Assembly: GCF_000003815.2 (NCBI RefSeq)
Contig: NC_049983.1
Coordinates: 3,788,706 to 3,852,705, forward strand
Origin: Branchiostoma floridae
Lineage: Eukaryota > Chordata > Leptocardii > Amphioxiformes > Branchiostomatidae
Reading direction: 5' to 3'
DNA: 64,000 nucleotides
This document shows positions 1 to 64,000 of the stretch, piece by piece (the first letter of the stretch is position 1; the number at the start of each line of letters is the position of its first letter). Below the pieces are notes generated by a model. The model saw only the letters and a list, made by a program, of their open reading frames with translations. It was not told the DNA's origin and did not search any database. A program made the position numbers and the translations under genes.

Positions 1-1254
1 ATAGTGTCTTCTCGTGGCTAAACTAAGTATTCAAGTTATTGTGCAAGGTTTATACTGGGGTTCCCTTCATGACTACGGTTACAAGACAGCCTGTATGGTA
101 TTAGACACTGTCAAACATCTTGGCTGCTTTGGTACTGAGGTATTCCAGTATTGTTTAAGCGTATTCTAGCTCTGATCGTATCATGTTGCTGTGCATGTAT
201 GCTAACTCAAGGGTCTCCCTGCTCAGCTTCCCCTTAAGTTTACAAAGGCCTCCTAAGAGTTTCCTGACTCTGCTAGTTTGTGCCTACGTACACGTTCATT
301 ACATCTTAGAGACTGATGAATAGTGACTCCAAGATGAGTGTATGACGACACTAATGTTCGACTACGTTTTTATCAAGAATGTAAATAGGTGAAAGCTGCA
401 CGTTATTTCGGTCTGCCTTAATTCAAACCTTGCATTTGTCTGGGTGAAGGTCGAGACTCCGGTCTGGAAATTAAACCAGGCAAAGACAGTTTGGAGGTCT
501 GCATTACTGGTGCAAGCTTTCTCCCGCGTGGTTTTAGCTGAGTTGTACAAGGCGGTTTCGCCTCACGGCAAGTAACGTTTGACTTGCAATGAAGGTCTTT
601 GATGTCGTTGAGGTATACGAGAAAGAGTAGAGGTCCAAGTGTCGTTACTTTCTTAAGCTTGTTTTTACCATTGTGACAAAAATGTGGTGGCCTAAAACGA
701 GCAAGTAACTTACAGGGTACACATACTGAGCGATTGTATGCAGAGAATTCACAATTAGAATTGGGCGAAAGTGCAGTTAAGTTGCCGACAAACACCAAAC
801 ATGTTTTGTTTACCGCATGGGGATAATGATATAAGGGTATTATTAATAAAATTGACTCATATCTTAAAAGTCTAAACTTCAGTTTTTGACGAAAACACTA
901 TGAATTGAGAGAACAATTAGTCGGCCGCCATGTTGACTCATTTGCATATCATCAGAGTTGAGCCGTCTTGAATCACGGGAGAAAATATACGAACTGTTTA
1001 TTCATGCAAACAGTACAAGACAAACATTCCAATAGATGGTATACTTGCTTGTTACCTTCAATCTGTTTCTGGTAATCTGTTTCGCTCGGCAAAAGTGATC
1101 ATGTAAATTTTCTACTATGAAACGTACCACGAATCTAATAATTTTGAGCTTCTGTCTCTTTATTTCTTCCCACAGCGTCTGCATCGAAAACATTCCTTGT
1201 CATACGTACCCGTTCCTTATGGCCCACTTGCTTTCTTCCTATTTTTCATTCAGA
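1..1254 (-). mobile_element. Degenerate LINE reverse-transcriptase fragment, then unannotated 5' flank
   Basis: On the minus strand, about 660-590 encodes the residues LGPLLFLVYLNDI, the block typical of non-LTR reverse transcriptases just upstream of the catalytic YxDD region. After a frame change, about 550-400 continues with a plausible downstream piece (ALYNSAKTTREKA, then LQTVFAWF). No intact frame, start or tail is present, so this is a dead fragment. From about 800 to 1254 I see only AT-rich flank with an octamer-like ATTTGCAT at 940-947 next to TGACTCA at 934-940. A regulatory role for these is not supported by anything else. Confidence 0.5.
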
Positions 1255-2013
1255 GCAAAGCTATAATGGTGGACAAGGATTGTAAACGCTGAAAGAAACA
1301 CCAAGCCAGACAGACAATGGCATCAAGTGTCGTAGATGATAAAAGTGACATTGACCAAACCCCGTATGACCTTCAACAGAATCCGGCTAGGGAACCAAAT
1401 CCAGTGTACGCTCAAAATATTCATCAGAGCCCGACCCAAACGCACCCCTACTGTGTCCAAATCAAACCAATCAAGTCCGTCCGAGAAGAAGTTTTTCCAA
1501 ACCCGATATACGAGCATAACGCCGGCGAGAACCAGATTCCGATGAGCGAGGTAAACGTTCAACCAGAACCCATCCACAACGTAACTGCTGATGGTGGTAA
1601 TAACGGTGGCGACCTGGAGCCGTATGCTGTCAGATATCACAGAGATAGTGAGGTTGATGCTGGCAAACCGTATGCTGTCCGTTATCATGAATACGACATA
1701 ATTCCACAAAGTGGTGCTGAAAACAGCAAAGAAACAACCGAAATCGGTACCCATAATGATAGCGCCTCAGGCCAAGAAGAGGTTCGAGCAATGGCTCCAA
1801 ATCCTAGCAGTGAAATTCCGACTAACGTGACAGGGTCAGACTCATCCCACGGTGATGTTGGTACTTCAGCCATTACCAGCGATAACAGTGACATACAAAA
1901 CATCGGGCAGTCCAGACAAACAGTCGATCCCGTGGCCAATCAGCAGCCTGGAGAAGACGGACTACTGCCTAATCCAAAATACGTCCCGAATGTTCCCCAG
2001 CAAAAAGCTTGTG
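1255..2013 (+). CDS. Membrane lectin exon 1: cytoplasmic tail (residues 1-233)
   Basis: The start at 1317 opens the longest frame. The upstream ATG at 1266 closes after eight codons, and an acceptor-like pyrimidine tract ending in CAG at 1252-1254 suggests that 1255-1316 is 5' UTR of an exon. The coding part ends at 2013 before gtaggt with one base left over (phase 1). The encoded segment has no hydrophobic stretch and is rich in N, P, D, E and S. Confidence 0.75.
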
Positions 2014-5000
2014 GTAGGTTGGATATTCTTTATAAATGGGCCCAGAGCGATTTTTAGAGCATCAAAATTGGAAATATTCAGAATCAGACAATTGGCACGA
2101 TATTGTCATTTATAATTACTTCACATTACTAGCACATTTGTATCAATATTTCGTACTTTCTGCGTTTAAAAGGACGCACCAACATGCCGCAAACGGACTC
2201 TTGAAATATTTTTTTTTTATAAATCAGCACAGGACAATTGAATCTGATTCGCCCTTTTGTAAATCGAAACCTGATTTGAACAAGTGACGATATCTCCGGA
2301 AGCGTTCGAGACTAGTTGGTTATGTTTGTGTTCGTTCCAAAATTTTGAAATAATGGCCGCCCGCGCAGAGTTCAGATTTTGAATAAGATCTCATCACCCA
2401 ATCACGCCTCATCTTTGCTCAATGAAGATCGATATGCAAAGAAATGGTGTTATTCAACCTTACCGTGTGTAAAAATTACTTATACATTGAATTTGAAAAA
2501 AAACGTACAAAATTACCCTGGGTGCCTCTAAGACAACATGGCCTTCATTAGCAATTGGCTGACATGCACTTTACCAAAATGTGTCTGAAATATCCTGTTC
2601 ATTTGACTATGGAGCTGCATTCTGTGCGAAGTTGACCAGTTGTTACGTTCACAAGTCGTCTACGAATTTCCATCGTGATGACATAGCATTATTGGAGGCG
2701 CGGTTTATCAGGGCAAGGTCCAAGAATTGTCCCTTGTGGAAGGGCACAGACTACAACAGAAGCCTCGTATTTAAATGAATAGAAAAAATGTAAGAAAAAG
2801 GCTGTCAAAAGTTACCTACCTGAGGTTTAGTTGGTGAAAATCTCACATTGGCAGGGAAGTCCGACTTCTAAAGGGTGCATATGGCGATTTTAAAGACATT
2901 TTGTTCAACAGAATAGGAAACTATGGTGACCTTTGAGTTCCCTGAGCCTCCCTAATCACACCCAAACTATACTTACTCTAGACTGTCTACGACACTCCAA
3001 ACATGATAAAAAGCCCATTTTCTCACAACTGAAATAGCCAGAATACCTACCGATAGTTTCCAGCTCCAAAATGCTAAAATTTCCCAACAAATAGGCTTCT
3101 TACACATATTGTTGCAAGCCATGTCATCAAAATACTGATTCTGAGCATGTCTGTAATGGTGACCTTTCACCTGGAAGGCCGCATGACGTCACGTTCAAGT
3201 CCAAAAAGGGGTCGGAAATAATTTTTAGCTAGTTGCACTTAATTGATGCTGAGGTGCTCAGCAAACCAATTGTTTATTTACCAACTAATTTTTTCATTGA
3301 TATCTTATGAACGTCTAATGATAAAAAGATGGCTTTCTTTTTTACATGTTTCTAGTTATAAAACTTAACATTGAAAGTTCTTTTTTTATTGTACAGTCGT
3401 AAGTTTTCGTTTACTTCTAATACACTTCAGTTGGGATGTCTGTCCCTCTTAACCCTATTCAGACCGGGCTTTTGAGACCCTCCACTTCTAAGTCCTATAA
3501 CTCTGAAACAGCGTGCCGAAGGGCCCCCAATTTTTTAGGACATGATGTCGACAGAATAGCTGACAAGTAATTGACGTTTGACGTTACTATGACGTAACAT
3601 GGCGTAATTATGACGTCATCAATTTGATTATATAGGCCGGACCCATGAAATAGGGGTATTCTCAGAAAACTTCAAGTTATGCTACAAAAATGTAACAGCA
3701 AGTGCAGATAACAGAATAATAATGTTTATTACGACTTTTGTTGCCAAAAACAACATCAATGACGTCAAAATGACGTCATAAATTGACGTCATGCACATCT
3801 TAGATATCAGTTGGGCTCCTCCATATTATATCCACCACCTTGAATTTGTAAAAATCCTTTTTTTTTGGCAACAAATAATCACAAAGGGCAATGGAAATAT
3901 ACTAAATTCATTCATTTAGATGGTTTTTGATTAAAAAAATACCAGGTAGTTACAATTTTTAAGGGATAATTAGCTTGTTATTCTTGATCTGGCCATACGG
4001 TCCGCCATCTTGGATTTTGGGCTGATGACGTCATCAAATTAGCATAATTTATGCATATACAATTATGAAAGATAGGCTAAATAGTATAAGATTTTATCTA
4101 TGTAACAAAATAGCAGTAATATAGCAAATGAATGTGAAAAATTCATTGTTAGAACCAAAAATAGTGATTTTGGGCAAAACTGCCTGTCAACAAACGGTTG
4201 CCATGGTAACACGAAAAATGGAAAATTTGTCAAACTTCGTAAAATTGTTTCCGATAATATTTTAGGAAAACTCACCAAATTTGGTGGCTTTAGCGTAAGC
4301 CGTTCTGGCGTTATAGGACATCAAAGTTGGCGCAGGCCTCAAAAGCCCCCCCCCCCCGTCTGAATAGGGTTAAGATAATGAAACTGTTTTTATAGGTCCT
4401 TTCGCAGGTCATTTTCGAAAGATCTGCGTGGTATCCACCATCCTGGTTATACTGATTGGTTGTGGAGTGTTAATTGCCTTTGCCTGCTTGCAAATCAACA
4501 TAATCACACAAGACACACAAGAGGTGGGTATTAGTATTACACTAGTTCACCTTAATCCGTGGGCAGCCTAAATTCGTTGTTCAAAAGCTGAGAATTTATG
4601 ATTTCAGGTCAACGACGTGGGTTTCAAATGTTAGCATTTTCAAGATATTGCAATGTGAAACTACCTTCTATCAACTTAACTATCCCCAAATACGCTATTT
4701 TTATATACAACGGTAGAGGTTACCCTATGGATAAAGGTGAACTAACGTTATACGTTTTTTGTAAATAACATAATGTGATAAATACGACGTTCTTCAACTC
4801 AGGAAATACCACTCACTGCACATGTTCAACCTAATATCTATAATATCTAAATATATTCAGCTATCTGTCTCCAGATAGATACATGTAGATAGACAGCAAC
4901 ATTTTCTCGACTTATGGTAAAAATAATTTCCAACATCCATTAATTAATCCCTAGAAGTGGTCTAATGCAATGGTCTTGCATCAGTAAATCCGTTAGAAAA

Positions 5001-8000
5001 GCTGGACGGTGGGAGGTACCGACTTCCGACGAACTTTGAACAAGTACTGACGTCATACGTTGGGAAAATCACGTGTCTACAGCACCCGGGTCGGATAGAC
5101 GAAGTTACCAGAGGAGTGAAGCCGGCTTAGGAGTGTGTTTTGCTACCTGGCAAATGGACACCTCTTGGCTGACTACACTCCTTGGCCAGTTTGGTAGTAT
5201 CGTATGACATTGTAGAATCTGCTTAGAGATTAAAGGACAACTAGATGGTCCGGTGATTGACGTGTCTTGAGTGGGAGACCAGTCTATTTGTCTCATTGAC
5301 GGATGGGTATTATTCCTCCCTATCCTTTTCGTGATAATTCGTTGCAAGTTGTTACGCTGACTCACAACATTAAAATGAATAAACAATGATCTCGAGATCT
5401 ATTTAACCCTATCTAGAGGGGGGGGGGGGCTAAAAGTGCCTGCGGCAAATTTGACGTCGTACAACTGCCAAACGACGTGTGCTTGGTGACTTTTCCTAAA
5501 ATCTTGTTGGCAACAATTCTGTGAATTTTTAGTTTGTACATTTGTAAAAAAGGGTTTCTGCCAGGCATATTTTACCAAATTTACTAATTTCAGTTTGAAT
5601 GATGAATTTTCATGGTTTTATTGCTAGACCACCATTGTTAATCTATATCATTTACATCCCGTGTAAGTTTAAGTTAGATTCATATTTAAACATTTTAATT
5701 AAACTTTACCAGTACATCATCCCCTCTAAATTTGGTGATGTTAACCCAATCCGTTTTAAACTTACGATGGGGGGTGGGGTATTAAAAGAGCCGCCCCCCC
5801 CCCTCCCCCCAGGAATCAAAAAATGCATTTTAGCTGATTAATCTGAATTGATATATCTTCACAGATGGTATCCACTACTGGCCCATCTATGGAAGAGGTA
5901 CATACAACATCAACAATCTTCAACAGCTCACAGGGTACGTTTAATTGTTGTCAGCATGGCTTTAGAACCTCTGGATGGATTGTAATGAATCATCATTCCG
6001 GACGTACGTGTTGCCTGGTCCAAGTTTAACCAAACATTACGATTATCTATAGTGTCCTTAAGGTATTTAGGTGGGCCAAATTGGCATTTTGACCTTCCAT
6101 TGTTTTCTCATTAATGAATTAAGAAAGAATGAAGCCGTAACGAATATTAATAGATGGGCATGAAAGAATTCTAAATTTGATTTTGGGGCCCATGTTGATG
6201 ATATCAAGAGCTTTTTTTGCCCCTTGTATTTTTTTCTATGAAAAAATACAGCACTTTGGTACATACCACTGCAATGAAACTATGTTTTTCATGTGCATAA
6301 TGATGAAAGCTACAAACTCACGGTTGCGCAAATTGATACCTGCTAATTATCTGTAGCAATTAGAAAATATTTGTTTTCATCTAAATGAAAAATAATTTTT
6401 TAAATATTAACCCTCAAACACCCGAGTGGGGTCCATTTGGACCCCAAACGCACATTTTGAAGTGCCATTTGAACATTTTTAATCTGAAAAAAAATCCTTC
6501 CGTGATTTTGTCAGTCAATATGTCTTATACCTTCTCCTAAGTTTTTGTAAAGATTGGTACAATTATGTGGAAATTATAAAGAAAGTTTGTGTTCAGTCTG
6601 GACCCCAGCAAAAATGTGCAGTTTTTTAAAACAAACTTTGGAGGCTAACTCCTTAACCACTTACAGTATGACTACCAAACTTTCAGACAATAATAAGAAT
6701 GTAAACTTCAATCATCACAAAAAAATCTGTGTCATCAACATGTAATATGACGACATTATGACGTCATTTGCCTAATCAGAGCGGCCATCTTGGATTTTCA
6801 CCAATGACGTCATGAAATTAGCATAAATTATAAATTTTAAGTCATGAAAATTACATTAAATTTCATAAAATTTGATTGTTGTCGGAAAGCAGGTGTGGTT
6901 TACCAAGAAAACCTTGTTTAAATTGAAATTGTCAAATTTTGGCAAAAATATGCCTGTTAGAATATGGTTGCCATGGCAACCACCAAAAAATAAAAAAACT
7001 TTTTTTTTTTACCAAAAACTTTTGCAAACAATATTTTGTGATAAATTACCAAGTTTCGTAGCTTTAGCTCTAGCCGTTCATGAGTTATGCGACATAAATG
7101 TTGCTGAGGGCCTCAAAATCCCCCTATCTGGTCGGAATAGGTTTAGTGCAAAACGTGGTCCTTCTGAACTTTTGCATAAATTATGATAATGAGTTGGAAT
7201 TAGCAACACCTTAACATCTCAAAATATTCCTCTTACATTGACGAAGCTATGTATATACAATGATCGCCGATAAGAAATGGTACTGAGATTTTATGAACAA
7301 AACATTTTGTGGTCCGTTTAGACCCCACTCGGTCATTTTAGTCGCAAAAAAAGGTCGGGTGCTTGAGGGTTAAACTACAGATCGTTAGTAGATATCAATT
7401 TGCGCAACCGTGAGTTCGTAGCTTTCATCAATATGCACTTGAAACTTAGCTACTAACTGTGGAGTCCTCTATATATTGAAAGGACTAACACAAAGAGCAC
7501 TCGCACCCACGTCCGTCTCCTAGCTCTATAACTCAATTCTGCTTCTTTCTGTGTCCTTCTTCCTACTGTTCATATACTACAAAGAGGTCTAGTGTGTCTG
7601 GCGTGGCGTGTCAAGGAAGCATGCAAATTAGCTGGTACTACATCTATGTCACTATAACCCACCTTTTTCCAAACTTTGTAGTCTCTACCAGACCCCGGGT
7701 CACTGGAAAACCGTAGAAATGGAACAAATAGAGTAAGTCGGCCAGAGGAGTGAACAGTGCGTAGTACAGACCGTAGGTCGCGTACTGTTCCCTGGCCGGC
7801 TTACTCCTCTATTCGTTCCATTTCTACGGTTTTCCAGCGACCCGGAGTCTGGTAGAGACTACAAACTTTGGGTCGCTGTTTCTGCGGTCGATGTCGTCTC
7901 GCCGTCTGACGATTCTGCTGTCGTCGTTGTCTCTGCCGTCGCTGGTGATGTTGAAGTAGTTTCGTCTCCTACTCGCGCTGGTTTGTTGTACGTCTTGACA

Positions 8001-11000
8001 AATGACACATTCCATTTCATCACGTTCCCTTCCGCATTTTTGAACGTTACGTCCCCTCCATTCTTTCGGATAACTCGACAGAGTGTAGTTTGTAGACGTC
8101 TTTCTTTTCTTGTCTGATGAAGATCAAGTCATCTGGTTCTAGGTTGTTCTCGGAGGCGCGTCTCCTTTTGTCTCCATATTCTTTTCCAGCAATCTTCCTA
8201 GATCCTGTTGAAATCTCTATCTCGAACGTCTTCGTTCAACAGGGTTGGTTCTTTTGGCATTTATGGCAGTTTTTATCGCATCACCCGACCAAACATGAGT
8301 TTGTATTGAGTTTCTCCCGTGGTCACCTGTGATGTTGTTGTTGTTTATTTGCTGTTTATTGTTTATTAAGAAACCTTTTAGCTCTTACGGGCTAATCTTC
8401 CAAGGTTCAATCAACATGAATCAACATGACAATCAACATGATATATACATTTTTGAAAATACAACAATCACAAAGTATTTACAATAGAGCACAGTGTCTA
8501 GGGGTCAGAGGTCTAGATAACAATATTTGAGATGGCTTGTTTAAAACTGGACAGTGTATACAGTGACTTAATGTTAGATGACAATGAGTTCCAGAGCATA
8601 ATTGCTCGGTACAGGAAGGTACGTTTTCCACTGTTTGTTTTAGGTTTGGGTAGTCTGAAGCTGTTGGATACAGAAAATCTAGTATTATACATGTGGGATG
8701 AATTATCTGGTATGAAGGAATTGTACACATTTTGTGGTTCGTGGCTAGTGAGGATTTTAAAGAACATAATCAGAGTACTTAAAGAGAATCTCTTTGTCAC
8801 TGTAGGCCAACCAAGCTCAAGATGCATCCGCCTAACAGATGTGTCCGATGTACATTTTAATAACAGTCTACACGCTCTATTTTGTACTATCTGCAGTTTT
8901 CTCACATTCGAATCTGACATGCTGGCTAGCAATGGAGAACAATATTGTACTACTGTTGTACACATGTTGAGCGATATGCCTGCAGATACTTGTTCAGTTC
9001 AGTCCTTCCCTTCTACTCGCGCGATTCTAATGGCTTTCATCAAGGTTCTGTTCTGTCTCTCAACTTTGTGGTGTTCGATGCCTTATTCTTGCAGGAACTC
9101 TTTTAACTCTGCATTGTGAATTGTGGCCCGCTGTTCGTATCGTGTTTGGATTCCCAAACCTTGCGAATATTGTTCCCAACTGTTCGATAGCCTTTCTGCT
9201 CGACGTTGACTACATAATCGCAACTTCAAAGTATCGGCTGTAATAATCCACTATTACAAGTATGTTCTCTTCGGTCGGTAAGTCTACTCCACAAGCTTGC
9301 CATGGTCCCGTGGGTGGTTGTACCCTTGCCATTGGCGGCATGTTTTCTCCAACCACCTGACATCCGTGGCAACTCTTGCATTTTCCTTCAGCGTCAGTTT
9401 CCATCTTTGGCCACCAGACCTTCCTTCTCAGTCTTTCTTTGGTCTTCCTGGCGCCTTGGTGTCCTTCGTGTGCAAGATCTACAACGCTTTGTCTGAGATT
9501 CTTCGGGATGATGATTCGCGTACCTCAACACGAGCATCCCGTACACCGTCAGTTCTTTGTTCACATGTGCATACGACTTTACTGGAGACTCCTCCCAGTT
9601 ACCGGTCTTGATACACTCTCTGACTTGTTCTTCCTGAACACATGTCGCTCGAACGCCACGTTCGACTTTGGTATGTCATCCAGTACTTTTATTGTTTGCT
9701 TCTATGTCTTCGTGTTTTTTCCTCTACCTTCGTATAGAAGATGTCCTGAACTGACATACCTGCTGAATGTAGAAGCAGTGCTTTCTTCTGCTCGTCTTCT
9801 TTGATGCCTTTGCCGACTAGATACAGTCCAAAACTTCTTTTCCATGTCTTCCATCGGGCAGCTATGCCATTTGAGTCGCCCCCGACTGAGAATGCTGGCA
9901 GACTCCCTATGTCTCCAGCGACTTGGACAACTGCAGCTCCTGGATTTTCCTCTTCATCGGAACTCTCCTCTGCTGCACCAGGTCACTTCACTAACATCAA
10001 GACAGGTATGTTTTTGGCGACGCCTCAGGGGCGATTCAAATGGTATATATTATGTTCAGTCTGCAAAATTCTAGGAATTGCACAGGCATGTTTCCACAGG
10101 AATGCTAGGCATGTTTCCACAGGTATGGAATGTTAGCCTCAATGAATGTGAAAAAAAAAACTGAAATGGAATGTGGGTCATGTCCCAGGAAGCTGGGATC
10201 AGTGGAATGGTTAGAACAGCTCAGGTCAACTGATAGGGATAGCCATGTACCATAGGTAGACAGGAAATTTTACATATTAAGGTCATAATCTTGAATGATG
10301 GCGAATTGTAATTAAATTCAAAGCCAAATGTAATTTCATGGCATATACTAAAGGTATATCAAGGTCACACACTGGCACACACAGTGTCACACAGACATGC
10401 AAAATCATGTGCAACATGTATAAAATACAATCACACAAACACAGACACAGCCTGGATGGATGTGAATGGAATTTTGGTCATGTCTTAGTAAGCTGGGAAC
10501 AGGGGGATCATGGTTGGATCAGCTGAGGTAAACTGATAGGGAAAGCCATATACCATAGCTAGGTAGACAGGAAATGTTACATATCAAGGCCATAACCTTG
10601 AATGATGGCAAATGGTAATTATATTTAGAGCCAAATGTAATTTTCATGGCATATACTAAAGTTATATGAAGGTTACACACTGGTTATTGTCATGGCAAAT
10701 ACTAAAGGTATATCACGGTCACACACACACACAAACACACACACACAGACACACACACACACACACACGTTGTTCAACGTCCTTTTTTGGTTACACGCAA
10801 AATTGCGAGCTCAAGGACATGTATGGATGGTGGGCAAACCAACCATGTACTTAACATCATCCTGCCAGCATATGATATAATCTTGTACAATGAGAAATAT
10901 TCCGAACCCTGCTATGTTTGGCTTTTGGAGGCATATTCTTTTACCACTCTGGCTGGAATTCCAAAGGCACTGCCCAACATTGCCTCCTACCCTGGAATTC

Positions 11001-14000
11001 CAACATTGCCACTGAAATTCCTACATTGCAACCTTCACTGGAATGCCAACACTGCCTCTCCAACACCTTGGTGGAATGTGGAATGTGGGACATGCTGGAT
11101 CCCTTGGTTGAATGTGGGACATGCTGGGTCCATTGGTGGAATGTGGGACATGCTGGGTCCATTGGTGGAATGTGGGACATGCTGGGTCCATTGGTGGAAT
11201 GTGGGACATGCTGGGTTTCTTGGTGGAATGTGGGACATGCTGGGTTTCTTGGTGGAATGTGGGACATGCTGGGTCCATTGGTGGAATGTGGGACATGCTG
11301 GGTCCATTGGTGGAATGTGGGACATGCTGGGTCCATTGGTGGAATGTGGGACATGCTGGGTTTCTTGGTGGAATGTGGGACATGCTGGGTTCCTTGGTGG
11401 AATAAGAAATGTGGGACATGCTGGGTCCATTAATGGAATGTGGAATGTCGGACATGCTGGCTCCCTTGAGAACTTCGGCAGGACAAGGAGGTTACTCTTT
11501 CGTATGGGCCATAACCTCGTAATGCAACTGCAGAGATTCGGGGATCACCCAGTCGTGGTGCAGAGGGTGACAGCTGTTGTCTGTATAGTGAAGAAGAGGA
11601 TTTTTTAAGCATGTACTTGCATCAGACCTTCAATGCAGAGGGTGGTTTTGTGGGACAGCTAGAGGATGGTTTGCTGTGTCTGTCACGTAGGTAACAGCCA
11701 GATGGAGGTTCGTGTATTGACTGTTATTGCCTAGACCGTCAAGTTATCCCAAGGACTGGAATATTACGAAGTAGGACAGCTATTGTGGATTAGGGGCAAG
11801 AAAGTCATTCAAGGACTGAAGTGCTGGAAACAGTTGGTTCTTACTTTTTTATTCTCCACTATACACTGTAGTGCTGGTCGAAGGTTTAGGTTACCGGCAG
11901 ACCATTGTGCTGTACCAGGGATAGTACATTCCTACTGGCTGTAGTTTATGTTACAGGTGGGCTAGGTTCCAGGGTTAGTAGCACAGGGAGTTTCCAGTCT
12001 ATGCACGCACCTACCTGCCAAACCCGTTCCAATGCTATTTCCACATTTTGCTCTGGTCAAAAAAACCTACAACACCCACCGTCGCCAGGCAATGTATTTT
12101 TTGCCATTGCCAATCTTGTTATGGTAGAGAACCCTTTGCATTTCCGGTCCAAATATAAGTAGTAAAATGATTTACCTTGCGTTTTCCTCTGGTACTGTAG
12201 TGTACAGGATAAGCTTCCCCGCTCCACGAAGCGCCAATAACTACGCTGCGTTGGGGACAACATTGTCTCAGGACGTGGGAAGTTTTACTCTATGTCTGCA
12301 AATGCGCACCGACATGAGCTCCTACAGTGACGCAGCTTTGGTCAGCTATGCTGTGCAGCAAGAAGAAAATGAGCTACTCATCTTCAATGAAGGACGCGCA
12401 AGGAACGGGTTCGATGTAAGTTGCCAAACACAAACCCCTTTTATCTGATTCACCACTTCACATATTTCATTTCTAAATGTTTTAGCTTTAAATTATATGC
12501 TGTAATTTCAAAGATATGCGTCAATGTCCTTGTAATATGTTTATTCCAGCTGCACGTACAAAGAAAATATGCTGGCCGTACTCACTTGCCTGTTTGGGAT
12601 GGTGAGTGGCATGCAGTATGTGTCACCTGGCGCAGCACTGACGGATCTTGGCAGATGTACACTGACGGCGTTCTTCAGAATTCAGGCTCGGGGCTGAACA
12701 TAGGAGGTACAGTGCGCAGTGGCGGATCATGGATCCTTGCGCAGGAGCAAGACACACTTGGAGGAGGATTCCAGCCGCATCAAGCCTTCAGCGGAGAACT
12801 GTCACAGGTGAACCTCTGGGACCGCGTGCTGACTCCAGCTGAGATAGGGACAGACTGGTCAGACTTCTGTGGTCAACATGGCAACGTGATTGACTGGACA
12901 ACAGCTAACATAACTGTCTTTGGACTGGCCGCTATTGATCAATATCGCTGTAGTAAGTAATGTTGCCAAGTTATTACCTTCGCTTAGAAATTCGACCCAT
13001 TTTTTTTTCTGAAAAAAATCCGAAAAACAATAAATGAAATTGGTGTGGCCCTATCATTTTTTTATGGAAACATCAGACCGCTGCGAGGTACCGGCACCCG
13101 CTTACACGAGTCAGGGGTAGGAGGAACCCCTTGCATACTATGGCATCATTTCCGTGTCAAAATTTCGTATTGAAAAAGGTACCTTAAAGAAGCGAAAAAA
13201 GACGTAAATACGTCTACGATGCTTTGAACAAAACGTCGCTTCGGTAGGCCTTAACGGGCCTTTTGAACGATGTCCATACGTCCCCTTTGCACAGCTTTAC
13301 AATTTCCGTGTCAAAATAACGTTTTGGAAAAGGGTACCTTAAACAAGCGAAAATACGTGAACGATGTTGCAACAGGGACGTTACGGTATTCATTTCCGTG
13401 TCAAAATTTCGTACTGAAAAAGGTACCTTAAAGAAGCGAAAATAGACGTAAATACGTCTACGCTGCTTTGAACAAAACGTCGTTTTGGTAGGCCTTTTGA
13501 ACGATGCCTATGGCATCATATCCGTGTCAAAATTTCGTATTGAAAAAGGTACCTGAAAGAGGCGAAAATAGACATAAATACGTCTACGATGCTTTGAACA
13601 AAACGTCGTTTCGGTAGGCCTTAACGGGCCTTTTGAACGATGCCCATACGTCCCATTTGCACAGCTTTACAATTTCCGTGTCAAAATAACGTTTTGAAAA
13701 AGGGTACCGTAAACAAGCGAAAATACTTGTACGATGTTGCGACAGGTACGTAACCATATCGTATCGATAGCGTGCTACGATCTTCTGCAATATCGCATAT
13801 CATAGCAACATTGAACCAAATATGTATGCTGTAACGTGACAAGTCATACGGTACGTACACCCCCTTCTCACTCTAACATGGTTATCCGTGTCAAAATATC
13901 GTATTTTAAAACGTACCTTAGAATAGCGAAAATAGGTCTACGATATACGAATTACGTATCGCTGTACGTATGCGACATCGTCTCGGGATAAACAAAATCG

Positions 14001-17000
14001 CTATACTCCATTATATGCACCAAATTTCACTTTGCGAAGGCCCCCATTCCACTTGACGGCGCTCTCACCGCGCTCTCACGGCGATGGCAAACTTGCCCCA
14101 TCGCCGTGAGAGCGCCGCGATGGCAGAAAAAGCTGCTCTAGTGGAATCTCTCCTGCGACGCCAGCGCGCTCTCAGCGCTACGGAAAACTCAAAGGACAGC
14201 AATTTTTATGGGCCGCCAAGAACTTTAAAGATTACTCAACGAATTTCAGAGATAAAGAACGAGATTTCTTACCTTTTGTGTATTTCATTGTATTTCAAGT
14301 CATATTTTTACGTCTTACGTAATTTTAAATTATAAAATCAAGGCTGTAAACAAATCCAATTTTGCTCACTATAGAGTCGTTCAGCGTGAGTCTAAGATTA
14401 TCTATACGCTTGACTTGCTGTTTTTTAAAAATAATTTGCCATGTAACTTGTTCATAATGAATATCATTATCATGCCAGGTTATTATCGTGAATTATAGAA
14501 TAGTGAAACGAGTTGATCTATTGAAAATAAGTCTTCTATAATCTCAATCTACAGGTTAAGAACATGAAAACTAAAATGTTATTCTGTTAACATTTAAAAA
14601 TCAGACATAGTAAACCTTTGTGTTCTTGATTATTCTATCTCAATTTAATTCATTGTACATTTTGAACATTTCTCCGAGTCCTTTCTCGTCAGTTTATGTT
14701 ATATGTATTCTGGAGTAATCCTGTGACTCGAAACGCTGAATAAAGCACCGTATGTGTAGTTGTCCAATTTGTTTTACCCATGATTTTGATTATAGGAAGT
14801 GATTCATGACACAAAAGTATGATATGACAACAAAATTCATCAAAATATACTTCCTCAAGAATAAAGACTGCATGAACTATAGTTGAGAGCGCAGCGAGAG
14901 CGCAGCGAGAGCGCGGTAAGATCGCCGTCCTAGTGGAATGGGGCCTATCATATACCATTGTTTAGCCCTATTGGCGCTCACCGCGCTCTCTTGGCGCTCT
15001 CATGGCGCTCTCACGGCGATCATTGTTGCATCGCCATCCTCGGCGCTCTCACGGCGATGGTATGGCAGGGCTCCATACCATCGCCGTGGTGACGGCGCTC
15101 TCGCCGCGATGGCATGGCAGGGCTCCATACCATCGCCGTGGTGACGGCGCTCTCGCCGCGATGGCACTCCCGGCGCTCTCACCGCGCTCTCACGGCGCTC
15201 CCACGGCGACCTTGGCGATCCCACCGCGCTCTCACCGCGATGGTCAAATTTGCCATCGCCGTGAGTGGAATGGGGGTAAAAGATATCGTTGTAAGGCGTA
15301 CCTTAAATTATCGTTATCAGGCATACGATATCGCAATTCAGACGATTTTTAACACGGCATCGTATGGCATCATTTCCGTGTCAACATTTCGTATGAAACA
15401 GGTACCTTGAATAATAGAAACAAAACGTAAATGCATCTACGATGCTTCAATTATACCACGAAAAAAATGGAAGGACAAAAGTTGGCCTAGTGGACGATTC
15501 CTAACGTCCCTTAATTTATCTTTATAATTTTCGTGTCAAAATATCGCATTAAGATGTGACCATAAACAAGCCTACAAACGTGCACAGTATTGCAATAGGG
15601 ATACACAGACAAACTGCCTAAAATGTAAGTTTCTTGACTCTGTTATCAGATTTCACAACCCCTTGACATATGTCAGGGTACAGATAAATCATTTGCTGTG
15701 GAGAACGATGAACAAAGAATGAACTAAACTGAGAACGAAAGCAAAATTGTAAGGAGTTGTGGTTGTCCTTTTCGTGTTCATATATGACTAATGATGATGA
15801 TGATAATATGACTAATCGTTACTTACTGCATTTTTTCTTGATAGTTCCTACGAAGTGGCGTGAAGACGGCCAGTGCGGAGAGGGCTACCCTGCTGCAGAC
15901 GGTAACCCTGCTGAATGCGACCCTGGCGGTATTTACCCATGCTGCTCGGACGAAAACTGGTGCGGCAACACTACAGAACACTGCGACTGTCCGGACTGTG
16001 TCGACTACAGGAACACAGGTACATTACTGGAACATGCAAAAGATCGCTTTGTTATTGAATGTACATGCCAGAACGATACCTATGGCATCATTTACGTCGC
16101 CAAGGTGACGGAACATGGAGCAACCCTACTCCAATATGCATGCGTAATAATACTTACTAGTTCCTATATGCCAGCAATGTCGATGGAATTGTGGTATGCA
16201 AATAGTAGATATAGTCTCAGAAAGAAGCTGCATGACGTTTCCCTCTTTAATGTGTAATTGAGCACAGATTAAAAGACGTTGTTTTGTGCATGGTCAGAAG
16301 ACAAATAGTACATCTTCCCACAATAAAAGGTTCTTGAACATTTGATCAACTATGTTGGAGTGAGAAGGGGGTGTACGTACCGTATGACTTGTCACGTTAC
16401 AGCATACATATTTGGTTCAATGTTGCTATGATATGCCATATTGCGGGAGAGCGTAGCACGCTATCGTTACGATATCGTAACGTCCCTGTTGAAACATCGT
16501 ACACGTATTTTCGCTTGTTTAAGGTACCCTTTTCCAAAACGTTATTTTGACACGGAAATTGTAACGCTGTGCAAATGGGACGTATGGGCATCGTTCAAAA
16601 GGTCCCTTAAGGCCTACCGAAACGACGTTTTGTTCAAAGCATCGTAGACGTTTTAACGTCTATTTTCGCTTCTTTAAGGTACCTCTTTCAATACGAAATT
16701 TTGACGCGAAAATGATGCCATATGATATGTGATATTGCGGGAGATCGTAGCACGCTATCGTTACGATATCGTAACGTCCCTGTTAAAATATCGTACACGT
16801 ATTCTCGCTTGTTTAAGGTACCCTTTTCCAAAACGTTTTTTTGACACCGAAATTGTAAAGCTATGCAAAGGGGACGTATGGGCATCGTTCAAAAGGCCCC
16901 TTAAGGCCTACCGAAACGACGTTTTGTTCAAAGCATCGTAGACGTATTTATGTCTATTTTCGCTTCTTTAAGGTACCTTTTTCAATACGAAATTTTGACA

Positions 17001-20000
17001 CGGAAATGATGCCATAGACTTAGTGCGAGAGGGTGGAGAAGGAAGTGCACAGCCCTCGTTCACCATAAAATGTCATGTAGAGGTCGGAATAATGGTAGCC
17101 GAACCCACCTGAAAATGCCTATTTGCCTGCTCATCTGTCGGAAAATTCGACAGGAGAATCCGAAAATCTTAGGATGTTGATGTTTGAAATTCACTTCATT
17201 TCCTCTATTTACATAGCAAAACTCGTGACGTTGCATATTTGGTATCATGTTTATGTTCCATCTATAATAACATACATATGTTACATTTATTCATTTTGTC
17301 CAGTTGAAAACAAAAAACTTAATTACGCAAATTAAGTCCTCAGTATGAACATCTTTGTTCCTAGCTGCATGCCTGAAATGATGAAAATTCGTCATTTCTT
17401 TCTGCAGTTGGAATGTCTTGACAAAAACCTGCCCAACGTTTTCATGACGCTGAAAACTATCTACCTCTCAAATGTCAAGACCTTATCATGTCCTGGACTG
17501 GAGATACATTAAAAAAAACCTGCTATGATAGATTATTCTCATTAACTATGCAAATGTACTCTCATTTTGCATAATTAGTATTTCATTTTGTAAAACATTA
17601 TCTAAGCTACCTACATACCAAAAATAACGAAATTCCTTTCTTGAGTTATCGTCTTTGGAAATTTTTGACAAAAATGCTATCCCAAATTAACTCAAGTCAC
17701 AGAGCACCAGAGTTATCTAACACTTCAAAATCGTGACCATAGCCTGATCAGAAAACCAGATAGAAAAATTGGAAGTTATGTTGCAGTACCACTGGAAGTC
17801 GCCGGAGGCCTGAAATGAAAGAATTTTCAGCTTTTATTATACCTTACCAACATACCAAGCATAAAACAAATCCACACAGCCGTTCTTGAGTCATCTTGTT
17901 GATAAAGACATGCACACAAACGCTAAGTAAACATAACCTCCATGAATATTTCTATTCCTGGCAATTCCTGGCAATTCGTAGTGTGTTCGAGAAACTCTCA
18001 CTGCATTACAGCTTTTGACATGTTAAAGATTGTCCAAGTGCATTCGGATAGAAATATTGAATGGCATTCAAAGTGGATTCTAAGTCTATTCTAACTATTT
18101 TAACTGGAAGGGTGTAAGGAGGATAGCTGCCGATAGAGCTTGCTGGGCCACCTGACTGCCTCATGTGTCGGACGACACGGGAGCCCCTAAGTCTAAGTAA
18201 GTCTAACTGTTGTATGACAACATTCTATGGAATTCCAGCACTATTCAAAACATTCTTGTCTCATTCGATTGTGAATCGAAAACGCAGGCCATTTCAAATC
18301 CTGTCCGAATGTGGCCAAAAGAATATCTGGAATGCAGTGAGAATTTGTAGAATAAACTACGATTTCCCAGGAATAGAAATAAATTTTCATTTTGACGTCG
18401 ACGGCATTTTGTCTCATTCTTTCTCGTGTGAAGGGGATATAAGACCCATTTGGAGTTCCCACTCGGAGTGGCCCCGAATGTGGCACGGATTTTGCAAATA
18501 CTTTATTCCGGCTGGTTCTGCTTGATTTCTGCTAATTCGGCTCCAGTTTGAAGGCTCTATAAATATTGCATTGTATGCACTAGCATGTGTTATTTGTATG
18601 TGTACCAAGGTCAGGTTTACTGTTGCTCAACTGTTTTACCAGGACAGTGCTTTGAATTTGTTCATTTTACATGTTGATATTACTGAATAGGTCCATTCTT
18701 CTCGTTGTGATTGTTTCATTTTATTCATTTACCACCTCAAGAAACATGCATGTACTTGAAGAATCCTTATTACCTTCGCCAGAATGGCAAGGTTATGTTT
18801 TAGGATTGTACGTCTGCCTGTATGTAAACAGCATAACTCGAGAAGCTTTGGATCATTGGACGGATCCTGATGATATTTGGTAGGTGGGTAAGGGTCGGGT
18901 AAACGAAGGTCAAGTTCGATAAAGGGCCTGAAAAGGTAATGCAGCGGCTTGGTTTTGATATCCCGTGTTCTGGACATGTTGTGTTCGTGATTTGGGGTTG
19001 GCAAATAGCCATTGGGCAGAGAGCAAGTTCTGTGAGTTTGGGCCCCCTCGCGGCTTTTTTTTTTCAATTACAGGCGGTGGTTTCGTTTCAAACTTTGGAC
19101 AAAAATAACTCGAGAACGTGTCGACGGATCGTCATGATTTTTGGTATGTTTGACCGATGAGGCTGATAAATCGATAATCAACTAGAAAGGCCGACATTTG
19201 CTTGAGAGCAAATGCAGCATATTTCAGCCATCTCCCTCCCCATGCAACAACAGGCTATTCCAAAATCACCCATGTGCAAGAATCGAACACTTCTTTTAAA
19301 AGTCACTTCCACTAATGATACTTAATGACACCCAAAAATGAATCTTACAAAATTCCTAGTGCAAGAATGGACTCTTCCAGTGCACCCCATGTGAATTTGC
19401 ACAATAGACCAGTCCAGAAATACTCTCACTGAAAACATGGTCAAGGTTGAACTAAGCAAAAAAGGCATTATCACCTTTCTAAAACTAAATTTGAAAACAT
19501 CCCCATGCAAGAATGGACTCTTTTTGCGATGCCCCTATGTAAAGTGGTGCAGTCCAAAAATACATCCGCTAAAATTAGACTTAATCACCAAAGTCCCAAA
19601 AATGGATTTTAAAAATCCCCCCATGTAAGGATCGACTCTTCCAGCACAACCTATGTGAAATTGCAAAGTTGACCAGTCAAAAAATAACCACACTGAAACA
19701 CTTTGACATATCAAATCACCAAAGTCCATAAACAAATTAAAAAAAAAATGAATGCCCCCCTCCATGCAAGAATGGACTCTTCCAGTACACCCCATGTAAA
19801 ATTGCAAAATAGTCCAGTTCAAAAATACTCCCATTGAGAGACATTAAATAATCAACAGTCGAAAGATGAATTTAAAAAATATGTACCCCCTCCGTGCCAG
19901 AATGGACTCATCCAGATAACACCGGGCTCACTGATTGGCTGCCAATCCCCTTCGGGATGTTGACTCAGGCTACGTGATTGGTTGCCTCTTTAATCAAGTT

Positions 20001-23000
20001 ACTAGTATATATAGACATGTGCACATGCTGTCTTCAGGTGGGAGAGGTCAACGACCTTGAGGTCGTTGACCCTCTGGCCAGTGGAGAATTACTTAAAAAG
20101 TACCCAAATATATCATTTTGAAGTGGTTTATGCCAGAAATTATACATGGGTCATTTGAAGGAATATCTAGTGCACCTATTTACCAAAATGTAGGTCATTT
20201 GGTTACAAGACCAGGGAACAGGAGCGAAAAGCGTACGTTTTTGGTCAAACAATGGCCAAAAAATTCCAACATTAAGCATTTTGTTGTACCTTATGCCAAA
20301 GGTGTCAATGAATTCATGTGCGCATATGTAGACGGCACTCCTATACCAAATTTCAGGTCATTTGGTTGTAAAATGGGGGTATAGGAGCCAAAAAATGTCA
20401 TTTCTGGGGCAAAAAATGGCAAAAAATGCCAAAATTAAGGATTTTACGGTACCGTATGCCAAAATTGTTTTTGGAATTTTGTGGGAATATGATCAAGGCA
20501 CCTCTGTACCAAATTTTAGGTCATTCGGCTGTAACACCAGGGAACAGGGGGGCAAAATGTACATAACAATTGCAAAAAACATAAATAAAATCATTTTAAA
20601 GGAAGATATGAAAAAAAATGAGAAAAAAGCATCTGGGTATTGACCCACTCTACCCTTGTGCCAAATTTCAAGTAATTCGGTCCAGGAACGACGGAGTTGA
20701 ATCGATTTGAAGATTTGACAGGAGAAAGAAAGAAACATTACGAATACAATATATTTCACCATACCTATGGTATGGCTGAAATATAATAAACAATTTTCCG
20801 CAGAAGATGTATTCATACAGCAGTCACCAGCAGGTAAGTACAAGTACAACCTGGAAGAAGCAAGACAAGCGTGCGAAGAAAAGGGTGCAGTTATCGCCTC
20901 CTATAACCAGCTGTATGATGCCTGGAAGGATGGCATGGATCACTGCGTATGCGGGTGGCTATCGGACGGGACTGCTCGGCATCCAACACAGGTAGCCAGG
21001 TTGGTATATATCTGAGTTTAAATCTCTCACTCTTATGCGTCTTAACAACCAAATTTAGATTGTTTGACATAGGGCAAAATTCCATTTCATTAGTTACAGA
21101 TTGTTTGTTTGTTTATTGGGATCTCCTCATGAAATCTATTTTTACAGTTTACAAAACAGGTCACAAAACAATCAAAAACGTGTGTCAACATTTATTGTAG
21201 AAGCATAACATAGAGGTATTGAAAGCAAACATTTCCTATGAATTGCAACCTGCAGTGTGTAAGTAATCACGCTACTGTCTGGTATGTAACATTGCCATGA
21301 TGATAAGTTCAATGAGAAGCTATTAGTATAATGTGATGGATGCACGAGGGGTGATAAGAAAAGTCCTCGGCCTCACCCAGAAATAGTAAGCACAACTCAA
21401 ATTTCGAAGCACAACATCATTATCTAAATAAATAAATTATTATGAAGCCCTTTATCGATATCATCGAAATTTCCAATCATTGCAGTCATTACTTTCCAGG
21501 CATTCGTTTTTTTCTAATTAGAAGGTAAGTGGCGAGAAAAACAAGGGTGAATTGTGATCAGACATGTGTGGGTCGAGTTCCCCATGCCGTAAATTATTTT
21601 TTAACAATAAAACATTGTCAAAGTGTTTGATAATGATTCTGTTCCTATTTTAAGCAGAAAGAAGTGGGTGTCTGACTTCCAGCAGGGCAAGTTGACCCGC
21701 ACACCTCAGGTCGAAGCTCAATTGTCCACGTTTTTGTCCTTCTCCCTTACCTAACGTTACTGGGTGTCGCCTGCAAAGTAATGATCGCACTAATTTGAAT
21801 TTTGGCACACATTCATATAAGACTTTATACTTGACATCTATGCTTAGAAATCTGAGTTGTGATTATTATTTATGGGTGAGGCCGAGGACTTATTGATCAC
21901 CCGTCGTAGCTACCCCCTACCTCAATGCTCCCTCCTGGCATGCCGTAGTTTATGAGTGCAACAGACTTTCGTAGAATCATTATGTGTTCTGCATGAATTC
22001 GAAGGGTCATCATCGTATGCCCTGCATGGCATGGGCCCATTGTTCATGTTATGTATGTACAAGCTGTGTCTTGACGCGCAAACAACCTGTATTTTTACTT
22101 TTATTCATTTATCTCTGTCATTTTTACCCAGGGTAGTCCACTCAGTGATTCACACTGCTTTGCACTGGAGCCCAACATGACATAAGTTGGAATGAACACA
22201 TTATGAGTACATATGGTGACATACAAACAGAAAATTGACAAGCAATAAATGAAATGAATGAATAACAAGAGTAATGGAACTGATGTAAGCAATAACAATA
22301 ATTTTAACAAATAAATGCTACTAATGATAGCAATATTAATACAAATTATGAATAAATGATAATGGTAATGAACAACATGCTTGTTTGCCACCCAGGAAGC
22401 ACTGTGGATCAGTTGGGATCAACCTCTGTTATTGGCGGTCTACCTACGACGCGTGGTGTTTCCGCAAAGTCGGTAAGTTACTTTTAAATATACTGTTATA
22501 GCAAAGATGCTGTAACGCATACTACAATTCAATACTTACTAATACAATTTATTACAACTTTCATCTGAAAATATCGCATTAGAACATATACTATCTTGAA
22601 CATGCGATGTTGTAATAGGGGTGCCACAATATTTCGAAGTTTAAAGTAGATAGTTCTTGGACAGTGTAGGTTTAGACATCCTAGCATCGATTTGCTCGAA
22701 GCTCCAGGGGCAGACTGGGCATTTTTCTCTTCGTCAAGAAGATTACTAGAGGGCTTCAGAATGTATTTTCAATGGTATTGAAAATACTCCTCTGGCCGGC
22801 TGACTCCAATTACGTACTATAGACTCTATTTGTCCAATTTCTACGGGTAAGTACACTACAAACTTAAAGCATTTCTATTTTAACAGAATCGTTGACATAT
22901 GGAACGCCTTACAATCAGAAATTAGACAACTCCGGCCAAATCCTACCTTTTCAGCCAATCATTTTAAGCAATCCGTTATTGAACATCTCCTGACCACACA

Positions 23001-25595
23001 TTTTGATGTCCATCTAATAAGCACTCTGACTCATTGTTGCAAGTGCTGATTGGATGAACATCAAAATGTGAGGTCAACCTTTAGTTACCTCATTTTCATT
23101 TCTTGTTATCTTTAGTTTAATTGATCCTATTTACTGTTCTTTAGTTTGGATATTATTTCGTTTTTACAATTTTTTGTTTGAATATCCTTATGTTATGTAC
23201 TTAGCTTTTATTTGCCTATTTCCTATAGTTTAAAGTTAGTTTTCAACTGTTGCTGGAGGTGTGGGTCATGTAAAGGACATATAAATCCTGTTGCCCACAC
23301 CTCGCAGAACTTTTTCTAGGAATCTTAATAAATAAATAAATAAGTAAATTAGAACCCCAATCTGTAGAGCATTGTAGAGGCTAATTTCATATGAATCATA
23401 TTGAAGAAAATATATATATCTCAAGTCTCTTAATAGCAGAAACTTCACACTCATCACATAGTATTTTTTATGTATTATCAACTTGGTTCGAGAAAAACAT
23501 AACTCATTAAATCAACAAAAACCTGTGTGGTGAATCCTAGTATAACATGTATATAGTATAAAAAGTAGATAAGATAGTGCTAATAATCATTGTAGATTTA
23601 GATTTACGTGAATTGAAAAAAAATTTACATAATAAATCAAGAAATACTAATAGATTTTTGAAGAAGAATATATTAACTTTTTCCAACATTATAAGAGGTG
23701 ATGTTAGCCTGGCTGAAGGCCCAGAAAAAACCTCCTGATAATATATCTGAATTCTTGAGACAATTTCTCTGGTTCAATTCCAATATACTTATTGATAGAC
23801 TACCTTTTTTCTGGGAAGCCTTTAGCCAAAGAGGAATTTTGTTTGTTTATGATTTATTGAACACTGATGGATACTTTATGACTTACAGATCATTTATTGG
23901 TAAATATGGAAGAATTTGTGATGAGCTTAAATTCATACAATTGTTATCCAGTATCCCCTTTAAATAGAAACAAAGTATTCAAGGTATTCCTCTATGTGAA
24001 ACAGCTATTATGCCTGTTACAAAATATTCCAAGTGGGTAAAAGGACTTAAGATAAACAAGGAATTGTACCGTTTTTACTTAGTTGAAAGGAAATGTGTTA
24101 ATTTCCATTGTAAAGCCCAGGAATATTGGATAGAATTGTTTAATGACCAGATACAATGGGATGTAGTATACAGTTTGACCTACAAAACAACTATTGACTC
24201 CTATTTAAGATCCTTTCAATTTAAGTTGTTGCATAATCTTTTTGCTCTTAAGAATAAGCTTTATAAATGAAAATTGTCAGAAAATACACTTTGTTCTTAT
24301 TGTAAGACTGAGGAGGAAACTCCCGTCCACATTTTTAGTCAATGTTCTTTTCTTGTTAAATTTTGGCCTTTGGGGGGATGTAGAAAACTGGATCAGGAAT
24401 CATATGGATATTGTATTTAGATTTACAAGTAGAATTATTTTATTTGGTTCTTTAGGCTATCCTATCATTCTGATAACATTGTTATTAATTGCTAAAATGT
24501 ATATCTTTAAATGTAGACATTTCAAAATTCCTACAATAGATGGCTTTTTAGCCTATGTACATTATTACTACAAAGTAGAGTACATCATTGCTCAAAACTT
24601 ACAGAAAACTGAAAAACACTTGTTAACTCAAACCACCGTATGAAGTCAAAACTGACCCCAGGCGTATATTAATATGTGCCATTATGACATTTCTGGTTGA
24701 AAACAAATTTCCTCCCATGAGTTTGTTTGTATATATGTCTTATAACTTCTCATACGTTTTTACAGAGATTGGCTCATTTTTGATTAAGTTATCATAGAAA
24801 GTTTATGTATGGTCCAGTGGGGTCAAAACTGACCCCAGCATTTTTTAAACAAACTTGTGAGACCCACGCCTAAATTACTTATCGTATGAACACGAAATTT
24901 TCAGAGAATGATTTACATGTGTAAAGAAATCGTAACAACTTTTGTGTTATTATCATGATATATGACGACGCTATGACGTCATTTAGCTTAATTTGGCTGC
25001 CATCTTGGATTTCGACTGATGACGTCATCAAATTAGCATTAAATATGAATATTGAATCGTGAAATTTACGTTGAATTTTATAAGATGTCATGAACAAGTG
25101 TGTTTTGCCAAGAAAACTTTAAAACTTGAATGTTTAAGCCAAAATTAGAAAATTGCATAATAAATATGCCTGTCATAATTCCGTTGCCATGGCAACCTGA
25201 AAAATGATTAACAAACGTTACAAAAAAGGTACGGTGGTTTGAGGGTTAAAGTGAGGACCCTTTGGTTATGCACTGTTAAATTAATTTAGTTGGGAACATG
25301 CAAATTGTCTTTCCTGGTTTAGGTTGCTTTTTGTACATCCACTTTGTATTGTTGTGTCTTTTTTTCAAAAATGAATAAAGATTATGTTAAAAAAAACGTT
25401 AGATATATGGTTTAGTGAAGGTATGCTGATGTCAAACCTTTGTTATTTGATATTGTGATAGACAATCAAGCTGATCTATATCTGTAGTCAATTATCTAAA
25501 CTTGCATTGGCACGGAAATGATTAAACTACACTGTACATGTCATGAATGTAACATAATTTATTTTATTCTGATTCTGTTTTTTCTTGAAGGTTAA
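1317..25595 (+). CDS. Type II membrane protein with pentraxin, hevein-like and Link domains (9-exon model)
   Basis: The spliced model joins 1317-2013, 4396-4523, 5865-5934, 12201-12415, 12550-12952, 15845-16018, 20804-20999, 22396-22472 and 25591-25595. It reads without a stop for 654 codons. There is no N-terminal signal peptide. Residues 1-241 form an acidic, polar tail with NPxY motifs at 28-31 (NPVY), 62-65 (NPIY) and 219-222 (NPKY) and a repeated PYAVRYH at 102-108 and 118-124. Residues 242-264 are one hydrophobic helix preceded by basic residues, which predicts a type II protein (N terminus in the cytosol). The ectodomain holds a pentraxin domain (about 299-503), a hevein-like Cys-rich module (505-563) and a Link domain (563-654). 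NPxY motifs are known endocytic and PTB-binding signals, and Link domains bind hyaluronan in TSG-6 and aggrecan, so a cell-surface glycan receptor is my inference. I know no named orthologue. Weak points are the last exon and possible missed exons in the repeat-filled introns. Confidence 0.78.
2014..3452. other. Intron 1, unique-looking part
   Basis: This is AT-rich intronic sequence with no reading frame I can assign and no clear repeat ends. Confidence 0.5.
3449..4373. mobile_element. TTAA-flanked MITE, piggyBac-like (copy 1)
   Basis: The element is bounded by TTAA on both sides (3449-3452 and 4370-4373). Its inverted ends start CCCTATTCAGACCGGG on the left and close CCCGTCTGAATAGGG on the right. 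A TTAA target duplication next to ends beginning CCC is the signature of piggyBac-type transposition. There is no transposase frame. The interior holds five TGACGTCA octamers (3611, 3760, 3771, 3784, 4026) and the phrase GCCATCTTGGATTT, which recurs in the other TTAA elements of this window. Its right end is only 22 bp from the exon 2 acceptor. Confidence 0.8.
4396..4523 (+). CDS. Membrane lectin exon 2: transmembrane helix (residues 233-275)
   Basis: The acceptor is TATAG at 4391-4395 and the donor gtgggt follows 4523. It enters in phase 1 and leaves in phase 0. It encodes GPFAGHFRKICVV followed by a strongly hydrophobic run up to FACLQIN. The HFRK just before the helix supports a cytosolic N terminus. 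Confidence 0.75.
4541..4749. mobile_element. Small MITE with TAGTTCACCTTTATCC-type ends (copy 1)
   Basis: The left end reads CTAGTTCACCTTAATCCG and the right end GGATAAAGGTGAACTAACG, which are inverted copies about 210 bp apart. The interior phrase GGTTTCAAAT...TTGCAAT..GAAAC recurs in related copies at about 30660-30795, 31897-32050, 32705-32735 and 40885-40990. Confidence 0.7.
5094..5200. repeat. Dispersed repeat, inverted copy at the window's right end
   Basis: The segment from about 5122 is nearly identical, in reverse complement, to 63934-64000. The shared text includes CACTCCTTGGC and TGGACACCTCTTGGCTGAC. The ends of the element are not resolved. Confidence 0.7.
5401..5842. mobile_element. 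Possible degenerate TTAA element with poly-G/poly-C ends
   Basis: It begins TTAACCCTATCTAGAGGGG at about 5402, resembling the left end of copy 1 at 3453, and closes with C-rich sequence and a TTAA at about 5838. The right end is not a clean inverted copy, so the boundaries are tentative. Confidence 0.35.
5865..5934 (+). CDS. Membrane lectin exon 3: extracellular stalk (residues 276-299)
   Basis: The acceptor is CACAG at 5860-5864 and the donor gtacgt follows 5934. It enters in phase 0 and leaves in phase 1. It encodes a Ser/Thr-rich stretch (MVSTTGPSMEEVHTTSTIF) with one NSS glycosylation sequon, which suits a juxtamembrane stalk. Confidence 0.7.
6058..7447. mobile_element. Foldback MITE with TTAAGGTATTT end, split by a later insertion
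   Basis: The left part (6058-6406) matches the left arm of the intact copy at 38559-39214, including ACTCACGGTTGCGCAAA. The right part (7374-about 7447) matches the start of that copy's right arm (GATATCAATTTGCGCAAC) and then breaks off. The interruption at 6407-7373 is a separate TTAA element, so the order of insertion can be read directly. Confidence 0.8.
6407..7373. mobile_element. TTAA-flanked MITE, piggyBac-like (copy 2), nested
   Basis: TTAA flanks lie at 6407-6410 and 7370-7373. The left end reads CCCTCAAACACCCGAGTG and the right end CGGGTGCTTGAGGG. Subterminal CATTTGGACCCC and TTTAGACCCCACTC are also inverted copies. The interior has TGACGTCA at 6759 and 6805 and GCCATCTTGGATTT, shared with the copies at 3453 and 24627. 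No transposase frame is present. Confidence 0.85.
7669..7868. mobile_element. Short foldback element of about 200 bp
   Basis: The left arm runs from CCAAACTTTGTAGTCTCTAC through GGAAAACCGTAGAAATGGAA to CCAGAGGAGTGAACAGT. The right arm is its inverted copy, ending GTAGAGACTACAAACTTTGG. A related fragment (CTCCTCTGGCCGGCTGACTCC, ATTTCTACGG) lies at about 22785-22870. Confidence 0.8.
7820..10005 (-). mobile_element. Ty3/Gypsy LTR retrotransposon remnant, internally deleted and interrupted
   Basis: Read on the minus strand, about 9990-9690 encodes a Gag N-terminal region (GGDSNGIAARWKTWKRSF, then DEQKKALLLHSAG). About 9590-9210 jumps to the RNase H/integrase junction with the zinc-binding pair CKSCHGCQ and the integrase start ILVIVDYYSRYFEV. 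About 9200-9030 continues with LKEFLQEYGIEHHKVE and RQNRTLMKAIRIA. After an inserted CR1-like LINE (about 8330-9000), the integrase C-terminal part resumes (LMFGR near 8300). The body of Gag, protease and reverse transcriptase is missing, and frameshifts and stops are present. I could not identify LTRs. Confidence 0.82.
8330..8990 (-). mobile_element. CR1-like LINE 3' fragment inserted in the Gypsy copy
   Basis: On the minus strand, 8965-8513 is open for 150 codons and shows the typical C-terminal region of CR1/L2-type ORF2: VQYCSPLLASM, VRKLQIVQNRACRLL, KTNSGKRTFLYRAIMLWNSL and SFKQAISN. The 3' end is an AAC/AAT-rich tail visible on the + strand at 8331-8370 (TGTTGTTGTTTATTTGC). The reverse-transcriptase core is absent, which is the usual 5' truncation. 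Confidence 0.85.
10160..10700. repeat. Tandem duplication of about 300 bp
   Basis: Two adjacent diverged copies share the order GGTCATGTC..AGCTGGGA, TGATAGGGA.AGCCAT, GACAGGAAAT.TTACATAT, CTTGAATGATGGC and CATGGCATATACTAAAG. The first starts near 10163 and the second near 10466. Confidence 0.75.
10718..10769. repeat. CA microsatellite
   Basis: A run of ACACAC with a few interruptions (caaacac, cagacac). Confidence 0.9.
11070..11465. repeat. 29-bp minisatellite, about 13 units
   Basis: The unit GGAATGTGGGACATGCTGGG plus a nine-base tail repeats every 29 bp. The tail alternates between TCCATTGGT and TTTCTTGGT. The array is almost invariant in its middle and degenerates at both edges. Since 29 is not a multiple of three, each frame cycles through all codon phases. 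No stop occurs in the core unit in several frames on both strands, which produces long spurious open frames. Confidence 0.95.
12201..12415 (+). CDS. Membrane lectin exon 4: pentraxin domain, first half (residues 299-370)
   Basis: The acceptor is ACTGTAG ending at 12200 and the donor gtaagt follows 12415. It enters in phase 1 and leaves in phase 0. It encodes VYRISFPAPRSANNY, SFTLCLQMRTDMS, a YSDAALVSYA segment and NELLIFNEG. These follow the order of C-reactive protein (FVFP, FTVCLHFYTELS, IFSYAT, NEILIF). The first pentraxin cysteine is the C of TLCLQ. Confidence 0.88.
12550..12952 (+). CDS. Membrane lectin exon 5: pentraxin domain, second half (residues 371-505)
   Basis: The acceptor is TTCCAG ending at 12549 and the donor gtaagt follows 12952. 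It enters in phase 0 and leaves in phase 1. It contains WHAVCVTWRSTDGSWQMYTDG (second pentraxin cysteine), WILAQEQDTLGGGF with the calcium-binding QEQDxxGG signature of pentraxins, and GELSQVNLWDRVLTPAEI. Retention of the E/Q/D residues suggests that calcium binding is kept. Confidence 0.92.
14039..14944. mobile_element. TIR element with CCCCATTCCACT ends and GCGCTCTCAC subrepeats
   Basis: The left end GGCCCCCATTCCACTTGACG and the right end CGTCCTAGTGGAATGGGGCC are inverted copies, each followed inward by runs of GCGCTCTC/GAGAGCGC. The interior is AT-rich and non-coding. The GC-rich subterminal arrays contrast sharply with the surroundings. Confidence 0.75.
14945..15276. repeat. GC-rich GGCGCTCTCAC / GCGATGG repeat array
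   Basis: Many short copies of CGGCGCTCTCACCGCG and CCATCGCCGTG occur in both orientations, including a perfect local duplication around ATGGCAGGGCTCCATACCAT (15060 and 15112). The array closes with GAGTGGAATGGGGG at about 15262-15275, the same terminus as the element on its left, so it is probably a second or rearranged copy. Confidence 0.8.
15845..16018 (+). CDS. Membrane lectin exon 6: hevein-like eight-cysteine module (residues 505-563)
   Basis: The acceptor is GATAG ending at 15844 and the donor gtacat follows 16018. It enters and leaves in phase 1, so it is a symmetrical, shuffling-competent exon. It encodes KWREDGQCGEGYPAADG, ECDPGGIYPCCSDENWCGN and TTEHCDCPDCVDYR. Eight cysteines in the order C, C, CC, C, C, C, C, with CCS followed by five residues, WCG and then TxxxC, match the chitin-binding type 1 (hevein) pattern. 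Chitin or GlcNAc binding is an inference from that pattern only. Confidence 0.82.
17018..18770. other. Intron 6, no gene seen
   Basis: This is AT-rich sequence without assignable coding exons. A 120-codon open frame at 18163-18525 has no recognisable motif and no support. Confidence 0.4.
18775..19235. repeat. Dispersed non-autonomous repeat
   Basis: The segment ends AACTAGAAAGGCCGACATTT, GCTTGAGAGCAAATGCAGCATATTTCAGCCAT. An inverted copy of this terminus lies at about 45205-45258 (ATGGCTGAAATATGCTGTAT, AAGCAAATGTCGGCC). The left part starts TTACCTTCGCCAGAATGGCA. The full element ends are not determined. Confidence 0.55.
19260..19920. repeat. Tandem repeat, 120-145 bp unit, about six copies
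   Basis: The phrase TGCAAGAATGGACTCTTCCA followed by CACCCCATGTGAAATTGCA and CCAGTCCAAAAATAC recurs from about 19274, 19360, 19503, 19624, 19764 and 19897. The copies are well diverged, so the array is old. Confidence 0.8.
20046..20071. repeat. Near-perfect 26-bp palindrome
   Basis: GGTCAACGACCT and its inverse AGGTCGTTGACC are separated by two bases (TG). The palindrome sits about 60 bp after a TATATATAGAC stretch and two ATTGG boxes (19930-20020), so the block looks promoter-like, but no transcript start can be assigned. Confidence 0.85.
20118..20790. repeat. Tandem repeat family with about 165-bp unit and terminal hairpin (lectin intron copy)
   Basis: Units contain ACCAAATTTCAGGTCATTTG, AGGGAACAGG and GCCAAAATTAAG..TTT. 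The block ends with CAGGAGAAAGAAAGAAACAT, AATATATTTC and the hairpin CCATACCTATGGTATGG at about 20759-20775, directly before exon 7. The same family lies in opposite orientation at 41930-42800. Confidence 0.8.
20804..20999 (+). CDS. Membrane lectin exon 7: Link domain, first part (residues 563-628)
   Basis: The acceptor is CCGCAG ending at 20803 and the donor gttggt follows 20999. It enters in phase 1 and leaves in phase 2. It encodes AGKYKYNLEEARQACEEKGA, VIASYNQLYDAWKDGMDHC and GWLSDGTARHP, a textbook Link-module order (AGRYxxTxxEAxxAC, LATxxQLxxAWxxGxxxC, GWLxDGxVRYP). The donor at AG|gttggt was chosen over the upstream CAG|gtagcc because only it keeps the frame into exon 8. Confidence 0.93.
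21344..21907. mobile_element. MITE with GGGTGAT..GAGGCCGAGGACTT ends
   Basis: The left end ACGAGGGGTGAT..AAGTCCTCGGCCTCACCCA and the right end TGGGTGAGGCCGAGGACTT followed by GATCACCCGTCGT are inverted copies 560 bp apart. A partial terminus (GGGTGAGGCTGAGAACTTG, GATCACCCCTC) lies at 46424-46458. Confidence 0.8.
22396..22472 (+). CDS. Membrane lectin exon 8: Link domain, C-terminal part (residues 628-654)
   Basis: The acceptor is CCCAG ending at 22395 and the donor gtaagt follows 22472. It enters in phase 2 and leaves in phase 1. It encodes KHCGSVGINLCYWRSTYDAW followed by CFRK, the end of a Link module (typical closing motif YDVYCF). The complete domain has two cysteines beyond the usual four (CVC in exon 7 and NLC here), perhaps an extra disulphide. 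Confidence 0.88.
22885..23345 (+). mobile_element. LINE 3' end with TAAA tail
   Basis: About 22885-23048 encodes RIVDIWNALQSEIRQLRPNP and HFKQSVIEHLL, matching the C terminus of CR1/L2-type ORF2 (IWNSLP, then a short FKxxL segment). About 280 bp of 3' UTR follow and end in (AATA)n at about 23325-23345. Confidence 0.7.
23640..25397 (+). mobile_element. L1/Tx1-type LINE remnant
   Basis: Broken frames between 23698 and 24640 encode LDNIS-like text, RLPFFWEAFSQRGILFVYDL, KTTIDSYLRSFQFKLLHNLF and a cysteine/histidine knuckle TLCSYCKTEEETPVHIFSQC. These match the C-terminal region of L1/Tx1-clade ORF2. It is interrupted at 24623-25249 by a TTAA element and ends at about 25372-25397 with AATAAAG and an A-rich tail. 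Several stops and frameshifts make it inactive. Confidence 0.8.
24623..25249. mobile_element. TTAA-flanked MITE, piggyBac-like (copy 3), inside the L1 remnant
   Basis: The right end is ACGGTGGTTTGAGGGTTAA (TTAA at 25246-25249). The left end TTAACTCAAACCACCGTA at 24623 is its inverse with two bases lost. Inside are CAAAACTGACCCCAG, TGACGTCA at 24974 and 25020 and GCCATCTTGGATTT, as in copies 1 and 2. Confidence 0.75.
25591..25595 (+). CDS. Membrane lectin exon 9, tentative: stop codon
   Basis: After exon 8 (phase 1), the acceptor TTCTTGAAG at 25582-25590 gives GGT then TAA, ending the protein right after the Link domain. The remainder would be 3' UTR. An AATAAA lies at about 26151. Reading through the exon 8 donor would also stop within a few codons, so the protein end is little affected if this exon is wrong. 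Confidence 0.4.
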
Positions 25596-25914
25596 ACCAA
25601 AGATTTGCGGGGCGATTCGGGCTACCAGAGGGCGAACAGAAAAGCTAACCTGATGGCAACCCTGACATGTACAGCATTTACCCTACTGCTCCCCCATACA
25701 CTGGTGCCTCAACACAGGTCCACCACTGCAACTGTTGTGTCAACTCTTCATCTACTGATGGGAGGCCTGTTTTGGGCACCTCTCTTTTTCTCTATTTCTC
25801 TTAGTCATGATATTGTTTATTACTGGCGTTTACAAATTCTACTTTCGAACATGTAACCACTGACTTCAGTCAACTTTGGTACATTCTTTTTTTTAAATTT
25901 TTGTGATTAACTAT

Positions 25915-27070
25915 TTAGACATAGGCACACAATTACAGGTAACAAGTTGGCAATATCTAGAGTGTGAGCAGTCCTGAATTTTAGGGAGAAAGTCTGGGGT
26001 GTGGATCTTGTCATAGAGGCTGTGCCAACAGATTATTACCTTTTATTACCATTCATTTACATACACTGCCAAAATAATTTTGTCTTGTTTTGCTTACCCC
26101 AGGGACAATTCGTATATGAAGAAAAATATTCTTGCAGGTAGAAAATGTAGAATAAAATTCAAGCAAAATGAGAAACTACAAAAAAATTTCTAGAGATTTA
26201 AGCAAAATCTTCTTATTTCTTCTTATAATGCAAGAAAAAAAAAAACTGTAGAAATTCTTCTTTTTTACATCAATTAAGCAGATTCAACTCTTAAGAAATA
26301 CCAGAAGTCTTTCTTCCCTTTCTCCAAATATGACAGTAATTCTTGTGAGGAAGCAAAGCAAGATAAACAAGAAAACGCATTTTTGGAAATACACGAAAAA
26401 AAATCTTAAATTGTCTCAAAAACTAATAACAAGCAAAGCTTTGCTTGCCCCAGGGACAAGCACATTTTTCTAAGGTTTCCTAGGGGCAGAATAACTTTCT
26501 TCCTGTAAGATATATTTCCTGTGAGGAAGCAAAACAAGATAGACAAGAAAAACATTTTTAGCAGTGTACAAGCACACAGTGTCCTTTTGATGGCAGATAC
26601 CGTACCAAGCATTTTTGGTGAAAAGTGAGAAACAATCAGATTGTGAGTCTCTACTTGGTAACTGTGGCTCTGTCATAGAAGTAGCCGCTGTGTTAAAACA
26701 TTCTACATTAGACTTATTACTTGTTACAACCATTTATTCAGATACAGGCACGCAATGTCCTTCTGGTGACATATGTCATACCAAGTTTACTCGGCAAAAA
26801 GTGAACAGCACTGAGATTGCGAAGTTTCTATGAAATCGTAGTAGACGATGTTCCAACAGATGCATTTTTATTGCTTAACTTTACCATTTTTTAGATCATA
26901 TCAACTTTATTTAGTGATAAGTCACCAACATCCAGATTGTGAGTTTTCCGTAATGTTTTGTAGGCATTGGCTTTTAGAAAGTGTGATCTTGTCGTAGAAG
27001 TAGACGTTGTGCCAATAGCAGTGCCATAGCCTTTCATTGCCAATGATTTTGATACAACCATCTCATGCTG
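25915..27070. repeat. Diverged repeat blocks of 110-160 bp
   Basis: Four blocks (about 25972, 26638, 26815 and 26933) share GATTGTGAGT, CTTGTCATAGAAGTAGACGT, GTGCCAACAGAT and TTACCATTTATTT. Between them lies a local inverted repeat of GCTTTGCTTGCCCCAGGGAC-like text (26093 and 26432). No gene is visible. Confidence 0.5.
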
Positions 27071-27641
27071 AGATCTAATTTTTTTGTCATGTCTATCTAT
27101 CTTAGAAAACAGACTAGTAGTCCACCAAAGCAGTCTGAATACATGTAACACCATCTGCGCATAGACGTTATTCATCTTTATCATTGAGTCCCATTTTTGC
27201 AAGTATATATTTACCATAAGGAACCAAAAAAAAGTTAGATAAAAGTCTATACAGTTGAAAGTCTAAGACAAAAGTAAGAACTGAAAACATGTTCCATCTA
27301 TCCATCTAAAGGCAAAAGGGAAGTATATACTCTGGTCTCAGAGCTAACACTTGTATGGAAGACACCTTGAATTTAAACTCTTGTGAATGTAGTTCATATT
27401 TTAAAACAACTGCATTGATTTTTTTTGTTACAGGTAACGGCTTTCTTCTGTGTATCAATGATATCAGTGGATTTTAAGGTCATGTTAATCATATTTTTGG
27501 AGGAAAAATAGCCAAAACCTCCATGCATATATGATCTAAAAGTGGCAAAAACTTCAATCAAGTATAAAAAGTCAAATGAAAAAAGAAACTGAAATTAAAA
27601 AAAAACAAAAATAAAAGGGTATTTGCCCAATATACCCTTTC

Positions 27642-29415
27642 GTAGAGGTGGTCACTTGTAAAACTTTGACTGTATGTCATAGGTCAGGTAGTCCTTATGT
27701 AGGTGTGGTCAGTAGTACAGGTTTGACTGCATATCAAAAGCGAGGTGGTCATTGTGTAGAGGTGGTCATTAGTACAGGTTTGACTGTATATCAAAAGCGA
27801 GGTGGTCCTTGTGTAGAGGTGGTCACTAGTACAGGTTTGACTTTATATCAATAGCAAGGTGGTCCTTATGTAGAGGTGGCTACTAGTACAGGTTTGACTG
27901 TATATCAATGGCCAGGTGGTCCTTATGTAGAGGTGGTCATTAGTACAGGTTTGACTGTATATCAAAAGCCAGGTGGTCCTTATGTAGAGGTGGTCACTAG
28001 TACAGGTTTGACTTTATATCAAAAGCGAGGTGGTCCTTGTGTAGAGGTGGTCACTAGTACAGGTTTGACTTTATATCAATGGCCAGGTGGTCCTTATGTA
28101 GAGGTGGCTACTAGTACAGGTTTGACCGATATCAATGGCCAGGTGGTCTTAATGTACAGTTGGTCATTAGTGCAGGTGTGACTGTATATCAATAGCATTA
28201 GGTGGTCCTTATGTAGCAGTGGTCGCTAGGACAAGTTTGACTGCATATCAATCGCCAGGTGGTCCTTATGTAGAGGTGGTCATTAGTACAGGTTTGACTG
28301 TATATCAATGGCCAGGTGGTCCTTATGTAGAGGTGGTCATTAGTACAGGTTTGACTGCATATCAAAAGCGAGGTGGTCATTGTGTAGAGGTGGTCACTAG
28401 TACAGGTTCGACTTTATATCAATAGCAAGGTGGTCCTTATGTAGAGGTGGCTACTATTACAGGTTTGACTGTATATCAATAGCAAGGTGGTCCTTATGTA
28501 GCAGTGGTCGCTAGGACAAGTTTGACTGTATATCAATCGTCAGGTGGTCCTTATGTAGAGGTGGTCATTAGTACAGGTTTGACTGTATATCAATGGCCAG
28601 GTGGTCTTTATGCACAGTTGGTCATTAGTACAGGTGTGACTGTATATCAATAGCAAGGTGGTCCTTATGTAGCAGTGGTCGCTAGGACAAGTTTGACTGT
28701 ATATCAATCGTCAGGTGGTCCTTATGTAGAGGTGGTCATTAGTACAGGTTTGACTGTATATCAATGGCCAGGTGGTCCTTATGTAGAGGTGGTCATTAGT
28801 ACAGGTTTGACTGTATATCAATGGCCAGGTGGTCCTTATGTAGAGGTGGTCATTAGTACAGGTTTGACTGTATATCAATGGCCAGGTGGTCCTTATGTAG
28901 AGGTGGTCATTAGTACAGGTTTGACTGTATATCAATGGCCAGGTGGTCCTTATGTAGAGGTGGTCATTAATACAGGTTTGACTGTATATCAATAGCAAGG
29001 TGGTCCTTATGTAGAGGTGGTCATTAGTACAAGTTTGACTGCATATCAATGGCCAGGTGGTCCTTATGTAGAGGTTGTCACTAGTACAGGTTTGACTGTA
29101 TATCAATGGCCAGGTGGTCCTTATGTAGAGGTGGTCACTAGTACAGGTTTGACTGTATATCAATGGTCAGGTGGTCCTTATGTAGAGGTGGTCATTAGTA
29201 CAAGTTTGACTGTATATCAATGGCCAGGTGGTCCTTGTGTAGAGGTGGTCATTAGTACAGGTTTGACTGTATATCAATGGCCAGGTGGTCCTTATGTAGA
29301 GGTGCACGTGGTCATTAGTACAGGTTTGACTGTATATCAATGGCCAGGTGGTCCTTATGTAGAGGTGGTCATTAGTACAAGTTTGACTGCATATCAATGG
29401 CCAGGTGGGCCTTAT
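27642..29415. repeat. 57-bp minisatellite, about 31 units
   Basis: The unit GGTGGTCCTTATGTAGAGGT followed by GGTCATTAGTACAGGTTTGA, CTGTATATCAATGGCCA repeats every 57 bp for about 1.77 kb. Because 57 is 3 x 19, the + frame gives a 19-residue period (GGPYVEVVISTGLTVYQWP). Some units end CAATAGC and carry an in-frame stop. Variants AAAAGCGA, AATAGCAA and AATGGCCA cluster, pointing to local unit turnover. There is no start-codon context, splice site or promoter, so coding function is unlikely. Confidence 0.95.
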
Positions 29416-29419
29416 GTAA

Positions 29420-29592
29420 TAGTTACCCCATGGGCGGGCCAAGTTTTCTGTGTATATCACCAGGCCCGCCCACCGAGGGGTTTCTAGTCTCCTAGACTAG
29501 AAACCCCTTCGCCCTCGGGGAGACTAGAAATCCCCGAGATGGCGGGCCTGGTGATATACACAGAAAACGAGGCCAAGGCCATGGGGTAACTA
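29420..29592. mobile_element. Foldback MITE with TA target duplication
   Basis: TA is followed by GTTACCCCATGGGCGGGCC and AAGTTTTCTGTGTATATCAC. The right arm is the inverted copy, ending GGCCATGGGGTAAC before TA. The centre is CTAGTCTCCTAGACTAG. The arms of about 75 bp make almost the whole element a hairpin. Confidence 0.9.
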
Positions 29593-29599
29593 ACTTAGC

Positions 29600-29840
29600 C
29601 TCGGGTGCAGGTTTTCCGGTGATTGGCTTTGAATGTGCCAGCTTAGTTGACAACTATATATGCCTGAATAACAATATGAAGATACAATTTCTACTTTATT
29701 TCTACTTTTATATCTCAAAGTCTCGAACAGGAAGGAGCAGTCTCTTGGTAACCGACTACCCTTTATGAAAACCACGATTTTTGTCTTTTTATGGTTGACT
29801 TTTAGCCTCCAAGATTTACAGTGCTCTTCTAAGCCCACAG
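29600..29840 (-). mobile_element. LINE reverse-transcriptase fragment
   Basis: On the minus strand it encodes CKSWRLKVNHKKTKIVVF, KGSRLPRDCSFLFE and VEIVSSYCYSGI, matching the region after the catalytic YxDD of CR1-like elements (W.LKVN..KTK, YxYLGI). Confidence 0.75.
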
Positions 29841-29989
29841 CAAGTAAATTTTATGGATGACATCACTGCGCGCATTAAGTTTTAGCCTGATTTCAGAAAA
29901 AAAACAAGAATTTTTTTCTTCTGCAGGGATGGTCAACATAAAGAGAAAGTACCAAAATGAGCAAATATGTTGTGTTGTAGCCTAATAAT

Positions 29990-31175
29990 TGTACTTGTAG
30001 AAGCGACACCTGTGAGGTAACCATGACTGTAGTTGTAGAAACCTTGTTGGATAATTGTAAAAGTGACACCAATATGGAAGCCATGAGTGTGTTTACCAAC
30101 TTTGTTGGTCATACCAGTCCACCACACTAGTGTCACTTTTACCACACCACATGTCTTGAATACAGGAATGAATGCCTTGTTGGCTCTGATACCATGTTTT
30201 GTCCCTTTAATTCTTGTTACAACATTCATCACAACATTATGGTGCCTATTTTAAAAAATGTAGCCATCTTTTTTTCACCCACCTATCGCACTATTTTCGC
30301 AATCTGCAGAGAATGTCATCCATAAAATTTACATGCTGTGGCCTAATCCAGACAAACATAACTGTAAGCCACGTTTTAACTCGTTTAAACAAGATTACTA
30401 AATCATCAGCATATGATGGACAGTGTACATTCATACAGTGTAGAATTGGAGGGTTACATATTTACTTACAACAGGAATGGTCAAATTCTGAAAATATGTC
30501 ACTAATGAATCAACTGAACAATGTTGGACTAAGATTTTGTGCCTTGTCGACCCCTGCAGAGTGAGTTACAAATGTATCGGTTAAACTACTGTTTGTTTTT
30601 ATACAATTTGTGATTTTTAACGTTAGTACATATATCTTTTATGAAGTCGAAGGGCGGTTATTTTAAAACTGCAACATTCTGAAAATGTTGCAATTTGAAA
30701 CAATCTTCCAATGATTTGATGTCCCAAATTCTCCTGTTTTTAATAACAACGGATAAAGGATACCCCACGGATAAAGGTGAAGTAACGTTACTTGTAGACG
30801 TGATACCGTAGTAGCGAGGAACATGCATAATTATGTAGTCAAAGACCGTACTAACGGTCTTGTAGAAGTGAAACAAGTTCGATAGTAAAAGTGACACTGT
30901 GGCACCAATGCGGTAACTATGTCAACTTGGTAAGTTATACCAGTCTACCAACTTGTGTCACTTTGTTCACCTCTAGAATCCAGAAATAAAAGACATGTTC
31001 AGTTGGCTGTGATACCATGTTTTGTGATCTTTTGTCGCTCCAATTCTTGTTACAGCGTTTATGATGTCTTTTTTTGAAAATGTGGATATCTTTCTTTTTA
31101 TACCCGTCTTCTTTTTTTCGCCCTCTCTTATCAAATTTGGATTATTCAAGAAATGATATCCATAAACTTTACTTG
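29990..31175. repeat. Diverged tandem duplication upstream of FANCD2
   Basis: 29990-30330 and 30830-31170 share, in the same order, GTAGAAG.GA.AC, GTCATACCAGTCCACCA, GTGTCACTTT, GATACCATGTTTTGT, AATTCTTGTTACA, AAAATGT and ATCCATAAA. The spacing is about 840 bp. A small MITE end (ACGGATAAAGGTGAAGTAACG) at about 30768-30790 lies between them. The 116-codon open frame at 30214-30564 falls inside this duplication. Confidence 0.7.
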
Positions 31176-31199
31176 CCTAATGATCACAATACATGTTAC

Positions 31200-31390
31200 T
31201 ACTGTAAATGCAGAAATGTTAGCGGTGGTTTTATGTTCGCGGTTTTCGTCTTAACGCGAACTTATAACAACCGCGAATATTTTTCCATTACAGTATGTGA
31301 CTAAAACTGTATGGCACTACCACGAACTTTAAACCACCGCCATCACTCCACTTTCCCGCCAAGGAGAAATTAAATCCCCGCATTTACAGC
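31200..31390. mobile_element. CTGTAAATGC MITE, copy 1, abutting the FANCD2 promoter
   Basis: The left end is TACTGTAAATGCAGAAATGT and the right end GGGGATTTAAT-like sequence (in inverse) closing GCATTTACAG. It is inverted relative to the copies at 40989, 46681 and 54631. It contains TTTCCCGCC at 31352-31360, an E2F-type site, about 75 bp upstream of the core promoter motif. Confidence 0.8.
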
Positions 31391-31425
31391 TGTTCTACAT
31401 CTGCTCGGAGATGACGTACGCCAGA

Positions 31426-31435
31426 TCTCGCGAGA
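31426..31435. promoter_or_regulatory. TCTCGCGAGA core promoter element
   Basis: The exact palindrome TCTCGCGAGA (extended ATCTCGCGAGAT) is a known core element of vertebrate CpG-rich housekeeping promoters. It sits about 45 bp before the first YY1-like site and inside a short CpG-rich block in otherwise AT-rich DNA. Confidence 0.85.
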
Positions 31436-31436
31436 T

Positions 31437-31570
31437 TTCGCGTCACTTCACATCTGGCGGGAAAAATCAAGATGGCAGCGAAAGTTTGTTGTTGACGAGT
31501 TTTCCTAACGTATCGTCAGGTTTTCACAAGAAACTATCATCCCAAAAGAACTGTCTTCTATCCCCTGGAG
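31437..31570 (+). other. FANCD2: FANCD2 non-coding exon 1
   Basis: The exon ends at 31570 (CTGGAG) before gtaaga. The 5' boundary is estimated from the promoter motifs. The only ATG (31472) opens an eight-codon frame that closes at 31495, so it is at most a short upstream ORF. As far as I recall, human FANCD2 also starts translation in its second exon. Confidence 0.65.
31455..31480 (+). promoter_or_regulatory. E2F-type site and YY1-type site
   Basis: TGGCGGGAAA at 31455-31464 is a consensus E2F site. CAAGATGGCAGCG at about 31468-31480 matches the YY1 consensus often found just downstream of transcription starts and overlapping an ATG. E2F control would fit S-phase expression of a crosslink-repair gene. 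Confidence 0.75.
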
Positions 31571-33352
31571 GTAAGAAGTATATAAGATCGTCGAAGTAAT
31601 AGCGAAAGAATGATTAGGATGAGCAATTATGTTGTATATTTTGTGCGATCGCAGTGAAAATGATGTTATGATTTTGTGGGGGAGGGGGCGGTAGTGTAAT
31701 TTTTACGAAGTGTGTGCAAGCATAAAAGCTCCTTGGTGCAAAATGAGGTGGTTTGTGTAACTTCAGCAACAAAACTTCGCCATGGCAAAGTATTTAAGAA
31801 GTACGAGAAGATTTGAACAACTATAAGAAGAGAATAAAACTGGTTGAAGACGGCATGTCAATTGGCATGGTAGCATCCCAGGTCAATTTTAATTGTAACG
31901 CTAGTTCACCTTTATCCGAAGGTAACCTATATCCGTTGTTTGTAAAAAAAAATGTATTTAGGGATATGAAGTCGACGGACGTCGGTTTCAAATCTGGACA
32001 TTTTTGGAAATATTGCAAATTTGAAACCACAGTCCGAAGACTCCTCATACCCTGGGAGCCAGACAGGACCGGGTAGCTAGCGAGGTTTGTTAGCAAGTTT
32101 TGTTCGGGGAGCCAAGGCAGTCAGCCCGAAAATCTCACATTAGCACTCTGGGGGAGTTTAAGCCCGAAGGAGTTATCGCTACCCTTTCCGTCTGGTGTCG
32201 CCTGCCATGCAGAGGGTCCAAGAGGGGCTGGTCAGTGCTGTGATTAATGACCCCACCGCCCAGCATGTCATCCCCCACCCTGCCCAGTGCAAAACCTTAT
32301 TGGCTACAGCTGATTTCAACTTAAGTCAACATAAAACAATCCCACCTCCGTTTAGAAGGGCCAGACCTACACAAAAATGTTTCCCACACTTTGGATGTTT
32401 TAAATTTGTAAACTGATGATGATTTGTACAATTGCATAGTAAATATAATCATTTTCAGTATGTTTCCCTGGCAGTTGTGGTTTGAAATTCCCACATGTGG
32501 ATTGTGATGCCCAATCAGGCCTAGTATGCTGCTGTGCTGGGATTAGAGGTAATTAGTGCCAGGCCAATAGTGGCCCTTGCTCAACATAGAGAGCGGGAGT
32601 TTGACAGCCAAGAGAGGAGCCACCAGACGGGATAAAGGGTAGGTCCTAGCTGCCCGATCCCGGATGCCTCCAGGGTAACTCCTCATGGTTGGACAAATGT
32701 CACCCCGGGGATAAAGGTTAACTAGCGTTATTATAAATTCGTATCATGCCAGATTGGATCTGCTCCCCACACCCCAGGGTATGGGTTAGTCAGGGCCTGG
32801 TCACACTTTAATTTGAAGCGCCAAAGTAAAAGAGCATCCTGTTAATAACTTGCAAAACAAATGTTATTGACAAGAACATCCTTAAGTTTTAGCCTTTATT
32901 ATATGATATGATATCATTATAGAAAGGGGCCGCTATAAACAGCTCCCTGTCCACAAGAGATTGTGTACATATTGTCCAATGAATGCAACTTGGAAAATGA
33001 AACACATTTTATTAGTCAGTGTACCCACTATGAAACCGAAAGAAAAACATTATTTCAAACAGTTGCCACAATTTCGCCAAGCTTTTACCACCTAAATGAT
33101 CACCAAAAGACTACATTTCTATAAAAGCACAAAATCCCACCATCATATATAGAGAACGTGGGACAGTTCATTAACCACTGCCTTCAAAGAAGAAGTCAAA
33201 CCCGACAATAGTATCCATAGTATCATGTAGTTGATTAGACACTAGTTTTATGTCCTTACCTCTCTTACTAGTCTTAGTTCTTGAGACTGTGTATGCAATT
33301 AGCCCTCTGGCATGATTTTGCAAATAAACAATCAATTATCATCTACCTACAG
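31571..33352. other. FANCD2 intron 1: repeats, no clear exon
   Basis: It holds a MITE of the TAGTTCACCTTTATCC family at about 31897-32050 and another terminus at 32705-32735. A Cys-rich candidate exon (32461-32550) with AG and GT borders in matching phase reads CFPGSCGLKFPHVDCDAQSG. It is not part of FANCD2 and I do not call it. A LINE-type 3' end (GCAATTAGCCC, TTGCAAATAAACAATC) is at about 33293-33340. Confidence 0.5.
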
Positions 33353-33451
33353 AACATCACAGGCCGTCTCAGACTATACTAGAACTCAGCTCCATGGCAA
33401 AGACAAAGACAACCAAGCGGAGGAGGAGCTCTAGTGATGATGCAACAGCGA
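33353..33451 (+). CDS. FANCD2: FANCD2 coding exon 1 (residues 1-20)
   Basis: The acceptor is CTACAG ending at 33352. The ATG is at 33394, with context CTCCATGG, and the donor gtgagt follows 33451 (phase 1). It encodes [19 protein letters not shown], a basic start that could serve as a nuclear localisation signal. Confidence 0.85.
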
Positions 33452-36400
33452 GTGAGTACAAGATTGTCAGAAATCAAAGTTGTGACTTCTGTTATGTCAA
33501 TTCTTCTTCCATGTATATAATATTTGACAAAATATGATCTGATTCTCAGTAAATACAGAAGAGAACACAGTTTTGTATCACCCAAGGTACCAGCCTGACC
33601 ATGGGTAGGATGTGCAACAACCCTGGGATGGCTGGAACCAAGGGTCAGTGTTCTCGCCAGGATTTTTTCTCAGGGTCCAGGGGCAGAAAGCCCCTTGGAA
33701 GCTCTTGTATTTTAGGCTATTTAGAAGGCTTATGTATCATTTTTTAGGGCCATATCTACGATAATCGCAGCAGTCACTTAACTTCTCTTTAGCAGTTTGA
33801 CGTAACATTATTTCGGGTCAAACTCAAAGCTTCAAAGACAACTAAAAACTCATAAACAACAAACTTTACTCAGCTCAACAGTACTTAAAAATATTGTCCT
33901 GGTTGCCATCCAAAGTTGAAGCGCTTGTTTATAGCGCTAGTATCTTCGCTGTTAGCCGCCGTTCGACTTTTGTTGACGGTCTGATATCCCTGGTCGCCAC
34001 CACGCCGTTAGAGTTTAGAAGATATTCCCACGGACATGTTTCAAGAAAAAACCGGTAAAAACCGCTGTACTGCGTCAGATTCCATTCTTTAAAACATGTG
34101 GGACTCAGTGTTACCGGCGGCCCTTTTATGAAGTCGGAAAAATGCCGACACTGCCCTGACGGTTTGTGGGCGGGGCCACAAGGCGAGGCTTGTCGGCGAA
34201 AGTAACGCCCGGGTTTTACATACAAACTTACGATGGTTTGTATCTTATGAATGCCGATACAAAGAGCTTCAAATTTAGAACAAGAATTTTGGGAAAGCGA
34301 CCCGCTCTTGATCCAGAATTATGTCGGAAAGAATTGATTCTATTTCCCGCGCTGAAATAAAAATTACGCAACTACCAGTAACAGCAAATGTGGTCAACCC
34401 AGCTCCCCAAATAAGGACATTCCCCGGGAACTGGCTGTTCCGGGGAGGGATCCCACCCCACTGATCACTCGCCCCAAGGCCCACGCGCTACTCTGTTTAC
34501 ATTTTTTGGGGCGCGAACGCAGGGCGGCACACGCAAAATTTAGAACAGGAAATTTGGGAACGCGACCCGTTCTTGCTCTAGAATTGTGTCAGAAATAATT
34601 GATTATTTCTCCGTACTGAAAAAGAAATGACGCAACTACTAGTAAGAGCCTTTGTTTACATCAACCATGCTCCCCAAATAAGGATTTCACGGGAAATCTT
34701 ATACATATTGGTTGTTCAGGGGAGGGATCCCACCCCGCTGATAACGTGCGGCAAGGCCCTCTTGCCACTCTGTTTACATTACCGCGCGGGAACGCTATGG
34801 CGGTCCCGGGTGCCCGGGGTGGGAAGGGCTGCGAACCAGCGGTACGGCGGGCCGGTGCTGTAAAACACCTCCCTTGGAGCTGATAACTTCCTGAAACAGC
34901 GAAGGCGCGTGCTTGGCACGTGCCTATGTATTTTTACTATGATATTTTTCTTTTTTTCCCCATTTTTTTGCCGCTACGCTGGATGAAAAAGCAGCGTAGC
35001 GGGCTCTTTACAGCGTCATTTTTCCAGTCCACAGCGTATCGGCCCGCTATGCTGAAAAGGCCTGGCGAGAACACTGAGGGTGATATGGAATATACTAGTA
35101 ATGTGCTGTATTTGTATTATATCATACAGAACCCAAGAAAACACATTTCCATGCATATCATAAGTTAAAAAGATTTCGTGTCCTTGTCCAAAAACAATTC
35201 CAACGTCCAAATCTGGTATTTGAATTTTTGACAGCAGCACATCTGAAGTGCATCGTTCAGATTAGAATTATTTGATAGAATCCCATGTGATGCAAGTAGA
35301 TGATCTAAAATACCGCCCAGTCTGGAACACCTGAATCAAACGTTATCACAGCCCAAGCTTAAGTATGACATAGAATAATGTACTGTACTGTTATTATTAA
35401 TAACAATATTAAGAGTGTTTAATTTGAGCATTCTTATACCTGGACTTATTTACATGTATGCTTGAAATATGTTCCTTTATGATCTATATAGTACTTGAAT
35501 ATACATGCATACAAGCGTGAATGGAGTCTGACCTTCTTAAGTTGGGAATGTGTATATCTATGTTTCTTTTGTTGGTGTCTCGACATAAGCTTGGCCGTTG
35601 ATTGCACTTCATGGTAAGAAAATGTACAATCTGTTGTATGTAGCCAAGAAGAGTCGAGCGGACGGTAAGGCGGTGTGTCCAGGAGGGGTGTTGGAGGACC
35701 ACTCTGTGTTTGGGCAGCTTGTCGGACGGGCGGGGCTGGTGCTGACAACAGGAAACCAACCCAACCAACTCTGTAAGTCAAAGTAAAAGTGGTCTCAAAC
35801 CATTATTAGACTAGTTAAACTGTACTAGTATCCAACACAAAAGTTGGACTCACCCAAATTTTCGACTGAACAGCACCGGTCTTTGTCAAGGAATGAACAA
35901 TCCACTACAGTATGCAGATAGAACACGTGACTCAGTGAGCAGTGGATTATAATAAATCTGTCGTACAGTCAAATATTTGGGTGAGTCCAATTTTTGTCTT
36001 GGATATTACAGATTAACTAGACTAAAAGTCCAATAATGACTTCTACCAACACAGATGAACTTTCCAGTTACGGTCTCAAACCATGTACCAGTTTAGCCCA
36101 CGGAAGAACTACTCTTTAAGTGGTCATGACATATTGAAGATAGATGCTACATGTGTATGTAAATTGGTTAATTGTATGGGAGTCAGGAGAAATTCCCCAG
36201 CCCTTGTAGACAAGAGAATTGAACAGGTCTAGATTGACCTGAGCTGTATATGCCTGGTTAAATAAATAAAGTGAAAGTGAAAGTGAACAGTGGACCACAG
36301 CTTAATTTCCCATCTTAAGAACTGCGACCCTTTCCGATAGCGGGCATGTTGGGTGGACAGCACATCTGGGATACAAACTCATGTCATGGTTTTTGAGTCC

Positions 36401-37386
36401 AGAGTCAGGGCTGCTAACCACTGGAATAGACATTCTTCACACTACCAACATTGACTTTACTTTCATCCCTGTCAGTATGTTTGTTTCGCATAACTCAGGT
36501 AAATTGTCTTTAGGCATGCTTCACCAGTTTTTTTACAGTAGGTACAATCTGCCTAGGATGTGACTGTTAGGTTTTAATACTTTTATACACTCACATCGTG
36601 ATAGACCCCTCAGGGCTCGAAATACTGGGTGCATGTGCACCCAGGTGCACCCAAAATTGGAACTGTGTACCCAATTTTTTTCAGTGGGTGCACAGGGTGC
36701 ACCCAAATATTTTCTTAGGTTTATGTATGGAAAGATATCAAGTATACTAGTATACATCATATTCTTGACATCTAAGTGTTAGAAAGATAATAGAAATGTC
36801 TGTCATGTTACTTGTTTAAGAATTTGATACCTTGTAACTAAGTTTTGTTACTAGGTTTTTTTTCACATTCTACTTAAATTTAAGAGGTGCACCCAAAATG
36901 TTTTTGGTGCACCCAACTTTTTTAAGCTGGGTGCACCAGTGCACCTAATCCCAAAAATGAATTTCGAGCCCTGCCCCTACTCTTTTCCATAAATGTGTTG
37001 GGCTCTTTAACATGCCCAATTTGCAAGGTACGGCCAGGGCTCCTGACTGCGACCAAGTTAGTCGCATATGCGAGTAGAATTCCCCTGGTGCGACCAGATC
37101 TGTAACCACAGTCGCACAGTGCGACCTCTTACAATTAATCATCATTTATCATCCAGCCAAGTAGAATCTTTGCAGGGAAAGGCTGTCCCTGCCAGGTATC
37201 AGTTTCTTCCCCTGACAGGGATGGTCAGCAGGGGTTGTCACACCTCATTAAGGTCTGCCATGTGTCTGTACTGTCTTCAATTACATGAACCAAGGAGGTT
37301 TAAAAAATGTTTTTCCACTGGACCTTTATTTACTGTATTCCCTTTGTGAGTTTGTCCAAACAGATAGGGAAATTTGAGAGTATACA

Positions 37387-37427
<41 letters not shown>

Positions 37428-40400
37428 TTTGGCCCAGGAGGTTGAAGAAAGAGCCTTGGTTTGGCCAAGGAGATTTCATGTCTAGGAAATAACCTCCTTG
37501 ATATAGTATGGTATGGTATGATATGCTATGACAGCCTGATAAGTGGAGGTCCAGTAGGCAGTAACACAATTTTTGTAACATGANNNNNNNNNNNNNNNNN
37601 NNNNNNNNNNNNNNNNNNNNNNNNNNNNNNNNNNNNNNNNNNNNNNNNNNNNNNNNNNNNNNNNNNNNNNNNNNNNNNNNNNNNNNNNNNNNNNNNNGCC
37701 TGCACTATTTCCATTTTCAGTTTAATTTCACCCATTTTGTCAGACACTTGTACTTTTATACTTATTTGTGTTTTTTTTTTTTCAATTTAAATGGTAATTT
37801 GGGATTAATCAGTTGTTTTTCATTGTTCTTACAATAAGAAGGCATACTTACTTTTTTTGTCTGTGTAACTTGGTTTCAGTATTGAATACATTTTGATAAT
37901 CCTTATGTTGCAAGTTTGATTAATTCATTTTTTGGACATTAAAAACTTGTTCATCACAAGGCTGGAGGTACAAGAGTCGAGTCTGAATAAAGCAGCCGGC
38001 CGTAGCAAAAAAACTTTTGTCCTCCTATCCCCAAGAACCACCACATCAATGTATTTACCACATTCACCGTATTTAAAGCAAGATTGTTTTTTCTTTCATA
38101 TTACTGTATTAAAATATGCTATTCCAGGTGATCAACAATGATTCTTAGATTTTTTGCTTTTACTACCAATTTCTACAGTGGTGCTCCTAAATTTTTGCTG
38201 GTGCTCCTAAGTTTTTAGAGTTAGGAGCGCAGTGCTCCTAGGCCAAAAAGTTAGTCTGGAGCCCTGTACGGTTCTTCAAACATGGCAGGGTTGCACTTCG
38301 GGCTTATGTCACATCGGTCCAAAATGATCCAAAAGGACGCCCTTACCAAAGCCAAGTACTCAATTTTATCAAAGTACATTAATGTGTAATAAGGGCTTTT
38401 TTACTGTTTAATGATCAAAAGGTGGTAGAAATGGAGATGAATGTTCTTTTTTTATATTTTGTGCAGCTGTGGACCAGGCAGTGTTCCAGAGGAACCTCAG
38501 ATTGGCCATCAAGAAACATCAGGACTATCCACAGGTACGCAAACAACCCGGCATTTATTTAAGGTATTTCTGTTGGCTAAATTGGCATTTTGACCTTCCA
38601 TTGTTCTCTCATTAATGAATTAAGAAAGAATTAAGCCGTAACGAATATTGATAGATGGTAATACAAGAATTCTAAATCTGATTTTTGGGGGGCTAAATTG
38701 ATGACGTCATCAGGTTTTATTGCCCCTAATTTTATTTTTTCTATGACAAAATACAGCACCTTGGTACATACCAGTGCAATGAAACTATGTTTTTCATGTG
38801 CATAATGATGGAGGCTACAAACTCACGGTTGCGCAAACTGATATCTACTAGCGATCTGTAGTTATTAAGAATTAACTTTTTTTAATTAGATGAAAACAGA
38901 CATTTTCTAATTACTACAGACCATTAGTAGATATCAATTTGCGCAACAGTGCGTTTGTAGCTTTCATCATTATGCAACGAAAAACATAGTTTCATTACAG
39001 TGGTATGTACCATAGTGCTGTATTTTGCCATAGAAAAAAATAATATTACGGGCAATAAAAATGATGACGTCATCAATTTGGCCCCCAAAAATCAGATTTA
39101 GAATTCTTGTATGCCCGTCTATCAACATTCGTTACGGCTCCATTCTGTCTTAATTCATTGATAAGAAAACAGAGGAAGGTCAAAATGCCAATTTAACCAA
39201 CCGAAATACCTTAAGTTCATGTTACATGTTCTTTTTTTTTACTTTATTTTATTGAAATTGCGACAAGGCTGATCATGTATTCATTGATACATTATCTATT
39301 GGGAAATAACACTCCCTTCTGTAGTGGAATGCCCCTTTAATACTAGTAATAGTTGAAATGCATATTGCCCACTTTTGCTTTTTTTGTCTCCTGAATGTTT
39401 TCTGTTTTCTTGTCACTCACAACAGGTTGTTGATGAATTTATGGAGGGACTACTGGCTCATGTGGAGGACCCTGATAGGTACGTGACAAATAAGAAAAAT
39501 AAACATACACATTCATGACATTCCCATGATTGTAATGCTAGTTCACCTTAAGTTTACCTGTACAATGTATCTGCTGTGCTACATACATTGTTTATCCATT
39601 GTTCTTTAAACTTGGCTATTGGAATCTATGGGTATGACAAACAATGGTTTAAAACTACAATATTTTCAGTAACTTTTATTTATTGAATATGTTGCAAGTA
39701 AAACTACTTAATATGTAGATTTGATATATTTAAATACACTTTCCTTTTAAAAAAGGATATTGGTTACCTCACTGATACATTAAAAGGGGAACAGATTCGC
39801 ATATATAAACTCATACACATCAAAATTACAGAATTCCTGTACATTTCTCTCAGACATGTTTCTTGTGTCTGTTACCTTTCTCTTTCTCTGTAGCTTCTCT
39901 CTGAAAGATTGTAGTACCTTTGATTTGATTTCTTTATACTTCAAACTTGTTCTGTCTAGGTGTACAAATACATAATATTTTGGTATTGTATACTAGAAAT
40001 GTTTGCGTTGGTTTTGTGTTCGTTGTGAACTCAAAACCACAGCATACATTGCTGCATTTGAATTATGCAAATAAAAGTGACCATATTTTCCCTGCAGGTT
40101 TAGTAGCAGCCTGTTGGCCACAGTGACAGCAGCAGAATGTGAAGACAGGTCAGGGCTGTAGCTTGTGTCATCACTTGAAAATTAGGTTACAGTATTAGAC
40201 TTATAGATATTACAGCATGTATGTCTCAAAGTCAATCATGCATAATATACAGGGTTGGACCGGTTTTCTATTCTAATATTGCTATCGGGCAAGTACATTT
40301 CACTTTTCCAAAATTTAAATGACATTTTTATATGTATTTTCACTACCAGCAGTGGAATGCTTTTATCATTGGCTCTATTTTTCTATGTTGACCCATGCTT

Positions 40401-43400
40401 GATGCCTTGGATGTGAAATGTTAGAAGTTAATGAAAATCATTGTGAAATCTAACCGGCTTGCCCGATCGGGCAAGTTAAGGGAAAGACATGTACATGCAC
40501 TTGTCCAATCGGTGCTTTTAGATGTACTTGTCCGGGACAATTGGGCTAGTGTATTTTGTCCAACCCAGCATACATACAACTCACAACAGCACTAACTGTC
40601 CATGCATACCACTGTGGTTTGCGATCAAGGATGTCTGTTGTCTTCAGTCTAAGGGAATGTGTCCTTGATGTACTGTGTGTAGTGGTACATTTTGTAAATG
40701 GCTGATTTGAGAGATTGAATTGCATTTGAATATTGTTTACCTGGGTGTCTAACCTTCGTAAACAATTTTGTACTTTGAACATGTTTTGTGTTCTATAGTT
40801 GCCGTGGAGGAAAGCAGGACTGTATGATGAGACTTCTACTGGGAGTGGAAATTATCCAGGTAAGTGATGACAGATTTGTAACACAAGTTCACCTTTATCT
40901 GTTGGGTAACCTATATCCATTGTGTCAGGGTATTTAGGGATAAAGTGGATGGACAGTGCAATGGTTTCAAGTTGCAATAGTTTTTGAATACTGTAAAATG
41001 CATTTAAGTTTGCGGGGATTTAATTTTTGGTAGCGGGTAAATGGACTTTTCGCGGTGGTTTTAATTTTGCGGTAGCACCATGCACTGTATTTCTTACTGT
41101 TATGGAAAATGTTCGCGGTGGTTTTATATTCGCGGTGAAGCGGCCGCCGCGGAAACCGCGAACATTAATCCACCGCGAACATTTCTGCATTTACAGTATT
41201 GCAGTATGAAACCAGCATCTGTAAATACGCAGTTTTTTTAAAACAACAGAATATATAAGTTCTCACCCTTCCATACATATGCGGTTGTAATGCTACTGGT
41301 GGTATGTGCCAAATGAAAATGCAGATATTGATTAAAGGCTATTTTAACTGTAAATGTTGTCTTTCCACAGCCCAAGGTGATGATAGTTCTACTGGAGAAG
41401 TTGCCAGAGTTCATGGGTGATGATGAGTAAGTACAGATGTTTCTGTAGGCTTGTACTGTATCATGATGTTTGTAGTGAATAAGGCAAGTTTGTGTGTATA
41501 TGTTTTGTTGTGTATGATACTGTGTGTGTGTGTGTGTGTGTGTTTGTGTTTTTCGTGTGTGTGTGTGTGTGTGACACTGTATGTGTGTGACTTTTTGTGT
41601 GTTTGTGCAACACTTTGCACATGTGTATACTGTATAATACATGTACTGTATACATGCATGTACTCTCACCTCTCAAATAGAAGTACCCCCTGGAATAAAA
41701 GTACCCCCCGGACAAATCTTCAAAATCTAATAAAAGTACCCCCCGGAAAATTACCAAATTGACATGTAAACTGTGCCCATGCTACTTCAGTCCAAGAGAA
41801 GATGATAAGCAGGTGGGCTCTTTTTATTTATTTATGCCTCAGTACCATATCAGTTATTTTTTTTATTTTTTATTACCATATCAGTTAATTGTATAAATAA
41901 TGAACAGAATAATTCCCATGTTATTATATTTCAGCCATACATAGTATGGTGAAATATATTGTATTCGTAATGTTTCTTTCTTCTTTCTCCTGTCAAATCT
42001 TCAAAGTGATTCATCTCCGCCGTTCCTGGACCGAATGACCTGAAATTTGGCACAGGGGTAGAATGGGCCAATACCTTGATGCTTTTTTCTCAGTTTTTTC
42101 ATATCTGCCTCTAAAATGATTTTATTGAGATTTTTTGGTCAATTTTAGACCAAAACTGTATATTTTGGCCCCTGTACCCTGGTATTACAATCAAATGAGC
42201 TGAAATTTGACAGAGATGTGCCTTAATAATGCCCCCATATAAATTCGATAACACTTTTGGTGTACAGTACAACAAAATGCTTATTTTTGCGATTTTTTGA
42301 CCAATTTTTGACCAAAAAAGGACACTTTTGGCCCCTGTACCCTGGTATTACAACCAAATGAGCTGAAATTTGACAGAGATGTGCCTTGATAATCTCTTCA
42401 TATAAATTCAATAACACTTTTGGTGTACAGTACAACAAAATGCTTATTTTTGCGATTTTTTGACCAATTTTTGACCAAAAAAGGACACTTTTGGCTCCTG
42501 TACCTTGGTATTGCAACCGAATGAGCTGAAATTTGACAGAGATGTGCCTTGATAATCCCTTCATATAAATTCAATAACACTTTTGGTGTACAGTGCAACA
42601 AAATGCTTATTTTTGCGATTTTTGGCCAATTTTTGACCAAAAAAGGACACTTTTGGCTCCTGTACCCTGGTATTACAATTGAATGACCTGAAATTTGGTA
42701 TAGATAGGCATTAGATACTTGGTAACAAGATTCAAGTAAAATTTTTGACATAAACAACTTTAAAATGATTAATTTTGGCACTTTTCTGAGGGGAAATTTG
42801 TTTTCTTTTGGCCTCCTGACGTGACCTTCCGTGACCCCGCACAGAGCCACACCTGTGCGCGTCAGCCGGAGAGTTAATTGAATCAAAGACCTAGCCAATC
42901 AGCGAAGAGGAGGCCAAAGGCTAATTAATATTCATAAGCGGGGCCTCATGATCCCGTATATAGCAGTGTTCCCGCCAGTGGGAGCGAAGCCCGCCTAAGG
43001 CTCTCGCATTTTAGACTATTCAGAAGGCTTTATATTGTATCAGTTCTTAGGGGCATATCTATGATAATCGCAGCAGTCACTTAACTTCTCTTCAGGAGTT
43101 TAGCGTAACACTATTTCAGGTCAAACCGTCAAAGGCAACTAAAAACAAACTTTAACGTTACTGAGTTCAACAGTACTTATAACTTGTTATCCGAAGTTGA
43201 AACGCTAGCGATGGTATTTTCGCTGCGCTGTTAGCTCCGTGCGACTGTTATTGACGGTCTTATAACGGTATATTTTGCACCCCTGTACCCTGGTATGAGT
43301 AACATTTGGTATAGATAGGCATAAGATAGTTGGTAAAATGATCCAAGTGAAATTTTTGGCATAAAGTACTGTAAAAGGCTTAATTACAGCACTTTTTTGG

Positions 43401-46337
43401 GGGGAAATTGGTTTTCTTTCGTTCTCCAGGTCATGACCTTTCGGACGTTCACCCCACAGAGCCGACATCTGCACCTGCGTCTAGCCGGCAGGAAGAGTTA
43501 ATTCAATTAATGGTTCAGCCAATCAGCGAAGAGGAAAGCGAAGGCTAATTAATATTCATAAGCGGGACCACACAATACGTTAACTTGAAGACTCAGGCCG
43601 TACAGACTTCTCGCCAGGATTTTTTCAAAGCGTCGGACAGGGGTCCGGGGGCCGCCGAATGTCCCTGGCGGGGTCCAGGGGCAGGGCCACTGTGGGGGGG
43701 ACCCAGGTGGGCGAAGCCCCCCCGGAAGCTCTTGCATTTTAGACTATTGAGAAGGCTTCTTTTATCAGTTTTTTTAGGGCCATATCTACGATAATCGTAG
43801 CAGTCACTTACTTCTCTTCAGCAGTTTGACTTTAGAATATTTCGGGTCAAAGCTTCAAAGACAACTAAAACCTCATAAACAACAAACTTTACTTAGCTCA
43901 ACAGTATACAAAAATATTGTACGGGTTGCCATCCTTAGTTGAAGCGCTTATTTATAGCGCTAGTATCTTCGCTGCGCCGTTAGCCGCCGTGCGACTTTTG
44001 TTGACGGTCTGATATCCCTACGTCGCCGCCTCGCTGATATTCCCACGGACATTTTTCAAGAAAAATACCCAGCAAAAACGCTGTTCTGCGTCAAATTCTA
44101 TTCTATAAAACATGTGGGACTCAGTGTTACAGTCTAAATATTTTGTAGAAGCACCGCTGTAGGAAAGAAGGTCCAAGCAATGTAAAACATCACGTAGCAT
44201 GAAGTTCGCTGTCAACTGGCACACAGCACATGACTGTTTGAAACTCTAAGTCTAATCAACAGCCGTGTTTGATTGATAGCCGGCGGTCCTTTGATGAAGT
44301 CGGCGAAAGGTGCGTTAGTTAGAAAATCTGCGTTTAGTTTTGATACGTAATTATAAGTTAGACAGTGGCGAGAATGATTATTTTCTCATCAATATTTCTC
44401 TTCAGAATTATTTGAACTTAATTATACATCTAAACAATTGGCTTACCTGTGCAATGTTTATATGATTAATGATCAGTGTACTGAAATCATGTGTAACGTA
44501 TGGCTCCTAGTCAATAGATCAGCATTTTCTCTATAGTGACCACCTGTCTATAGTGGCCACATTTCCTAGTGCTGTTGTTGTTTGACATAAACTTTGAACA
44601 TTTAAATTGTAAGTAACTTTAAACTGCCAGAGTTTCAGCCCAATAAAACACTCTCAGCGCCAGGGTATGAACAGACTGACCAGACAGACGAAAATAAATC
44701 CTCGAACAAGGTTCAATCGTATCTTCCGGGTCTGGCAGGAAGTTGTTAAACTAAAATAAGAATAGGCTCGATGGCTGATTGCATACAAAGTAAAACAGTT
44801 TAACAGTTTTACAGCTTGAAGAAAACAAACGCTCCTACAGTACCTGCACCTGCTTGATAATTATTAAATCGTATGCCCTACTTGAATAAAAAAAGTTCAC
44901 TGCAATAATGAATGTACCACATCACAAGGAGCTTATACTTTTTTAAACTTACACCTAGTTATCGTACTGAAAATTGTTAATGACATTACATGAAGTCATT
45001 CAACAATTTTCAGTCATGATGAAAATTTTCTGAATGGAAGGTGTGATTATTGTCATTTTCTGAAAAATAGAAGCAAGCTCTGTTTTTACCTGGAATCAAT
45101 TCACAATACCAGTCCACTTTGGGGGATAATGTACTGTTAATATGATGTTCCATTTTTGCGCAGGGGTGATTTGGAACAGTCCAATGTTGCGTGGGAAGGG
45201 GTATGGCTGAAATATGCTGTATTTGCTCTTAAGCAAATGTCGGCCTTTCTAGTTGCACATATTTTCTTTATCTGAGTGTCACACCATCAACAAAGATTAA
45301 ACTAAAAGTAAAAAAATGTCTGAAAATAAAAATTGAAGAAATAAAAAAAGTTTATTTTATAATCATTGTTACAAAATAACATTTTGAAGAAACATTCCAA
45401 CTTAGAATACCTTATTCACCACTTGTGCTATTTTCAATGTTGCAGAAACCAAGGTCATAGACACTGCCCCCTATCGAGAAATACCGGTACTGCAGAAAAT
45501 ATATGATTCTCTCGCGCATTACCGCGAGATTCGGCGTGAGTTGATGAATCCAACATGGCGGATCTTTTCGAGCCGATTGAACGCTATGCTTTGTTTTGGA
45601 ATGATTTTTTCGTTGCTGGAACATTAAAACAAGTTGACTACGGGTGAAAAATAGAGGAAAAGTATTGGTAACTTTTTAATTTGTTTGGTTGGTGGTTAAT
45701 TTCTGTGTTTTGATTGAGAATTTACGGAAGTAAGCGACTGTGTGTGTAGCATGTGACCTCGATGTTTTCGTCTTTGTTCAGCGCAACATTTCAAGATTTT
45801 TGGAAGGTTAAAGATGGTCTAAAACAAAAAGGATATATTTTTTTACGAGTCCAGTACCGAATCACTTGTGTTCCGCTATTTTTGGACCTGAACCAAAACG
45901 TTTTTGCAAGTCCAGAACTGGTCCTGCGTACCGGTACGCATCCCTAGTTATGTTTGGGTCATAGCGCTAGCGGCAGGGAAATCCGCGATGCCTCGTCCGA
46001 AATACAGCGGAAATATGGGCAGAAAATACCAAACTTTCAATATTTTTGGGGTCCCTGGTTAGTAAAGAAAGCCCCAATTTGAAAAAAAAAATAAACGTAC
46101 CGTCTAAAATAAGGACGTACCGGGTGGATTTTGAGGCGGAAAAAAATAAACGTACCGGTACGTTTATTTGAGAGGTGAGAGTATGTATGTGGGTGTTTGT
46201 GTGACTGTCTGTGTTTGTGTTTGTGCTACACTGTGTTGTGTCTTTGAGACACTATGTGTCTGACAGTGTGTAGTTTATGTGAGACTATGTGCATGTGTCT
46301 ACAGTGGACTACTACTATGTGCATGTGTGTGTGTGTC

Positions 46338-46400
<63 letters not shown>

Positions 46401-49400
46401 ATGTGTCTGCATGTGTACCACATGGGTGAGGCTGAGAACTTGTATTGATCACCCCTCATACACAGTGTACTAAACAGAAGTCTGTCTTCCCCCCCTTCAG
46501 TCAGGTGTTTGACAGTGAGGCCATGGCCCAGATCCCCCGACTCATACTCAACCAGTTCCGCTGGCTGGACAGGATCGTGGACAGTAAGGTACGGACTAAG
46601 ATGGCATTGTATAGAAGTTGGAGGGGCTGGAAACTGCTCATGCACTGCAGGCTTTTAGCTAGGATTTCATCATATCCAAATACTGTAAATGCATTTAAGT
46701 TGCGGGGATTTAATTTTGCGGTAGCGAGAAAAAGAACTTTTCGCGGTGGATTTAATTTCGTGGTAACACCGTATAGACTACAGTCTAATACTACTCTAGA
46801 AAAATGTTCGCGGTGGTTTTAAGTTCGCGGTGAAGTGGTCACCGAACATTAATCCACCGCGAACATTTCTGCATTTACAGTATATTGCCATGCATGCAGC
46901 GAGCAAGTATTGTAGATGGGTCTGCTGAAAAATGTTTGACATTCATAACTCTCTGAAACATACCATAAGATAATGTGTTGATGTGTTTCTCAGTTACTCT
47001 GTAGGAAGATGTTAGAGATGCTGGGGATCACCACACTGGGCATCCAGCGAGATATAATATCCTGTCTACCTGAGATAGTATAGGATAATGTGTTGATGTG
47101 TTTCCCTGAGATAGTATAAGATAATGTGTTGATGTGTTTCTCAGTTACTCTGTAGGAAGATGTTAGAGATGCTGGGCATCACTACACTGGACATCCAGCG
47201 AGACATCATCTCCTGTCTACCTGAGATAGTATAAGATAATGTGTTGATGTGTTTCCCTGAGATAGTATAACTATAAGATAATGAGTTGATGTGTTCCCCA
47301 GCTGTTATGTAGGAAGATGTTAGAGATGCTGGGGATCACTACACTGGACATCCAGCGGGACATCATCTCCTCTCTACCTGAGATAGTATAGGATAATGTG
47401 TTGATGTGTTTCCCTGAGATAGTATAAGATAATGTGTTGATGTGTTCCCTTGAGATAGTATAAGATAATGTGTTGATGTGTTCCCCTGAGATAGTATAAG
47501 ATAATGTGTTGATGTGTTCCCCTTAGATAGTATAAGATAAAGTGTTGATGTGTTCCCCAGCTGTTATGTAGGAAGATGTTAGAGATGCTGGGGATCACTA
47601 CACTGGACATCCAGAGAGACATCATCTCCTGTCTACCTGAGGTCATCGAGGACACTGAACACAACAACGTGGCCGCACAGCTCAAGTAAGGACAGTGTTG
47701 TAAATGCAAGATGTTTTTTGTTCCTGATTATGCGTAGGTCCCAATTGGTAAATGGTGACCTGCCAGGCAGTCCCTGGGTTGTTTTCTGGCACTTTTGAGC
47801 GTAACCCCTACATTGCCTTGTGCAATGCCCTGAAGCTACCAGGTAATATTCTGGCTGGGCCCTTGATTTTTTGTTTGCCTTGGATTTAAAATTAACCCGG
47901 GACCAGGCAAGAAATAGACTCCGTAACTTACCCTTGAGAACACTAAAAAGGTATCCGGCACTCCGACCAGTCGCCTTCATCACAATCAATAATGACTCAG
48001 AACGTAAACTGGCTTCAGTTACAAACAATTGTGATCTTAGTATGAATATGTGACGTCATCAATTGGTCAAACATACCATTATAAGTTAATTACGGCCCCC
48101 GACGCGTTTGACGAATTGCTGACGTCACGTATCAGTGTTGGAAGAAAGTTTTGCATTGTACTATAATAACTATCAACACAAATGAGCTTCCGTGAGACCT
48201 TTTTATGTCTTTTCTCTTGCAGAGACAAGTTGAATGACAGACAACTCATGGTGGCAGTCTTGGATGCTCTCTCTAACCTGAATGTTCGACCAGATCTTAT
48301 GACTGAGGTTAGTTCTTTACAAATAAAAGTCTACCATAATTCAGTTTTCTTACAATAATTAATTCTGTACCAATGAGTTTTGTACAATTTTTGGTAGTCA
48401 CTATGACGGTCATTTTTTTTTCTTTGGAAAGAAGGTTATGTTTTTGGTGCAGTTTGTGTGCATGTCTGTTTGTGAACATTTCAAATGGTCTGGAAAACAA
48501 ATTCAAGTTTGATTATCCCCCAAGCATCTGTCTAATTTAGTGCAGTGGAAGTTTTGGTTCTGACATCTCGTGTTCTACACATACAGTGGTGATGCCATTC
48601 TTTAGTGGTAGATAGCTCATTGGACATTGCAAGTGTTTGGGCCTCCAGATTGTTTTTTTGGGAACTGATTTTTGTTTACAACTTTGGGCGACAGACTGAT
48701 TTTGTTTAAAACAACAATAACTTAACGAAATCATTGACAGATCATCATTTTTATTGCTATGTAGGTAGCCTATTTACAAATAAATAAAGGTGATAACGTA
48801 CATGTACACTTACTGATATTGGTTAAGATGCCTATGAAAGCTAGGCCCCATCAACAATGATCAGTATTTGAGGTTTTGTTCTTATTCTATCCTCCTGATA
48901 TTGTTCTCTGTATCAGATCCGTCTGGCTGTTCTACGGAAGGTTCCCGGAGTAGAGCTACAGGACCTGCCGGTGGTGGTCAAGTTTCTACTGCAGTCTGTC
49001 TCTACCTATGATGCTGTGGAGGTACTCAAAATATTGTGTTCAATCATAAATCAATAGGATATAATATATATGTCAGGGTAGAGACTCTGACCCAGTAGAG
49101 TCAGTGATAATACCGGTAGAGAACCTGATCGGAGTTCCTATTGATCAGTGTTCTAGCCAGGCATGTGTCTTTGGACTTTTTTAGGACGTTGAATGTGTCC
49201 AAAAAAGTTTAAAATGGGACTACTCTGATATGTGTCATTGCTCCACTGAAAAGCAGTGCAAGAGCACTGAGCTTGGACCACCCTGGATAAAGATTACAGA
49301 AATAAATAAATAAATAAAATAGACTGGAATCTTAGAAAAACAGATTAGTTTTGAAAAGAAGAAAGCCGATGGAGATCTTTACTGGAAGAGATTCCGATCA

Positions 49401-52400
49401 GGGTCTCTGTGAATAAGAACTTAGAATGAGATCTCTACTGGCAGAATTGCCGATTCTATCAGATCGGAGTCTCTACCATTACATGTACATGTCTAAATAT
49501 ATTTCATGCAATCATGTACATCTCGCAAACATCATTTAGGATCAACAGTGAACTGAAATTGCCAACACAAAAATTTTTAACTGATCATCTACTCCAATCT
49601 TTATCAAGTAATCAGCAATACACTGCTTCTTTGGCGTCATGTTATGCAGATATACAATGTGTAGAAGACATGACTCGATAAGCAGTGGATTGCACATTGC
49701 ACAAATTGTTGTAACTTGTAGTCTATAGTGCCATGCACCATCTCTGAGGGATGGATCTACTAGTAATGCCATGATGTACATAATATTATACAATTGATGG
49801 CTTCTTTAATTCCTCTTGCAAGGAAGTCTTTCCAGATCTAAAAATAAGTCTTAGTGTCTGGGCATTTCTCTTTATGTACATCTATAACTACCGACTTGAC
49901 ACTTGACTCTGTGACTTTTGTTTCTTGGCTAGGTTGTACGAGAATTACGGGACCAGCTAGACTTGACACCAGGTCTGTCTGCAGACAGGGGAGCTGCAGC
50001 AGGGAAGTAAGTCTGGACTTTTTCATCTACAGGACTGCAACCCTTCACAGTAGTGTGTAGTGCAGTACTGTAAAAGTTGGTTTCTGTTTGAGATTGTTAA
50101 AAGCAATGCCACGGCCCAAGGAATAGTCATTGTACAGTTTTGTAGTCCAACACTGCAGAGTTAAGCCAGCATAGATTTCGCACTTGTGGTGTAGTGCTTT
50201 AGTACCACTGGCTTTAGAAATAGGGTTGGACAGGTTTTCTAAAATTCACTTGTCCTATCGGGCAAGCAATTAAAAGGTATTACTTGCCAAAACCAACTTT
50301 TCACTTGCCCAACCTAAAATTTCACCTTTGTATGCGTTTTCACTGCCAGCAATGGAATTCCTATTGTTGCCTCTATTTTTTTTCTATTTTTAACATTGCT
50401 TGCTGTCATAGCTGTAAAATGTGACAAGTATATCAAAATCTCACTCAATTAAAAAAATCTTACATGTACTTCAAGCCCCATTGAGCAAGTGGAGTAGGCC
50501 ATTTCCTGGACAATAGGGCTAGTGGACTTGTCCAACCCTGAGAATACTGAAAAGTTCAGCAGCAGCTGTCTGCCATGCTGTTCTCATCTAGTGGGAGGCA
50601 GCCAGGAACGGAAATGTGGCACTTGTTGTACTTTGTTTGCGAAGCTTTGTACCATAACTTGCATTTCTGTATTAAAAGTAAAGTTGAACTACATGTACAA
50701 AATCTATGTGTTTCTCTTAGCTCTTCCCGTGGCAGTGAGGCCCTGATACTGGACGCCATACGGTCAGGTATCACCTTCCAGAAGGCTATTGCTGAAGCCT
50801 GGATAAAGGTATGATTGTGATGTTTTTTGTGTGTGGCATGGGTGGGTGTGTGTGGGTGGTAGTAGGTGGGTGTGGGTGGATGTGGGTGGGTGGATGTATG
50901 GGTGGGGGCATGATTATCACAATCATTTAAACTCCATGTCAGGTTCACGGATTCATGTTCAGGTTCCGATCCGGACTTAGGAGTCTGGACCTGATAAATC
51001 CAGACCTGAACCCATGGCTGACATTTGTGGTAGAAAGAATTTGAGTTACTTGTAAAAATTGCATGTTGGTATGAATTTTGCTTGCAGATTGAGAAATATA
51101 CAAAACGTATATAAAAAGATCATAATATCGTTGAAGATGCAAGTATACAAAAGTAACGGGTTCCGCACTGGTGTTCCAGTGCTGAATCAATGGGTCGAAT
51201 CGGCCTCAGCACTGGTTTTCTAGTGCTGAAGAAACGTCAGCACTGGTTTTCCAGTGCTGAACGGCCTTGTTGCAGTGCTGAAGCTCCCTCAGCACTGGAA
51301 TTCCAGTGCTTAACTTTTCCGAGCACTGGTTTTCCAGTGCTGAACTTTTCCGAGCACTGGTTTTCCAGTGCTGAACTATTCCGAGCACTGGGGTTTTCCA
51401 GTGCTGAACTGCCGTCAGCACTCGGGTACCAGTGCTGAACTCGCGGCGGAGAGGCGGCGAGCCAGTTCAAAGGTCATTCAGCACTGGTTACCCAGTGCTG
51501 AAACCGGCGTCAGCACTGGAACCGAGTGCTGATATACAAAAGTAACGGGTTCCGCACTGGATTTTCCAGTGCTCGGGAACTTTTCAGCACTGGAAGACCA
51601 GTGCTGAAAAAACGTCAGCTCTGGGCTTCCAGTGCTGACGATTATAAAGCACTGGAACGTTCCAGTGCTGAACGTAATATTCATTCGTAGCATGCGTCCG
51701 TACGGCTGAGTTATTTCCTTTCGACTTGTTACCTTGTTTGGCGGAGATTGACATTACACATGACATTGACAACAACAGTTTTATTTAATAATGAAAGAAT
51801 AAAAAGAGGCCATGACTTTGAGCTTTTATTGAATTGTGTGAATGTGATAGATATAGCCCTTTCGGGAATCATTTCGGTGGCCCTGAAAAGGGCCGGGGTA
51901 ATTGTAGACAGCAGATCAGTCTTCGTTGTTATTCGTGTCTTTATTTTAAAGACGTTCGTTATTTTAAAGACGCTACTTTGCCGCACAAGAATGTATTATC
52001 CACTTGTAACTACCTACTGTTCGTAAAAACAAGTGAATTCTCTTTACCACGCCGATAGAACTCTTGTAACTAACAATAGGTAGTTACAGATAGACAACTT
52101 ATAGGTGATGATTTGTTCATTTTGAATTTTTACCGGGGTGCCATTTATGTATTTTTTTTCTCAGTCTGTATATATTTTTTTTCTGATGCACTACGTATAA
52201 ATATGTTTTGTTCCTTAGATTAGAGATTTTGCGTTTTTAGTAGTTCTTTTCACCAACTTCATCAGGCTCCCTTTATACATTTTTCAAACAATTGAATAAT
52301 TGTATAGGGAAAGAAGAGATATAGTTTAGGCACATTACGTGAAAAAAGTTTGGTACAAATAATATAACGTCACTTGAAGTTGCTCTTGTTGTTTTATTGT

Positions 52401-53922
52401 GCGTGCGTGTGTTTGGCAGTGTGTGTGTGTGTGTTTGGCAGTTTCTTTGGTAGGCTCAGTCGTCCGTGCAGCTCACGGTTTAAAGTCGACACAACAAGTG
52501 CGGTCCCTCTTGTTGTAACTAAATTGGGACCTTCCAATGACCTTTGGCCAAGAAAATTAAACGTTAGACAATGGTGTTACATGTGAGGTGAATGAGTAAT
52601 GGACCATGTTTACGGCTCGAGCTGCGGTAGATATCTATGTATATAACGTTACCACAGTTGTTTTGACAAGTTACTAACGTGATTGAAGACGTTTTAGACA
52701 GGTTAATTTCGTTATAATTGTAAACAGCAGCTCATGCCGCCTTGAGTCAGCACTCGGTTTCCAGTGCGGAATATTTGTCAGCACTGGATTTCCAGAGCTG
52801 AAACGTCCTCAGCACTGGATTTCCAGTGCTGAAACGTCCCCAGCACTGGATTTCCAGTGCTGAAACGTCCTCAGCACTGGATTTCCAGTGCTGACAGGAG
52901 GACATTCAGTGCTGAAGCTGCCTCAGCACTGGATTTCCAGTGCTGACGGCGGCTCAGCACTGGACTTCCAGTGCTGACGACTACTTCTGCACTGGTGTTC
53001 CAGTGCTGACAGAGGAGACCGTTACTTTTGTATATTTGCGTTGAAGATCATAATAAAAGTACACTATGTAGTTAACATAAAGTAAACACAAAAACAGCAA
53101 TGTTTGCATCTTTTTCCAGCAAAAATTTCACAATCTATTGTAAGGTTTTGTAAGGTCAGCATTGTTTGTTGCTTGTTTCCTCTACTAGGCTGTAGAAAAT
53201 GTCCCAAATGCAGCAGAACACAAGGTAAGAAACAATCAGTTCTAGTTTCAACATTTAAAAGGAAGGTAAAGGTGCACTTAAGTCCAGAAAAGTATCTGTC
53301 ACAGTGTTTTTTTTTCCAGTAGAATCTACCTGCGGTTAGGCTGGTACCTTGGACGATATGAAATACACTGTGTTGTATATATATATTTATTTTTCATTTC
53401 CACCTGAATAAACACGAATTTCATTCCAAAGTGCACCAGAGGCTGAAAGAATTTTGTGTCCTTGAACAATAATCTGAATCAGTCTAAATCGACAGTTTGG
53501 GCATAAATGTCGAGTGAAAAGTGCACTAAGAAGGCCAATGTATGATAAGATATCGAAGACCACCTATTAACAAGATGGCTTTTTCCTTACTGCACCTGAC
53601 ATACATTCAGTTTGTAATTTCCGTAACATATAAATTGCATTCAGCCATTGTTTAAAAGATTGTTCGGATCACAGTTCGGATCCCATCTTTTGAGGAAACA
53701 TGGACCGAGGTTAATGCTCATTTCAGTCTTTTTGTTGATGTTTTCTAGGATATAGATGTTCTTGTTCTGCTGTTGCTCCACTCTACTGCGGTGAGTAAGA
53801 CACGGCGCAGGGCCGTGGAGGGGCTGCTGAGGGCGAAGGTTCGCGCTGGTAGGTTCACTCACGACCTGCTTAGGAAAACCTTCACTACTCATGCACAGGT
53901 TAGTAGGAAGGGGATATCATTT

Positions 53923-53964
<42 letters not shown>

Positions 53965-56900
53965 TGTGTGTACATGTGTGTGACTGTGTGTGTTTGTGTA
54001 CATGTGTGTGTGTGTGTTGAATGTGTTTGTGTGTGCATGCATGTGTGTTAAATGTTTGTGTGTGTGTGTGTTAAATGTGTGTGTTTGTATGTGTGTGTGT
54101 TTGTGTAAAACTATGTGTGTGTGTATGTGTGTATCTGACTGTGTGTGTGTGTGTGTGTGTGTGTGTTCATCCGTGCGTGTTTGGATGTGTGTTAATGAAC
54201 TACAAAAAGATAATTAGTCTGGAAACTCTGATATAATACAGAGGTATGATCTTCGAACACCTGACAGTCTGTATATCATTTGTTTTTATTAATAAATGAT
54301 TTGTCACAAATACTTGGTGATTTTTGTTTAAAATCAAGTTCTGAACTATGCAATAAACTTGGTATTCAGAACTGCTTTGGTCAAGATACTAACTACAGTA
54401 CATGTATGTGTAGGGACAAGTGTAGATTTTATTAACCATAACTGTGTTGTATGTTGGCTCCAGATCCTACGTGAGTACTTCCAGTCAGTGTTGACCATAT
54501 CAGAGGTTCTCCTGCGGTCCCCAGAGCCAGCTGTGGAGTTGTTTGGGTGCCACATGTACCAGGAAGCCTTCAGTGCTTTTGACATGTACTGTAGACAGGT
54601 ATGGGATTAACAAAGTTCTTTATTCACAATTACTGCGATACATTCATTTGTGGAGATTTAGATAAAGCGGTAGCAGGGAAATGGAGTTTTGCATTGGTTT
54701 TGAGTTCACGGTAGCGCCATCTACTGTAGTGTCACATACTGCCGTGGAAAAATATTCACAGTGGTTTTAGGTTCACTGAGAATTGGCAACACGAACATAA
54801 AACCACAGTGAACATTACTGCATTTACAGTACATGTTTTTCCAGAGCCGAAGTTTCGATCTGTCATCTTCATGGTCATAATGACTGGATCACGTTACACC
54901 ATGGGCTGGAGTTTAGGGTCCTATAGTTTTGGCATGTTGACGGGAATTGCATGATTTGTCATTTAGGATGATGACTAAAGCCGGTGATTTCATGTATGAG
55001 GAAGGTTCAGGCATCAAACCTCTGCACGTAAATGAGCTCAACATACTTATCAAGAAGGGTTGACCTGGTGTGCTCGGCAAAATACACCAGTCATGCTAAC
55101 TAAAATGAAAAGCGTCAATTTTTGCCCTTACATGTAGGTTTGACCATTTTACACACATCTTAATTCATGGGCCTCCCAAAAACATCAATTATGACAATGC
55201 TATCACTGTGGTGAAGACAATTCAATGTTTAAATTCATTGTGGGACAAGTATCTTTTTTTGTAACATCAAATGACCCAAATTGTGCTTGGTATACAGGAG
55301 GTGGTTGGTTCCCTGGTGACCCACATTGGGAGCGGAGTGACCAGTGAGGTGGACTCAGCGCTGGACGTGTTGTGCCAGCTGGTCAGGGACATGCCGTCCG
55401 CCATGGCACCATTCTCTGTCTTCATCAAGGTGAGAATCAAGGGCTTTCCCTTGCAAACCTTGCACTTATGAATGACTTACGTGGACCATAGTCCTCTTTT
55501 CACCCACAGTAAGTCAGGGAGGACTGAAGCCTTACTCTGGATAATAGTTCACCAATCCTAACACCGACCCCAGTTCAGTGTAAGGCGGTGAGACCGAGAC
55601 AGGGGGCGACACAGGTTACCTGGCACCCATTACCCACTACTGCAGTCACATGGTTTCAAAGTCACATGTGGTTCCGATGCCTGCAGTAGAAGGGTCCATT
55701 ATGTGAACAAGGCGAATGGAATCCAACTTTTTCAATTGACATAAAGTTCCAACTAATAAGGTCATTTACCAACACAGATAAACTCAATGCTATTGTTCTG
55801 TTTCTAATACCACAGGGAGTTCTGGACTACCTGGACAACCTGACAGTTTCAAATTGTGTGATAGAATTTCTGTTTTTAGTTGAGAACATGTTCATTATGT
55901 CTTTTAAACAAACACAGATGAACTTTCATGCTTATTGTTATGATACCACAGGGAGTTCTGGACTACCTGGACAACCTGACAGTTTCAAATTGTGTGATAG
56001 AATTTCTGTTTTTAGTTGAGAACATGTTCATTATGTCTTTTAAACAAACACAGATGAACTTTCATGCTTATTGTTATGATACCACAGGGAGTTCTGGACT
56101 ACCTGGACAACCTGACAGTTTCAAATTGTGTGATAGAATTTCTGTTTTTAGTTGAGAACATGTTCATTATGTGTTTAAACCAACACAGATGAACTCAATG
56201 CTATTGTTCTGTTTCTGATATACCACAGGGAGTTCTGGACTACCTGGACAACCTGACGGTAGCACAGATCCGTAAGCTGTTCTCCATGCTGGGTACCCTG
56301 GCGTTCTCCGGTACTCAGGACGGAGCACACATCCAGGACGACATGCACATCCTCATCAGGAAACAGCTGTCCAACACTACACCCAAGTACGCTGGACACG
56401 ATTCCACTCATAATATTCTGTACTACCTTTTTCCGAGAATGATAAATTACAGTAACTGGATTTTGTTTTGTGGCGATTTGATTTTGTAGCAGGGTCGAAA
56501 TGTAGTATTTGTGGTGTTATTGAGTTCACAATTGCAAGTTTTAACAAATAACCTTTTCCAGCATGATCACATGTACAATGTACATGTAGGCACCTTCTAA
56601 AATCTTAATGGAGCAAGTAATAATGATGTTTGTGCAGTCTGTTCTCAATACATGTAGTTCATGCACCTACATGTACATGTACATGTACACTTGTACATGT
56701 ACATGTGTGCATTCAGGTACAGAACTGACTATGTGTACTGCTAATATATTATGGAAAAAAATATTTCGTACCCAACAAGAAATATTATTTCTTCCATGTT
56801 TTGACTTTGCATGACTGTAAACTGTTTTAAAATGGTCCGTTATTGTGTTTTGCAGATACAAGAGAATGGGGGTGATTGGGGCCATCATGGTGGTTCGAAG

Positions 56901-58108
56901 CCTTGGTGCAAAAAGGTAGATCATATTTTTAGACATATCTAACATGCATTGGCATAATACCGGTAGTAAGACTTATACCGGTAGATTAAAAAAAAATGGA
57001 ACGTAAAGAGATCTACACATGCAACAATAGTTATTTCTGAGCTGTGCACACTTCAGACATCTAGGTGTCCAATACATCATTTACAAAGCATCGATAACAA
57101 TGCATTCGAAGACAACAAGGCCAAAAGTTTTCAGTATCTTTTTCGGGGTAGGCAGCTTGTCGTGGGACGAACACACTGTCACATTCATTGCCAAATTTAT
57201 AGATCATAATTACACATGCTCACGGCACAAGACGAACATGATTCAACAGCAATCTTGAATTTCTGTTGGTGTAAAAGTGTGAAGAACCGTTGCATTATCG
57301 CCCGGATCTACGACTGAATGGGCAAAATTGAACGTACGCAGCCATTTTCCCGCCATTTTTATATCTACGCTAGCAGTGAAGTGTTACGTCATAGCGGTTG
57401 TGACGGACAGGAGTTAAATGAAAATTCTTGACAGTATATGTCCGTTTTCTCATGACATTTTGTATGCTCATGCAGGTTTATGTTTTATGCATTTACTGAC
57501 AGAAAAGGAAGGAACATCAGAGGATGTATAAATGTACATAGCGGCAGTTAATTGTGCCGTGTTTCTTCCTACCGGTATTTTTTACCCCCTCCCAACCACG
57601 CGCCCGTTCGCCGTGTAATTCCGCGGCGTTACAATTACGATATTACGCTTTTAGCAGGACAAGAGTGGTAGAAAAGTTACACAAAAGAAGTGGCAAGGGT
57701 AACCTATAACAGCAACATGTAACTGGAGAAAATGATGCGTTGACAATTTGTCAAATCAGTATGGCTAGAGAAATCGTCGTAAACGTACCGGTATTATGAT
57801 AATAGATGTTATAGAATACAACATTGTGTATTCCATATCACTCAACATATATCAGACAGACTTAAGGTCATAACCATCTTTTTGGTTCCATAGGGACCAT
57901 CTTACCATTTTACCCTCATGTTGAAAGTTTCCATTGTTATCTTAACTGGATATATCTGAGTCAGACTCTGTAGCAGCTAATTGTTTGCTAATATTGGTGT
58001 TGTCTTTGTTGTCAATGTTGCCTGGCTATATGATAATATGTACTATGAATTTTTTTTGTATACAGACAGGAGGGAGCCCCCGCTATCAGTAAGGATTTCT
58101 ATGACCAG
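33394..58108 (+). CDS. FANCD2: FANCD2, Fanconi anaemia group D2 protein (N-terminal 585 residues; gene continues beyond window)
   Basis: Twenty coding exons join in frame without a stop: 1,755 nt, 585 codons. FANCD2 forms a clamp with FANCI on DNA at interstrand crosslinks in the nucleus. Monoubiquitination by the FA core complex and FANCL locks the clamp and recruits nucleases. The assignment rests on a colinear match to the human protein along the whole stretch: NQLxVDQxxFQ, RLIxxQxxWLDRxVDxK, DIIxxLPE, LEDLPVxxKF-like, SEAWIK, DTYCQQEVVGxLVTHI-like, GxLDYLDN, QIRKLF and HIQDDMHxxIRKQLS. Human Lys561 lies in YKLIGIIG; here Lys553 lies in YKRMGVIG. The N terminus is basic and Ser-rich ([10 protein letters not shown]). 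The human protein is about 1451 aa, so roughly 60 percent is missing downstream. Introns are packed with mobile elements. Confidence 0.97.
33640..34160. repeat. Dispersed repeat with GCGCTAGTATCTTCGCTG (copy 1)
   Basis: It contains CCAGGATTTTTTC, AGGGCCATATCTACGATAAT, CGCAGCAGTCACTTAACTTC, TTTCGGGTCAAA and GACGGTCTGATATCCCT. Two further copies in the same orientation lie at about 42970-43265 and 43605-44130. Confidence 0.85.
34300..34870. repeat. Local duplication in FANCD2 intron
   Basis: 34270-34530 and 34535-34800 share AAATTTAGAACA, GGGAA.CGACCCG.TCTTG, AATTATGTCGGAAA-like text, ACGCAACTACCAGTAA, CCCCAAATAAGGA, GGGGAGGGATCCCACCCC and CTCTGTTTACAT. The two copies are diverged by many substitutions. 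Confidence 0.7.
35644..35772 (+). CDS. FANCD2: FANCD2 coding exon 2 (residues 20-63)
   Basis: The acceptor is TATGTAG ending at 35643, with the donor gtaagt, phases 1 to 1. It encodes [15 protein letters not shown] and [20 protein letters not shown]. Human FANCD2 has [21 protein letters not shown] at the same place. Confidence 0.9.
35829..35998. mobile_element. Small foldback MITE
   Basis: The left arm TATCCAACACAAAAGTTGGA, CTCACCCAAAT and the right arm ATTTGGGTGAGTCCAATTTT, TGTCTTGGATA are inverted copies. A related, diverged copy lies at about 49555-49725. Confidence 0.75.
36611..36973. mobile_element. hAT-like MITE with CAGGGCTCGAAAT ends
   Basis: It starts CAGGGCTCGAAATACTGGGT and ends AATTTCGAGCCCTG. 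Subterminal GGTGCACCCA repeats occur in both orientations. CAGGG...CCCTG termini are typical of hAT elements. I could not confirm an 8-bp target duplication. Confidence 0.75.
37388..37425. repeat. AT microsatellite
   Basis: An uninterrupted run of alternating A and T, followed by TTGGTTTGG. Confidence 0.9.
37584..37697. other. Assembly gap (114 N)
   Basis: The bases are undetermined. Open frames crossing it have no meaning. Confidence 1.
38467..38534 (+). CDS. FANCD2: FANCD2 coding exon 3 (residues 63-85)
   Basis: The acceptor is GTGCAG ending at 38466, with the donor gtacgc, phases 1 to 0. It encodes [20 protein letters not shown], matching human [20 protein letters not shown]. Confidence 0.93.
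38559..39214. mobile_element. Foldback MITE with TTAAGGTATTTC ends (intact copy)
   Basis: It is bounded by TTAA on both sides (38559, 39211-39214). Two arms of about 300 bp are inverted copies (TTGGCATTTTGACCTTCC on the left, GGAAGGTCAAAATGCCAA at the right end) around a short AT-rich loop near 38870-38890. TGACGTCA occurs in both arms (38702, 39065). It starts only 25 bp after the exon 3 donor. Confidence 0.9.
39426..39478 (+). CDS. FANCD2: FANCD2 coding exon 4 (residues 86-103)
   Basis: The acceptor is CAACAG ending at 39425, with the donor gtacgt, phases 0 to 2. It encodes [18 protein letters not shown], matching human IIEEFVSGLESYIEDED. Confidence 0.92.
40098..40148 (+). CDS. FANCD2: FANCD2 coding exon 5 (residues 103-120)
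   Basis: The acceptor is CTGCAG ending at 40097, with the donor gtcagg (weak), phases 2 to 2. It encodes [16 protein letters not shown], matching human FRNCLLSCERLQDEE. Confidence 0.85.
40250..40567. mobile_element. MITE with AGGGTTGGAC ends (copy 1)
   Basis: It starts CAGGGTTGGACCGGTTTTCT and ends GGGCTAGTGTATTTTGTCCAACCC. The interior has CGGGCAAG..CACTT and CTTGCCCGATCGGGCAAG. The ends CAGGGTTGGAC suggest a hAT-type origin. Confidence 0.8.
40799..40859 (+). CDS. FANCD2: FANCD2 coding exon 6 (residues 120-140)
   Basis: The acceptor is TCTATAG ending at 40798, with the donor gtaagt, phases 2 to 0. It encodes [20 protein letters not shown], matching human YSKSLIKLLLGIDILQ. Confidence 0.93.
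40989..41198. mobile_element. CTGTAAATGC MITE, copy 2
   Basis: TA-flanked ends are TACTGTAAAATGCATTTAAG on the left and GAACATTTCTGCATTTACAG followed by TA on the right. GCGGTGG/CCACCGC repeats lie inside. The TA flanks suggest a Tc1/mariner-type mover. Confidence 0.85.
41371..41426 (+). CDS. FANCD2: FANCD2 coding exon 7 (residues 141-159)
   Basis: The acceptor is TCCACAG ending at 41370, with the donor gtaagt, phases 0 to 2. It encodes [18 protein letters not shown], matching human PAIIKTLFEKLPEYF. Confidence 0.93.
41520..41620. repeat. TG microsatellite (left part of an interrupted tract)
   Basis: Runs of TGTGTG with short interruptions. The tract resumes at 46184 after the inserted TIR element. 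Confidence 0.9.
41930..42800. repeat. Tandem repeat family with 162-bp unit and terminal hairpin (FANCD2 intron copy)
   Basis: It starts with the hairpin CCATACATAGTATGG and TTTCTTTCTTCTTTCTCCTG. At least four units with GACCAAAAAAGGACACTTTT, GGCCCCTGTACCCTGGTATT and AATGAGCTGAAATTTGACAG follow (about 42170, 42331, 42494, 42656). It is the inverse orientation of the family at 20118-20790. Confidence 0.85.
42830..43570. repeat. Duplicated promoter-like block
   Basis: 42830-42965 and 43430-43570 are copies sharing CCACAGAGCC, GCCAATCAGCGAAGAGGA, AAGGCTAATTAATATTCATA and AGCGGG. Each has a CCAAT box and an AT-rich core. The first also has CCCGTATATAGCAG. A function is not shown. Confidence 0.65.
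42970..44130. repeat. Dispersed repeat with GCGCTAGTATCTTCGCTG (copies 2 and 3)
   Basis: About 42970-43265 is a shortened copy and 43605-44130 a fuller copy of the block at 33640-34160. They share CTTGCATTTTAGACTATT..AGAAGGCTT, CGATAATCGTAGCAGTCACT and GACGGTCTGATATCCCT. Confidence 0.8.
45460..45647 (+). other. Promoter-like CpG block with a 30-codon frame
   Basis: CTCTCGCGCATTACCGCGAG is followed by CCAACATGGCGGATC, where the ATG at 45555 sits in a YY1-like context. It opens [19 protein letters not shown] and stops at 45645-45647. It resembles the promoter and first exon of a housekeeping gene carried inside the TIR element. No further exon is recognisable. Confidence 0.35.
46322..46396. 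repeat. TG microsatellite (right part)
   Basis: An almost pure TG run. Together with 46184-46320 it continues the tract broken by the TIR element. Confidence 0.95.
46501..46588 (+). CDS. FANCD2: FANCD2 coding exon 8 (residues 159-188)
   Basis: The acceptor is CCCTTCAG ending at 46500, with the donor gtacgg, phases 2 to 0. It encodes [20 protein letters not shown], almost identical to human NIPRLIVSQLKWLDRVVDG. Confidence 0.97.
46681..46882. mobile_element. CTGTAAATGC MITE, copy 3
   Basis: TACTGTAAATGCATTTAAGT on the left and GAACATTTCTGCATTTACAG plus TA on the right; same orientation as copy 2. Confidence 0.88.
46994..47560 (+). repeat. Three partial duplicates of the start of FANCD2 exon 9
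   Basis: 46994-47074, 47145-47225 and 47302-47382 each repeat the first 81 nt of the exon at 47561 (TTACTCTGTAGGAAGATGTT up to CTACCTGAG). All are open in the FANCD2 frame and each is preceded by an AG acceptor. Each then runs into ATAGTATAAG with no donor. The spacers are copies of ATAGTATAAGATAATGTGTT, GATGTGTTCCCC (period about 35 bp), which also supplies pyrimidine-AG sequence. Confidence 0.93.
47561..47685 (+). CDS. FANCD2: FANCD2 coding exon 9 (residues 189-230)
   Basis: The acceptor is TTCCCCAG ending at 47560, with the donor gtaagg, phases 0 to 2. It encodes [40 protein letters not shown], matching human [20 protein letters not shown]. This is the only one of the four copies that continues past LPE and has a donor. 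Confidence 0.95.
48223..48307 (+). CDS. FANCD2: FANCD2 coding exon 10 (residues 230-258)
   Basis: The acceptor is CTTGCAG ending at 48222, with the donor gttagt, phases 2 to 0. It encodes [20 protein letters not shown], matching human [20 protein letters not shown]. Confidence 0.95.
48917..49021 (+). CDS. FANCD2: FANCD2 coding exon 11 (residues 259-293)
   Basis: The acceptor is TATCAG ending at 48916, with the donor gtactc, phases 0 to 0. It encodes [20 protein letters not shown], matching human [20 protein letters not shown]. Confidence 0.97.
49075..49485. mobile_element. Possible MITE with GGTAGAGACTC ends
   Basis: GGGTAGAGACTCTGA at about 49076 and GATCGGAGTCTCTACC at about 49464-49479 are inverted. 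Shared internal GATCGGAGT and GGTAGAGA repeats occur between. Precise ends are unresolved. Confidence 0.45.
49933..50006 (+). CDS. FANCD2: FANCD2 coding exon 12 (residues 294-318)
   Basis: The acceptor is TGGCTAG ending at 49932, with the donor gtaagt, phases 0 to 2. It encodes [20 protein letters not shown], matching human VISELREKLDL. Confidence 0.95.
50222..50540. mobile_element. MITE with AGGGTTGGAC ends (copy 2)
   Basis: It starts AGGGTTGGACAGGTTTTCTA and ends GGGCTAGTGGACTTGTCCAACCCT, matching the copy at 40250-40567. Confidence 0.85.
50721..50808 (+). CDS. FANCD2: FANCD2 coding exon 13 (residues 318-347)
   Basis: The acceptor is TCTTAG ending at 50720, with the donor gtatga, phases 2 to 0. 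It encodes [20 protein letters not shown], matching human DVIKSAIRYEKTISEAWIK. The Ser/Gly-rich linker of the human protein before this point is shorter here. Confidence 0.96.
51144..53034. mobile_element. TIR element carrying arrays of GCACTGG/CCAGTGC palindromes
   Basis: A 16-bp exact inverted terminus, TATACAAAAGTAACGG, lies at 51144 and ends at 53034, with one extra internal copy at about 51533. Between the left terminus and about 51680, and between 52743 and the right terminus, roughly a dozen and eight copies of CAGCACTGG-4 bp-CCAGTGCTG are strung together, each a small hairpin. The centre (51680-52740) is AT-rich and non-coding. Flanks share CGTTGAAGAT and ATCATAAT, a possible target duplication. 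Confidence 0.8.
53189..53224 (+). CDS. FANCD2: FANCD2 coding exon 14 (residues 348-359)
   Basis: A 36-nt micro-exon with acceptor CTACTAG ending at 53188 and donor gtaaga, phases 0 to 0. It encodes [12 protein letters not shown], matching human AIENTASVSEHK. Confidence 0.95.
53749..53898 (+). CDS. FANCD2: FANCD2 coding exon 15 (residues 360-409)
   Basis: The acceptor is TTCTAG ending at 53748, with the donor gttagt, phases 0 to 0. It encodes [20 protein letters not shown], then [20 protein letters not shown], matching human [20 protein letters not shown] and [20 protein letters not shown]. Confidence 0.96.
53921..54170. repeat. TG-rich microsatellite
   Basis: About 250 bp of TG runs broken by short TTGTG, AATG and CATG variants, starting 22 bp after the exon 15 donor. 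Confidence 0.92.
54464..54598 (+). CDS. FANCD2: FANCD2 coding exon 16 (residues 410-454)
   Basis: The acceptor is GCTCCAG ending at 54463, with the donor gtatgg, phases 0 to 0. It encodes [20 protein letters not shown] and [14 protein letters not shown], matching human [20 protein letters not shown] and YKYAFKFFDTYCQQ. Confidence 0.97.
54631..54831. mobile_element. CTGTAAATGC MITE, copy 4 (diverged)
   Basis: TACTGCGATACATTCATTTG on the left and GAACATTACTGCATTTACAG plus TA on the right. The inner GCGG motifs are mutated, so this is the oldest of the four copies. Confidence 0.8.
55298..55429 (+). CDS. FANCD2: FANCD2 coding exon 17 (residues 455-498)
   Basis: The acceptor is TATACAG ending at 55297, with the donor gtgaga, phases 0 to 0. 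It encodes [40 protein letters not shown], matching human [20 protein letters not shown]. Confidence 0.98.
55816..56228 (+). repeat. Three partial duplicates of the start of FANCD2 exon 18
   Basis: Units starting at 55816, 55952 and 56088 each repeat ATACCACAG acceptor sequence and GGAGTTCTGGACTACCTGGA, CAACCTGACAG, then diverge into TTTCAAATTGTGTGATAGAA and shared intron-like text. The spacing is 136 bp between copies and 141 bp to the true exon. None has a donor, and the frame meets TAG after about 16 codons. Confidence 0.95.
56229..56386 (+). CDS. FANCD2: FANCD2 coding exon 18 (residues 499-551)
   Basis: The acceptor is ACCACAG ending at 56228, with the donor gtacgc, phases 0 to 2. It encodes [20 protein letters not shown], then [20 protein letters not shown], near-identical to human [20 protein letters not shown] and SSHIQDDMHLVIRKQLSST. 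Confidence 0.98.
56856..56915 (+). CDS. FANCD2: FANCD2 coding exon 19 with the conserved ubiquitin-acceptor lysine (residues 551-571)
   Basis: The acceptor is TTTGCAG ending at 56855, with the donor gtagat, phases 2 to 2. It encodes [20 protein letters not shown]. The lysine codon AAG at 56860-56862 (residue 553) aligns with human Lys561, the monoubiquitination site, in YK-x-x-G-x-IGA. Confidence 0.96.
56953..57798. mobile_element. TIR element with CATAATACCGGTA ends
   Basis: CATAATACCGGTA at 56953 and TACCGGTATTATG ending at 57798 are exact 13-bp inverted copies, 846 bp apart. Further TACCGGTA boxes lie at 56976 and about 57571. No coding frame is visible inside. Confidence 0.65.
58066..58108 (+). 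CDS. FANCD2: FANCD2 coding exon 20 (residues 571-585), last one visible
   Basis: The acceptor is TATACAG ending at 58065, with the donor gttagt, phases 2 to 0. It encodes [14 protein letters not shown], the counterpart of human SLTQERANLSDEQ. The similarity is weak, but phase and position fit. Confidence 0.8.
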
Positions 58109-59630
58109 GTTAGTAAAACTAGTGTTGAAAATTACAGTTCAGCTTTGTTCTAGACACATGTAATGTAATTACCAGGGAAGAAAGACATCCTTCGGGCATC
58201 CTTGGCCTGCTACATTTTTGTAAACAGTGAGCGTCTTGTAAAATGTAGTCTTTAGATTATAGGGTCTCTTAGACATCCTTGTACCTGAAAGCCTGTGTAT
58301 GATCAATAAAGTATGGAAAATGTTAACTATTAGTGCATATAGATGACAGGACTTCTTTCCACCATTTGCCAACGGAATCCTCGGGAGGGTGTGTCAGTAC
58401 CAAAGGCACATGAAGTTGATCCCTAAACTAATACACCTTGGCACCCTCCTAATCTCCAAGCAGATCCACGGTGGCGTAATATAGTACCAAACCCACCATA
58501 GGATCTGCATTCATTCGGCTTCACAAAAGGCTACTAACATCCAATTGTTGCCTAATCAAACTGTGCTTGCTGTGTAGGTGTTAATTGCCCTCCTTCCTGT
58601 GTAATGGCACAAATCTCCTACAGGGATATGCGCGGGTCAATGAACTTGTCCCAATAAAGATGTAACTTGCTCATAAAATCATTAAACACTGGTCATCTTA
58701 TTTTTGCAAAGACACAAGCCATTTGGAAATTCAAGCAAAATTGCTGTTCTACCTTTAAGTGAGGTATCAGGTTGTAGCTCTTGACATACTGAGTATGATG
58801 ATATGAAAATTATTATTGTACAGTGTTCACAACTTAAGATATCATTGATGAAATATGCAAGGAGGCCGCGGTCTTTTTAGAGCATCCCGATATCTTTTTG
58901 GGTTGCCCGTCGGAGAGAAATTGGAACACCGACGGAGTAAACTTACTCAGGCCGTCGGTCTAAACTCCCAACCCTACGGACAAAAGCCTAAAAATTCATG
59001 AAACCCGTCGGTTTCTTTGTGTCCCGAGGGCCGAGAATTTGTCTCCTCGCACCTCTCAGAGAGGTAAACGGGAGGTGTGAAAGGCGTGAATTGAGCAATA
59101 ATACAACCGCCGGTTATAATACGACCCCGACGGGCTCATATCATAACTGACGGTTTTTCAGTTAGAAGGGGTTTGAATTGATAATAAGCAAAATCCCTCA
59201 GACTGTTGCCAGATTGAAACAGTCATCGCTAGTATACATGTATTCTGAGAATGGTCACCACTTCTCATCCTGAAGCAGCCCAAATTTGTCTGATAGTCAA
59301 ATGTTGCACTGTGCCAAAACCTAAATACACATTCTTTATTATAAACATAAAAATACAAATCTGATATGCACTGGTATCTTCCTCACAAACTGAACAGAAT
59401 CCAAACTTGATACAGCAAAAGTTTTTTGGATGTGAATAGTTTGTCTCCTTATTATCAAATACTTATCAATAGTAATATAAGGTGTGAAGGAACTTTTGTT
59501 TTCTACAAGGATGCAAACAATAATCTTGTTTTTTTCTTTGTTTTCATTCTGTAGGCCTTGACTTGAAATGAATAGTGACAATTACATAATGGAGAAAACA
59601 TACTAAGGCTGTAAAGTATAAGATTATAGA
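58109..59630. other. FANCD2 intron 20, first part: no exon seen
   Basis: I found no sequence resembling the next FANCD2 segment. A short GC-richer block at 58860-59110 with GACGG/CCGTCGG repeats (CCGTCGGTCTAAACTCCC, GAGAGGTAAACGGGAGG) may be another small element. 58430-58510 shares CTCCAAGCAGATCC and AATATAGTACCAAAC with 63895-63935. Confidence 0.5.
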
Positions 59631-59634
59631 AAGC

Positions 59635-60375
59635 TTTATTTGCAAGTTCTTGCCCGAAGGCTCATTGCAACATGGACAGCCAGGTGACTAGAAATAATAT
59701 GGACTGCTGAGAGCTACAATGATTATCTAAGCTTTTGGGGTTTGATCATGGCTTCTTTTCTGGAAGCAGTGGAAGACAAACTTTAGTGTCCCACTTTTTT
59801 TATAATGTGGGTTATGTGACGTTAACAGGCCTAGGGTTATAGTTTTGTTTTCGTCTTTAAACGTTTGGAACTTTTGTGGGTTTTGTAGGCCTCTTCGAAT
59901 AACTCTAAAATTTGTTTCCTGGTCATTCAATAGAAAGGCAGTTTGACTTAGAAGTAAAATGTACATGTATTTCGTCTTTCACTGGTTTTGAAGTACAATA
60001 GTTACAGGTTATTTCGCCCACAGGTAGCTTTTTGTGCTGCCATTTCTCAATTTCAAGGGGGTGGACGCTAATTCTAAGTTTGCACATTGCTGATCCTACC
60101 TCATGTTTATCAAGTAACGTTATATAATTTTCCATTGAGTATCCCTTCTTTAGTTTGTTGGAAAATCTTTGAGTTACCATTATCTTTAGACAGTCTATGA
60201 AAAAAATGTCTGGATACTAGTACATACATCTTCCAGTCTTTACAATTGACATATAAGGTACATGTACCAGTGCTTCCAAATAATAGAAGTTTATTTGAAA
60301 GTTCATGCCTGAGCGCTAATTGCAAGTACATGGTATAAACATAGGATGTATATACAAGTGACAATGAACAGATAA
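59635..60375 (-). mobile_element. LINE 3' ends in minus orientation (two nested or tandem copies)
   Basis: Minus-strand 60180-59925 encodes SAMCKLRISVHPLEIEKWQH, KKLPVGEITCNYC and DEIHVHF, the C-terminal knuckle of a LINE ORF2. The 3' end of this family, seen as TTTATTTGCAAGTTC..GCC..AGGCT.ATTGCAA on the + strand, occurs at 59637-59675 and again at 60289-60330. Confidence 0.75.
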
Positions 60376-60389
60376 ACAATATTCTACTC

Positions 60390-62389
60390 TAACTAGTGTT
60401 GACTTCATTTTTGGAAGCAGAGGGAGACGAAAAGCCCCACCTTTTCTACAGTTTGTGGGTTCTGTGACTTCAAAAGAATAATCAACAACTACTGTCAATT
60501 ATCCATTTAGTGTGAATGGACCTTTGCTGTGTTCCACTTAGCATACAAAAAGGAACAGCCACTTAACAGCTGACTGTCGCTGAGCACAACAGTGAGAAAT
60601 CTTTCTGTGCCATTAATCTTTTTTGTACATTCTAACAATTACCATGTTAAAAAGATGAAGGTTTGCCTCTGGCTTTTGTTTCTATTTTAATCGTCAGGCT
60701 TTCTTTTTGTCTGCCAGCCAAACACCGTACAGTTTAGGGTCAAAAGAATACTTGACAAGATAGAAGTAGAAAGCCACATAGAACACATCAAAAAAACATT
60801 TTAAAACAGGTTCAAGCCTAAACATATAACACTTAAAGATTAATTCAAAAGTTTGAGCCAAAGCTATATAAGGACTGAAGGAGAGTTATAAGCATCATCA
60901 GATGCTAATCTAAAAACGGTTTTGTTGGTTTTGGCAAGGAGCTCCCTGGTTTTGGCAAGGAGGTTGAACCTCCTTGGTTTTGGTAAGCCCCGCAGGCTGG
61001 ATTGATTCATGAGTATAATTCTCCAAGCCATGGTCAGGTTCTATAGCTAATAGCTTGTTACAATCTGTCAGAGGTGGACCCCTAGTTCTGCCTCAGTATT
61101 AGATCTATAGAAAGAAAGTTTATTTGCAAGTTCATGCCTGTAGGCTAATTGCAAGACTAGTACATGGTAGAAACAAGATAGGGAATATGCATGTGAAACA
61201 ACAAGAGGGGCCAGTAGAACACAAAGAAACAATATCCTGACTCCCGGGATTTGAACCTAGGCAGCCTGATCACAAATACAACGTGCAAACCACAACAAAC
61301 AAACAACGTCAAAAGCTCAAAGCTGTTGGCGTGGTGGCAGTTTGGCAGTGCCTAAACCCCACTGTTACACATGTAACAATGAACTGCGATAAATATTAAT
61401 ATCATTCAAAGAGACTACTCAAATACGATATCTAGATAGGTTGGGTTTGACTTCTTTTTTGGAGGCAAAGACAGACAAAGAGTCCCGCTTTTTCTATAAT
61501 TTGTGCTCAGAACTGTTCAAGGTGTGCACGTGGACAGTTTGGCAACGCTTGAACCCCACTAATATCCAGATATGCGAATAATTATCATTATATCAACACA
61601 AAAGCAGATACATGGGGTCATAGTTGGCAGCGTCATGTGTGAAAGTGGAAGTTTTTAGCTTTAATGTATGGCTTCCATGAACTTTTACGTTTTACCCACA
61701 AAATTGTTTGAATTCACCTTTGTGATGGTGAAACAAAATTGAATCATGATAAAAAGTAATAATTGTTGTAGATTCTATTCTCACTGATGATCTTTTCTCA
61801 AATCTTGAATTTTTTCTTTAAATTGCACTTCATATTTCAATCCTGGAGTACTGTTGAAATACTTGATATGCTTTTGTTTACACTATACTTCAAATTATAG
61901 CCTTTGGTTGGGTGGGGACATAAGCACCATATATAAGATGGGGGGGTAATGTTACATCTGGAAATTATGGACTTCCTCAGAAATTTGTGAAGAAGCAAAA
62001 TAGTTCTACAAGACAGTAGTGTGACAAAACACATACTATATTATCAGATTGTTATGGTTTTAGGTGTGGATGTCGTTCCATTTAAAATGTATCCTGAATA
62101 GTTGAATCTAAATATAACCCCTTTTTTTAATGGGATAGTCCACATTGTTCAAGGTAATTCACACCTTTTTTCCAGCTTCTGCTTGGGGACCATGGGTTTG
62201 TAGGGTCATTAATTGTTTTGCCACAACTCAGTGAAGACAGCTGTTTTTTTCTCAGTAGCTTTGTAAAACTCAGATACTTCAAGTTTTGAATTATGCAAAT
62301 AGTTACGCCAACGAATAACAATAGGGAGCCCAGAGTCATAAAAGACAATGGTTCTTTCACCAGGTGTCAATGTTGGTCAGGCTTATTCA
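60390..62389. repeat. Further copies of LINE 3' UTR sequence
   Basis: The phrase GACTTC-TTTTTGGA-GCA, CCC-TTTTCTA, TTTGTGGGTT recurs at about 60398-60470 and 61448-61510. The 3' end GTTTATTTGCAAGTTCATGC, CTGTAGGCTAATTGCAA recurs at 61116-61153. CCTCCTTGGTTTTGG repeats lie at 60940-60990. No exon was recognised. Confidence 0.6.
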
Positions 62390-62945
62390 NNNNNNNNNNN
62401 NNNNNNNNNNNNNNNNNNNNNNNNNNNNNNNNNNNNNNNNNNNNNNNNNNNNNNNNNNNNNNNNNNNNNNNNNNNNNNNNNNNNNNNNNNNNNNNNNNNN
62501 NNNNNNNNNNNNNNNNNNNNNNNNNNNNNNNNNNNNNNNNNNNNNNNNNNNNNNNNNNNNNNNNNNNNNNNNNNNNNNNNNNNNNNNNNNNNNNNNNNNN
62601 NNNNNNNNNNNNNNNNNNNNNNNNNNNNNNNNNNNNNNNNNNNNNNNNNNNNNNNNNNNNNNNNNNNNNNNNNNNNNNNNNNNNNNNNNNNNNNNNNNNN
62701 NNNNNNNNNNNNNNNNNNNNNNNNNNNNNNNNNNNNNNNNNNNNNNNNNNNNNNNNNNNNNNNNNNNNNNNNNNNNNNNNNNNNNNNNNNNNNNNNNNNN
62801 NNNNNNNNNNNNNNNNNNNNNNNNNNNNNNNNNNNNNNNNNNNNNNNNNNNNNNNNNNNNNNNNNNNNNNNNNNNNNNNNNNNNNNNNNNNNNNNNNNNN
62901 NNNNNNNNNNNNNNNNNNNNNNNNNNNNNNNNNNNNNNNNNNNNN
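62390..62945. other. Assembly gap (556 N)
   Basis: The bases are undetermined. All open frames of about 200-270 codons here are artefacts of the gap. Confidence 1.
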
Positions 62946-63815
62946 TTTATTCATCATCAGGTACCTTTTCATTAGCCAAAAAACAATTGTCAAACAAAGC
63001 GCGCAAAGCCATGCGCAGCCTCAAATGTTTAACTCGTTCATCAGTTTCACCCAATAGCCTTCTGAGAGTATTTGATTCCTGTGTTAAACCAAGGAGGTTG
63101 AAAGAGGGCCCATTCTGTTATATGGTTGTGAAATTTGGGGTACTGAGAAATTAAATGATACATCTCTGATCGAAATTACACACAACCAATTCTGCAAAAA
63201 CATTCTTGGAGTCTCTAGAAATAGTTGTAGTAGTTCAGCATTTAGGTTCGAATTAGGTAGATTTTCCACTAAACATAGATATATCCGTTTGACTTGTAAA
63301 ATATTGGCTATGTTTAACACAAATAGATTTTACTAAGCATCCATTTACAAGTACAATGTAAATGCACTCTTGGAACAGCACAACTCTGTTGTAAATGGCC
63401 GAAGAAGATCATTGTTGCAGCGTGTTAAAGAAAAAACTTGATTATAGTGGATATTCTTATCTCTGGTACTCTGACAACTCACTCCTGTATATGTATGTAA
63501 TCTGATAAGGAACAGAATTACCGATATGTATATCCAGACGTTTCTATACAAGTATAGATATAGATTCCCCACACCCACAGACGAACAGAAAGCCACTTTT
63601 CTCTTGAAATTGCAGAACCCACAAATTGTAGAAAAGTTGAGGCTTTCCGTCTGCCTGTTCCCAAAAAGAAGTCAAACCCAACCTGTTTAGAAATAGCTCA
63701 CACTAGTATCAGAATATTGTTTACCGGTATAACTGTTTATTGCCACTTGTATATCTCCTATGTTTACACCATGCACTTGCAATTATCCCTCGAGCATGAG
63801 CTTGCAAATAAACTA
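62946..63815 (+). mobile_element. LINE ORF2 C-terminal fragment and 3' end, plus orientation
   Basis: About 62960-63330 encodes KKQLSNKARKAMRSLK, then after an insertion PILLYGCEIWGTEKLNDTSL, FCKNILGVSR and FELGRFSTKHRYIRLTCKIL, the region after the reverse-transcriptase thumb of CR1-like LINEs. Between the two halves sits CCAAGGAGGTTGAAAGAGG, the inverse of text seen at 60955-60990. The 3' end CAATTATCC..GAGCATGAGC, TTGCAAATAAACT is at about 63779-63813. Confidence 0.8.
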
Positions 63816-63894
63816 AACCATTCATCAACTCAGATTAGACATAGCCCCTGGTTGCAAAGAGAGAGTAGTCGGCCCACCCAATTAATAATTAATC

Positions 63895-64000
63895 TCCAAG
63901 CAAATCCTACAATGGCATAAAATAGTACCAAACTCGCCAAGGAGTGTAGTCAGCCAAGAGGTGTCCATTTGCCATGTAGTCAAACACACTCCTAAGCCGG
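63895..64000. repeat. Dispersed repeat at the window end
   Basis: 63934-64000 is the inverse of about 5122-5190 (GCCAAGGAGTGTAGTCAGCC, AAGAGGTGTCCATTTGCCA). It runs off the window. Confidence 0.7.

Follow-up and report, generated by a model that had tools for sequence, protein, structure and literature searches.

The window analysed here, the whole stretch of 64,000 nucleotides, contains a non-autonomous cut-and-paste DNA transposon. Its 21-bp terminal repeats are bounded by 9-bp target duplications, and inside them lie two subterminal arrays of 24-bp dyads, the centres of which are mostly whole helical turns apart (Table 1). The element is intronic, within a FANCD2 homologue, as placed from the flanking exons, and it is probably Mutator/Foldback-like in kind. 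The reading that we prefer, with a probability of roughly 0.64, is that the arrays would be phased sites bound by a dimeric protein, and that the interior would hold a relic of a parent gene with a histone-type 3′ end.

Table 1. Features of the element, in window coordinates
Feature	Position	Strand	Remarks
Left target-site duplication GTTGAAGAT	51130..51138		same 9 bp again at 53040-53048
Whole non-autonomous transposon, 1901 bp	51139..53039		ends common to other genomic copies
Left terminal repeat GCAAGTATACAAAAGTAACGG	51139..51159	+	21 bp; recurs in other copies
Left array: 14 dyads TCAGCACTGG-N3-6-CCAGTGCTGA and a half-site at 51272-51281	51162..51671		spacings 31-32.5, 42, 44, 52, 63
Internal copy of left end GCTGATATACAAAAG, without outer GCAAG	51533..51560	+	28 bp identical to 51144-51171
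67-bp segment: histone-type stem-loop and downstream stretch	51833..51899	-	shared by at least 7 further genomic loci (best 40 of 104 search candidates scored; counts are lower bounds)
Histone-type 3′ stem-loop core GGCCCTTTTCAGGGCC, then ACC	51879..51894	-	Rfam RF00032
Relic of last codons (DTNNNED-stop) of a gene	51916..51939	-	21 nt before stem-loop
Right array: 8 dyads and a half-site at 52906-52915	52747..53009		from the dyad listing
Right terminal repeat GCAAATATACAAAAGTAACGG	53019..53039	-	21 bp; recurs in other copies
Right target-site duplication GTTGAAGAT	53040..53048		same 9 bp as at 51130-51138

Element ends, target duplication and superfamily

The ends of the element, GCAARTATACAAAAGTAACGG, were placed at 51139 and 53039 because GCAAG/TTTGC recur on the ends of other copies (other genomic loci compared with the window element are labelled L001, L003 and so on), with the 9-bp duplication beyond them. 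The first-pass annotation, which ran from 51144 to 53034, thus stopped five bases short on each side; its 16-bp inverted ends were correct. Target duplications of TA, AT or TATA, which the window read by itself would suggest, were dropped, since the other copies show GCAAG/TTTGC to be element sequence. Ends that fail to reproduce between copies had been named in that annotation as grounds for refuting it, and they do reproduce (e.g., in L001, L005 and L074). Perfect 9-bp duplications are found at the window element, L001, L005, L007, L009 and L074. Among the seven copies whose ends were found independently of the duplication, it is perfect in four (window, L001, L005, L074) and matches at 7/9 positions in L011 and L073 and at 6/9 in L003; the perfect duplications of L007 and L009 come from a search that demanded a duplication, into which nine loci were entered and in which ends were found in two. 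The terminal motif occurs three times in the element, at both ends and in an internal copy, whose junction is identical in L001, L003, L012 and L072-L074; the internal copy is inherited. Plant MULEs with tandem TIRs similarly have a further TIR copy inward of the outer one, retained in amplified copies, but they are plant elements with long TIRs, and dyad arrays are unmentioned in the portions of that account available (PMC3310237). The earlier description of the element as non-coding holds, in that the longest interior frame starting with ATG, GTG or TTG has 92 aa and a Pfam search of the four interior ORFs returned no family.

Two features speak for the Mutator assignment: the target duplication falls in the 8-10 bp, mostly 9-bp, range of MULEs, and the ends consist of tandem motif arrays with variable copy number, as in Foldback-like elements. 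No MULE domain is linked to the element, the assignment being drawn from duplication length and array layout alone, and an origin outside Mutator, in a superfamily that makes duplications of 8-9 bp (Merlin, P or hAT), is a somewhat unlikely alternative. P-superfamily duplications are usually 8 bp, a mismatch with the 9 bp observed here. The 5-8 bp of hAT are a mismatch as well, whereas Merlin likewise makes duplications of 8-9 bp (PMC4482050, in the part available). Duplications of 9 bp together with subterminal tandem arrays characterise Muta1 and Tm1, as far as the available parts of their descriptions go (PMC5225508, PMC3169594). PIF/Harbinger (3-bp TWA), ISL2EU (2-bp AT) and Tc1/mariner (2-bp TA) are ruled out by the 9-bp duplication, as are the PHIS groups (ISL2EU, Spy, PIF/Harbinger) as delimited in the available part of PMC4482050, and the coral CMITEs are a poor fit as they appear in the accessible part of PMC2872659.

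Regarding the transposase, a search for a family with matching ends, proposed in the earlier annotation, linked none of 27 loci with a MULE domain (PF10551): none has a dyad array or paired ends within the sequence viewed (about 4.5-5 kb per side at 17 loci, 1.5 kb at 10), and the matches were stray single dyad-like or end-like ones (e.g., at L017, L051, L052 and L063). L003 was considered as an autonomous copy and rejected; its 5-kb spread has a reverse-transcriptase frame (RVT_1), and the three frames tested are without transposase.

Dyad arrays, conservation and helical phasing

The "about twenty" palindromes first reported at both ends were counted as 22 dyads and two half-sites. The proposed unit GCACTGG-N4-CCAGTGC is a palindrome as described, but its stem is really 10 bp long (TCAGCACTGG) and its loops vary from 3 to 6 bases. 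With up to three mismatches, GCACTGGNNNNCCAGTGC has 25 matches in the 64-kb window, 18 of them inside the element, against 1.35 expected, and none of 100 shuffles reaches 25; the genome (513.4 Mb) contains 1322 exact dyad cores versus 6 for a reversed control pattern. The loops are mostly T-rich on the plus strand at both ends, and the outer 21 bp of the element are inverted. Because the dyads are self-complementary, the arrays show both direct and inverted similarity to each other, and their relative orientation is ambiguous. Rfam matches to miRNAs and snoRNAs over the arrays were rejected because they all lie far below gathering and are accounted for by the palindromes.

The earlier claim that it is the stem that counts is supported between subfamilies, with no such signal in a close copy. 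In homologous left arms of the window element and four other loci, differences amount to 38/720 in the core stem, 47/220 in the loop and 168/660 in the spacer, in four comparisons that are not independent as L006 and L010 are near-identical. Against L001, a 97% copy, the stem differs at 5/418 and the loop at 0/88 positions, with no stem-over-loop conservation at this short divergence. One could regard the arrays as a passive minisatellite, in which the conservation of the stem is only apparent and results from recent slippage copying of short units. The 31-bp units, the runs of identical units (e.g., in the right array, with its three AACGTCC spacers) and a dyad number that varies between copies (the window has 22, L001 has 23 and L009 has 18 by the strict filter given below) agree with such an origin. 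It is nevertheless highly improbable, given that homologous units across subfamilies are 21-26% different in loops and spacers and 5% in core stems, that among window units whose flanks diverge by 50% or more (217 pairs) the core differs at just 3.9% of its sites, and that the odd spacings stay in helical phase.

A protein-binding site, a hairpin and a cruciform had all been offered as roles for the palindromes, with compensatory changes as a check. If the dyads worked as DNA cruciforms or RNA hairpins, pairing itself would be kept, and the predicted folding is indeed strong, at -17.2 kcal/mol for a single dyad (z -5.9) and -56.3 kcal/mol for a run of three (z -12.8). The changes, however, are one-sided and uncompensated. 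Within the window dyads, 22 changes are one-sided and 0 two-sided. Over 12 copies, the 146 dyads passing a strict filter (at most two core changes; spacings below 130 bp) have 177 one-sided changes, 4 two-sided with the pair kept and 9 two-sided broken; a looser filter (168 dyads, some of them half-sites) gives 271, 9 and 29, respectively, both filters favouring conserved dyads and the copies not being independent. Covariation among 15 distinct dyads of the 22 in the window (the others being four whose loop is longer or shorter than 4 bases and three identical copies) is not above shuffles, and L006 has a mismatched form, GCACTCG...CCAGTGC, spread across its arrays. A role through pairing is thus very unlikely, and protein binding is the option favoured. 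Phased sites for a dimer are favoured here ahead of hairpins or cruciforms because the core changes far less than loops and spacers, the changes are uncompensated and the spacings are mostly whole turns.

Most spacings between dyads equal 3, 4, 5 or 6 helical turns. With jitter applied to the left array's four odd spacings, the observed fit at 10.5 bp was matched in 0.25% of trials, or 0.6% with the period scanned from 10.2 to 10.8. The mean cosine over 12 copies is 0.859 at 10.5 bp, and the best period of the right array is 10.4 bp, with all phase statistics covering spacings of up to 130 bp. Spacings of 29, 34, 40, 50, 57, 72, 74 and 120 fit the helical period more poorly. Under the dimer-site reading, a dimer of the transposase or of a partner protein would bind each dyad, and the phasing would place these proteins on a single face of the DNA, so that either end could fold into a multi-site complex; the transposase would then pair and cut the end complexes. 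With a palindromic binding site, the arrays at the two ends would not need to be inverted copies of one another.

The first-pass annotation knew of no described family with this layout. Subterminal tandem arrays are in fact known from the Foldback-like Mutator elements Muta1 (PMC5225508) and Tm1 (PMC3169594) and from Galileo (PMC3688188), whereas our literature search, in the portions of these sources available, found no subterminal array made of spaced palindromes. Galileo, of the Drosophila P superfamily, is the closest experimentally tested precedent for the role proposed here for the arrays, having several sites for the THAP domain of the transposase in its long end repeats, two of them within tandem repeats; it differs in its superfamily, in the three sites shown and in its 1.2-kb inverted repeats (PMC3688188). 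Muta1 of Aedes aegypti resembles the window element in its short terminal motif followed by 9 subterminal repeats, its 8-9 bp duplications and its numerous non-autonomous derivatives with varied interiors. Its repeats, however, are 12-bp tandem units with 3-4 bp spacers inside 145-bp TIRs, and the available part of its description contains no 24-bp dyads at helical turns (PMC5225508). Tm1 and Tm1-HH, Mutator/Foldback elements of root-knot nematodes, share the 9-bp duplications and, at either end, a tandem array in which the number of motifs varies. The Tm1 unit is instead a 13-15 bp motif, without a spaced dyad in the portion available, with asymmetric outer 7-bp motifs, and Tm1 has a known Phantom-type MULE transposase, in contrast to the window element, which has no linked transposase (PMC3169594). 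Phased dyad arrays would offer a clean natural case for studying how transposon ends with many sites assemble.

Histone-type stem-loop and the frame before it

A histone-type stem-loop, absent from the first-pass description, lies in the interior of the element. The motif GGYYYTHHTHARRRCC, which we take to be that of the histone stem-loop, has its sole exact match in the window at this core, with 1.37 matches expected by chance when one mismatch is allowed. As in replication-dependent histone 3′ ends, a 16-nt core is followed by ACC and a downstream AAAGGGC, and a stop lies about 20 nt before it; here, unlike in histone genes, it is attached to a repeated non-histone frame. The core scores 33.2 bits against RF00032 (E 1.6e-7), 0.8 below gathering (34), and the Rfam search of the window at gathering returned no RF00032 match; six other copies had none at E 0.001. 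In folding, the 66-nt stem-loop region is equalled or bettered by 27 of 200 shuffles. The stem-loop with its downstream sequence occurs at 17 exact places in the genome (control, 0). In at least four copies, the alignment ends inside the stem-loop. A histone hairpin inside the element, the hallmark of Tm1-HH, is found in the window and in L072-L074.

Nine of the 17 stem-loop loci were inspected, and in eight a related frame stops 18-29 nt before the stem-loop; therefore, the putative parent gene may have 3′ ends of the histone type, something of which nematode Tm1-HH gives a hint. A relic C-terminus precedes the stem-loop in L072-L074 and in L068-L071, with a length of 41 aa in L072 and less in L073 and L074. 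At L075, a 286-aa frame ends in a stop that is followed by 18 nt and the stem-loop; neither Pfam nor PDB gave a meaningful match to this frame, and no histone family was among its Pfam results. The element appears to retain the last part of its parent's gene, with a histone-type RNA hairpin at the end, and its interior would be what deletions have left of a larger parent element. The 3′ end of the parent gene would comprise the stop codon, about 20 nt, the stem-loop and the downstream stretch, and the replication-dependent histone pathway, replacing polyadenylation or acting alongside it, could cut and stabilise the mRNA, which would limit this mRNA to dividing cells.

The stem-loop might instead be mere cargo that was captured, in the manner of Pack-MULEs, from a genuine histone gene or from a multicopy gene of the host. 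Mutator elements do take up gene pieces, the authors of Tm1 propose capture for Tm1-HH (PMC3169594, in the part available), and the L075 locus may lie outside any element. Capture nonetheless seems unlikely: the frame whose stop precedes the 67-bp segment is a non-histone one and is itself repeated, and similarity to the four core histone types is lacking both in the element interior (best E 0.21) and in L068-L074 (none at E 1e-5), which cover four of the at least seven further loci, linker histone H1 being covered through Pfam alone. Among the matches listed in a literature search on histone 3′ ends in transposons, "histone hairpin" occurred only in PMC3169594 and "histone stem-loop" in none. 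According to the available part of that paper, Tm1-HH has non-autonomous members with a histone hairpin, and the sequence 3′ of the hairpin is the most conserved; the hairpin is read there as acquired host sequence, whereas here it follows the stop of the repeated non-histone frame.

As a tentative proposal, rated well below even odds, the transposon family may have the mRNA of its own gene processed by the histone pathway, with a stem-loop and no poly(A), tying transposition to S phase, with Tm1-HH doing likewise and a dimeric protein, possibly the 286-aa product, reading the phased arrays. If so, a transposon-borne, repeated non-histone frame with a histone stem-loop would be a mobile element using the cell-cycle-coupled histone 3′ end, S phase would supply sister copies as templates, and the same trick would have arisen or persisted in nematode Tm1-HH, implying a recurrent device testable through 3′-end sequencing. 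The 286-codon frame is present a second time at L076, which is missing from the set of 17 exact places and in which the stem-loop was read for 12 nt only; it is 99% identical to that of L075, with 6 synonymous and 3 non-synonymous codon changes.

Ends and affiliation of the element

Regarding the ends of the element, TATACAAAAG had been read from the window alone and were dropped, as other copies extend further, with GCAAG on the left, TTTGC on the right and 9-bp direct repeats immediately beyond. The boundaries 51144..53034 proposed in the first-pass annotation are accordingly moved outwards. The ends were surveyed at 17 loci with dyads (the window, L001–L013 and L072–L074; the short pieces L068–L071 are uncounted), and both ends were identified by sequence alone at seven. 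Among these seven, the 9-bp duplication is perfect in the window, L001 (TGGGGCATT), L005 (CGCAATAAC) and L074 (AAAGCTAAT), and imperfect in L011 and L073 (7/9 each) and L003 (6/9). Duplications at L007 (GCCTATGTG) and L009 (CTGGGATAA) emerged when nine loci were searched for a duplication with no more than one mismatch; the ends of both turned out to be GCAAGTCTACGAAA / GCAAAACTACGAAA, although end sequence was no criterion of that search. The shared ends and the 9-bp duplications across copies establish that the element is a transposon.

A 9-bp duplication combined with subterminal arrays is the Mutator/Foldback pattern, as in Tm1, with 8–10 bp duplications in 45 of 53 complete elements (PMC3169594), and in Muta1 (PMC5225508). 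The present element probably belongs to Mutator/Foldback, with the 9-bp duplications and subterminal arrays as the sole basis of the assignment. A transposase family with these ends, which the earlier annotation had suggested seeking, was not found among the 27 MULE-domain loci identified in the genome, none of which has paired ends or a dyad array in the flanks examined (about 4.5–5 kb per side, contig permitting, at 17 loci and 1.5 kb at 10). Stray single matches at these loci are dyad-like (e.g., L017 and L051) or end-like (e.g., L052 and L063).

Dyad arrays

The palindrome arrays reported from the first reading are real: the element contains 22 dyads of the form TCAGCACTGG-N3-6-CCAGTGCTGA, 14 on the left and 8 on the right, besides two half-sites. 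Exact dyad cores number 1322 genome-wide versus 6 for a reversed-pattern control, and a relaxed pattern gives 25 matches in the window versus 1.35 expected, 18 of them inside the element. In the divergent L005 subfamily, one arm is often GCACTAG or GCACTCG.

Dyad spacings are mostly 31–32, 42–44, 52 and 63 bp, corresponding to 3, 4, 5 and 6 helical turns of 10.5 bp each. When the left array has its four odd spacings jittered, 0.25% of trials attain the phase actually seen (0.6% with the period scanned), and the right array, with mostly 31-bp spacings, peaks at 10.4. Over 12 copies, which are related by ancestry and for which spacings above 130 bp were omitted, the cosine at 10.5 bp averages 0.859; restricted to the 45 spacings that fall outside 30–33, it averages 0.705. 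A few spacings (29, 34, 40, 50, 57, 72, 74 and 120) fit the phase more poorly.

Comparison of the left arm of the window with those of L012, L009 and the near-identical pair L006 and L010 revealed differences at 38/720 sites of the stem core, 28/306 of the outer stem, 47/220 of the loop, 168/660 of the spacer and 22/84 of the terminal repeat; the dyad core is therefore less changeable than the terminal repeat itself. The earlier view that stems are kept while loops vary thus holds between subfamilies, but gives no signal against L001, a 97% copy, in which 5/418 stem and 0/88 loop sites are changed, numbers too small to discriminate.

Stem changes in the window are one-sided in 22 cases and two-sided in none. 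The 146 dyads of 12 copies show 177 one-sided changes, 4 two-sided changes with the pair kept and 9 broken pairs, and a looser dyad filter gives 271, 9 and 29, respectively. Covariation between dyad arms did not rise above shuffles. The compensatory changes proposed as a check are thus outnumbered by one-sided ones, and retention of the dyads as paired hairpins gains no support. The pattern fits duplex-DNA sites that would be read by a dimer.

Histone-type stem-loop and upstream frame

The Rfam histone 3′ stem-loop model matches the element interior at 33.2 bits (E 1.6e-7), under the gathering score of 34, and a scan of the window at gathering gave no hit. The core, GGCCCTTTTCAGGGCC, is the sole exact window match of the stem-loop motif, which has no match in the first 282,754 bases of sequence examined. 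None of six other copies scanned has a histone stem-loop at E 0.001, and 27 of 200 shuffles fold at least as well as the 66-nt region. As an exact pattern, the stem-loop together with its downstream stretch occurs at 17 genomic places (control, 0), nine of which, the window and L068–L075, were read letter by letter. In a genome search with the element interior as query, among the 40 of 104 candidates that were scored, at least six other copies cover the region fully (query 1–268, 95–100% identity); at least one aligns to query 248, covering the core, yet is missing from the 17 places; at least four alignments, including that of L001, which was read in sequence, end within the region; and at least seven further loci share no more than 67 bp, made up of the stem-loop and what follows it. 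Neither the element interior nor L068–L074 gave a match to core histones.

A 41-residue relic ...IIEDYQAPTRPAQALGDCLFLEIHRHLFDTNNNED in L072 is followed by a stop codon and the stem-loop. L073 and L074 have shorter pieces, and the window only DTNNNED-stop, 21 nt upstream. In L069–L071, dyad-bearing pieces of another subfamily, EVQR(R/C)LF...EEAG-stop lies 20–29 nt upstream; L068 has a related frame whose stop is lost, and L009 a 12-residue trace, weak alone (E 1.5). The stop of a related frame precedes the stem-loop by 18–29 nt in 8 of the 9 places read. A genome search with the relic revealed two C17 loci 313 kb apart, L075 and L076, whose open frames span 286 and 287 codons. The L075 frame ends 18 nt upstream of an intact stem-loop. 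L076 is 99% identical, and its examined sequence reaches 12 nt into the stem-loop; as it is absent from the 17 exact places, its stem-loop or downstream stretch must differ somewhere. Between the two loci, six synonymous versus three non-synonymous codon changes lean towards a protein that has been kept. The 286-aa frame has 13 genome matches and no relative of note in Pfam or PDB. A link between its relatives and some MULE hits, both at C6 26–28 Mb, was rejected because they lie more than 20 kb apart.

Copies from two subfamilies have relic and stem-loop together, and a longer frame with a stem-loop (L075) has a near-identical counterpart (L076). The simplest account is that the non-autonomous copies would be relics left by deletion within a parent element, the gene of which has a predicted histone-type 3′ end. 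Possibly, the elements instead acquired the tail of a host gene; acquisition is what the authors of Tm1-HH suggested for its hairpin (PMC3169594). Tm1-HH of root-knot nematodes, an independent case of a Mutator/Foldback family carrying a histone hairpin, also resembles the present element in that conservation is highest 3′ of the hairpin, as its authors point out (PMC3169594), and is the sole case with both features found in the literature searched.

Genomic setting

A FANCD2 homologue carries the element in one of its introns; the flanking exons joined with the next exon match FANCD2 (PDB 3s4w, E 7.5e-12; Pfam PF14631, E 1.9e-16).

Features of the window and of related loci (window positions unless prefixed)
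Feature	Position	Remarks
Window	C5:3788706-3852705	513.4-Mb assembly
Minisatellite	27642-29418	31 copies of 57-bp unit
Tandem repeats, FANCD2 gene region	46965-47558	151- and 36-bp units, ~90-97% alike, including exon-like stretch
Element	51139-53039	flanked twice by GTTGAAGAT; ends set by comparison with other copies
Histone-type stem-loop	51853-51899	minus strand
Imperfect inverted repeat, element interior	52004-52091	88 nt; fold -31.2 kcal/mol, z -5.8; overlaps interior piece (query 291-388) serially repeated at other loci, e.g. C5:14386201-14386815
Tandem repeat	55807-56257	3.3 copies of 136-bp unit, 95% alike; exon-like sequence also within
Unknown bases (N) in assembly	~62383-62946	appear as X in translations
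Reverse-transcriptase frame	L003 5495-6682	RVT_1, E 4.7e-10; between arrays of 5-kb copy
Divergent subfamily copy	L005 1122-2500	ends GCAAAACTACCGAAGTCACGG / GCAAGTATACCGAAGTCACGG

The tandem repeats of the FANCD2 gene region represent an exon that is itself repeated or else a variable array enclosing an exon.
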